Source of the DNA: a virus | DNA length: 32,147 bases | IMG/VR virus record: IMGVR_UViG_3300050821_000564 | Location: 1-32,147 of that record | Reading direction: 5' to 3' (one strand) | Shown: piece after piece, positions 1 through 32,147 of the stretch | Layout of the letters: each line of letters starts with the position of its first letter | How positions within the stretch are numbered: the stretch's first letter is position 1 | Program-made: the position numbers and the translations under genes | Notes under the pieces: model-generated | What the model saw: only the letters and a program-made list of their open reading frames with translations | What the model was told of the DNA's origin: nothing | Database searches by the model: none

Positions 1-1856
1 CGCAAACGATCAATGCGATCGCCATCGCTTCCGGCTTTACGCAAAGCGCGGTTGGATCTGCGGCCTATACGATTTTGATTGCAGCAGCGCCTAGCTTTTC
101 CCCAGGGCCTGGCAGCTATTCGACCGCGCAATCTGTGACGCTAAGCTGCTCGCTGCCTTCCAGCGGCGCGAATATATACTACACCACCGATGGATCAACG
201 CCGACCACATCCAGCACGCTTTACACGGGGCCGATCACAGTCAGCGCGACGGAAACGATCAATGCGATTGCAACGGCTTCTGGCTACGAGACCAGCGCGG
301 TCGCAAGCGGCCTCTACGGTATCGGCATTCAACTTTACGGCTCGCGTCCGATTGCCTTCTACGTATCACCAACCGGATCGGATTCGAATGCCGGTACGCT
401 GACTGCGCCCTGGGCACCGACCAGCTTGATTAATAAATCGATCAACGCAAACAATCTGGCAAATTTCGCTTTGACGCACGCGCAAGTCATCGGCTTCCTG
501 CCCGGCTTCTTTGACTACTCGACGTATTTTGCGAATAGCAGCGGCGGCTACCCGGGCGCGATGCAAATCGACGGCGGACTTTCGGGAAGCCCGACGTGCT
601 ACATCAGCTGCAATTCCAGCGGTGCTTATGCGCCGCGCACAGCCATGTTGAATGGAAAGATCAACGGCGGCGGATACGGGGGCGGCTTCAACTATCCGAT
701 CAACGGATCATTAATGGCGCACATGCCTGGCGTCAGCTGCACGCATTCAGGCTATATCACTGTAGACGGGCTGATCTTCACGGGATGCACTTACAAAGCA
801 ATTCGCGTCGGCGGCGGATCAGCTGGCGAAGGCGCAGTCGGCATTCCTGGCGCGCTGATTCAAAATTGCGTTTTCACGGGCAACAACGGCGAAGGCTTAA
901 GCACCGATAATATGGCCGGCGTTTGGATCGACGGGACTATCGGCGCCATCGTGCAGAACAATTATTTTCACGACAATTACGGGGCCTCAGGGCCAAACAG
1001 CAACGATCATTTGAGCGCCGTGATCCTTTGGGGACCGAATTCAGGATCGACCTACAGTTCCGGCAACATCATCCAGAACAACACCATAGTGAATTCCGGC
1101 GACATCTGGGGAAAATACACCACTCAAGAGCAATCAACTATCCAGGGCAATTACATCGACATGTCGATGTATTCAACGCCGGCCGTTTCATCGGCAGTAT
1201 TCGACTTCAGCGGGCAGCCCACTTCCGGCCTGACTGGGACTACCTATTTTAGAAATAACGTTCTTCTGATCGCTGCGACCTCCGGGATCGGGCGCATGAC
1301 GCAGACGGATGCAGACGGATACACCACGCCGATCGTCTGCAATAACAATACGATCATCCTTTCAGGCGGCAGCCGATACCCGGCGCTTTGGCTGGCCGGG
1401 CTCGCTGCCGCAAATGGCGGCTTAAGCGTCTTCAATAATTTGATCCAGGGCAGCGGCGACACTTCGGGCTACAAGACAGTGCTGACCAATCCGGCGTTTC
1501 CTGGCCTTTTCAACTACAACATGTACATGGCGGCCGCGACCTTCGCACTGCGAACCAATGCGAACGTTGCCAGCGTACTTGCGACCTATTCAACGCCAAG
1601 CGCTTTCGGCGCCGGCATTGCGGCTAATGGCGGCATCAGCGGCGCGGAGGCGAATAGCATAGTAGGCACTGCTACCTTTACAAACATCGGCACGCACGCA
1701 CAGTTTTATCAGCTGAATGCCGGATCGACCGGCCAAAATTCTGGATATACGAACGGCACGGGCAGCGGCGGCGCCGCCTGCGATATGGGCGCATGGGGCA
1801 ATCTTCCTTCCGGCTTGACCTACATCGGCAGCATGGTCGGCGGAGTTCTTGATTGA
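1..1856 (+). CDS. Tail spike/adhesin with chitobiase-C-terminal-like repeats and probable beta-helix (5' partial)
   Basis: The frame is open from base 3 to the TGA at 1854-1856, so the gene starts upstream of the window; the TTG at 75 is not convincing as a start because in-frame sequence before it (QTINAIAIASGFTQSAV) is the end of another copy of the domain that follows. That domain (about bases 90-325, ending TINAIATASGYETSAVASG and containing YYTTDGSTPTT) matches the chitobiase/beta-hexosaminidase C-terminal-like family (CHB_HEX_C), an Ig-like carbohydrate-associated module. From about base 355 the protein has FYVSPTGSDSNAGT, the usual opening of parallel beta-helix/DUF1565-type proteins, followed by Asn/Gly-rich strands with motifs such as IQNNTIVN and VQNNYFHDN. 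Likely role: receptor binding or polysaccharide depolymerisation at the virion surface. No catalytic residues can be assigned. It runs directly into the next gene. Confidence 0.75.
   Translation, partial: QTINAIAIASGFTQSAVGSAAYTILIAAAPSFSPGPGSYSTAQSVTLSCSLPSSGANIYYTTDGSTPTTSSTLYTGPITVSATETINAIATASGYETSAVASGLYGIGIQLYGSRPIAFYVSPTGSDSNAGTLTAPWAPTSLINKSINANNLANFALTHAQVIGFLPGFFDYSTYFANSSGGYPGAMQIDGGLSGSPTCYISCNSSGAYAPRTAMLNGKINGGGYGGGFNYPINGSLMAHMPGVSCTHSGYITVDGLIFTGCTYKAIRVGGGSAGEGAVGIPGALIQNCVFTGNNGEGLSTDNMAGVWIDGTIGAIVQNNYFHDNYGASGPNSNDHLSAVILWGPNSGSTYSSGNIIQNNTIVNSGDIWGKYTTQEQSTIQGNYIDMSMYSTPAVSSAVFDFSGQPTSGLTGTTYFRNNVLLIAATSGIGRMTQTDADGYTTPIVCNNNTIILSGGSRYPALWLAGLAAANGGLSVFNNLIQGSGDTSGYKTVLTNPAFPGLFNYNMYMAAATFALRTNANVASVLATYSTPSAFGAGIAANGGISGAEANSIVGTATFTNIGTHAQFYQLNAGSTGQNSGYTNGTGSGGAACDMGAWGNLPSGLTYIGSMVGGVLD
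1301..1320. repeat. 10-bp tandem duplication
   Basis: The decamer GCAGACGGAT occurs twice back to back inside the spike gene. The unit is not a multiple of three, yet the frame stays open through both copies (reading QTDADGY). It is probably an old slippage event or chance. Confidence 0.6.
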
Positions 1857-4438
1857 CGCAGAAAACAATTTTCATCACCGCGCTGGGCGCAGGCACTTTC
1901 GTAGCCCCTGGCGATTGGCCTGCATCAAATGTTGCCGATGCGATCTATTGCATTGGCGGCGGCGGCGCGGGGCAAGAATCGAATAACGAGCCTGGCGAAG
2001 GCCCGGGCGGCGCTGCGGCTGCATTCGCGCCATCGACGAATGTCACGCTGCTGAATGGCGCGAATCTATTCGTCGGCAACGGCGGGCAAACCGCAGGGGC
2101 TGCAGGCCAGGATACATGGATAGGCGGAAGCAGTTTTGCCACATCGCTGGTCGGCGCGAAAGCTGGCGCAGGCGCAGGAACCACAGCTGGGCAAGCCGCG
2201 CAGGGCGGCCAGGCCAGCGCCTGCATCTGCAATGGCACGGCGCAGAGCGGTGGCAATGGATCGCTGAATAAAGGCGTATCTGGCGGCGGCGGCGGCGGCG
2301 GCGGCGCAGGCGGCCCAAATGGTCCAGGCGGCCAAGGCGGAAATAATGGGGGCGCAAGCGCGAATGGCGGCGGCGGCGGCGGCGCAGCGGATGGGGGTAC
2401 GAATGGCGGCACCGCGTCCAGCCCGAACGGCGCGCCTGGCGGCACGATTGGCGGCGCTGGCAATGGGACGGGCGGCACTTCTGGCACGCCTAATGGCGGC
2501 AATGGAACGACCGCCGCAGGCGGCGGCGGCTTAAATAGCGGCGCAAGCACCGCTGGCGGCAATGGCGGATCAGAAGCGCTTTGGACGCAGACATCAGATT
2601 CATCGACCGCCGGCCCTGGATCTGGCGGCGGCGGCAGCGGCCAGGTCGCGCCCAGCCAGCCGGGCAATGGCGGTCTTTATGGCGGCGGCGGCGCTGGATC
2701 TGGCGACGGCGGATTGACTACGTTCGGAAAAGGCGCGCAGGGAATCATCGTGATCCTTTACACGCCCAGCGGCGGCGGCCCGGCCGCTGTTCTCGCATCT
2801 GCTGCTGCCGGCCAAGCTTCGCTGGGCGCCCAGATTGGCGCGCCCTGGGCTGCGCAGATGGCGGCGAAGGCGACGTGGACGGATCTGGCGTGGCTTTCTT
2901 CGCGCATGGGCGCGATCGCCAGCGCGCAGCCTTCGAATCTTCTGAACTGGGCTAGCATCACGCTGACTGCGCCGCTTTATCAGGGCCTGGGCGGCGCGCT
3001 TGATGGATACCTTTGGACGATCGCCACGCCCAAGGTCGGCACGGTCGTCTATTACGATCCTGCCAATATGTCGATCGCATCCGATGGATCGATCACCGCC
3101 ACGTCGAATAATTTCAGCGCGCTGATTGGCTTTTATGATCCATCCGCCGGCTGGCAGTCCGCGCTTTACACTATTTCGCCAGGGGAAGTCGGCTACGCCA
3201 TCGGCTATGCAAGCTTGACCGCGACGCTTTCGGGAAACTTAAGGCCGCTGGCCGCCGCCGCTTCGGATCTTGCCAACTTCGCGGCTTCCCTGTCTTCGAC
3301 GATCAAGCTTTCCGGCGCCGCAGGCGGCATTGCATCCGGCGCTGCTGCGCTGACCGCGGGCGTGGCGCTTGCCGATCATGCGGCGGCCTTAGCATCGATC
3401 AGCGCGGCATTGACCACGGGCGTGGCGCTGGCTGATGCCGCCGCGGGATTGGCGCGGGCGACGATCGCGATGCAAACGGCGGTTCAAGCCGCGACGCTGG
3501 CTGCAGGATTGGCATCTGCCGGGCCGGCGCTATCCACGCACATCCAGCTTGCCGCCCAGGCCGCAGGCATTGCATCGGGCACGCCGACGTTGACGAACAC
3601 CGTAGCGGCAACCCTGGCTGCGAGCGCCGGCGATATTGCCAGCGCTGCGATCAATCTATCAACCAAGATCGCTGCGATCAGCGCGCCGAATGCAATCGCC
3701 AGCAGCCAGCCATTCTTGACCACGCCGAAGCCTTTGCTGGCTGCTGCTTCAGGATTGGCCAGCGGGAGCTTCGCGATGCGAACGGGCGCGGGATTCCAGA
3801 CGCTTGCCGCAGGGCTATCCAGCGGCGCCGCCGCATTGCAGACGCAAGGCGCATTCGCTAGCCTAGGCCGCGCGATCGCTTCGATGTCCGCTTCGCTTTT
3901 CACGCTGCCGGTGCTGACTATGCCAATTCTTCTCGCGCACCAGATCCCTGGCATTTATCAGCCCGGCCCATTTCCGCAGGGGCAATTTCAAATCGGGGCG
4001 GGAACCGAATCGGTCTTCGGCATAGATTGGACCTATTGGATCTGCTTCCTATGGCAGCCGGGATATTCGGCGGCGCTGAATTACGTAATCCGCCCCTTCC
4101 CCTGGACGGGCCTGCAGTACATCTGCACCACCGCCGGGCAAACGGGGAACTATCCGCCGATCTGGCCCGAAGAAGTAGGGCAACTCGTTGTGGACGGCAG
4201 CGTGGTCTGGACCGCCGAAGCGATCGATAACACCAGCCTGCAGACCACCGTGGTCAGCGCGACATATTCCGCGCCGGCAGGAATCACTGCCAGCCCATAT
4301 GCCGTTGCAGGCCAGGTCACGCCCGTGGCAATCAATGCCAGCGCCGCGACGCCTGGGCAGACCTATGAGGTGGTTTGCACCGCCCTCATGGCCAGCGGCG
4401 ATTTTCTGATCGGCCAACTGATCTTCGATGTCAATTGA
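1853..4438 (+). CDS. Gly-rich/Ala-rich repeat virion adhesin-like protein
   Basis: 861 residues, starting at a TTG that overlaps the previous TGA. The N-terminus fits a Gly-rich phage fibre domain: KTIFITALGAGTFVAPGDW, then IYCIGGGGAG, then a very Gly-rich stretch to about residue 300. In phages such domains lie near receptor-binding tips or replace fibre chaperones. Residues about 464-690 are eleven degenerate copies of a roughly 20-residue Ala-rich unit (AAGLASG..AL.T.V.LA). The C-terminal 170 residues are a distinct aromatic-rich domain (IDWTYWICFLWQPGY, QLVVDGSVVWTAEAID). No enzyme motif was seen. It overlaps the terminase start by 11 bases, so it belongs to the phage operon. It is probably a fibre or surface-exposed adhesin; function is inferred from composition and context only. 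Confidence 0.7.
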   Translation: MTQKTIFITALGAGTFVAPGDWPASNVADAIYCIGGGGAGQESNNEPGEGPGGAAAAFAPSTNVTLLNGANLFVGNGGQTAGAAGQDTWIGGSSFATSLVGAKAGAGAGTTAGQAAQGGQASACICNGTAQSGGNGSLNKGVSGGGGGGGGAGGPNGPGGQGGNNGGASANGGGGGGAADGGTNGGTASSPNGAPGGTIGGAGNGTGGTSGTPNGGNGTTAAGGGGLNSGASTAGGNGGSEALWTQTSDSSTAGPGSGGGGSGQVAPSQPGNGGLYGGGGAGSGDGGLTTFGKGAQGIIVILYTPSGGGPAAVLASAAAGQASLGAQIGAPWAAQMAAKATWTDLAWLSSRMGAIASAQPSNLLNWASITLTAPLYQGLGGALDGYLWTIATPKVGTVVYYDPANMSIASDGSITATSNNFSALIGFYDPSAGWQSALYTISPGEVGYAIGYASLTATLSGNLRPLAAAASDLANFAASLSSTIKLSGAAGGIASGAAALTAGVALADHAAALASISAALTTGVALADAAAGLARATIAMQTAVQAATLAAGLASAGPALSTHIQLAAQAAGIASGTPTLTNTVAATLAASAGDIASAAINLSTKIAAISAPNAIASSQPFLTTPKPLLAAASGLASGSFAMRTGAGFQTLAAGLSSGAAALQTQGAFASLGRAIASMSASLFTLPVLTMPILLAHQIPGIYQPGPFPQGQFQIGAGTESVFGIDWTYWICFLWQPGYSAALNYVIRPFPWTGLQYICTTAGQTGNYPPIWPEEVGQLVVDGSVVWTAEAIDNTSLQTTVVSATYSAPAGITASPYAVAGQVTPVAINASAATPGQTYEVVCTALMASGDFLIGQLIFDVN
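3242..3920 (+). repeat. Ala-rich ~20-residue repeat tract
   Basis: Protein-level tandem repeat in the preceding gene. Successive units include AAGGIASGAAALTAGVALAD, AAGLASAGPALSTHIQLAAQ, AAGIASGTPTLTNTVAATLA and AAGLSSGAAALQTQGAFASL. About eleven units can be laid out by eye, with conserved A-A-G-[LI]-A-S, L and T positions. The DNA copies have diverged, so this is an old repeat kept at protein level rather than a recent expansion. Confidence 0.75.
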
Positions 4439-6029
4439 TTTCAAAAATCCAGATTATGCGGCGGTGATGCGCGAGCGCTGCGAGCGCCAGGCGCGGATCA
4501 ATGCGGCTAGCGCGGCCAAGATCGAAGCGCTGAAGGCCTATTACGCCGCGCATATCGCGGAATTCATCAGCGATTTCGGCATGACCATGGATCCGCGCGT
4601 CGCCGCTAAAGGCCGCAGCCCCTTCATGCCGTTCGTGCTTTTCCCCAAGCAGATCGATCTGGTCGAATTCATCGTGCGCAAATGGCGCACCGGCGCGCCC
4701 GGGATTGTGGTCAAGTCCCGCGACGTCGGCGCATCCTGGATCGCCATGGCGGTCAGCTGCAGCCTTTGCATCTTTCATAAAAACATGATGATTGGCGTGG
4801 GGTCCGCCAAGGAAATCAAGCTGGATCGCACCGGCGATCCCGATTCGCTTTTCTATAAAGCGCGGCAATTCATGCAGTATCTGCCGCTGCAATTCCGCGG
4901 CAGCTGGGCTATCGATGCGCACGCGCCTTATATGCGCATGCTATTTCCTGACACCGTATCTTCGATCACCGGCGAAGCCGGCGATTCGATTGGCCGCGGC
5001 GGACGCAAGGCGATCTATTTCGTCGATGAGGCCGCGCATATTGAGCGCCCCGCGCTGGTCGATGCCTCGCTGGCTTCCACCACCGATTGCCGCATCGATA
5101 TGAGCAGCGTGGCCGGCACCGCCAATTCCTTCGCCGAAAAAGCGATGGGCGGCAAGATCGAGCGCTTTGATTTCGCCTGGCAGGATGATCCGCGCAAGGA
5201 TCAAGCGTGGTATGACAAAAAGGCAGAAGAATTAGATCCGATCACGCTGGCGCAGGAAATCGATCGAAATTTCTCAGCATCTATCGAAGGCATCGTAATC
5301 CCATCGATTTGGGTGACGGCTTCTGTCGATGCGCATATCCGCCTAAAAATCGCGCCCAGCGGCAAGCGCCAGGGCAGCCTGGATGTCGCCGATACCGGCA
5401 TCGACAAGAATGCTTTCGCCTGGCGCTATGGCAATTGCCTTGAAGGCGCGAAGTCCTGGACGGGCAAGAATTCCGATATTTTCGCGACCGCTGAAAAGGC
5501 CTTCATGCTTTGCGATGAGCTATCGCTGGCCAGCTTCAATTTCGATAACGATGGCTTAGGCGCCGGCATCAGCGGCGATGCGCGAATCATCAATGCCCGG
5601 CGCAAAGCTGATGGCCTGCGCGCCATTGCCGTAGAATCCTTTCGCGGATCCGGCGAAGTCCTGCAGCCCGAAAAGCAGATGGTGCCCGGGCGCAAAAATC
5701 AGGATTTCTTTGCCAATCTGAAAGCCCAAAGCTGGTGGCATCTGCGCTTTATGTTCCAGCAGACCTGGCGGGCATCGCAGGGCCTATCCTTCGATCGCAG
5801 CATGGTGATCAGCATCGCGTCGGGATTCCCAGAGATTTCGCGGCTGCTGCTCGAGTTGTCGCAGCCGGTCTATTCGATCAATACGGCCGGCAAGATCCTG
5901 ATCGATAAAGCGCCCGAAGGAATGGCGTCGCCCAATCTGGCCGACGCGGTTATGATGTGCTTCGCGCCGCGCAAAGCGGTCATGAGGATCACCGCGGCGG
6001 CGCTGCAGGCTGCTGAAGAGGTCACGTAA
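4428..6029 (+). CDS. Terminase large subunit (TerL)
   Basis: 533-residue DNA-packaging motor that translocates the genome into the procapsid and cuts it. The ATPase half has a deviant Walker A, VVKSRDVGAS (about 94-103), which lacks the usual GK pair, as is common in this terminase group, and a clear Walker B, IYFVDE (196-201). The nuclease half shows the three acidic positions of the RNase H-like fold: SLDVADTG (D319), FNFDNDG (D373/D375) and NLADAV (D506). The ATG at 4428 overlaps the upstream adhesin gene by 11 bases, and a small head gene follows directly. No small terminase subunit is recognised in this window; it may lie upstream of base 1. Confidence 0.95.
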   Translation: MSIDFKNPDYAAVMRERCERQARINAASAAKIEALKAYYAAHIAEFISDFGMTMDPRVAAKGRSPFMPFVLFPKQIDLVEFIVRKWRTGAPGIVVKSRDVGASWIAMAVSCSLCIFHKNMMIGVGSAKEIKLDRTGDPDSLFYKARQFMQYLPLQFRGSWAIDAHAPYMRMLFPDTVSSITGEAGDSIGRGGRKAIYFVDEAAHIERPALVDASLASTTDCRIDMSSVAGTANSFAEKAMGGKIERFDFAWQDDPRKDQAWYDKKAEELDPITLAQEIDRNFSASIEGIVIPSIWVTASVDAHIRLKIAPSGKRQGSLDVADTGIDKNAFAWRYGNCLEGAKSWTGKNSDIFATAEKAFMLCDELSLASFNFDNDGLGAGISGDARIINARRKADGLRAIAVESFRGSGEVLQPEKQMVPGRKNQDFFANLKAQSWWHLRFMFQQTWRASQGLSFDRSMVISIASGFPEISRLLLELSQPVYSINTAGKILIDKAPEGMASPNLADAVMMCFAPRKAVMRITAAALQAAEEVT

Positions 6030-6031
6030 AA

Positions 6032-6235
6032 ATGCCACTGACGCCCAAGGGCCAGGAAATCAAAGCCGCGCTGCAGAAAGAGTACGGCGCGAAGAAAGGC
6101 GAGGAAGTGCTATACGCCGGCCAGAATAAGGGCACTTTCAAGGGCATCGATGCGAAGCTTCAGGCGGATGCCGATCTGCTGGCATCTGGCAAGCATATCA
6201 GCGGCCGGGATCGCAAGGCCATGATCCGCAAGTGA
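6032..6235 (+). CDS. Small conserved phage protein between terminase and portal
   Basis: 67 residues, basic, beginning MPLTPKGQEIKAALQKEYG and containing GEEVLYAGQNKGTFKG. Short proteins with this pattern (Lys-rich N-terminus, a YG..KGE.V.YA..NKG motif) are frequent beside terminase or portal genes, usually annotated hypothetical. No enzymatic motif was seen. It starts 2 bases after the terminase stop and overlaps the portal start by GTGA, so it is translated as part of the packaging operon. Function unknown. Confidence 0.8.
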   Translation: MPLTPKGQEIKAALQKEYGAKKGEEVLYAGQNKGTFKGIDAKLQADADLLASGKHISGRDRKAMIRK

Positions 6236-7689
6236 AGCGCGCGCCGGCTAAAAAAAAGGCGATGACCATAAGCGATAGCGCGCTGATGCGCGCCGGCCAG
6301 CGCCCGATTGAGCCGCAGCGCCGGCGCTTGGAATTGCCGCGCTTGCCCCCAGGCGTTTTGCCCAAAGGCGCCAAGATGGCCATGGACGATGGGGCCAATT
6401 CCGCTTTCGGCTGGTCCAATGCGATGGCGGGCGGCATCGGCTGCGGCCTTTATTTCCCGGGCTACCCCTATCTCGCTGAGCTCGCGCAGCGCGCCGAATA
6501 CCGCTCACCCGTAGAAACCATCGCGGAAGAAATGACGCGCAATTGGCTGAAATTCACGGGGACATCGGGCGATAAGCAGCTGGCGGAAAAGATCAAGCTG
6601 CTTGAGCAGGATATGACCGATTTCGGGATTCAGGACAAATTCCGGCGCGCAACCGAGCTTGACGGCTACTTTGGCATGGCGAAGCTTTTCGTGCGCCTGA
6701 AGAATGATGAAGCGGCGCGCGATACGCCGCTGATCTTGGACAGCAAAACGATTCCGCGCGGCAGCCTGATGGGCTTCAAAGTCATCGAAGCGATGTGGGT
6801 GACGCCCAATGTTTGGAACGCGGTCGATCCGACGGCGGATGATTTCTATCGCCCGACCATGTGGTATGTGCTGGGCAAGCCGACGCATTCCAGCCGGCTG
6901 ATCAATTTCGTTTCGCGCGAAGTTCCGGATCTCTTAAAGCCCAGCTACAACTTCGGCGGCATATCGCTTTCCCAGATGATGGAAGGCTATGTAAATCAAT
7001 GGCTGCGAACGAAGAATTCGGTCGCGGATCTGATCCATAATTTTTCGATCATCGCGCTTTCCACCGATATGCAGGCGCTGCTGGCAGCGGACGAAGGCGG
7101 CAAGGATCTATTTGCGCGCGTCGAAATGTTCATCAAGAATCGCGATAACAAAGGCCTAATGACGCTGAATAAGGACAGCGAAGAACTGACGCAAATCGCG
7201 GTGCCCTTGGGCACATTGGATGCGCTGCAGGCCCAGGCGCAGGAGCATATGAGCGCGGTATCGCGCCTGCCGCTGGTGAAGGCCTTCGGCATCACGCCTT
7301 CCGGATTGAATGCCAGCAGCGAAGAGGAAATCATCGTCTTCTATGACCATATCCACGCGCGGCAGGAAATCCAATACGGCGCCAATGCGCGCACGGTTCT
7401 GCAGATCCTGCAGCTGAATCGCTTCGGGGAAATCGATCCCGCGATCGGCATCGAATTTACGCCGCTGCGCGAACTTGACGGCGAAGCCTTGGGCAGGGTA
7501 CGCAAGGGGGATGCAGAACTTGCGGCCACCCTCATTCAAAATGGTGTTATTGCGCCTGAAGAAGAACGGCAGCGCCTCGCTGATGATCCTAATTCCGGCT
7601 ACAACAACCTGGTGGTCGAAGACGTACCGGATCCGCCAGAAGACCCGACAGATCAAGAAACGCAGGGCGGGGATGGCGACGAAGACTAG
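6232..7689 (+). CDS. Portal protein, DUF1073 family
   Basis: 485 residues. The portal forms the dodecameric ring at one capsid vertex through which DNA enters and to which the neck binds. The sequence resembles the DUF1073 portal family: YRSPVETIAEEMTRNWLKF near residue 85, a tyrosine/glycine-rich core (RATELDGYFGMAKLF), the central NKGLMTLNKDSEEL segment and RLPLVKAFGITPSGLNASSE. The C-terminus is acidic (PEDPTDQETQGGDGDED). The GTG at 6232 overlaps the previous stop; an in-frame ATG at 6262, after an eight-A run, is an alternative start. Automatic pipelines may label this family anti-CBASS Acb1-like, but the position between terminase and the Mu F-like protein argues for portal. Confidence 0.9.
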   Translation: MKRAPAKKKAMTISDSALMRAGQRPIEPQRRRLELPRLPPGVLPKGAKMAMDDGANSAFGWSNAMAGGIGCGLYFPGYPYLAELAQRAEYRSPVETIAEEMTRNWLKFTGTSGDKQLAEKIKLLEQDMTDFGIQDKFRRATELDGYFGMAKLFVRLKNDEAARDTPLILDSKTIPRGSLMGFKVIEAMWVTPNVWNAVDPTADDFYRPTMWYVLGKPTHSSRLINFVSREVPDLLKPSYNFGGISLSQMMEGYVNQWLRTKNSVADLIHNFSIIALSTDMQALLAADEGGKDLFARVEMFIKNRDNKGLMTLNKDSEELTQIAVPLGTLDALQAQAQEHMSAVSRLPLVKAFGITPSGLNASSEEEIIVFYDHIHARQEIQYGANARTVLQILQLNRFGEIDPAIGIEFTPLRELDGEALGRVRKGDAELAATLIQNGVIAPEEERQRLADDPNSGYNNLVVEDVPDPPEDPTDQETQGGDGDED

Positions 7690-7819
7690 GAAGGAATCGC
7701 CGCGCCAGATTATGGACGCGGCAGCCCCTGCCCCATCAAAGCCTAAAGCCCCGCCGCAGCATTCGCAGATGACGAAAGGGCTGCGCTTCTTTCGCGGCGC
7801 GCTTGTGCGGCGAAAATGA
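7673..7819 (+). CDS. Small basic protein overlapping the portal end
   Basis: 48-residue frame (MATKTRKESPRQIMDAAAPA...) starting with ATG at 7673, preceded by a G-rich stretch (GGGCGGGG) that could serve as ribosome binding site. It overlaps the last 17 bases of the portal gene. It is Pro/Ala/Lys-rich, with no domain recognised. Position and spacing are like real genes here, but the composition is low complexity, so this is a tentative call. Confidence 0.4.
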   Translation: MATKTRKESPRQIMDAAAPAPSKPKAPPQHSQMTKGLRFFRGALVRRK

Positions 7820-7990
7820 GCGGCGTATTCTTGCTTTCACACACCACCGCGAAGCCCAGGCCCCGCTAGGGGGCGCCGGCGGCAACCTTCTGTTTGTGGC
7901 TGCAAGCCCCACGGGCAGAAGCTCTACCGCCGGTCGGCGCAGCGAATTTAATCCTGCAAGCTATTGCGCCGCCGCTAGAATGATCCGCGC
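7820..7990. other. Longest non-coding gap in the window
   Basis: 171 bases with no convincing gene, in a window where neighbours usually overlap. It holds a short hairpin, GCCCC-GCTA-GGGGGC (7860-7874), with no T-run after it, and near its end a TATAAT-like hexamer TAGAAT (7976-7981). No good -35 element at 16-18 bases was seen. It may carry a promoter or processing site for the following head genes, or be the remains of a small gene. Confidence 0.4.
7976..7981 (+). promoter_or_regulatory. Possible -10 element upstream of an SD-less start
   Basis: TAGAAT lies 9 bases before the ATG at 7991, and no Shine-Dalgarno sequence lies between them. If functional, transcription would start at or next to the ATG, giving a leaderless or nearly leaderless message. 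No matching -35 box is evident, so confidence is low. Confidence 0.25.
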
Positions 7991-8179
7991 ATGGCCAAAC
8001 AGCGACGATGGACCGAAGCGGAATATAAAGCGATTTATCGCTGGTGGAAGGAATTGAAGCGGATCGGCAATTACAAATCAAAGGCCAGCGAGCTTGGCGT
8101 ATCCCACGGCTGCCTGGCGATGGCAATCAGCCGCGCGCGGGCGAAATTCGATGACACCTACGGCGGATCGATCACATGA
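7991..8179 (+). CDS. Small helix-turn-helix-like protein
   Basis: 62 residues, strongly basic and Trp/Tyr-rich: RRWTEAEYKAIYRWWKELK, then KASELGVSHGCLAMAISRAR, which reads as a helix-turn-helix unit (helix, ELGVS turn, recognition helix). Role unknown; it could bind DNA as a small regulator or assist packaging. It stops in an ATGA overlap with the minor head gene. Upstream is the longest gap of the window and no ribosome binding site, unlike most other non-overlapping genes here. The HTH assignment is by eye. Confidence 0.7.
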   Translation: MAKQRRWTEAEYKAIYRWWKELKRIGNYKSKASELGVSHGCLAMAISRARAKFDDTYGGSIT

Positions 8180-9021
8180 AAATCGTCGCGCCGAAGCGCC
8201 AGGCGGTGCGCGCCATCCCCATCAGCGCCGCGATTCAAGCCTGGTATTACGATCAGCTGCGCTGCTTGCTCGAGTCAATGGCTAGCAGCATGCAGCTGCA
8301 TATTGCTGCGGCCTGGAAGGCGAATACGCCAGGCTTTGGACTGGCCCAGGACGCGAGCAGCCCCGTGAAGCTGAAGCGCACCATGTCCAAGTGGGGCAGC
8401 CAGTGGATCAGCAAATTCGACGCGATGTCGACCGAAATCGCGCGCAAATTTGCCGATAAATCGCAACGGCACGTCGCCAATTCCAATGCCGCGATCTTCC
8501 GCGCCGCTGGCTTTACCGTGAAATTCCAGCCCACGAAGGCCGCGAAAGAGGCTTACAAGGCGACCATCGCGCAGAATGTCGGGCTGATTCGCAATCTGCC
8601 GCAGGCCTATTACAACGGCATCCGCAACGATGTCTGGGAATCGGTGATGAAAGGCAGCGATTTAGACGCGCTGAATAAATCCTTGCGCAAGCGCTATCGG
8701 ATGACCTTGCGGCGCGCGGCGCTGATCAGCCGCGATCAGAACGCCAAAGCGCGATCGCTGATGGAAAATATCCAGCACCGCGAGCTTGGGATCACGCAGG
8801 CCCTTTGGCAGCACAGCCATGCGGTGCGCGAGCCGCGGCCTTCGCATCTAGCCTTCGATGGGAAGATTTATGACCTAAAAAAAGGCGCTTTCCTTGATGG
8901 CGTTTGGACCTGGCCTGGCGTGGAAATCAATTGCCGCTGTTCATCGCGGCCGATTATCCCTGGATTCAATGATCAGGAAATTGCGCAAGCGAAGCGCCGC
9001 GCTGTATCCTCCGCTGCATGA
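8176..9021 (+). CDS. Minor head protein, phage Mu gpF-like (head morphogenesis)
   Basis: 281 residues. The C-terminal part (about 205-265) carries the Mu gpF-like signature: ALWQHSHAVREPRPSHLAFD, then GVWTWPGVEINCRCSSRPI, with the conserved W..H...R..H..FDGK and the NCRC cysteines. The N-terminal two thirds are helical and basic, with RDQNAKARSL before the signature, as in the family. These minor capsid proteins accompany the portal during procapsid assembly. It sits between portal and protease/scaffold, the usual place, and overlaps both neighbours by ATGA. Confidence 0.92.
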   Translation: MKIVAPKRQAVRAIPISAAIQAWYYDQLRCLLESMASSMQLHIAAAWKANTPGFGLAQDASSPVKLKRTMSKWGSQWISKFDAMSTEIARKFADKSQRHVANSNAAIFRAAGFTVKFQPTKAAKEAYKATIAQNVGLIRNLPQAYYNGIRNDVWESVMKGSDLDALNKSLRKRYRMTLRRAALISRDQNAKARSLMENIQHRELGITQALWQHSHAVREPRPSHLAFDGKIYDLKKGAFLDGVWTWPGVEINCRCSSRPIIPGFNDQEIAQAKRRAVSSAA

Positions 9022-10217
9022 TGCAGCTGTCGTTGCCGGCTTTTGATCGATCGATGCGCAGCTTCGACGTCGACGGCAGATTGCACGTCGAGAAGACGGT
9101 CATTTCGATCGCGAACGTCTGCCCCTACTATGGCCGCGAGATCAGCAATTACCAGGAATTGGGACTAGACGCCGATAAAATCTATCAGCTGTATCGCGAT
9201 CCCGATGAGCTTCAAAAAGCGGCGCCCAGCTATCACAACGTTCCGCTTTTGGAAAAGCACATTGCGATTTCCGCCGAAGCGCCGAAGAAGGATCTGTGGG
9301 TCGGCACCGTGAGTGACATCAGCTTCGAGTATCCGAATCTATATGGATCGCTTGCGGTGTGGGATCGAAAAGGTATAGATTTGATCGAGAGCGGCGAGCA
9401 AGAGCAAATTTCAGCCGGCTACTACTTCACGGCAATTATGGTGCCAGGTGTAGCGCGGGACGGAAGGCGCTATGATGGCCGCATGACGCAGCTGGCATGC
9501 AACCATGTCGCGCTGGTCAGCGAAGGGCGAGTCGGACCGGATTCAACGATTGCAGATCAAGCACCGAAGGGTATCCCCATGCCAAGCAAGTTCCCCGCCC
9601 TCGCAAAATTCCTCAAAGACGATGCAGACATTGCAGTCTTTGACACCGCGCTGCAGACCATGTTCGATGAGGCCAAGGAAGCCGAGGACGCGGAGAAGCA
9701 GAAGGCGGAAGACGCCGCGCATGATTTCTATGGAGAAACGGCCGAAGACTGGAACACGATGGACGAGACCGGCAAGCAGGCCGCGCGCGACGCGTTCGAG
9801 GAAGAGGAAGAAAAAAAGAAAAAGGCCGGCGACAAAAAGCCCGGCAAGGATAAGGCGGCGAAGGACGGCGAAGTCGATCACCGCAAGGATTTCGAGGGCC
9901 TGAAGGATTCCATGATCAGCAAGGATGAACTGCCGGCGATCCTGAAAGCCCAGCGCGAGCAGATCGCCGCGGAGACCCGCGTCGCAAATATCGCGCGCGA
10001 GGCGGTCCGATCAGTCGTGGGCGTGGTAGCGATGGATTCGGCGGAGGAAATCTACGCCTTCGCCTTAAAGCAGATGGGCATCAAGACCGAGGGCGTGCCG
10101 CCGGCGGCCTTCGCCACGCTATTCGATGTGGCCAAGACGCGCAAAGCGGCGCCCGCGCAGCAGCCGGCGTTCGATGCGCAGGCCTTCAGCGTCGATCAGA
10201 TTTGGAAAGCCGCGTAA
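9018..10217 (+). CDS. Prohead protease/scaffold, DUF2213 family
   Basis: 399 residues. The first 180 match the DUF2213 type: VDGRLHVEKTVISIANVCPYYG, YHNVPLLEKH, VGTVSDISFEYPNLYG, EQISAGYYF, and NHVALVSEGRVG. H81, S132 and H163 are the plausible catalytic or structural residues if it works as an HK97-type serine protease; this is inferred. After about residue 188 the sequence becomes scaffold-like: very acidic/lysine-rich, predicted coiled coil (KEAEDAEKQKAEDAAHD, EEEEEKKKK), ending in a globular helical segment. It therefore looks like a fused maturation protease and scaffold. The ATG overlaps the previous stop (ATGA). The cement and capsid genes follow. Confidence 0.85.
   Translation: MMQLSLPAFDRSMRSFDVDGRLHVEKTVISIANVCPYYGREISNYQELGLDADKIYQLYRDPDELQKAAPSYHNVPLLEKHIAISAEAPKKDLWVGTVSDISFEYPNLYGSLAVWDRKGIDLIESGEQEQISAGYYFTAIMVPGVARDGRRYDGRMTQLACNHVALVSEGRVGPDSTIADQAPKGIPMPSKFPALAKFLKDDADIAVFDTALQTMFDEAKEAEDAEKQKAEDAAHDFYGETAEDWNTMDETGKQAARDAFEEEEEKKKKAGDKKPGKDKAAKDGEVDHRKDFEGLKDSMISKDELPAILKAQREQIAAETRVANIAREAVRSVVGVVAMDSAEEIYAFALKQMGIKTEGVPPAAFATLFDVAKTRKAAPAQQPAFDAQAFSVDQIWKAA
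9579..10217 (+). CDS. Probable nested scaffold protein (internal start)
   Basis: An in-frame ATG at 9579 (MPSKFPALAKFLKDD) falls exactly where the protease-like domain ends and the charged scaffold-like region begins. It is preceded by a good ribosome binding site, GAAGGG at 9566-9571, 7 bases upstream. Initiation here would give a 212-residue free scaffold, as in the lambda C/Nu3 arrangement, where a scaffold is made from inside the protease gene. Position and RBS are seen; the product is inferred. Confidence 0.5.
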   Translation: MPSKFPALAKFLKDDADIAVFDTALQTMFDEAKEAEDAEKQKAEDAAHDFYGETAEDWNTMDETGKQAARDAFEEEEEKKKKAGDKKPGKDKAAKDGEVDHRKDFEGLKDSMISKDELPAILKAQREQIAAETRVANIAREAVRSVVGVVAMDSAEEIYAFALKQMGIKTEGVPPAAFATLFDVAKTRKAAPAQQPAFDAQAFSVDQIWKAA

Positions 10218-10248
10218 AACCTTACTTTTTCCATAGGCGCAAACGACC

Positions 10249-11223
10249 ATGCCCAACAATCCCGGTTTCCAAACCTTCGTCAACAACGAACTGCCGCTGG
10301 CCGTCGCCGGCGATTTCGCCAGCGTCAATCCCCGCGCCAGCGTCCTGGGCAACCCCTTCGGATACGTGACCCCGCCGGCTGGCACCACGGTCGGCGCAAT
10401 GGCCTGGGGGAATCCTGCCACGGGCTTGGCCGGCAATTACTACGTGGCCAATTCGGCGCTGGGCTTCGTGCATCGCGAAGGCAATGCGCTGATCACGCCG
10501 TTCTTGGGATTCGCCACGATGACGATCCCGGGCGGCCTGCGCGTTACGCTGTTTGCGGAAGGCGATTTCTGGGGCGTATTCACGGGCGGCGGCACGGTCG
10601 GCCAGACCGTCTATGCAAATCCCTTGACCGGATTGCTGAGCGCGGCGGCAGCGGGCGGAACGCTGAATGCCAATTCCACCGCCTCATCGCTGGCCACGAC
10701 CGGCGTGCTGACGGTTGGCGCGACGCTCACTGGCACGATCACGGTCGGCATGGTGGTTACCGGCGCCGGCATTCCTGACGGCTGCTACGTCTCTTCGCAG
10801 CTGACCGGCACGGCGGGCAGCACCGGCACGTATCAGCTGACGAATGTGAACGGCACGGCATTCCCGACGGTAGGATCCGAGCTCGTGAATTTCTGGGGCA
10901 TCCAGGCCACGCAATGGCTGGTCGCGACCCCCATTCTGGTGGGCGCAATCGCCACCGGCTCATCGGTTGCCGCGGCCGTGGCTCCCGCAGTGGGCGGCAT
11001 CCTTACCGTCGGCACCGTGACTCAGGGCGTCTTCGCCGCGGGCCAATTCATCACCGGCGGCACGCTGGGCGCGACCGCGAATGCGCAGATCCTCTACCAG
11101 CTATCGGGCACCGTCGGCGGCGCGGGAACCTACCAGACGAATTATGCGGGGCCGGCGGTGACGTCGACCACGATCACGGGCACTGCTGGGCAATTGGGCA
11201 AGATTTCAGACCTCGCGCTGTAA
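10249..11223 (+). CDS. Structural cement/decoration protein, Gp24-like
   Basis: 324 residues, beta-rich and almost without charged clusters. The N-terminal part (LGNPFGYVTPPAGTTVGAM) fits structural cement proteins encoded next to the major capsid gene. Around residues 100-125 it reads LRVTLFAEGDFWGVF then GGGTVGQTVYA, which resembles the decoration-like protein downstream of the capsid gene. The second half holds two copies of a ~50-residue module: GVLTVGATLTGTITVG...GTYQLTN (about 153-205) and GILTVGTVTQGVFAAG...GTYQTNYAG (about 250-305). Such modules are frequent in phage virion proteins. It probably stabilises the capsid shell. It begins 31 bases after the protease gene, with a weak RBS (AGGCG). 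Confidence 0.75.
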   Translation: MPNNPGFQTFVNNELPLAVAGDFASVNPRASVLGNPFGYVTPPAGTTVGAMAWGNPATGLAGNYYVANSALGFVHREGNALITPFLGFATMTIPGGLRVTLFAEGDFWGVFTGGGTVGQTVYANPLTGLLSAAAAGGTLNANSTASSLATTGVLTVGATLTGTITVGMVVTGAGIPDGCYVSSQLTGTAGSTGTYQLTNVNGTAFPTVGSELVNFWGIQATQWLVATPILVGAIATGSSVAAAVAPAVGGILTVGTVTQGVFAAGQFITGGTLGATANAQILYQLSGTVGGAGTYQTNYAGPAVTSTTITGTAGQLGKISDLAL

Positions 11224-11252
11224 CGCTTCGACTACTTAGGGAATTTTTGACC

Positions 11253-12335
11253 ATGAAAACCGTAGCCTTCGATAGCAAAGCGTTCGACGCAGCCATCCGC
11301 GCCGGCGCCGGCAGCCAGCTGCTTAGCGAACTGCGCACGCGCAAGGGCATCCAGTTCGACGAAATGCTGGGGCCGCAGGAATGGAAGCAGCCCGGATTGC
11401 CGACCTACGATTTCAATATGGCGTGCGACGTGCAGCCGCAGCTGGTCACCGTTTCAAATGCCGGCATCCCCTGGTTCCTGGCCAATTATCTGGATCCGAA
11501 GGTGATCGAGATTCTGGTGTCGCCGCTTATGGCGGCGGTGATCGCGGGCGAAGCCGGCAAGGGCGACTGGCTGAATGAAACCGCGATGTTCCTGACGGTG
11601 GAAGCGACCGGCGAAACCTCGAGCTATGGCGATTTCAGCGGCAATGGCGGATCAAGCGTCAACGCGAATTTCCCGCAGCGGCAGAATTATCTTTTCCAGG
11701 CCTTCCTGCAGTACGGCCAGCGCGAGCTCGGGATGTACGGCTTGGCGAAGCTGGACTGGGCGTCGCAGCAGCAGCAGGCGAATGCGCTGACGCTGATGAA
11801 GGCCTTAAATTTCATGTACTTCTTCGGCGTCGGGGGCCTGCAGAACTATGGCCTGCTGAATGATCCGAACCTTTATCCCAGCCTGACGCCGATCTTCAGC
11901 TGGCTGACCAATCCCAGCGCGACGGCGAACACGATCTATCAGGACGTGGTGCGGCTATTCATCCAGCTGCAAGGCCAAAGCAATGGCGTGGTGAAGGAAG
12001 ACGCGCCGATGGTGCTAGCGATGTCGCCGCAGCAGGCGATCACGCTGAAATTCATCACGCTGTACAACACCAATTCCGTCGAAGTGCTGCTGAAGCAGAA
12101 TTTTCCGAACATGCGCATCGAAACGGCCGTGCAATACGCCACGCCTTCAGGGCAGCTGGTGCAGCTGATCTGCGAAAATGTGGAAGGCCAGCGCACGATG
12201 GAATGCGCGTTCTCATCCAAGCTGATGGCGCACATGATGATTGCCGACACCAGCAGCTGGAAGCAGAAGCGATCCAGCGGCGGATACGGCACGATCATCT
12301 ATCGGCCCTTCCTCGTTTCCTCGATGCTGGGATAA
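11253..12335 (+). CDS. Major capsid protein, DUF2184 family
   Basis: 360 residues from the ATG at 11253 (MKTVAFDSKAFDAAI), preceded by AGGGA. The frame stays open upstream inside the cement gene, but that part is a shadow. It matches the DUF2184 major capsid family: QWKQ-like entry then LPTYDFNMACDVQPQLVTVS, GIPWFLANYLDPKVIEIL, KGDWLNETAMFLTVEATGET, a GDFSGNGGSSVNANFPQRQN segment, YGLLNDPNLYPSL, and a C-terminal domain ending SSGGYGTIIYRPFLVSSMLG. It is expected to have the HK97 fold and build the icosahedral shell. Position after the protease/scaffold and cement genes is typical. Confidence 0.93.
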   Translation: MKTVAFDSKAFDAAIRAGAGSQLLSELRTRKGIQFDEMLGPQEWKQPGLPTYDFNMACDVQPQLVTVSNAGIPWFLANYLDPKVIEILVSPLMAAVIAGEAGKGDWLNETAMFLTVEATGETSSYGDFSGNGGSSVNANFPQRQNYLFQAFLQYGQRELGMYGLAKLDWASQQQQANALTLMKALNFMYFFGVGGLQNYGLLNDPNLYPSLTPIFSWLTNPSATANTIYQDVVRLFIQLQGQSNGVVKEDAPMVLAMSPQQAITLKFITLYNTNSVEVLLKQNFPNMRIETAVQYATPSGQLVQLICENVEGQRTMECAFSSKLMAHMMIADTSSWKQKRSSGGYGTIIYRPFLVSSMLG

Positions 12336-12533
12336 ATGGCGGTCAGTTCGTATCAGCCGCAGCTTAGCCAGGTGTTCATGGGCCTGGCGGCTGATACAAA
12401 GCCGCCGACAGCACCGCCCGGCAGCAAATTCTTGACGACCGATACGCTGCTGGTTTTCATCATGCTGAATACCGGCGTCTGGACTCAGATCGGCACAGTG
12501 GCATCGGCGACTGGGGTTCCGGTCACGATTTAA
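12336..12533 (+). CDS. Small conserved head protein
   Basis: 65 residues, starting at the base after the capsid stop. It begins MAVSSYQPQLSQVFMGLAAD, continues TKPPTAPPGSKFLTTDTLLV and ends NTGVWTQIGTVAS. This is the common small phage protein pattern with TKP..PPGS.F..TDT...F...G..W, a short beta sandwich-like unit near capsid genes. It is probably a minor virion or decoration component; function not established. Confidence 0.75.
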   Translation: MAVSSYQPQLSQVFMGLAADTKPPTAPPGSKFLTTDTLLVFIMLNTGVWTQIGTVASATGVPVTI

Positions 12534-12534
12534 A

Positions 12535-13029
12535 ATGATCGGGCACAGCGCCCCATATTCAACGCTGCCCGCTTTCGCCGGCGCCTGGTGCGCAGGCCCC
12601 GCCGGCGTATCCTTCAATCGCTTTGGCTTCGCGGATCCGAATACCGGCTTGGTCTCAAACGCCTATTCCCCAGGCCAGGAAATGGGGATCGTTCTGCCGC
12701 AGCCGCTGCGCTATGGGCGCAATGGCTGGAATCTGGCGCAGTGGAGCAACTTCGTTCCGCCAGGATCCCCGCCGCTGCCGCCTTCGGGAATTCCGCCGAC
12801 GCTGATCCTGCGCCAAGGCATGCCGTGCACGCTGCTGATCCAGGGCCGCTTCATCATGCAATTCTTAGGCGGCACGCAAGTTGGGCAGCAGGTCTTCGCC
12901 AGCGTCGCCGATGGATCCGCGTGGACCGGCGTGACCGGCGCTGGATACCTGCCCACGGCCTGGACTACACTCGGGGCATGCGGCCCGAATGGGCGCGTGC
13001 AGATCAATACCTACGTCCCGCCTTTCTAG
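12535..13029 (+). CDS. Second cement/decoration-like head protein
   Basis: 164 residues, beta-rich with many Pro and Gly. It begins MIGHSAPYSTLPAFAGAWCA. Residues about 100-125 (GMPCTLLIQGRFIMQF, GGTQVGQQVFASVADGSAW) align with the upstream cement protein (GLRVTLFAEGDFWGVF, GGGTVGQTVYANPLTG), sharing T-L-x3-G-x-F-x3-F-x-G-G-x2-VGQ-x-V-[FY]-A. It therefore looks like a divergent paralogue of the cement protein lying on the other side of the capsid gene. Likely role: capsid decoration. It starts 2 bases after the preceding stop, with no clear RBS. Confidence 0.7.
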   Translation: MIGHSAPYSTLPAFAGAWCAGPAGVSFNRFGFADPNTGLVSNAYSPGQEMGIVLPQPLRYGRNGWNLAQWSNFVPPGSPPLPPSGIPPTLILRQGMPCTLLIQGRFIMQFLGGTQVGQQVFASVADGSAWTGVTGAGYLPTAWTTLGACGPNGRVQINTYVPPF

Positions 13030-13039
13030 GAGAATATCG

Positions 13040-13447
13040 ATGGCCAATACCGTTCGGATCGGATGCAAGCTGCCCAATGGGCTGATTCTGGAAATACTCG
13101 AGGCCGGCCCAGGCATGTTCCCAGCGCCAATGGGCAAGCGCGTATTTTTAAAGGGATCGAATTCGACGCTGACCGCCAAGGGCGAGAATCCGCTGATCGC
13201 GCGCTTTGCTTTCACGGACGTCGATGCCGATTTCTGGGAAGCCTGGATGAAGAAAAACAAAGACATGCCGTTCGTGAAAAACGGTAGCGTCTTCATGGAA
13301 GAAAGCGCCAAGGATGCGAAGGCCGCGGCGAAGGAGCGCAAGGATGTGCCCACCGGCTTAGAGCCGCTGGAGCCGAAGGGCGACAAGCGCATTCCCGCTG
13401 GCGCCACCGCTGATCCGGATCGCTTGAAGCTGCTAGGCGTCGCTTGA
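13040..13447 (+). CDS. Conserved head-region protein of unknown function
   Basis: 135 residues from the ATG at 13040, which has a strong ribosome binding site (TAGGAG) upstream; the longer frame is unlikely. N-terminal half: VRIGCKLPNGLILEILEAG, KRVFLKGSN, then FTDVDADFWEAWMKKNKDMP, a layout (K.PNG..LE, V.L.G, T.VD..FW..W) shared by small proteins next to DUF2184/DUF4054 genes in other phages. The C-terminal third is charged and Lys/Ala-rich, probably disordered, ending PDRLKLLGVA. Possibly a head completion factor; not assigned. Confidence 0.75.
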   Translation: MANTVRIGCKLPNGLILEILEAGPGMFPAPMGKRVFLKGSNSTLTAKGENPLIARFAFTDVDADFWEAWMKKNKDMPFVKNGSVFMEESAKDAKAAAKERKDVPTGLEPLEPKGDKRIPAGATADPDRLKLLGVA

Positions 13448-13448
13448 A

Positions 13449-13943
13449 ATGACCGTCGTCGCCTGCGTCGAAAATACGATCACGCCAGGAACCGTCCAAT
13501 TCAATCAGACGGAATTCTTAGGCATCTATCCGATTTTCACGGCGCAGGCGCCATTCCTTGCCACCAATTTCGTGCTGGCCACGACGCAGCTGGACAATAG
13601 CTGCGGCAGCCGCGTGCAGGATGCGCCCACCCGCCAGGTGCTACTGTATCTGCTGACCGCGCATATCACGCAGCTGCTGAATGGCATCGGCGCCCAGGCC
13701 GCCACCGGCGTGGTCGGGCGCGTATCGGATGGCACCGAGGGCAGCGTTTCCATGAGCGCTGCCTGGGATGGCAAGGGCAGCCCCTCGCAGGCCTACTACA
13801 TCCAGACGCAATTCGGGGCGACCTACTGGCAGGCGACCGCCCGCTATCGCGTTGCACGCTATCATGCGCCTCCGCCCAATCCCTGCGACACCAGCTATCC
13901 TTGGGGCGGCTTCAACAATGGGGGCGGCGGATGTGGCTGTTAA
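13449..13943 (+). CDS. Head-tail adaptor, DUF4054 family
   Basis: 164 residues. Pattern of DUF4054 neck adaptors: an N-terminal helical part with FLGIYPIF and FVLATTQLDNSC, then RQVLLYLLTAHITQLLNGIG, GVVGRVSDGTEGSVSMSAAW and YIQTQFGATYWQATARYR. These proteins bind beneath the portal as the first adaptor ring. The C-terminus ends in an unusual tail, GGFNNGGGGCGC, with two cysteines in the last four residues. It starts 1 base after the previous stop and overlaps the next gene. Confidence 0.85.
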   Translation: MTVVACVENTITPGTVQFNQTEFLGIYPIFTAQAPFLATNFVLATTQLDNSCGSRVQDAPTRQVLLYLLTAHITQLLNGIGAQAATGVVGRVSDGTEGSVSMSAAWDGKGSPSQAYYIQTQFGATYWQATARYRVARYHAPPPNPCDTSYPWGGFNNGGGGCGC

Positions 13944-14493
13944 AGGCGGCGACAAAATCACTCGAGTCCTGCAGTCGATCGGCAGCAAGCTGAACCGCGC
14001 CAATCACGTAAACGTCGGGTTTTTATCTTCCGCCAAATATCAGGCCACGGTCCATAAGCCGCGCCAGGGCGGCTTGCCAGTCGCGCAGGTCGCCTTCTGG
14101 GATGAATTCGGCACGGTGCATTCGCCGCCGCGGCCCTTCTTCCGCCAGATGATCGCCGCGAATTCTGCCGCATGGCCCGCGCAGCTGGCCAAAGCGCTGA
14201 AGCTGATGGGCTTCGATAGTGCGAAAGCCTTGGCGCTTATGGGCGGCAAGATGCAGCGCGAGCTTCAGGATTCGATCCGCGGCGGCGATTTCGCGGCGCC
14301 ATCGCCGGTGACGCTGATGCTGCGGCGGATGGCGGATGATGATCCCTCGCTGGTGATTACGCGCCGCACGGTCGGCGAAGCTTCCAGGCGCGTGGCCGCC
14401 GGCGAGCAGGGGGCGGCCGGCGCGCGGGCGCAAGCGCTGCAGGATTCGCTGGTGATGATCCAGTCGGTCGGCTTCGAGGTGAAATCGACATGA
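13918..14493 (+). CDS. Neck/virion morphogenesis protein (HK97 gp10-like)
   Basis: 192 residues from ATG 13918; a GTG at 13933 giving VAVKGGDKITRVLQ fits the family start slightly better and shortens the overlap with the adaptor gene. Motifs: GGDKITRVLQSIGSKL, HVNVGFLSSAKY, GLPVAQVAFWDEFGT and PPRPFFRQMIAANSAAW, the pattern of neck or head-tail joining proteins (VGF, A..NEFGT, PPRPFFR). The middle is helical (KALKLMGFDSAKALALMGGK). It probably helps close the head or shapes the tail-proximal neck. Confidence 0.8.
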   Translation: MGAADVAVKGGDKITRVLQSIGSKLNRANHVNVGFLSSAKYQATVHKPRQGGLPVAQVAFWDEFGTVHSPPRPFFRQMIAANSAAWPAQLAKALKLMGFDSAKALALMGGKMQRELQDSIRGGDFAAPSPVTLMLRRMADDDPSLVITRRTVGEASRRVAAGEQGAAGARAQALQDSLVMIQSVGFEVKST

Positions 14494-14825
14494 AGGATCC
14501 GAATAACGGTCCCTTCTATGCGGCCGGCCTATACACGAAGCTGTGCAAAGTCTTCCGCGAGCATGGCTACGCGCTGGCCGTGCATGGATCCGTTGGCACC
14601 GATTTCGATCTGATCGCAGTTCCCTGGGTCGATGAGGCCGGGACGCCGCGGGCGATTATCGATCAGCTGATGAAACAGTTTGCCTTCGATCAGAAGCCCC
14701 ACGATAGGGATTTTAGTCCCAAGCCGCACGGCCGCTGCGCGTATAAGCTGCACATGAGCTTCGGCGATTGCTCGCTGGACATCAGCTTCACGCCGCGCAC
14801 CGGCAAATGGTGGAAGAAAAAATGA
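14490..14825 (+). CDS. Nucleotidyltransferase-like protein in the neck cluster
   Basis: 111 residues. GYALAVHGSVGTDFDLIAVP contains a polymerase-beta-like nucleotidyltransferase signature: GS at 33-34, then D38-x-D40, with a third acidic residue in CSLDISF (D97). Proteins with this HGS...D.DLIAVPW pattern occur as small hypothetical genes in many phages. If active it would transfer a nucleotide to an unknown target; no substrate domain is present. It overlaps both neck neighbours by ATGA, so it is co-translated with them although it has no obvious structural role. Activity is inferred from the motif only. Confidence 0.75.
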   Translation: MKDPNNGPFYAAGLYTKLCKVFREHGYALAVHGSVGTDFDLIAVPWVDEAGTPRAIIDQLMKQFAFDQKPHDRDFSPKPHGRCAYKLHMSFGDCSLDISFTPRTGKWWKKK

Positions 14826-15226
14826 ATCTGCATGGCGTCGTTCGCGGCCCGGTGAACGCGATCAATCCGGACATCCAGGGGCTGATCCTGCGCAGCGCCG
14901 GATATGACACGAAGCTGGACGGCTATCGGCGCCCAAAATATCTGCAGGCGCAATCGATCAGCCTGCAGGTCCAGGCCCTGGCCGGCGGGGACTTAAGGCA
15001 CGCCGAATTCTTGAATCTGCAGGGCGTTTTGCGCGCAGTTTATCTTTTCGGCGACACGCAGGGCGTCGAGCGCGTGGCCGTGAAGGGCGGCGATCTGCTG
15101 CAATTCCCCGAATATCCAGGCGCGCCAATCACCAATTGGCTGGTCACCGAAGTGCTCGAAACCTGGAATCCTGGCTGGAGCAAAGTGATCGCCACGCAGC
15201 AGATCGATGCGATCGTGATCCAATGA
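14822..15226 (+). CDS. Head-tail connector/stopper-like neck protein
   Basis: 134 residues from the ATG at 14822 (ATGA overlap). Beta-rich: IQGLILRSAGYDTKLDGY, AQSISLQVQALAGGDLRH, LNLQGVLRAVYLFGDTQGV, RVAVKGGDLLQFPEYPG and WLVTEVLETWNPGWSKV. The pattern (RSAGY, VQ.QAL...DL, LN.QGV.R.VYL.G, KGGDLLQFP, W.V..VLE.W..GW.KV) is shared by small neck proteins between HK97 gp10-like and terminator genes. Likely a head-closure/stopper component; the role is inferred from position. Confidence 0.75.
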   Translation: MNLHGVVRGPVNAINPDIQGLILRSAGYDTKLDGYRRPKYLQAQSISLQVQALAGGDLRHAEFLNLQGVLRAVYLFGDTQGVERVAVKGGDLLQFPEYPGAPITNWLVTEVLETWNPGWSKVIATQQIDAIVIQ

Positions 15227-15765
15227 CCGCGACGGTAAGCCCGAAGCGAAACGATGTTTATACGGCGCTGCGCGCGCTGCTGCAGGGGATCGTCGGCGGC
15301 AATCCACCGCCGCAGGTGATCATCGGCCTGGGCAATCGCGTGCCGATGCCGAATGCGCCTTTCATTGCGATCACCACGATCGGAACCGCGCGCTTAGACA
15401 CCAACGTCGACACCGACACGGATGGCTATCCGCTGCTGCCGGGCACGACGAGCTCAGAGCAGGCGACGCGCATGGATCTGCAGTTTGATTTTTACGGTCC
15501 GCAATCGAATAGCTGGGCCACGATGGTCAGCACGCTTTTCCGCGACGATTATTCCTTCGAAATTTTGGCGCCCGTCTGCGCGCCCTTCTATGCAGATGAT
15601 CCGATCATGGTGCCGCTGATCAGCGCCGAGAATCAGTATCTGCAGCGCTGGACGGTAACCGCAGCGATTCAATACAATCCGGTGACCGTGACGGCGCAGG
15701 ATTTCTCGACTACACTCGACATCGTTCCGATCAACGTGGACGAAGAATTCCCACCCGCCGCTTAG
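15223..15765 (+). CDS. Neck/tail terminator protein (LIC_12616-like)
   Basis: 180 residues from the ATG at 15223 (ATGA overlap). Features: VYTALRALLQGIVGG, IGLGNRVPMPNAPFIAITTI, TDTDG, DLQFDFYGP, TLFRDDYSFEILAPVCAPFY, and the conserved ending LDIVPINVDEEFPP. This is the pattern of the neck/tail terminator family often annotated LIC_12616, which caps the tail tube and joins it to the neck. The same domain recurs, about 60% identical by hand alignment, at the C-terminus of the 724-residue protein ending at 19230. The next gene has its own RBS (TAGGAG) 13 bases on. Confidence 0.85.
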   Translation: MTATVSPKRNDVYTALRALLQGIVGGNPPPQVIIGLGNRVPMPNAPFIAITTIGTARLDTNVDTDTDGYPLLPGTTSSEQATRMDLQFDFYGPQSNSWATMVSTLFRDDYSFEILAPVCAPFYADDPIMVPLISAENQYLQRWTVTAAIQYNPVTVTAQDFSTTLDIVPINVDEEFPPAA

Positions 15766-15778
15766 GAGCGCATCGACA

Positions 15779-16504
15779 ATGGCCATCCTTACCTGGGCTG
15801 AAGCTGCTGCGGAATTCAACGCATTTTTCTGCAACGTCTTCACCGGCACTTGGAATACGATCGCGCAGAATTCGGCGGCGCCGGCGACCAATATCTACGT
15901 CAGCTTGCACAATGCGGATCCCGGGAACGGCGGATCGCAGACCACATCGGAAACGGCTTACACGAATTACGCGCGCCAGGCGGTGGTTCGAACCACCGCC
16001 GGCTGGACGGTGACGACGGGATCGGGCACCACATTCACGGTCGTGACCAATGCGGCGGTGATCACCTTCCCGGCCTGCGGCGCCACGGGCGACACGCTGA
16101 CGCATTGGGGCCTTGGGCTTTCCTTGAGCGGCGCCGGCACCTTAAATTATTTCGGCCCGCTTGGACCCACCGCTGGGCCTGCTGTGCCATTCGGCTGCAC
16201 CAGCGCATCGCCTGGGGTCTTAACGCATTACGGCTATACGCCGACGGTCAACGATCGCGTATCGGTCTATCAAGGCCCGGGATCCGAAGGCCTGCCAACG
16301 GGCTTGACCGAAGGGACGGTTTATTTTATCGGCACGGCGCCGGGCGGACAGACGTCCACGCTGTCGACCACGACGGCGAACGGCAATCCGGTGAACACCA
16401 GCACCACGGGCAGCGGCTATATCTATAAGCAGTCGCCGCTGATCGTATCGAATGGCATCACGCCATCCTTAGCGATCGGGGCAATCAGTCTTCAGAAGGC
16501 GTAA
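15779..16504 (+). CDS. Virion surface/tail-fibre-like protein
   Basis: 241 residues with the pattern NIYVSLHNADPGNGGSQTTS, ETAYTNYARQAVVRT, VITFPACGATGD, LTHWGLGLS and a C-terminus ending PSLAIGAISLQKA. Phage proteins with SLH.ADPG....SE..Y..YAR and FP......ITH.G are annotated as tail fibre or decoration proteins, usually near the neck. A Thr/Gly-rich insert (residues about 145-215, LTEGTVYFIGTAPGGQTS) interrupts the usual order. RBS TAGGAG precedes the ATG. Probably a beta-sandwich appendage; exact location unknown. Confidence 0.65.
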   Translation: MAILTWAEAAAEFNAFFCNVFTGTWNTIAQNSAAPATNIYVSLHNADPGNGGSQTTSETAYTNYARQAVVRTTAGWTVTTGSGTTFTVVTNAAVITFPACGATGDTLTHWGLGLSLSGAGTLNYFGPLGPTAGPAVPFGCTSASPGVLTHYGYTPTVNDRVSVYQGPGSEGLPTGLTEGTVYFIGTAPGGQTSTLSTTTANGNPVNTSTTGSGYIYKQSPLIVSNGITPSLAIGAISLQKA

Positions 16505-16510
16505 AGTACC

Positions 16511-17047
16511 ATGGCAAATTCACCGTATACCCTATTCACACTTCGTGCCGCCGGCCCTTCGCTTACCGCCGGCACCGCAGCTTCCATGCTGGCGAATGCG
16601 ACCGCCGGGCAGGTTCGGCCGACTATCGCATCGCTGTGGCTGGCTTACGGAACCAAGCTTAATTTCAGGGCCGCCGGCGTTGTAACCACTGCCGCCACCC
16701 CTGGAACGGGGACTTGGGATTTGCGCATTGGCGGCAACATCGTGGCGACCACAGGCGCGATCACGCTCGCAGCGAGCGCTACAACCTGGCCTTGGCAGAT
16801 TGATATTGATTTGATCGTGCGATCTGAAGGCATTACCACTGCCGCAACCGTCTATGGAACGGGCGCAGTTTACTTGCCGACATCCAACACGGCTTGGACC
16901 ACCAGTCCGATCACTTTCGGTCTGGGCGCCAGCGGCTTCGATAACACGGTGCCGAACGTCTTCGATTCCTTCTTCACAGAATCGCTGGGCACGGCCACGA
17001 TGGTGTGCCAATCCGCTGCGCTTCTAGCGTGGAACCCGAACTACTGA
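16511..17047 (+). CDS. Beta-sandwich virion protein of unknown role
   Basis: 178 residues, rich in Thr, Ala and Gly with very few charged residues. Segments GTGTWDLRIGGNIVATTGAI, WPWQIDIDLIVRSEG and VFDSFFTESLGTATMVCQSA suggest a jelly-roll decoration or appendage unit such as is found in phage neck and fibre genes. No catalytic motif. It lies 6 bases after the previous gene and 8 before the next, inside a three-gene set inserted between the terminator and sheath genes. Function inferred from context only. Confidence 0.65.
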   Translation: MANSPYTLFTLRAAGPSLTAGTAASMLANATAGQVRPTIASLWLAYGTKLNFRAAGVVTTAATPGTGTWDLRIGGNIVATTGAITLAASATTWPWQIDIDLIVRSEGITTAATVYGTGAVYLPTSNTAWTTSPITFGLGASGFDNTVPNVFDSFFTESLGTATMVCQSAALLAWNPNY

Positions 17048-17055
17048 GGTAATAC

Positions 17056-19230
17056 ATGGCAGCCCCTCCTTACGGATCGGGGCCACCGTGGGCTTCGGGT
17101 GGCGTTCCGCCTCCGGGCATTCCGCTAATCGGATCTTTGCCGACCGGCATAGCACCGTACGTCTATAACGTCAGCCAGCAATTTATTATATCTGGCACGG
17201 CCGTATCTCTGCCCATGCAGACGATTGCGGCGGCCGGCAATGGCATGGTGGTGATCTGGCAGGGATCGCAAAACGCTCCGGCCATAAAGGATAACTACAA
17301 CAGCGTATGGCGTCTGGCGACTTCGATCATCGGATCGAATGGGCTGCTAGGAATTTTCTATTGCGCCAAACTGCTGGGACCAAATCCGACAATCACGGCG
17401 ACGTTTGGATCTTCTGTAGGCCTTGCGCTTTGGGCGCTGGAAATAGTCGGGGCAAATCCGCAGTTTTTTTTAGATTGCGCGGCTAGCTTTACCGCTACGG
17501 TGTCGCCAATCACAGCGGCGCTGAGAACATCCTCCCCTGGCGATCTAATCATCACAGCGGAAGGATCGACTACAGCGTCGACAAACACGCTGCCTGCAGG
17601 CTTTTCGACGCATCTGCAGCTGACGCAAACGGTAGGCTATTCGCGCACTACTATTGGTTGGTCGAATACTCCAGTGCCGCTGAATACCGTCGGCCCGGCA
17701 TGGACGAATACGGGCGGATCGAGCGCGATCGTCGCCACGATCGCTATCCGCGCCTTCAATCAATTTCCTAGCAATGCGCAGCCGCCACTGCCGCTTCCGC
17801 AATTTCCGCCAGGCGTTCATTCTTTGCCGCCGGGACCGCCGATTATTTGGCCGCCGTTCTTCCCAGAATCACCGCCATCTGCCCCATCGACGACAGCAAT
17901 AAGCGGGGCTGGCCTATCGCCAAGCACAGCGGAAGCGGCTCTAGCCGGCGTCGGTGCGCTTTCAGCGCCTGGCGTATCGCCTTCCATTGGCGAAGGATTG
18001 CTGGCCGGCGCGGGCGCATTAGCGGCCCCAGGCGCGGCGTCAAGCACGGGCGAAGCCAATCTGGCGGGATCTGGGGCGCTCGCGGCGCTTGGGGCAGCGC
18101 CTTCAAGCGGCGAGGCCTTCCTGCCCGTTCCCGGGATGCAGATCCAGGGCGTGGCGCCAAGCACCGGCGAGGCATCGATTGGCGGATCCGGCGCGCTCAG
18201 CGCGGATGGCGCGGCGCCTAGCGCTGGATCTGTGCTGATCATTGGCCAGGCGCCGATCGGGGCCTTAAGCGCCAGCCCTTCGGCGGGATCCGCCAGCCTG
18301 CAGCCACAGGGCTTAAAAGCCCCAGGAGAATCGGCATCGATCGGATCTGCGCAGCTTCTAGGCAGCGGCGCGCTTGCCGCCCTAGGCGCATCGGCATCCA
18401 AGGGATCCGCCTTTATCGTAGGCCCCCTTTCCGCCCTAGGCGCTTCATTATCCGCTGCTGCTGCCCTGCTGCTGGGGCAAGGCGCGCTCGCCGCCCTGGG
18501 CGCAGCGGCATCGATCGGATCGGCGGCGCCCACGGGAACGCTGGCTGCCAGTGGCAAAGGATTGGCGCCCAGCGCAGGCGCCGCGAATCTGCAGGCAATC
18601 GCCGCCGGCACGATCTTTGCGCGCGGTTTATCGATCAGCAGCGCGCTGGCCACGATCACCGGCGAAGTGATCTTCGAAATCATTCCCAATGGCATTTCGC
18701 CGGAATTGCCGGCGATCTATCAGGCCTTGCGGCAATTCATCCAGGGCGTGATCGGCGGCAGCCCTGCCATAGAAGTCATCTTGGGATTAGATAATCGCGT
18801 GCCGATGCCTGCGGCGCCCGGCTTCATCGTGATCACGGCGATTGGCAGCTATCGATTAGAAACGAATATCGACACCGATGTCGACGGGATGTTCTTGACG
18901 CCGCTGCAGACCGGAACGATGCAATCGAATCAGCCGACGCGCTTGGAAATTCGCATCGATCTTTACGGCCCGGACTCGAGTGATTGGGCCATCATGCTGG
19001 GCACGCTGTTCCGCGATGACTACGCCGTGCAAGCGCTGGCGCCATTGTGCGCGCCTTTATATGCGGATGAGCCGCGCATGCTTCCGCTGATCAGCGCGGA
19101 AGCGCAATACATCGAGCACTGGATTCTTTTAGCCTCCGTGCAGTACGATCCGATCACGGTGACAGGCCTAGGCTTTGCGACTACACTGAATATCGTCCCG
19201 ATCAATGTGGATGAGGAGTTCCCCCCGTGA
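17056..19230 (+). CDS. Repeat-bearing adhesin-like protein fused to a second terminator domain
   Basis: 724 residues, with RBS GAGGT. Three parts are visible. Residues 1-245: Pro-rich start (MAAPPYGSGPPWASGG) then a beta-sandwich-like domain ending SSAIVATIAIRAF. A Pro-rich linker (about 246-278, PPLPLPQFPPG) follows. Residues about 279-535: twelve or so copies of an Ala-rich ~20-residue unit such as AAPGAASSTGEANLAGSGAL. Residues 547-724: a full copy of the terminator domain of the gene at 15223, about 60% identical by hand alignment, sharing NRVPMP, TLFRDDY, PLISAE and the ending IVPINVDEEFPP. It overlaps the sheath gene by GTGA. It could place a fibre at the neck, with the terminator domain as the docking part; this is inference. 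Confidence 0.75.
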   Translation: MAAPPYGSGPPWASGGVPPPGIPLIGSLPTGIAPYVYNVSQQFIISGTAVSLPMQTIAAAGNGMVVIWQGSQNAPAIKDNYNSVWRLATSIIGSNGLLGIFYCAKLLGPNPTITATFGSSVGLALWALEIVGANPQFFLDCAASFTATVSPITAALRTSSPGDLIITAEGSTTASTNTLPAGFSTHLQLTQTVGYSRTTIGWSNTPVPLNTVGPAWTNTGGSSAIVATIAIRAFNQFPSNAQPPLPLPQFPPGVHSLPPGPPIIWPPFFPESPPSAPSTTAISGAGLSPSTAEAALAGVGALSAPGVSPSIGEGLLAGAGALAAPGAASSTGEANLAGSGALAALGAAPSSGEAFLPVPGMQIQGVAPSTGEASIGGSGALSADGAAPSAGSVLIIGQAPIGALSASPSAGSASLQPQGLKAPGESASIGSAQLLGSGALAALGASASKGSAFIVGPLSALGASLSAAAALLLGQGALAALGAAASIGSAAPTGTLAASGKGLAPSAGAANLQAIAAGTIFARGLSISSALATITGEVIFEIIPNGISPELPAIYQALRQFIQGVIGGSPAIEVILGLDNRVPMPAAPGFIVITAIGSYRLETNIDTDVDGMFLTPLQTGTMQSNQPTRLEIRIDLYGPDSSDWAIMLGTLFRDDYAVQALAPLCAPLYADEPRMLPLISAEAQYIEHWILLASVQYDPITVTGLGFATTLNIVPINVDEEFPP
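17890..18660 (+). repeat. Ala/Gly/Ser-rich ~20-residue repeat tract
   Basis: Protein-level tandem repeat with consensus near A-x-G-A-x-S-x-G-x-A-x-L-x-G-x-G-A-L-[AS]-A. Units include SAPGVSPSIGEGLLAGAGAL, AAPGAASSTGEANLAGSGAL and AALGAASIGSA-type copies toward the end. Spacing varies between 17 and 23 residues. The period and the AL/GA/S pattern recall the tract at 3242-3920, so the two may share an origin. Confidence 0.75.
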
Positions 19231-20717
19231 CAGCAACCATCCCGGCCAGCTATTTGGTGCAAGCGAATCCGAGCGTTCTGTCCGCCGGCGGCACGGGCCT
19301 TTCCTTAAATTCCGTCTTCATCACCTCAGATCCTTCGATCCCGATCGGCACCGTTCAGCCCTTCGCCAGCGCCGCGAATGTGAGCTCCTGGTTCGGCCAG
19401 AATGCGCCGGAAACGGCGCTGGCGAATATCTATTTCAGCGGCTACAACGGCGGCCTGCAGCTGCCGACGCAGCTTTTCTTCGCGCAATTCAATACCGCGG
19501 CGGTGGGCGCCTATATCCGCGGCGGCAATATTTCCGGCATCACCTTGGCGCAGCTGCAAAGCTATTCGGGCACGATTTCGATTCTGATCAATGGCACGGC
19601 GGTCAACACCAGCACGATCAATCTTTCGGCCGCGACCAGCTTTTCGAATGCCGCGGCGACGATCACCACGGCGCTGGGGGCGAATGGGACCTGCACTTAC
19701 GATTCGCAGCGCCAGGCCTTCGTGATCACTAGCCCGACCACGGGACCCACCAGCACGATCGCCTTCCCGACCGACACGTCGCTATCGCCGCTGCTGCTGC
19801 TGACCGCAGCCACCGGCGCGAATCTTTCGCAGGGCGCAGCGATCAATAATCCGACGGCGCTGATGACCACGGTCGCGCAGCAGACGCAGAATTGGGCCGC
19901 CTTCATGACGGTGGCCGAGCAGACGCTGGCGAACAAGCTGCTGTTCGCGCAGTGGGTGCAGACCACGAATCAGGCATATATGTACGTCTGCCAGGATTCG
20001 AATGCCGCCGCGCTTGCCGCTGGCGCTTCGCCGGCCACCACTTTCGGACCGGCGGTCGCTGCCATGAATGGTATCTGCCCCGTCTATGACACTAGCGGCG
20101 GCCAGGTCGCGGCCTTCATCTGCGGCATCACCGCTTCGATCAATTTCGCGCAGCTGAATGGATACACCGATTACGCCTTCAAATCGAACGGCGCTTTGAC
20201 GCCGCAGATCACCAACGAAACGCAGGCGCAGAATCTGGACGGCAACAATTATTCCTTCTACGCGGCGGTGGCCACCGCCGCTTCGCAATTTCAATTCCTC
20301 TATCCGGGCGGGATTTCGGGGAACTGGGACTGGGTCGATGAATACGTCGCGCAGATCCAGCTAAATGCATCGCTGCAGCTTGCCGGCGTTTCGCTGCTGA
20401 CTTCCGTCCGCTCGCTGCCGAATAATCCGCGCGGCGACAATCTGATCCGCGCCGCCATGCTCGGCCCCATCAATGCGGCGGTGAACTTCGGCACAATCCA
20501 AAATGGCGTGCCCTTGTCTCCCGCACAAGTCGCACAGCTGGCGACGGCGGCTGGCGCGGATATTTCAACGCCCTTGACGCAGCAGGGCTGGTACCTGCAG
20601 GTGGTGCCTGCCACGCCGCAGGTGCGCGCCAATCGCGGCCCGCGGCAGGTAAATCTCTGGTACACCAACGGCGGCGGCGTGCACACGATCAATATCAATA
20701 GCGTCTACGTGCAGTAG
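19227..20717 (+). CDS. Tail sheath protein, DUF3383 family
   Basis: 496 residues, GTG start with RBS GAGGAG. Starts TATIPASYLVQANPSVLSAG and contains GLSLNSVFITSDPSIPIGTV, VSSWFGQNAPETALANIYF and QLPTQLFFAQFN, then an inserted beta domain (ISILINGTAVNTSTINLSAA...GANGTCTYDSQRQAFVIT), and a C-terminal sheath core with GYTDYAFKSNGALTPQITNE, WVDEYVAQIQLNASLQLAGV and QQGWYLQVVPATPQ, ending IDIN-type INSVYVQ. This is the DUF3383 contractile sheath family; it wraps the tube and contracts on infection. The presence of this gene fixes myovirus morphology. Confidence 0.93.
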   Translation: MTATIPASYLVQANPSVLSAGGTGLSLNSVFITSDPSIPIGTVQPFASAANVSSWFGQNAPETALANIYFSGYNGGLQLPTQLFFAQFNTAAVGAYIRGGNISGITLAQLQSYSGTISILINGTAVNTSTINLSAATSFSNAAATITTALGANGTCTYDSQRQAFVITSPTTGPTSTIAFPTDTSLSPLLLLTAATGANLSQGAAINNPTALMTTVAQQTQNWAAFMTVAEQTLANKLLFAQWVQTTNQAYMYVCQDSNAAALAAGASPATTFGPAVAAMNGICPVYDTSGGQVAAFICGITASINFAQLNGYTDYAFKSNGALTPQITNETQAQNLDGNNYSFYAAVATAASQFQFLYPGGISGNWDWVDEYVAQIQLNASLQLAGVSLLTSVRSLPNNPRGDNLIRAAMLGPINAAVNFGTIQNGVPLSPAQVAQLATAAGADISTPLTQQGWYLQVVPATPQVRANRGPRQVNLWYTNGGGVHTININSVYVQ

Positions 20718-20728
20718 GAGAGAAAGCC

Positions 20729-21163
20729 GTGGCCACGATTACAGCTGCCAATGTCCAATTCACCATTTCGGTGCCGCAGGTCTTCGCCGCGCCGATCCCG
20801 CTGCAAGGATTCGCCACGGACGATGCCTTTGCCACCGAACGGGTCGAGCCGGCCGAAGTGGTCTTAGGCGTCGACGGCATTGCCAGCGCAGCCTTCATCC
20901 CCTTCCTATCGAAGACGATCATCGCGCTGCAAGCCGACAGCCCGTCGCTTTTCATGTTCGACGCCTGGCTGGCCGCGCAGGTCGCCGCCCAGGACATCTA
21001 TCTGGCCAGCGCCGTGATCCTCTATCCTTCGATCAGCAAAAGCTTCGCCCTATCGAATGGCACGCTGACCGGGCTGGTGCAATTCCCGGGTGCGAAAAAG
21101 ATCCTGCAGCCCTCGAGCTTCGAAATTACCTGGCAGTCGATCGTGCCTTCCACCACCCTGTAG
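20729..21163 (+). CDS. Tail tube protein, DUF3277 family
   Basis: 144 residues, GTG start with strong RBS (TAGGAGAG). Sequence VQFTISVPQVFAAPIPLQGF, ATDDAFATERVEPAEVVLGV and DGIASAAFIPFLSKTIIALQ, then DAWLAAQVAAQDIYLASAVI and FALSNGTLTGLVQFPGAKK, fits the DUF3277 tail tube family. It forms the inner rigid tube through which DNA passes. It directly follows the sheath gene, as expected. Confidence 0.92.
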   Translation: MATITAANVQFTISVPQVFAAPIPLQGFATDDAFATERVEPAEVVLGVDGIASAAFIPFLSKTIIALQADSPSLFMFDAWLAAQVAAQDIYLASAVILYPSISKSFALSNGTLTGLVQFPGAKKILQPSSFEITWQSIVPSTTL

Positions 21164-21169
21164 TAGACT
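21164..21169 (+). promoter_or_regulatory. Possible -10 element upstream of an SD-less start
   Basis: TAGACT sits exactly 7 bases before the ATG at 21177, between the tube stop and the chaperone start. No ribosome binding site is present there. The sequence around the ATG (TCCGCGCATGGC) matches that at 7991. A leaderless start is possible but unsupported by any -35 element. Confidence 0.2.
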
Positions 21170-21176
21170 TCCGCGC

Positions 21177-21641
21177 ATGGCGCGCAGAATCAAACGGGTA
21201 ACGATCGCGGACCCGAAATCCCGCGACGACGGCAAAACTTTCATCCTTACCGAAATGCCAGCTGACCAAGCCGAATGGTGGGCAGCGCGCGCTTTTCTTG
21301 CTTTGACGAACGCCGGCGCTGAAGTCCCTGAAGGCGCCCAGGCTGCCGGGATGGCAGGCTTCGCCATCATGGGCGTGCAGGCGCTTTATCAGCTGCGCGC
21401 CGAAATCCTAAAGCCGCTGCTGGATGAAATGTTCGAATGCGTCCGCTATGAGCATGATCAGAAGCACGCGCCGCAGCCGATCCAGGCCGGGCAGCTTTCG
21501 CAGATCGAAGAGGTCGCGACGCGCCTGAAGCTGCGCTTGGAATTGCTGGAGCTTCACACGGGTTTTTCCGGGCTCGGCGCGCAGTTGACTTCGGCGTTAA
21601 AGCCGCAGGCCGACCCGTTGCCGGGCTTGCCGATTACGTAA
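21177..21641 (+). CDS. Tail assembly chaperone (short form)
   Basis: 154 residues from the ATG at 21177. N-terminus RRIKRVTIADPKSRDDGKTF, then FILTEMPADQAEWWAARAFL, GMAGFAIMGVQALYQLR and LLDEMFECVRYEH. The F.ITEMPA.QAE.WA.RA..AL pattern is that of chaperones encoded between tail tube and tape measure. These bind the tape measure and tube subunits during tail assembly and are not kept in the virion. The gene contains the slippery heptamer GGGTTTT in the correct phase near its end, so a fraction of ribosomes should produce a longer form. It has no RBS and starts 13 bases after the tube gene stop. Confidence 0.88.
   Translation: MARRIKRVTIADPKSRDDGKTFILTEMPADQAEWWAARAFLALTNAGAEVPEGAQAAGMAGFAIMGVQALYQLRAEILKPLLDEMFECVRYEHDQKHAPQPIQAGQLSQIEEVATRLKLRLELLELHTGFSGLGAQLTSALKPQADPLPGLPIT
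21560..21566 (+). other. Predicted -1 programmed ribosomal frameshift site (GGGTTTT)
   Basis: The heptamer reads G GGT TTT in the chaperone frame, a legitimate X-XXY-YYZ slippery site of the same kind as GGGAAAG in lambda G/GT. Slipping back one base leads into a frame that stays open to 21793 and encodes a chaperone-T-like segment. No stimulatory structure was evaluated. Confidence 0.75.
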
Positions 21642-21793
21642 ATGTATCGCCCCTAATCGGGATCCTGGTGCGCAGCAAGCTGGCCACGCTGCACGAATTG
21701 CAGACCGTGTATGGCATCAAGGACGCGCACGATCTGCTAGAAATCCATCTGATCGAAGCCCACAATGATCGCATCTTGAATGCGGAGAAGTGA
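21566..21793 (+). CDS. Tail assembly chaperone frameshift extension (T-like part)
   Basis: Read in the -1 frame after the slippery site. It adds 75 residues to the first 130 of the chaperone, giving a protein of about 205 residues. The added part includes DYVNVSPLIGILVRSKLATL, then HELQTVYGIKDAHDLLEIHL and ends HNDRILNAEK. The LATLHEL.TVYG..DA.DLLEI...HN pattern is typical of second chaperone reading frames in tailed phages. It lacks a good independent start codon or RBS at its beginning and ends by overlapping the tape measure start (TGATG). The long form should recruit the tape measure, as lambda gpGT does. Confidence 0.75.
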   Translation, partial: FRARRAVDFGVKAAGRPVAGLADYVNVSPLIGILVRSKLATLHELQTVYGIKDAHDLLEIHLIEAHNDRILNAEK

Positions 21794-23421
21794 TGGCGAC
21801 CGTCATTGACCAATTGATCGTCACGCTGGGCCTGGACGGATCGCAGTTTAAAAAAGGCACCGACGAAGCCGCCCGGCGCACCAAGGCGACGCAGGAACTA
21901 TTCAAGAAATCCGGCGAGGCGATGACCAAATCGATCGTCGACGTCGCCCGCAATATCACGGTCGCCTTCATCGGATTCGAAACCGCCAGCGGCTTAGTCA
22001 ACTTCCTGGCCAAGATCAACCAGGCGCAGGCCTCGCTGTCGCGGATGTCCTTAAATTTGGGCACATCGGCCCGCGCGCTGGACGTCTGGGATAAAAAGAT
22101 TGAGCTCGCCGGCGGCAGCGTGGCGGGCGCCCAGGCCGCAATCCAGCAGCTGATGCAGGACGCTACGCGCTTGCAGACCGTGGGGGAAGCATCGCCGCTG
22201 CTGCAATTCTTCCAGAAGATGGGCATAAGCGCCGCTAACAGCGCCTTCAGCGCCGATCGCGCGGCCGATGCCTATGAGCAGCTTTTCGCCAAGCTGCGAT
22301 CGATGCCCAGATCCGTGGCCTATGAGTATGGGATCGCGCACGGCATCAGCCCCGACATCTTGAACTATGGCCTGCGGCCCTTCGCGGAGCGCGAAGATAT
22401 TGCCAGGAAAGCACTGCGGCTGACGGCGCAGACTACAGATGCTGGCGCTAAGGCTGCGGACAATCTGCGGATGCAATGGGTTGCGATCAAAGATCAGATG
22501 GAGCAAATCGGCATTGTTTTCTTAACGAAAATCACCCCGACGATCGAACGGCTGCTGCCGATTGTCGAGCGCTTAGGTAATGAATTCGCCAATTGGCTGG
22601 CGTCGCTGAATACTTCAGATCCTGGAAAGACTCTGTTCGATACGCTGGATACTCGAGTGGATGGATTGCTGAGCAAGGTCATCAGCCTTCGCTATGCTGT
22701 TCGCAAGGTTCTCAGCGGCGACTTCAGCGATGCCGGCCCCGCGGCGGTGCACGCCCTGGCCGACAGCTTCAACAATCCGAAGGAAGCCCTGCAGCAATTC
22801 CGGCAGCACGATGCCTTTTTTGGCGCGCAGCCCGAATCCCTATGGTCGCGCGTCAAGCAATTCTTCAGCTGGACCGCCGGCGCGCCCTATATGGATGCCT
22901 TCCGCGCGGCCGCGACGAAGTACGATCTGCCACCAGGGCTTTTGGAATCCATCGCCGATCGCGAATCTGGCTTCAATCCAAATGCGAAGGGGAAAGCCGG
23001 CGAACTAGGCATGATGCAGCTGCGTCCGGAATATCATCCGGATGCCGGGAAAGATCCGGTGGCGGATATTTTCGAAGCAGCTAAAACGCTTTCCGATTTG
23101 CGGCAACAGCTGGGCAGTCTAGAAGCGGCAAAAGCCGCCTACAACGCAGGCAGCGGTCGGATCTCCAGGGCACTGGCTGGCCAAGCCACCGTGCCGCCGT
23201 CGACGCGCGATTATGTGACCGGAATCGGCAATGAGATGAACGCGATCCGCACCGGCGCGCGCAGCCCCGCCTCGCTTGCTTCCGGCAGTTCTGTGGTATT
23301 TGAGGGCGACATCATCATCAATACGCGGGCGACGGACGGCAAAGGCGTGGCCTCTGATTTCATCACCGAAATGAAGAAACGCGATTTGATCCTGCAGTCT
23401 GATACCGGGATCGTGCCGTGA
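21793..23421 (+). CDS. Tape measure protein with lytic transglycosylase domain
   Basis: 542 residues from the ATG at 21793 (GGAGAAG upstream; a GTG one codon earlier is the alternative). The N-terminal two thirds are helical (VIDQLIVTLGLDGSQFKKGT, DEAARRTKATQELFKKSG) with a short hydrophobic stretch near 50-70. Residues about 375-465 form an SLT-type transglycosylase: LPPGLLESIADRESGFNP (catalytic Glu about 391), GMMQL (406-410) and AAYNAGSGRI (448 on). The tape measure sets tail length; by the usual 1.5 A per residue this short protein implies a tail of roughly 80 nm. The embedded enzyme would cut peptidoglycan locally during DNA entry. Confidence 0.92.
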   Translation: MATVIDQLIVTLGLDGSQFKKGTDEAARRTKATQELFKKSGEAMTKSIVDVARNITVAFIGFETASGLVNFLAKINQAQASLSRMSLNLGTSARALDVWDKKIELAGGSVAGAQAAIQQLMQDATRLQTVGEASPLLQFFQKMGISAANSAFSADRAADAYEQLFAKLRSMPRSVAYEYGIAHGISPDILNYGLRPFAEREDIARKALRLTAQTTDAGAKAADNLRMQWVAIKDQMEQIGIVFLTKITPTIERLLPIVERLGNEFANWLASLNTSDPGKTLFDTLDTRVDGLLSKVISLRYAVRKVLSGDFSDAGPAAVHALADSFNNPKEALQQFRQHDAFFGAQPESLWSRVKQFFSWTAGAPYMDAFRAAATKYDLPPGLLESIADRESGFNPNAKGKAGELGMMQLRPEYHPDAGKDPVADIFEAAKTLSDLRQQLGSLEAAKAAYNAGSGRISRALAGQATVPPSTRDYVTGIGNEMNAIRTGARSPASLASGSSVVFEGDIIINTRATDGKGVASDFITEMKKRDLILQSDTGIVP

Positions 23422-24077
23422 GCCTACAGTTCCCGAATGTGCCGAATCTTCCGGGCGTGCCGCAAGTCGCGCGCTCGATCCTGGCGCCGGTCACGCAGGT
23501 GGTGATCGGCGCCGCTTCGATCCAAAATCTGCTGGCGAGCGCTTCGGCTGCCCCCAATATCTGGGGCGTCTTCGATAGCAATGGCAATCAGGTGATCACG
23601 CCCGATTCCATTCGCGAATTCGGCACGCGCGCGGAATGGCGCGTCAGCAATTTCCCGGTTCAGCAAGGCAGCTTTGCCAGCTACAACAAGGTCACGCTGC
23701 CGGCGGAATATTCTGTTCGGATGGTGAAGGGTGGCACTATCGCCGACCGTCAGGCTTTCCAGGCCCAGGTCGAAATGGTGGCCGCGTCGCTGGATCTATA
23801 TACGATCATCACGCCGGAAGAGAGCTATCAAAACGTCAATGTGACGCGCTACGAAATCACGCGCAAGGGCGCTGCCGAGGCCTTCTTCGTCAGCGTCGAT
23901 CTATTCTTCCAGCTAATCATCCAGGTCGGGGCGCAGTATTCGACCACCACGACCACGCCCGACACCAGCAATGCGGCCAGCCCCAGCGCGCAGCCGAATC
24001 AAAGCCAAGGCACGGTGACGGCGCAGCCGGCAGATCCCATCGATGCCAGCGATCTGCAGCCCGAGGGGATCGGCTGA
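23418..24077 (+). CDS. Baseplate/tail protein following the tape measure
   Basis: 219 residues, GTG start overlapping the tape measure stop (GTGA). It has FGTRAEWRVSNFPVQQGSFA, SYNKVTLPAEYSVRMVKGG and YTIITPEESYQNVNVTRYEI, followed by VSVDLFFQLIIQVG and a long Ser/Thr/Gln-rich disordered tail (TTTTTPDTSNAASPSAQPNQ). Proteins with this ...P.E.Y.N..V....R layout in the same position are initiator or hub-associated baseplate proteins in contractile phages. Exact role unknown; called from position and overall pattern. Confidence 0.7.
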   Translation: MSLQFPNVPNLPGVPQVARSILAPVTQVVIGAASIQNLLASASAAPNIWGVFDSNGNQVITPDSIREFGTRAEWRVSNFPVQQGSFASYNKVTLPAEYSVRMVKGGTIADRQAFQAQVEMVAASLDLYTIITPEESYQNVNVTRYEITRKGAAEAFFVSVDLFFQLIIQVGAQYSTTTTTPDTSNAASPSAQPNQSQGTVTAQPADPIDASDLQPEGIG

Positions 24078-24466
24078 TGCTGAAAATTCCTTTAGGCGCC
24101 GTGCCGAATCAGACCTTAAATGTCACTCTGGACAATCAGAATGTCTCGCTGTCGATCTATACGCTGCCCCGATCGGCGCAGTGGTATTCGCTGACGCAGA
24201 CGCCGGTGAAACCGGCTGAGCCTTCTCTGATCCAGACCACTTTCATGGACGTGCTGCTATCGGGAAATACGATCAAGACCTGCATCCAGGCGGTCAATCA
24301 GATGCGGATGCTGGCCGATTGCCAGTACACCGCTTTCGTCGGTGACTTCGTATTTTTGGACACCCAGGGCAACACCAATCCGATCTACACCGGCTTTGGG
24401 ACCAACCCGCGCTATCAGCTGATTTATCTTGAGGCGGCGGATCTGGCCGCGACCAGCTTTGGCTAA
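24077..24466 (+). CDS. Baseplate plug-like protein
   Basis: 129 residues from ATG 24077 (TGATG overlap). MLKIPLGAVPNQTLNVTLDN, then VSLSIYTLPRSAQWYSLT, VLLSGNTIKTCIQAVNQMRM, FVFLDTQGNTNPIYTGFG and RYQLIYLEAADL. This matches the small baseplate plug family (dual Q.L.V.LD.Q...L.IY, FLD..G..P...GLG.RY.L.YL), which seals the hub below the tube. It lies between two hub-region genes, as expected. Confidence 0.75.
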   Translation: MLKIPLGAVPNQTLNVTLDNQNVSLSIYTLPRSAQWYSLTQTPVKPAEPSLIQTTFMDVLLSGNTIKTCIQAVNQMRMLADCQYTAFVGDFVFLDTQGNTNPIYTGFGTNPRYQLIYLEAADLAATSFG

Positions 24467-25379
24467 TTCCTTTGCCTTAAAGCAGCTGCGCGTGACGCTG
24501 GTGCTTTCCGGCAGCAACACGTTTTCCAACGGCAGCAATACGGTGACGCTGGCGGGCCTTCGGACCACGGCGAATATTCAATCGATGCAATATCCGGCCT
24601 TCCCGCAAGCGGACGTCGAGATTTTCGGCATGTTGGCCGCAGATATGAATACGCTGACCGATTTTGAAAATCATCAGCTGGCGGTTACGCGCAATTCGAT
24701 GGTGGTGGAAGCGAACGCCGGCGGCGATGCCGGCTGGACCACGGTCTTCGCCGGCCAGCTGGTCGCAGCCATCCCGCTTTATCAATCGGCGCCCGATGTC
24801 GCCATGCATCTGAAGGGGCGCGTTTTAGGCTACGAATCGATCGCGCTGGCGAATCCTTCCAGCTTCACCGGCGCCACCGCCGTCTCGAGTATCGTCCAGC
24901 AGCTGGCGCAGCAAATGGGCGCCACCTTCGAAAATGATGGCGTGCAAGGCACGCTGGCGAATCCCTATCTGCCAGGCACGGCTGCGGATCAGCTTTCGCA
25001 GGTGGCGCAGGCTGCGAATCTTGGCGTCTATTACGACTACGGCCCGGCTTCATCCGGCAGCAACGTGCCGCCGCTGCTTCTGATCATCACGCCCAAAGGG
25101 CTGGCACGAAATATCCCGGTGGTCTCTTTAACGCCGCAGACCGGGCTGGTCGACTACCCCACGATCGACAGCCGCGGCTGGATCTTCGCGCGCTCGCAGT
25201 TCAATCCGGCGCTGAAATTCGGCGGCACGGTTTCGATCAGCGGCAGCGATATTCCGCGCGCCAATGCGACCTGGCAGATCCTGCAGTGCACGCATCTGGT
25301 CGATGCCGTGAAGCCCGACGGCGCCTGGTTCACCGACATGCAGCTGATGCCCACGGGCGCCTATCCCTATCCGCAATGA
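24459..25379 (+). CDS. Baseplate hub protein (gp44/late-control-D-like)
   Basis: 306 residues from the TTG at 24459, giving MANSFALKQLRVTLVLSG; this overlaps the plug gene by 8 bases and fits better than the upstream TTG at 24429. Segments: ADVEIFGMLAADMNTLTDF, VFAGQLVAAIPLYQSAPD, SIVQQLAQQMGATFENDG, ADQLSQVAQAANLGVYYDYG and NATWQILQCTHLVDAVKPDG. The layout (two beta domains and a helical domain with L...A...G..Y) is that of tail hub proteins related to Mu gp44/phage D. It should form the trimeric hub that carries the spike encoded next. Confidence 0.75.
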   Translation: MANSFALKQLRVTLVLSGSNTFSNGSNTVTLAGLRTTANIQSMQYPAFPQADVEIFGMLAADMNTLTDFENHQLAVTRNSMVVEANAGGDAGWTTVFAGQLVAAIPLYQSAPDVAMHLKGRVLGYESIALANPSSFTGATAVSSIVQQLAQQMGATFENDGVQGTLANPYLPGTAADQLSQVAQAANLGVYYDYGPASSGSNVPPLLLIITPKGLARNIPVVSLTPQTGLVDYPTIDSRGWIFARSQFNPALKFGGTVSISGSDIPRANATWQILQCTHLVDAVKPDGAWFTDMQLMPTGAYPYPQ

Positions 25380-26095
25380 GCAACTACTACGGCCAACAGG
25401 ACGGCGGATCCGGATCGAACGATTTCAATGAATTGGCATTTGTCGTGCAGCGCTTGCTGGCGCGGATCCGCACCATCGATATGGTGACCGTGATCAGCTG
25501 CACCAATGCCGGCACAGTCACGCCGGTCGGCATGGTGACGGTTCAGGTTCTGACCAATCAGATGACCGGCGGCCGCACGCCGATCGCGCACGGCAGCATC
25601 TATAACGTGCCCTATCTTCGCATCCAGGGCGGCGTCAATGCCGTGATCATGGATCCGCAGGCCGGCGATATGGGCATGTGCGGATTTTGCAGCCGCGACA
25701 TCAGCGCGGTGAAGACTGCACTTCAGCAGCTGGCCGGCGGATCGGCGCCTTCCGGAACCAAGCCGCAGCAAAATCCTGGCAGCTACCGCATGTTCGACTG
25801 GGCCGATGGGCTATATCTTGGCGGCTTTTTGAATGCGGTGCCGACGCAGTATGTGCAATTCGCAGCGGGCACGGGCGGCGTGAATATCGTAAGCCCAAAT
25901 CAGATCACGCTAAGCGCGCCGAATGTGACAATCGCGGCCAGCACCAAGCTGACTGTGACGAGCCCGGAGCAGGATAATTCTGGCAAGATAGTCGCGCAGG
26001 GCGAAGTGACCGCAAACGGAACCACCAACTTGCATACTCATATTCATTCCGGCGTGCAGACCGGCAGTGGCGATACCGGGCCGCCGACCGTATGA
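25376..26095 (+). CDS. Membrane-puncturing spike, Gp138-like
   Basis: 239 residues from the ATG at 25376 (ATGA overlap). N-terminal OB-fold-like part with TVTPVGMVTVQVLTNQMTGG, VPYLRIQGGVNAVIMDPQAG and DMGMCGFCSRDIS, then YRMFDWADGLYLGGFLN; this is the Gp138 N-terminal pattern. The rest is a beta-helix-like repeat (INIVSPNQITLSAPNVTIAA) and ends with LHTHIHSGVQTGSGDTGPPT, the HxH-type tip that can bind a metal. It pierces the outer membrane when the sheath contracts, which suggests a Gram-negative host. Confidence 0.9.
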   Translation: MSNYYGQQDGGSGSNDFNELAFVVQRLLARIRTIDMVTVISCTNAGTVTPVGMVTVQVLTNQMTGGRTPIAHGSIYNVPYLRIQGGVNAVIMDPQAGDMGMCGFCSRDISAVKTALQQLAGGSAPSGTKPQQNPGSYRMFDWADGLYLGGFLNAVPTQYVQFAAGTGGVNIVSPNQITLSAPNVTIAASTKLTVTSPEQDNSGKIVAQGEVTANGTTNLHTHIHSGVQTGSGDTGPPTV

Positions 26096-26454
26096 GCGCG
26101 CCATTCTCAACGCTGTGCCTGGACCTTTCGAACTGGGATCTATTCCCCGATGCCAGCGGCAACATCGCCTTAGCTGCGCCGCCCTATGCCGTCGCGCAGG
26201 ATGTGGCCTCAGCGATCAAAACATTCCTCGCCGATTGTTATTACAATCAGGCGCTGGGGATTCCTTACTTCGCGCAGATCCTGGGACATACGCCACCGCT
26301 GTCTATCTTCCAGGGCTATCTGCAAGACGCGGCGCTCACAGTTCCCAGTGTGATCAGCGCCCAGTGCGTTATAGAATCGATCAACGCTAGGACGGTGCAA
26401 GGCTACGTGCAGTTCACCGACTCGGCCAACGTCACCCAATCGGTAGCCCTATGA
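26092..26454 (+). CDS. Baseplate wedge protein, gp25/W-like
   Basis: 120 residues, ATGA overlap with the spike gene. STLCLDLSNWDLFPDASGNI, AVAQDVASAIKTFLADCYYN, QALGIPYFAQILGH and VPSVISAQCVIESINARTVQ. The pattern D..NWDL..D..GNI..A..PYA.AQDV..AI..FL...YY....GIPY...ILG is typical of the small lysozyme-like-fold wedge protein that joins the sheath to the J protein. It has no catalytic role expected. It is followed by baseplate J, the usual partner. Confidence 0.88.
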   Translation: MSAPFSTLCLDLSNWDLFPDASGNIALAAPPYAVAQDVASAIKTFLADCYYNQALGIPYFAQILGHTPPLSIFQGYLQDAALTVPSVISAQCVIESINARTVQGYVQFTDSANVTQSVAL

Positions 26455-27674
26455 CCGCAGTCCCGCAAATTCAATGGAATCCGACCGGGCTGGTGCTTCC
26501 TACGGAGCCGGCGATCTTAACCGGCTGTCAGCAGGATCTAAATGCTGCCTTCGGCGGCAATTTGAATCCGGCTCTGAATACGCCCCAGGGGCAGTGGGCC
26601 ACATCCGAAGCGGCGATCATCGCGAACGCGAATGCGTCGATCGCCAATATCGTCAACGGCGTAAATCCCGCCACCAGCAGCGGCTTCATGCAGGATGCGA
26701 TCGGCCGGCTTTACTTCCTGACGCGCAATCCCGGGCTGCCGACCACGGTCACCGCGACCTGCATCGGGCTGCCCGGCACCGTGATCCCGGTCGGCGCCCA
26801 GGCGGCGGACACCAGCGGCAATCTATACGTCTGCACCGGCGCGCAGATCATCCCGATCGGCGGATCGGTCAGCGCACAATTCCAGAACGTCGTCTTAGGG
26901 CCGATCGCGTGTCCCGCGAACACCTTGACCACGATCTATCAATCCATCCCTGGCTGGGACACGGTCAACAATGCCGGTGCCGGCGTCCTGGGCGCGAATG
27001 TTGAAACGCCCGCAGCCTTCGAATTCAGGCGCGAGCAGACGATTGCGGCAAATTCCAACGGCGCGCTGCAATCGGTCTATGGCGCGGTCTTCGCGCTGCC
27101 CGGGATCGTGGATGTCTTCGCGGTCGAGAATGCCACCACCTCCGCAATCACCGGCGCGATCGGCGGCAATCCGAATTCTACTTCGTATTCCGTGGCGGCG
27201 AATTCGATCTATGTGGCGGTGGTCGGCGGCACGCAATCCCAAATTGCGCAAGCAATTTGGACCAAGAAAAGCCCGGGCTGCAACACGGATGGCAATACTT
27301 CCACCACGGTAACCGACACCAACTATTCGCTGCCGCAGCCTTCCTATACGATCAAGTACAACACGCCGACCAACACCAACATCTATTTCGCCGCGACGCT
27401 GGCCAGCAATTCAGGACTCCCAGGCAATTACAAGACGCTGATCCAAAATGCGATCATTGCGCAATTCCTAGGGCAGACCGGCAACGCGCGGGCGCGTATC
27501 GGATCGCAGATCCTGGCGGCCAACTACTACGGCGCGGTGCTGGCGCTGGGCGCGATCTATCAGCTGACCTCGATCGTGATCGGCTTCACCTCGAGCCCGG
27601 CGTCTTCGTCGCTGCAGATGGGCATCGATCAGATGCCGGTGACGATCGCGGCCAATATCACCGTCTCGCCGTAA
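26451..27674 (+). CDS. Baseplate J protein (gp47-like wedge)
   Basis: 407 residues, ATGA overlap with the W-like gene. Features: PQIQWNPTGLVLPTEPAILT, LNTPQGQWATSEAAIIANAN, GRLYFLTRNPGLPTTVTATC, GLPGTVIPVGAQAADTSGN, then SIPGWDTVNNAGAGVLG and ETPAAFEFRREQTIAANSNG, and YKTLIQNAIIAQFLG near the C-terminus. These match the Mu gp47/baseplate J family: beta domain, E...A.R.R...A, and a C-terminal tube-binding part. Six-fold copies surround the hub in a simple contractile baseplate. Confidence 0.93.
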   Translation: MTAVPQIQWNPTGLVLPTEPAILTGCQQDLNAAFGGNLNPALNTPQGQWATSEAAIIANANASIANIVNGVNPATSSGFMQDAIGRLYFLTRNPGLPTTVTATCIGLPGTVIPVGAQAADTSGNLYVCTGAQIIPIGGSVSAQFQNVVLGPIACPANTLTTIYQSIPGWDTVNNAGAGVLGANVETPAAFEFRREQTIAANSNGALQSVYGAVFALPGIVDVFAVENATTSAITGAIGGNPNSTSYSVAANSIYVAVVGGTQSQIAQAIWTKKSPGCNTDGNTSTTVTDTNYSLPQPSYTIKYNTPTNTNIYFAATLASNSGLPGNYKTLIQNAIIAQFLGQTGNARARIGSQILAANYYGAVLALGAIYQLTSIVIGFTSSPASSSLQMGIDQMPVTIAANITVSP

Positions 27675-28333
27675 TGCAAAGCGCGAATCTGGAAGCGACC
27701 CTGGCGAGCCAATACGCCAATTCGCCCGTGCTGCTGCAGCTGATCGCGAACATGAATGCGAATATCGATCCTGCGGCAAACCTGACGCTGTTCTACAACA
27801 ACGTCTGGAACATCATGACGGCGACGGGCTTTGGCTTGGATATATGGGGCCAGATCCTGGGCGTGACGCGCATCCTGCAGATCCCGGCCACCGGCCCTTT
27901 CTTCGGCTTCGATCAATCGGGCAGCATGCAGCCGTTTGGCAGCGGCGTATTTTTACAATTCTTAGGCGAGACCACAATCACGTCGCTGCCGGATTCGACT
28001 TTCCGAACGCTGCTGCTAACCAAAGCACTGGCGAACATCAGCAACATGTCGATCCCTTCCTTAAATCAGCTGGTCTCAAATCTTTTCGCAGGCCGCGGCC
28101 GCTGCTATTGCACCGATTTGGGCCTGATGGAAATGACCTACACATTCGAGTTCGTGCTATTGCCGGTCGAATTGGCTATCCTTCAGCAGTCGGGCGCGCT
28201 TCCGCATCCGACCGGCGTGCAGGTGACGATCGTGCAGGGCGTGATCAGCGGCAGCACCTTCGGATTTAACGGATCCGGGCTGGAGCCCTTCGGTCAGGGA
28301 ACGTTTTATAATCCATCACAGGTGATCCTCTAA
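27674..28333 (+). CDS. Baseplate/tail protein, DUF2612-like
   Basis: 219 residues from ATG 27674 (TAATG overlap); the open frame upstream of this ATG is a shadow of gene J. SQYANSPVLLQLIANMNANI, YNNVWNIMTATGFGLDIWGQ, ILGVTRIL, FFGFDQSG, FRTLLLTKALANISNMSIPS and LNQLVSNLFAGRGRCYC. The layout (QY..SP.L..LI......, F......G..LD.WG.ILG..R, F.GF, ...R.LL..K...N.....) is that of DUF2612 proteins that link wedge and fibres, comparable to gp48-like baseplate proteins. Ends FGQGTFYNPSQVIL. It is followed 1 codon gap-free by the tail fibre gene. Confidence 0.88.
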   Translation: MQSANLEATLASQYANSPVLLQLIANMNANIDPAANLTLFYNNVWNIMTATGFGLDIWGQILGVTRILQIPATGPFFGFDQSGSMQPFGSGVFLQFLGETTITSLPDSTFRTLLLTKALANISNMSIPSLNQLVSNLFAGRGRCYCTDLGLMEMTYTFEFVLLPVELAILQQSGALPHPTGVQVTIVQGVISGSTFGFNGSGLEPFGQGTFYNPSQVIL

Positions 28334-29446
28334 ATGGGCGTCGCAACACCACCGCAAGTCACAGAAGCCTTCGCCACTTCAGGCACCGCGAACACGATTC
28401 CGGTGCCTTCGCAGATCGGCATCACGCCTGGCGCCGCATCCTTCACCGATGGCTTTCCGCCCTTAACCGCCACGCCCTTGGGATCGGGCGGCATACCTCC
28501 ATCCGTTGGCGATATGAACGGTATCCTGAAGATGCTGTCGGCGCACATCGCGTATCTGCAATCGGGCGCCGGTTATCAATACAACTCGACCATCAGCACG
28601 GCGATCAGCGGCTACAATATCGGGGCGGTGCTTCTTTCCGCAGACAACACCGGCTATTGGCTTAATCAATCGGCGAACAACACCACGAATCCTGATACCG
28701 GCGGCGCCGGCTGGGTTCCGATGCTGCAGTATGGCTTAGGCACGGTCACCGGCCTGGCAGGATCGAATGTCACGCTGACAGCCACGCAGTATGGGAAGCA
28801 GATCCTAATCCTGACCGGCGCGCTGACCGCGAACATCAATTTGATTTTCCCAGCGCTGGCATACGGCTGGATTGTGGTGAATGAAACCACCGGCAGCTTT
28901 TCGATCACGTGCAAGACCAGCGGCGGCACCGGCGTGGTCGTCGCCCAGGGCGGCTGGGCAACCGCTTCCAGCATCCAGGGCGATGGCACCAATATCTATT
29001 CGCAGGCCGGGAATTTCGTCAGCAACGCGAGCTTGGCGGCGACGCTCGCGAGCTATGTGACTTCCGCGTCGCTGGCCACCACGCTTTCAGGATATGTGAC
29101 CACCGCTTCCTTAGCCTCGCAGCTTGCGAGCTACGTCACCAGCGCGGCGCTCGCGACTGATCTGGCGCCGTATCTTCTTTCCAGCACCGCAGCATCGACA
29201 TATGTTTCCAACGGCGCCCTGACGACCACCTTGGCGTCCTATCTGCTGAGCAGCACTGCGGCTTCCACGTACGTTTCAAATTCGCTGCTAGCCACCACGC
29301 TGTCGGCGTATATCACTTCGACCGCGCTGAATACCAAGCTGGTGCCGTACTACCACACGGCATCCGGCGGCAGCGCGCTGGTGACCATCCAGGCCGGCGG
29401 CAGCCCTGCGGGCGGCAATCCCGGCGACATTTTCCTGATCTATTGA
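28334..29446 (+). CDS. Tail fibre protein
   Basis: 370 residues, starting right after the previous stop. The N-terminus has the common baseplate-attaching motif: GITPGAASFTDGFPPLTATP, then GGIPPSVGDMNGILKMLSAH, GYNIGAVLLSADNTGYWLNQ and NPDTGGAGWVPM. The middle is a beta-rich domain (LTLTATQYGKQILILTGALT-like). Residues about 230-335 are a repeated Ala/Ser/Tyr tract (ASLATTLSGYVTTASL). The C-terminus, GGSALVTIQAGGSPAGGNPG then DIFLIY, recalls trimeric fibre tips. It should bind the host receptor. Confidence 0.88.
   Translation: MGVATPPQVTEAFATSGTANTIPVPSQIGITPGAASFTDGFPPLTATPLGSGGIPPSVGDMNGILKMLSAHIAYLQSGAGYQYNSTISTAISGYNIGAVLLSADNTGYWLNQSANNTTNPDTGGAGWVPMLQYGLGTVTGLAGSNVTLTATQYGKQILILTGALTANINLIFPALAYGWIVVNETTGSFSITCKTSGGTGVVVAQGGWATASSIQGDGTNIYSQAGNFVSNASLAATLASYVTSASLATTLSGYVTTASLASQLASYVTSAALATDLAPYLLSSTAASTYVSNGALTTTLASYLLSSTAASTYVSNSLLATTLSAYITSTALNTKLVPYYHTASGGSALVTIQAGGSPAGGNPGDIFLIY
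29018..29340 (+). repeat. Short Ala/Ser/Thr/Tyr repeats in the tail fibre shaft
   Basis: Imperfect 13-15 residue units (ASLATTLSGYVTT-like, e.g. ASLAATLASYVTS, AALATDLAPYLLS) and two longer copies of LLSSTAASTYVSN at 29173-29211 and 29242-29280. This probably forms the elongated trimeric shaft. Repeats of this kind often change number between related phages. Confidence 0.7.
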
Positions 29447-29452
29447 TCCATC

Positions 29453-29932
29453 ATGGAATTCGCAGTCAATGTCGGCGGCGTCTGGAATCCAATCAAATCG
29501 CCTTATGTGAACGTCGGCGGCGTCTGGCAGCCCTTGAAATCCGGATGGGTCAATGTGGCGGGAACCTGGGAGCAGTTCTATACGGCCGGCATCCTGCTGA
29601 ATGCGATCAATGTGACCGGCCCGGGCGGGCAGACAGGCTATATCTTAGGATCGCTGGGCACGCTGACGCCCACGGCATTTACGGGCGCGCTGAATGCGAC
29701 TTGCACTGCGATCTATACCGCCGGCACTGTGGCCGCAGGCAATGGATCGCTGACCTTCAAGCTGAGCGGCGGCTTCAGCCAAAACTACTTCACCACGCTG
29801 ACCGTCGGATCTAATTCCTATACATCGGCCAGCGCCACCTTTTCCGGCGGCAATGAATGGCAATGGTTCACGCCCAGCCCCAATGTTGCGCTTCTGGTGA
29901 ACGGCCAGAACTATTTCGTGTCGATCAACTGA
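29453..29932 (+). CDS. Small fibre-tip-like protein with triple VNVGG.W repeat
   Basis: 159 residues. It begins with three copies of a 14-residue unit: VNVGGVWNPIKSPY, VNVGGVWQPLKSGW and VNVAGTWEQFYTAG. Repeats of the form YV..GG.W..V are common in phage fibre or tail-tip proteins. The remainder is beta-rich (SLTFKLSGGFSQNYFTTLTV, WQWFTPSPNVALLVNGQNYF). It may be a second fibre or a tip/cap for the fibre encoded just upstream. No enzyme motif. Confidence 0.7.
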   Translation: MEFAVNVGGVWNPIKSPYVNVGGVWQPLKSGWVNVAGTWEQFYTAGILLNAINVTGPGGQTGYILGSLGTLTPTAFTGALNATCTAIYTAGTVAAGNGSLTFKLSGGFSQNYFTTLTVGSNSYTSASATFSGGNEWQWFTPSPNVALLVNGQNYFVSIN

Positions 29933-29933
29933 C

Positions 29934-30206
29934 ATGCCATCGCCCGTAGTCCCGCCAGAGCCTTCCGCGTGGCAGCTGATCGCGAACGCGGCGATGGCGC
30001 TGGTAGCAGCTCTAGGAGGGATCTTATTCCGAAATCTATCGAATCGAATGAAAGTTCTAGAAGCCGCGCACAAGGATCTTGTGACGAAGGACTATCTGGA
30101 TGGGCAGCTTGAGCAGATGACCGAAGAGCGGCGCTGGATGCATGCTGAGAATACAGATCGATTCGAAGCGCTGACCGAGCGGCTTGATCGCGTGCTGGAT
30201 CGATGA
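29934..30206 (+). CDS. Single-TM plus coiled-coil lysis-region protein
   Basis: 90 residues. One hydrophobic segment (about 13-32, WQLIANAAMALVAALGGILF) followed by a basic stop (RNLSNRMK) and a charged helix likely to form a coiled coil (EAAHKDLVTKDYLDGQLEQM to ALTERLDRVLDR). The N-out/C-in or reverse topology cannot be fixed. Candidates: holin-associated or inner-membrane spanin-like protein. It overlaps the endolysin by ATGA, which supports a lysis role, but it is not a recognised family member. Confidence 0.65.
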   Translation: MPSPVVPPEPSAWQLIANAAMALVAALGGILFRNLSNRMKVLEAAHKDLVTKDYLDGQLEQMTEERRWMHAENTDRFEALTERLDRVLDR

Positions 30207-30670
30207 CGCCCGACGTCGTCGCCGCACTTAAATCCGAGCTCACGCTGGACGAGGGCGACAAGCCGTTCGTTTACGATGATGCGACCGGCAGGCCGATCCG
30301 CAAAGGATCCATGGTGCTGGGGAACCCGTCGATCGCCATTGGCCGCAATCTGGCCTCCCGAGGATTGAGCGGCGCAGAAATTGATTTCCTTTTCCAAAGC
30401 GATGCGGTCGAATGCGAAGCGGATTTGGGCGCTGCGCTGCCTTGGATCGCGGGCCTTTCGACCGCCCGGCAAGTGGTGATGTATTCGCTTTACTTCAATA
30501 TGGACGAAGGGAATGCCGCCGGCTTTTTGCGCGCCTGGCCTAATTTCATTGCACAAATGCAGGCGGGCGACTACGCTGCGGCTGCGGACAATCTGGAAAG
30601 CAGCCAGCCCTGGGCAGCCCAAGTCGGCGCCCGGGCACAGCGATTAGGCGAAATGGTCAGGAACGGATGA
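30203..30670 (+). CDS. Endolysin, T4-type lysozyme (GH24)
   Basis: 155 residues. Muramidase cutting the glycan strand of peptidoglycan. Catalytic Glu in LTLDEGDKPFVYDD (E17) and Asp 9 residues later (D26), the same spacing as E11/D20 of T4 lysozyme. Further family features: IAIGRNLASRGLS, EIDFLFQSD, LPWIAGLSTARQVVMYSLYF, FLRAWPNFIAQMQAGDYAAA and AAQVGARAQRLGEM. Two oddities: the Thr of the TIGIGRNL motif is replaced by Ser (PSIAIGRNL, S43), and about ten extra residues (RKGSMVLGNP) lie between D26 and this motif. No signal peptide, so it depends on a holin. Confidence 0.9.
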   Translation: MTPDVVAALKSELTLDEGDKPFVYDDATGRPIRKGSMVLGNPSIAIGRNLASRGLSGAEIDFLFQSDAVECEADLGAALPWIAGLSTARQVVMYSLYFNMDEGNAAGFLRAWPNFIAQMQAGDYAAAADNLESSQPWAAQVGARAQRLGEMVRNG

Positions 30671-31023
30671 ACGATTTGGACATGTTCCGTGCGAAGACTC
30701 AGGCGAAGCTGGCCTATGTCCTGATCGCCACGCTGATCGTCCTGGTGTTCGGCGTGATGGGCCTGCTGCTGATGCCCAAGGTTTCGATCAACGAGGCGAT
30801 CATCAATCTGATGGTCCAGGTGATTACCGGCGTGCTGGCCCTGACCGGCACGGCGATAGGCTTCTTCTTCGCTTTGCGCCATACGCCCTCATCGGATACC
30901 GTGGTGCCCGATGATCCAAGCAAAATCGTCACGAAAAAGGTCGAGACTTCTAGCAGCACGACGATCAGCACGCCCCCAGCCCCCCCTTTGCCCATCCCAC
31001 AGACAGGAGTAACAGCACCATGA
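30667..31023 (+). CDS. Two-TM holin-like protein
   Basis: 118 residues, ATGA overlap with the endolysin. Two hydrophobic segments: LAYVLIATLIVLVFGVMGLL (about 15-36) and MVQVITGVLALTGTAIGFFF (about 49-69). The short charged N-terminus and a long Pro/Ser/Thr-rich C-terminal tail (VVPDDPSKIVTKKVETSSST, PPAPPLPIPQTG) are probably cytoplasmic. Topology and location suggest a class II holin that releases the endolysin. Not matched to a named family. Confidence 0.65.
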   Translation: MNDLDMFRAKTQAKLAYVLIATLIVLVFGVMGLLLMPKVSINEAIINLMVQVITGVLALTGTAIGFFFALRHTPSSDTVVPDDPSKIVTKKVETSSSTTISTPPAPPLPIPQTGVTAP

Positions 31024-31433
31024 GCCTTAACGCATCGCTTTTAATTGCCCCGCTGATTTCGATCCTCACCGGCAAGATCATCGAAGCCGGCACCAATGGC
31101 GACGGCAGCAAAATGCTCGCCCGCGCGAATGAGCTAATCGCGATCAATACCGCGCTGACGCAGATCAACACCGGCAATGCCGCAGGCTTGCCCGCGCTGC
31201 AGGCGGCGTTCAATACGACATCGCTGACGCCCGGCGAATCCCTAGCGCTTCAAAGCCTGTTCGGCGGCCTCGCGAATCAGATCGCGCTGCTGACCAGCGT
31301 GGCGGGATCGACGTTGGTCGGCCAGGCCAACACCGTGATCTTCGACTCGATCCTGCAGACGGCAACCACCACTGCGCAGGCATATGTCACCAAATACGGA
31401 ACGCCGGCGACCCAGCCAGCGGCAGCAGCATGA
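31020..31433 (+). CDS. Unknown protein of the lysis region
   Basis: 137 residues, ATGA overlap with the holin-like gene. Rich in Ala, Leu, Thr and Asn, few charges: SLNASLLIAPLISILTGKII, LARANELIAINTALTQINTG, LQSLFGGLANQIALLTSVAG. The hydrophobic start (about 5-20) is weak for a membrane span. No domain recognised. It could be a membrane-associated helper of lysis or a minor virion protein. Confidence 0.7.
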   Translation: MSLNASLLIAPLISILTGKIIEAGTNGDGSKMLARANELIAINTALTQINTGNAAGLPALQAAFNTTSLTPGESLALQSLFGGLANQIALLTSVAGSTLVGQANTVIFDSILQTATTTAQAYVTKYGTPATQPAAAA

Positions 31434-31702
31434 CGGCGCTGCAGATCATCCAGTTGGTCGGCGCGCTGCAAAGCATGCTGGCTGAGCTTCATGTCGTCGG
31501 TCATCCCCAGGATGCGCAGTTGCCGCAGGAACATCTCGAGCGCGTGCACGCCGCGATTGATCTGGCGTTTGCAGAAAACGAAAAGGAACCCGCAGCCCCG
31601 ACTCCGCCTGCTGCAGATCAGCCGGAAGGTGTGCCTTCTGATGAGGGTGCGCAAACTGCAACGGCGGAGCCGGGAGCGGACGCGGCAGCATCAGGGGAAT
31701 AA
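31430..31702 (+). CDS. Small acidic protein of unknown function
   Basis: 90 residues, ATGA overlap with the previous gene. N-terminal half helical (TALQIIQLVGALQSMLAELH, LPQEHLERVHAAIDLAF); the C-terminal 40 residues are acidic and Pro/Ala-rich (EKEPAAPTPPAADQPEGVPS), likely disordered. No lipobox or TM segment, so it is not an obvious spanin. Function unknown. Confidence 0.65.
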   Translation: MTALQIIQLVGALQSMLAELHVVGHPQDAQLPQEHLERVHAAIDLAFAENEKEPAAPTPPAADQPEGVPSDEGAQTATAEPGADAAASGE

Positions 31703-31704
31703 TC

Positions 31705-32147
31705 GTGATCAAAAAACCAGCAACAAAAAATGGTAACGGAAAGCCGCCCGATCTATTCGTTACCTGCCAGCTGGTTCGCGGTCTGCAACTCTCATCCCGC
31801 ACCATCGGGTATTTCGGTGCGGGATATTATTCGCACATTGATGTGCTGACGCCCAAGGGCCTTTTGCGCGGCGCGCGCAGCGATGTGATCACCCCAATGG
31901 GCGTGCCGAATGCGGAGCCGATTCCTGCAGGCGTGCAGGATCGCCCGCAGAATTATGAGAAATGGGCAAAGTGCACGCGCTATTCAGCCAAGGTCACGCA
32001 GGAAGAATATCAAGGCTTTTGGTCATTCTCCGATGCGCAGCTTGGCAAGCCGTACGATACGCATGGACTGCTCGCGACCTTCGTCTTCGGCCGTGCCTGG
32101 CGCGAGGATGATTCTTGGTGGTGCAGCGAGCTATTTGCGATGTGCGG
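31705..32147 (+). CDS. Permuted NlpC/P60 (YiiX/YebB-like) cysteine hydrolase, 3' partial
   Basis: Open from GTG 31705 to the window end (147 codons), preceded by AGGGGA at 31693-31698 with a 6-base spacer. It begins MIKKPATKNGNGKPPDLF. Motifs: TIGYFGAGYYSHIDVLTPKG (H44 likely catalytic), LLRGARSDVITP, VQDRPQNYEKWAKCTRY, LGKPYDTHGLLATFVFGRAW and WWCSELFAMC (C140 likely catalytic nucleophile). His before Cys and the W.CSEL motif are the circularly permuted NlpC/P60 arrangement of YiiX-like proteins. It probably cleaves an amide or peptide bond in the cell wall or a lipid-linked substrate. Its position after the lysis genes makes a second cell-wall enzyme plausible; substrate unknown. Confidence 0.8.
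   Translation, partial: MIKKPATKNGNGKPPDLFVTCQLVRGLQLSSRTIGYFGAGYYSHIDVLTPKGLLRGARSDVITPMGVPNAEPIPAGVQDRPQNYEKWAKCTRYSAKVTQEEYQGFWSFSDAQLGKPYDTHGLLATFVFGRAWREDDSWWCSELFAMC
31794..31825. repeat. Perfect 10-bp inverted repeat with 12-base loop
   Basis: ATCCCGCACC at 31794-31803 and GGTGCGGGAT at 31816-31825 are exact reverse complements separated by 12 bases. The element lies inside the N-terminal coding part of the permuted NlpC/P60-type gene (residues about 30-41). No T-run follows, so it is not a typical terminator; it could fold in the mRNA or be a binding site, or be chance in coding sequence. Confidence 0.7.

Follow-up and report, generated by a model that had tools for sequence, protein, structure and literature searches.

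The terminator gene of a myophage-type virus is present twice in the DNA analysed here (the window, a 32,147-base IMG/VR virus record taken at its full length). The second copy, copy B, is a paralogue of the first, copy A, and is fused at the C-terminus of a long repeat-rich protein. The terminator has been duplicated, with a gene cassette lying between the two copies. We suggest that copy A probably still works as the cap and that copy B probably became the C-terminal virion anchor of an appendage.

The structural module of the window is of myophage type, with terminase, portal, head morphogenesis protein, protease, major capsid and neck proteins preceding the tail genes. After the neck proteins follow copy A, the cassette, the fusion, sheath (DUF3383), tube (20729-21163), chaperone, tape measure and baseplate. 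Megablast of the window against known phages gave no match. The window contains two terminator copies only. The relevant features are:

14768..15226, plus strand: head-completion gene (phrog_1912 'head protein', E=8.5e-34; same neighbour in relatives)
15223..15765, plus strand: copy A, stand-alone neck/tail terminator of 180 aa (PF23961, E=2e-25; phrog_1876)
15779..16504, plus strand: cassette gene 1 (P0003, 241 aa), virion-type protein (PF23140 'Podophage GP4 fiber I gp80', E=3.5e-12; phrog_240 'head protein')
16511..17047, plus strand: cassette gene 2 (P0004, 178 aa; no Pfam match; homologues follow P0003 homologues in other loci)
17056..19230, plus strand: fusion ORF, 724 aa (ribosome-binding-site-like GAGG upstream)
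17056..17790, plus strand: fusion, Pro-rich start and beta-sandwich-like domain, residues 1-245 (homology to L198 and L181; AF2; Foldseek)
17761..17895, plus strand: fusion, Pro-rich linker, residues ~236-280 (from sequence)
17896..18690, plus strand: fusion, about 13 Ala/Gly/Ser-rich repeats of ~20 residues, residues ~281-545 (lag-20 signal)
18694..19227, plus strand: fusion, copy B, fused terminator domain, residues 547-724 (identity to copy A; PF23961; AF2; Foldseek)
19180..19227, plus strand: C-terminal tail of copy B, TTLNIVPINVDEEFPP, predicted sheath-docking arm (family-wide C-terminal motif; solved myophage terminators)
19227..20717, plus strand: tail sheath, DUF3383 (PF11863, E=4.2e-111; phrog_205)

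The head-completion gene lies directly upstream of copy A and overlaps it by ATGA (15223-15226), and copy B adjoins the sheath gene, an order that is kept in relatives. The sheath gene starts with GTG overlapping the stop of the fusion ORF, and its Shine-Dalgarno-like GAGGAG sits in the last codons of copy B. Elsewhere in the module, the minor head protein family phrog_2122 is matched twice, at 10249-11223 and 12535-13029, flanking the major capsid gene. The second of these copies is present also in L011, L012 and many relatives; in L012, three related ORFs stand in tandem (1255-3915).

The earlier note, made by reading the sequence, took the last ~178 residues of the fusion for a second terminator at about 60% identity. 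The measured value is 58% (104/178 identical residues over fusion residues 547-724, 76% similarity, E=1e-73), and the motifs it listed, NRVPMP, TLFRDDY, PLISAE and INVDEEFPP, are all present. Both copies match phrog_1876 as well as PF23961 'Phage neck terminator protein', copy A with 89.7 bits and the fusion with 72.3 bits (E=4.6e-20), against a curated cut-off of 27. The join lies at the ancestral start of the terminator, as fusion residue 547 aligns with copy A residue 5, and the reading frame 17056-19230 has no internal stop across its 724 codons. Of 60 family-conserved columns, copy B keeps 46 and copy A 48 (family mean 76%). Copy A is nearer than copy B to the single-copy orthologues, with 64% versus 54% for L011 and 61% versus 56% for L012.

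The two copies are highly diverged at synonymous sites (dN 0.31, dS 1.50, dN/dS about 0.2). Third codon positions are 44% identical over the domain, which rejects a recent tandem duplication. The note had also pointed to nearly the same DNA at the two ends. The similarity is real, but it carries no trace of recent copying or gene conversion, because only 55 of the 104 amino-acid-identical codons are identical as DNA and because (I)NVDxxFPP-like endings are common to single-copy relatives. The matching ends thus appear better explained by a family-wide C-terminal motif.

In the terminator tree, copy B of the window and its counterpart in L181, a second contig described below, form one clade (97/85), nested in a five-row clade together with A, L011 and L012 (100/99). 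A later duplication was not rejected by the AU test (p=0.118 for A and B as sisters, p=0.145 for A, B and L181). In the sheath tree, the window falls outside L181, L011 and L012, so that either a transfer of the cassette or its inheritance combined with losses could account for the pattern. There is a weak indication that copy B evolves faster than copy A (17 versus 32 changes, with p=0.04 when L011 is the reference and p=0.17 and 0.06 with two other references). Judged by its kept conserved columns and by a dN well below dS, copy B is not decaying.

The eight cultured-phage relatives and nearly all metagenomic loci carry, in this order, a head-completion gene, a single terminator and a sheath. 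We collected 123 distinct terminators; a sheath gene is in reach of 121, counting the window. The terminator lies directly upstream of the sheath at 119 of these 121 loci, or 118 of 120 without the window. Two copies at one locus were seen in the window only, among the 123 distinct terminators; each of 20 whole records searched gave one match. Further, the PF23961-type family was found in 10 of 398 genomes, with a single match in each, and a scan of genome contigs for terminator relatives gave three loci, none of them fused. Relatives were recovered only with alignment queries; protein-query scans with copy A alone, or with the front part of the fusion, found none. At L014, L093, L276 and other loci the terminator lies in a long frame of less than 385 aa, a length measured from stop to stop and not from individually determined starts, and these were left out of the fusion count. 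The terminators of L112, L113, L121 and L122 have ~55-65 extra residues inserted mid-domain, which may be a further means of decorating the terminator ring.

An insert between terminator and sheath was found at two loci. At L011 it measures 1383 bp and holds two ORFs with hydrophobic signal-like starts (L011 8541-9910). The other locus, L181 (IMGVR_UViG_3300024222_000015), is an independent contig whose sheath is 71% identical to that of the window, and the homologue search recovered from it an in-frame terminator fusion in the same gene order. Its bases 3-35 read AINVDEAFPP*, the end of copy A, of which only the last ten residues are on the contig. Homologues of P0003 (79%) and P0004 (33%) follow, and then a 754-aa fusion that opens with a beta-sandwich-type part, continues with Ala-rich repeats and ends in a PF23961 terminator 57% identical to copy B of the window. 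Between the L181 fusion and its sheath (~3650-6205) there is a pectate-lyase-like ORF (phrog_11548) with a hydrophobic, signal-peptide-like start. The fused architecture is known from these two contigs, and its same order and in-frame joining in L181 show that it is conserved. No terminator-appendage fusion was found in the open-access papers searched.

The window is a metagenomic contig, and an assembly chimera, a sequencing frameshift or a recent tandem duplication might in principle have produced its fusion. We regard such an artefact as extremely improbable. Relatives with two separate genes, which the note had considered as a sign of a frameshift here, are not what L181 presents; its fusion is a single ORF in frame, on an independent contig with the same gene order. 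The diverged synonymous sites and the 724 codons without a stop speak against an artefact as well.

If copy B were the only working cap, copy A would be a redundant remnant or an assembly helper, and six fusion proteins would give the virion six stalks. Copy B indeed occupies the ancestral place adjoining the sheath, and it is kept at full length in L181 too. Nevertheless, copy A scores better against the family, is closer to the single-copy orthologues, keeps more of the conserved columns and is under purifying selection. We find this explanation improbable.

The anchor model of the earlier note would fail if the fused domain could not adopt the terminator fold, but this fold is what structure prediction gives for it. 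In the PDB, the family profile built from 53 relatives matched only 7kjk, the tail terminator of XM1 (E=0.0018). In the AlphaFold2 model of the full fusion, made with 53 aligned sequences, most of residues 551-724 are predicted with high confidence and the remainder with low confidence; the repeats and the N-terminal domain have pLDDT mostly below 50. Foldseek of this model retrieved, with probability 1.00 and E down to 4.2e-8, neck terminator or gateway chains of Pa193, Pam3, Bas63, PhiTE, XM1, E217 and Sf14. Lambda gpU and others rank after these myophage necks.

In solved relatives the C-terminal segment of the terminator is a beta-strand that joins the top sheath ring, as described for E217 (PMC10329688), Milano (PMC10491603), XM1 (PMC10457771) and phage 812 (PMC12886913). 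By analogy with them, copy B, with its INVDEEFPP ending, would retain a sheath-docking tail.

Two paralogues, both kept under constraint, could also have divided the ancestral work, with A capping the tube and B capping the sheath, and with the appended protein secondary or a passenger. T4 has one terminator for the tube and another for the sheath, and such a separation is on record for myophages (PMC11784142); the position of B directly before the sheath gene and of A directly after the head-completion gene would suit such a division. On the other hand, the same conserved columns and the sheath-docking tail are present in both copies, with no visible loss of one surface, and the closest relatives manage with one terminator. 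Such a division would also leave the conservation of the long front part as a fusion in L181 unexplained. We therefore consider it unlikely, although less so than the other alternatives.

The front part of the fusion agrees with the architecture that had been read from the sequence: a beta-sandwich-like domain, a Pro-rich linker and Ala-rich repeats. By BLASTP, residues 1-245 have homologues in the third protein of the L198 cassette (E=7e-9) and in L181 (5e-5); a wider domain family (L181, L196, L200, L206 and L208; HHalign 92%) is more distantly related. This kinship comes from pairwise BLASTP and HHalign only, as an iterated HMM search from the N-terminal domain did not spread beyond itself. 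The AF2 model of the domain, made with ten sequences, is all-beta (pTM 0.70, mean pLDDT 65.5). In BFVD its Foldseek matches are many uncharacterised phage proteins and minor tail proteins of mycobacteriophages and Gordonia phages (best E=2.9e-6, TMq 0.80), and the search of the PDB gave nothing significant (best E=0.011, prob 0.47). For fusion residues 1-546 no PDB chain scored below E=0.9, and outside the terminator domain the fusion has no Pfam or PHROG match. The label 'adhesin-like' in the earlier note goes by the architecture, and an adhesive role is putative; the N-terminal domain is a widespread phage minor-tail-type beta-sandwich.

The repeats have a period of 20 residues (mean BLOSUM62 at lag 20 of 0.96, versus a maximum of 0.375 in 300 shuffles) and number about 13, close to the twelve or so counted by eye. 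A tandem-repeat search of the DNA found none, though the protein repeats are clear. Similar repeats are carried by the L181 fusion. In L194, a 398-aa protein (11382-12575) has similar Ala/Gly-rich repeats and a different C-terminal end, charged and probably helical, which suggests that phages differ in the anchor to which they attach the repeat stalk.

The genes preceding the fusion recur in other surroundings. Relatives of P0003 were found at 141 IMG/VR loci, and among the 80 loci kept the only nearby terminator is L181's own. P0004 homologues follow P0003 homologues in L198, L201, L206, L208 and L181. G026/L200 is a relative that has one terminator, not fused, and its cassette is located upstream of terL. 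The occurrence of the cassette without a terminator elsewhere fits a mobile three-gene virion cassette (P0003, P0004 and the beta-sandwich/repeat protein) with phage-specific attachment.

Given such mobility, insertion of the cassette might also have produced the fusion as a neutral side effect, with a front part that does nothing at the neck. Other cargo does enter between terminator and sheath, as the L011 insert and the pectate-lyase-like ORF of L181 illustrate. Yet the side effect would have to include an intact terminator with a confidently predicted fold, joined at its ancestral start. Two phages share this in-frame joint and the arrangement of repeats and head, while their B domains have diverged at about 43% of positions. 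We give this possibility little credence.

Our preferred explanation is the duplication of the terminator into a cap and an anchor. The ancestral order would have been head-completion gene, terminator, sheath. The terminator was duplicated and the mobile cassette would have come between the copies, its third gene being fused, with the reading frame kept, to the beginning of the second one. Copy A would go on as a normal terminator, closing the tail and contacting the neck. Copy B, having kept the terminator fold and the docking tail, would anchor a long flexible appendage, which we consider a plausible role. Terminator helices lie on the outside of the ring (PMC12886913), so that an N-terminal fusion could project outward and leave the C-terminal arm free to dock. 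The N-terminus of copy B would then be expected on the outer helical face, leading to the repeat stalk and on to the beta-sandwich head. Most likely B would join the terminator ring together with A, or make a second ring at the same junction. The duplication, the fusion, its recurrence in a second phage and the mobility of the cassette are seen in the sequences, and the terminator fold is predicted. From the model we infer the presence of the fusion in virions, its location at the neck, a mixed ring and its stoichiometry, a possible role in surface or host binding and a possible adhesive function. Going further, there may be somewhat less than an even chance that a mixed or double terminator ring exists in which the duplicated cap subunit is a socket planting an exchangeable surface appendage at the head-tail junction. 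Appendages would then be attached by copying the ring protein, not by evolving a ring-binding domain, a notion we hold just as tentatively.

Neck and collar appendages are widespread; their attachment is known in only a few cases, and in these the completed ring is bound by a separate domain. The fusion has the arrangement of anchor, stalk and end domain that is typical of such appendages (T4 wac, XM1 gp40 and the lactococcal neck passage structure, NPS), here in the form of a terminator, ~13 repeats and a beta-sandwich. Because PDB, Pfam and PHROG searches showed no sequence homology to a known neck appendage, we propose that it works like one, not that it is one. One such case is XM1, whose collar spikes sit on the stopper and terminator rings; its spike gp40, with a proposed role in host sensing, is an appendage at this junction (PMC10457771). 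There, gp40 attaches to the ring by an Ig-like domain at its own N-terminus and carries a tailspike, whereas here the anchor would be a C-terminal copy of the ring protein. The NPS is modular, with a constant anchor, a stalk and an exchangeable beta-rich end domain at the neck (PMC6669499). It shares this modularity with the fusion, but its anchor is an N-terminal BppU-like ring domain. The neck fibre gp82-gp81-gp80 of cyanophage A-1(L) is likewise a three-gene module; it hooks to pentadecameric gp5 via gp82, and no homology to window proteins was seen (PMC10966104). Duplication of the terminator fold in a contractile system is represented by the PVC16 cap protein, which has a second terminator-like domain, although both domains are within one protein and without an appendage (PMC11784142). 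Myophage terminators themselves (PF23961/phrog_1876; the E217 and Pa193 gateway proteins, XM1 gp5, the Pam3 neck) are alike in profile, predicted fold, gene order and docking tail. Here there are two copies, one with a 546-residue N-terminal extension, and among the other distinct terminators collected only L181 is alike.

What sets the fusion apart from the known attachment by a separate domain is that its anchor appears to derive from a duplicate of the ring protein itself. This would be a simple evolutionary route for wiring a mobile virion cassette into a symmetric machine. It raises the questions of whether terminator rings can be heteromeric, how the A:B ratio is controlled and whether the neck can bear cargo with sheath contraction unimpeded. 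Further, phrog_1876, which is listed as of unknown function, and several unannotated phage genes gain a structural context.

More fibre-like cargo is probably encoded upstream of the terminase, where two large ORFs occupy window positions 75-4438. One of them has a chitobiase C-terminal domain (PF13290) and a weak beta-helix match, and the N-terminus of the other is related to L194 10095-11375.
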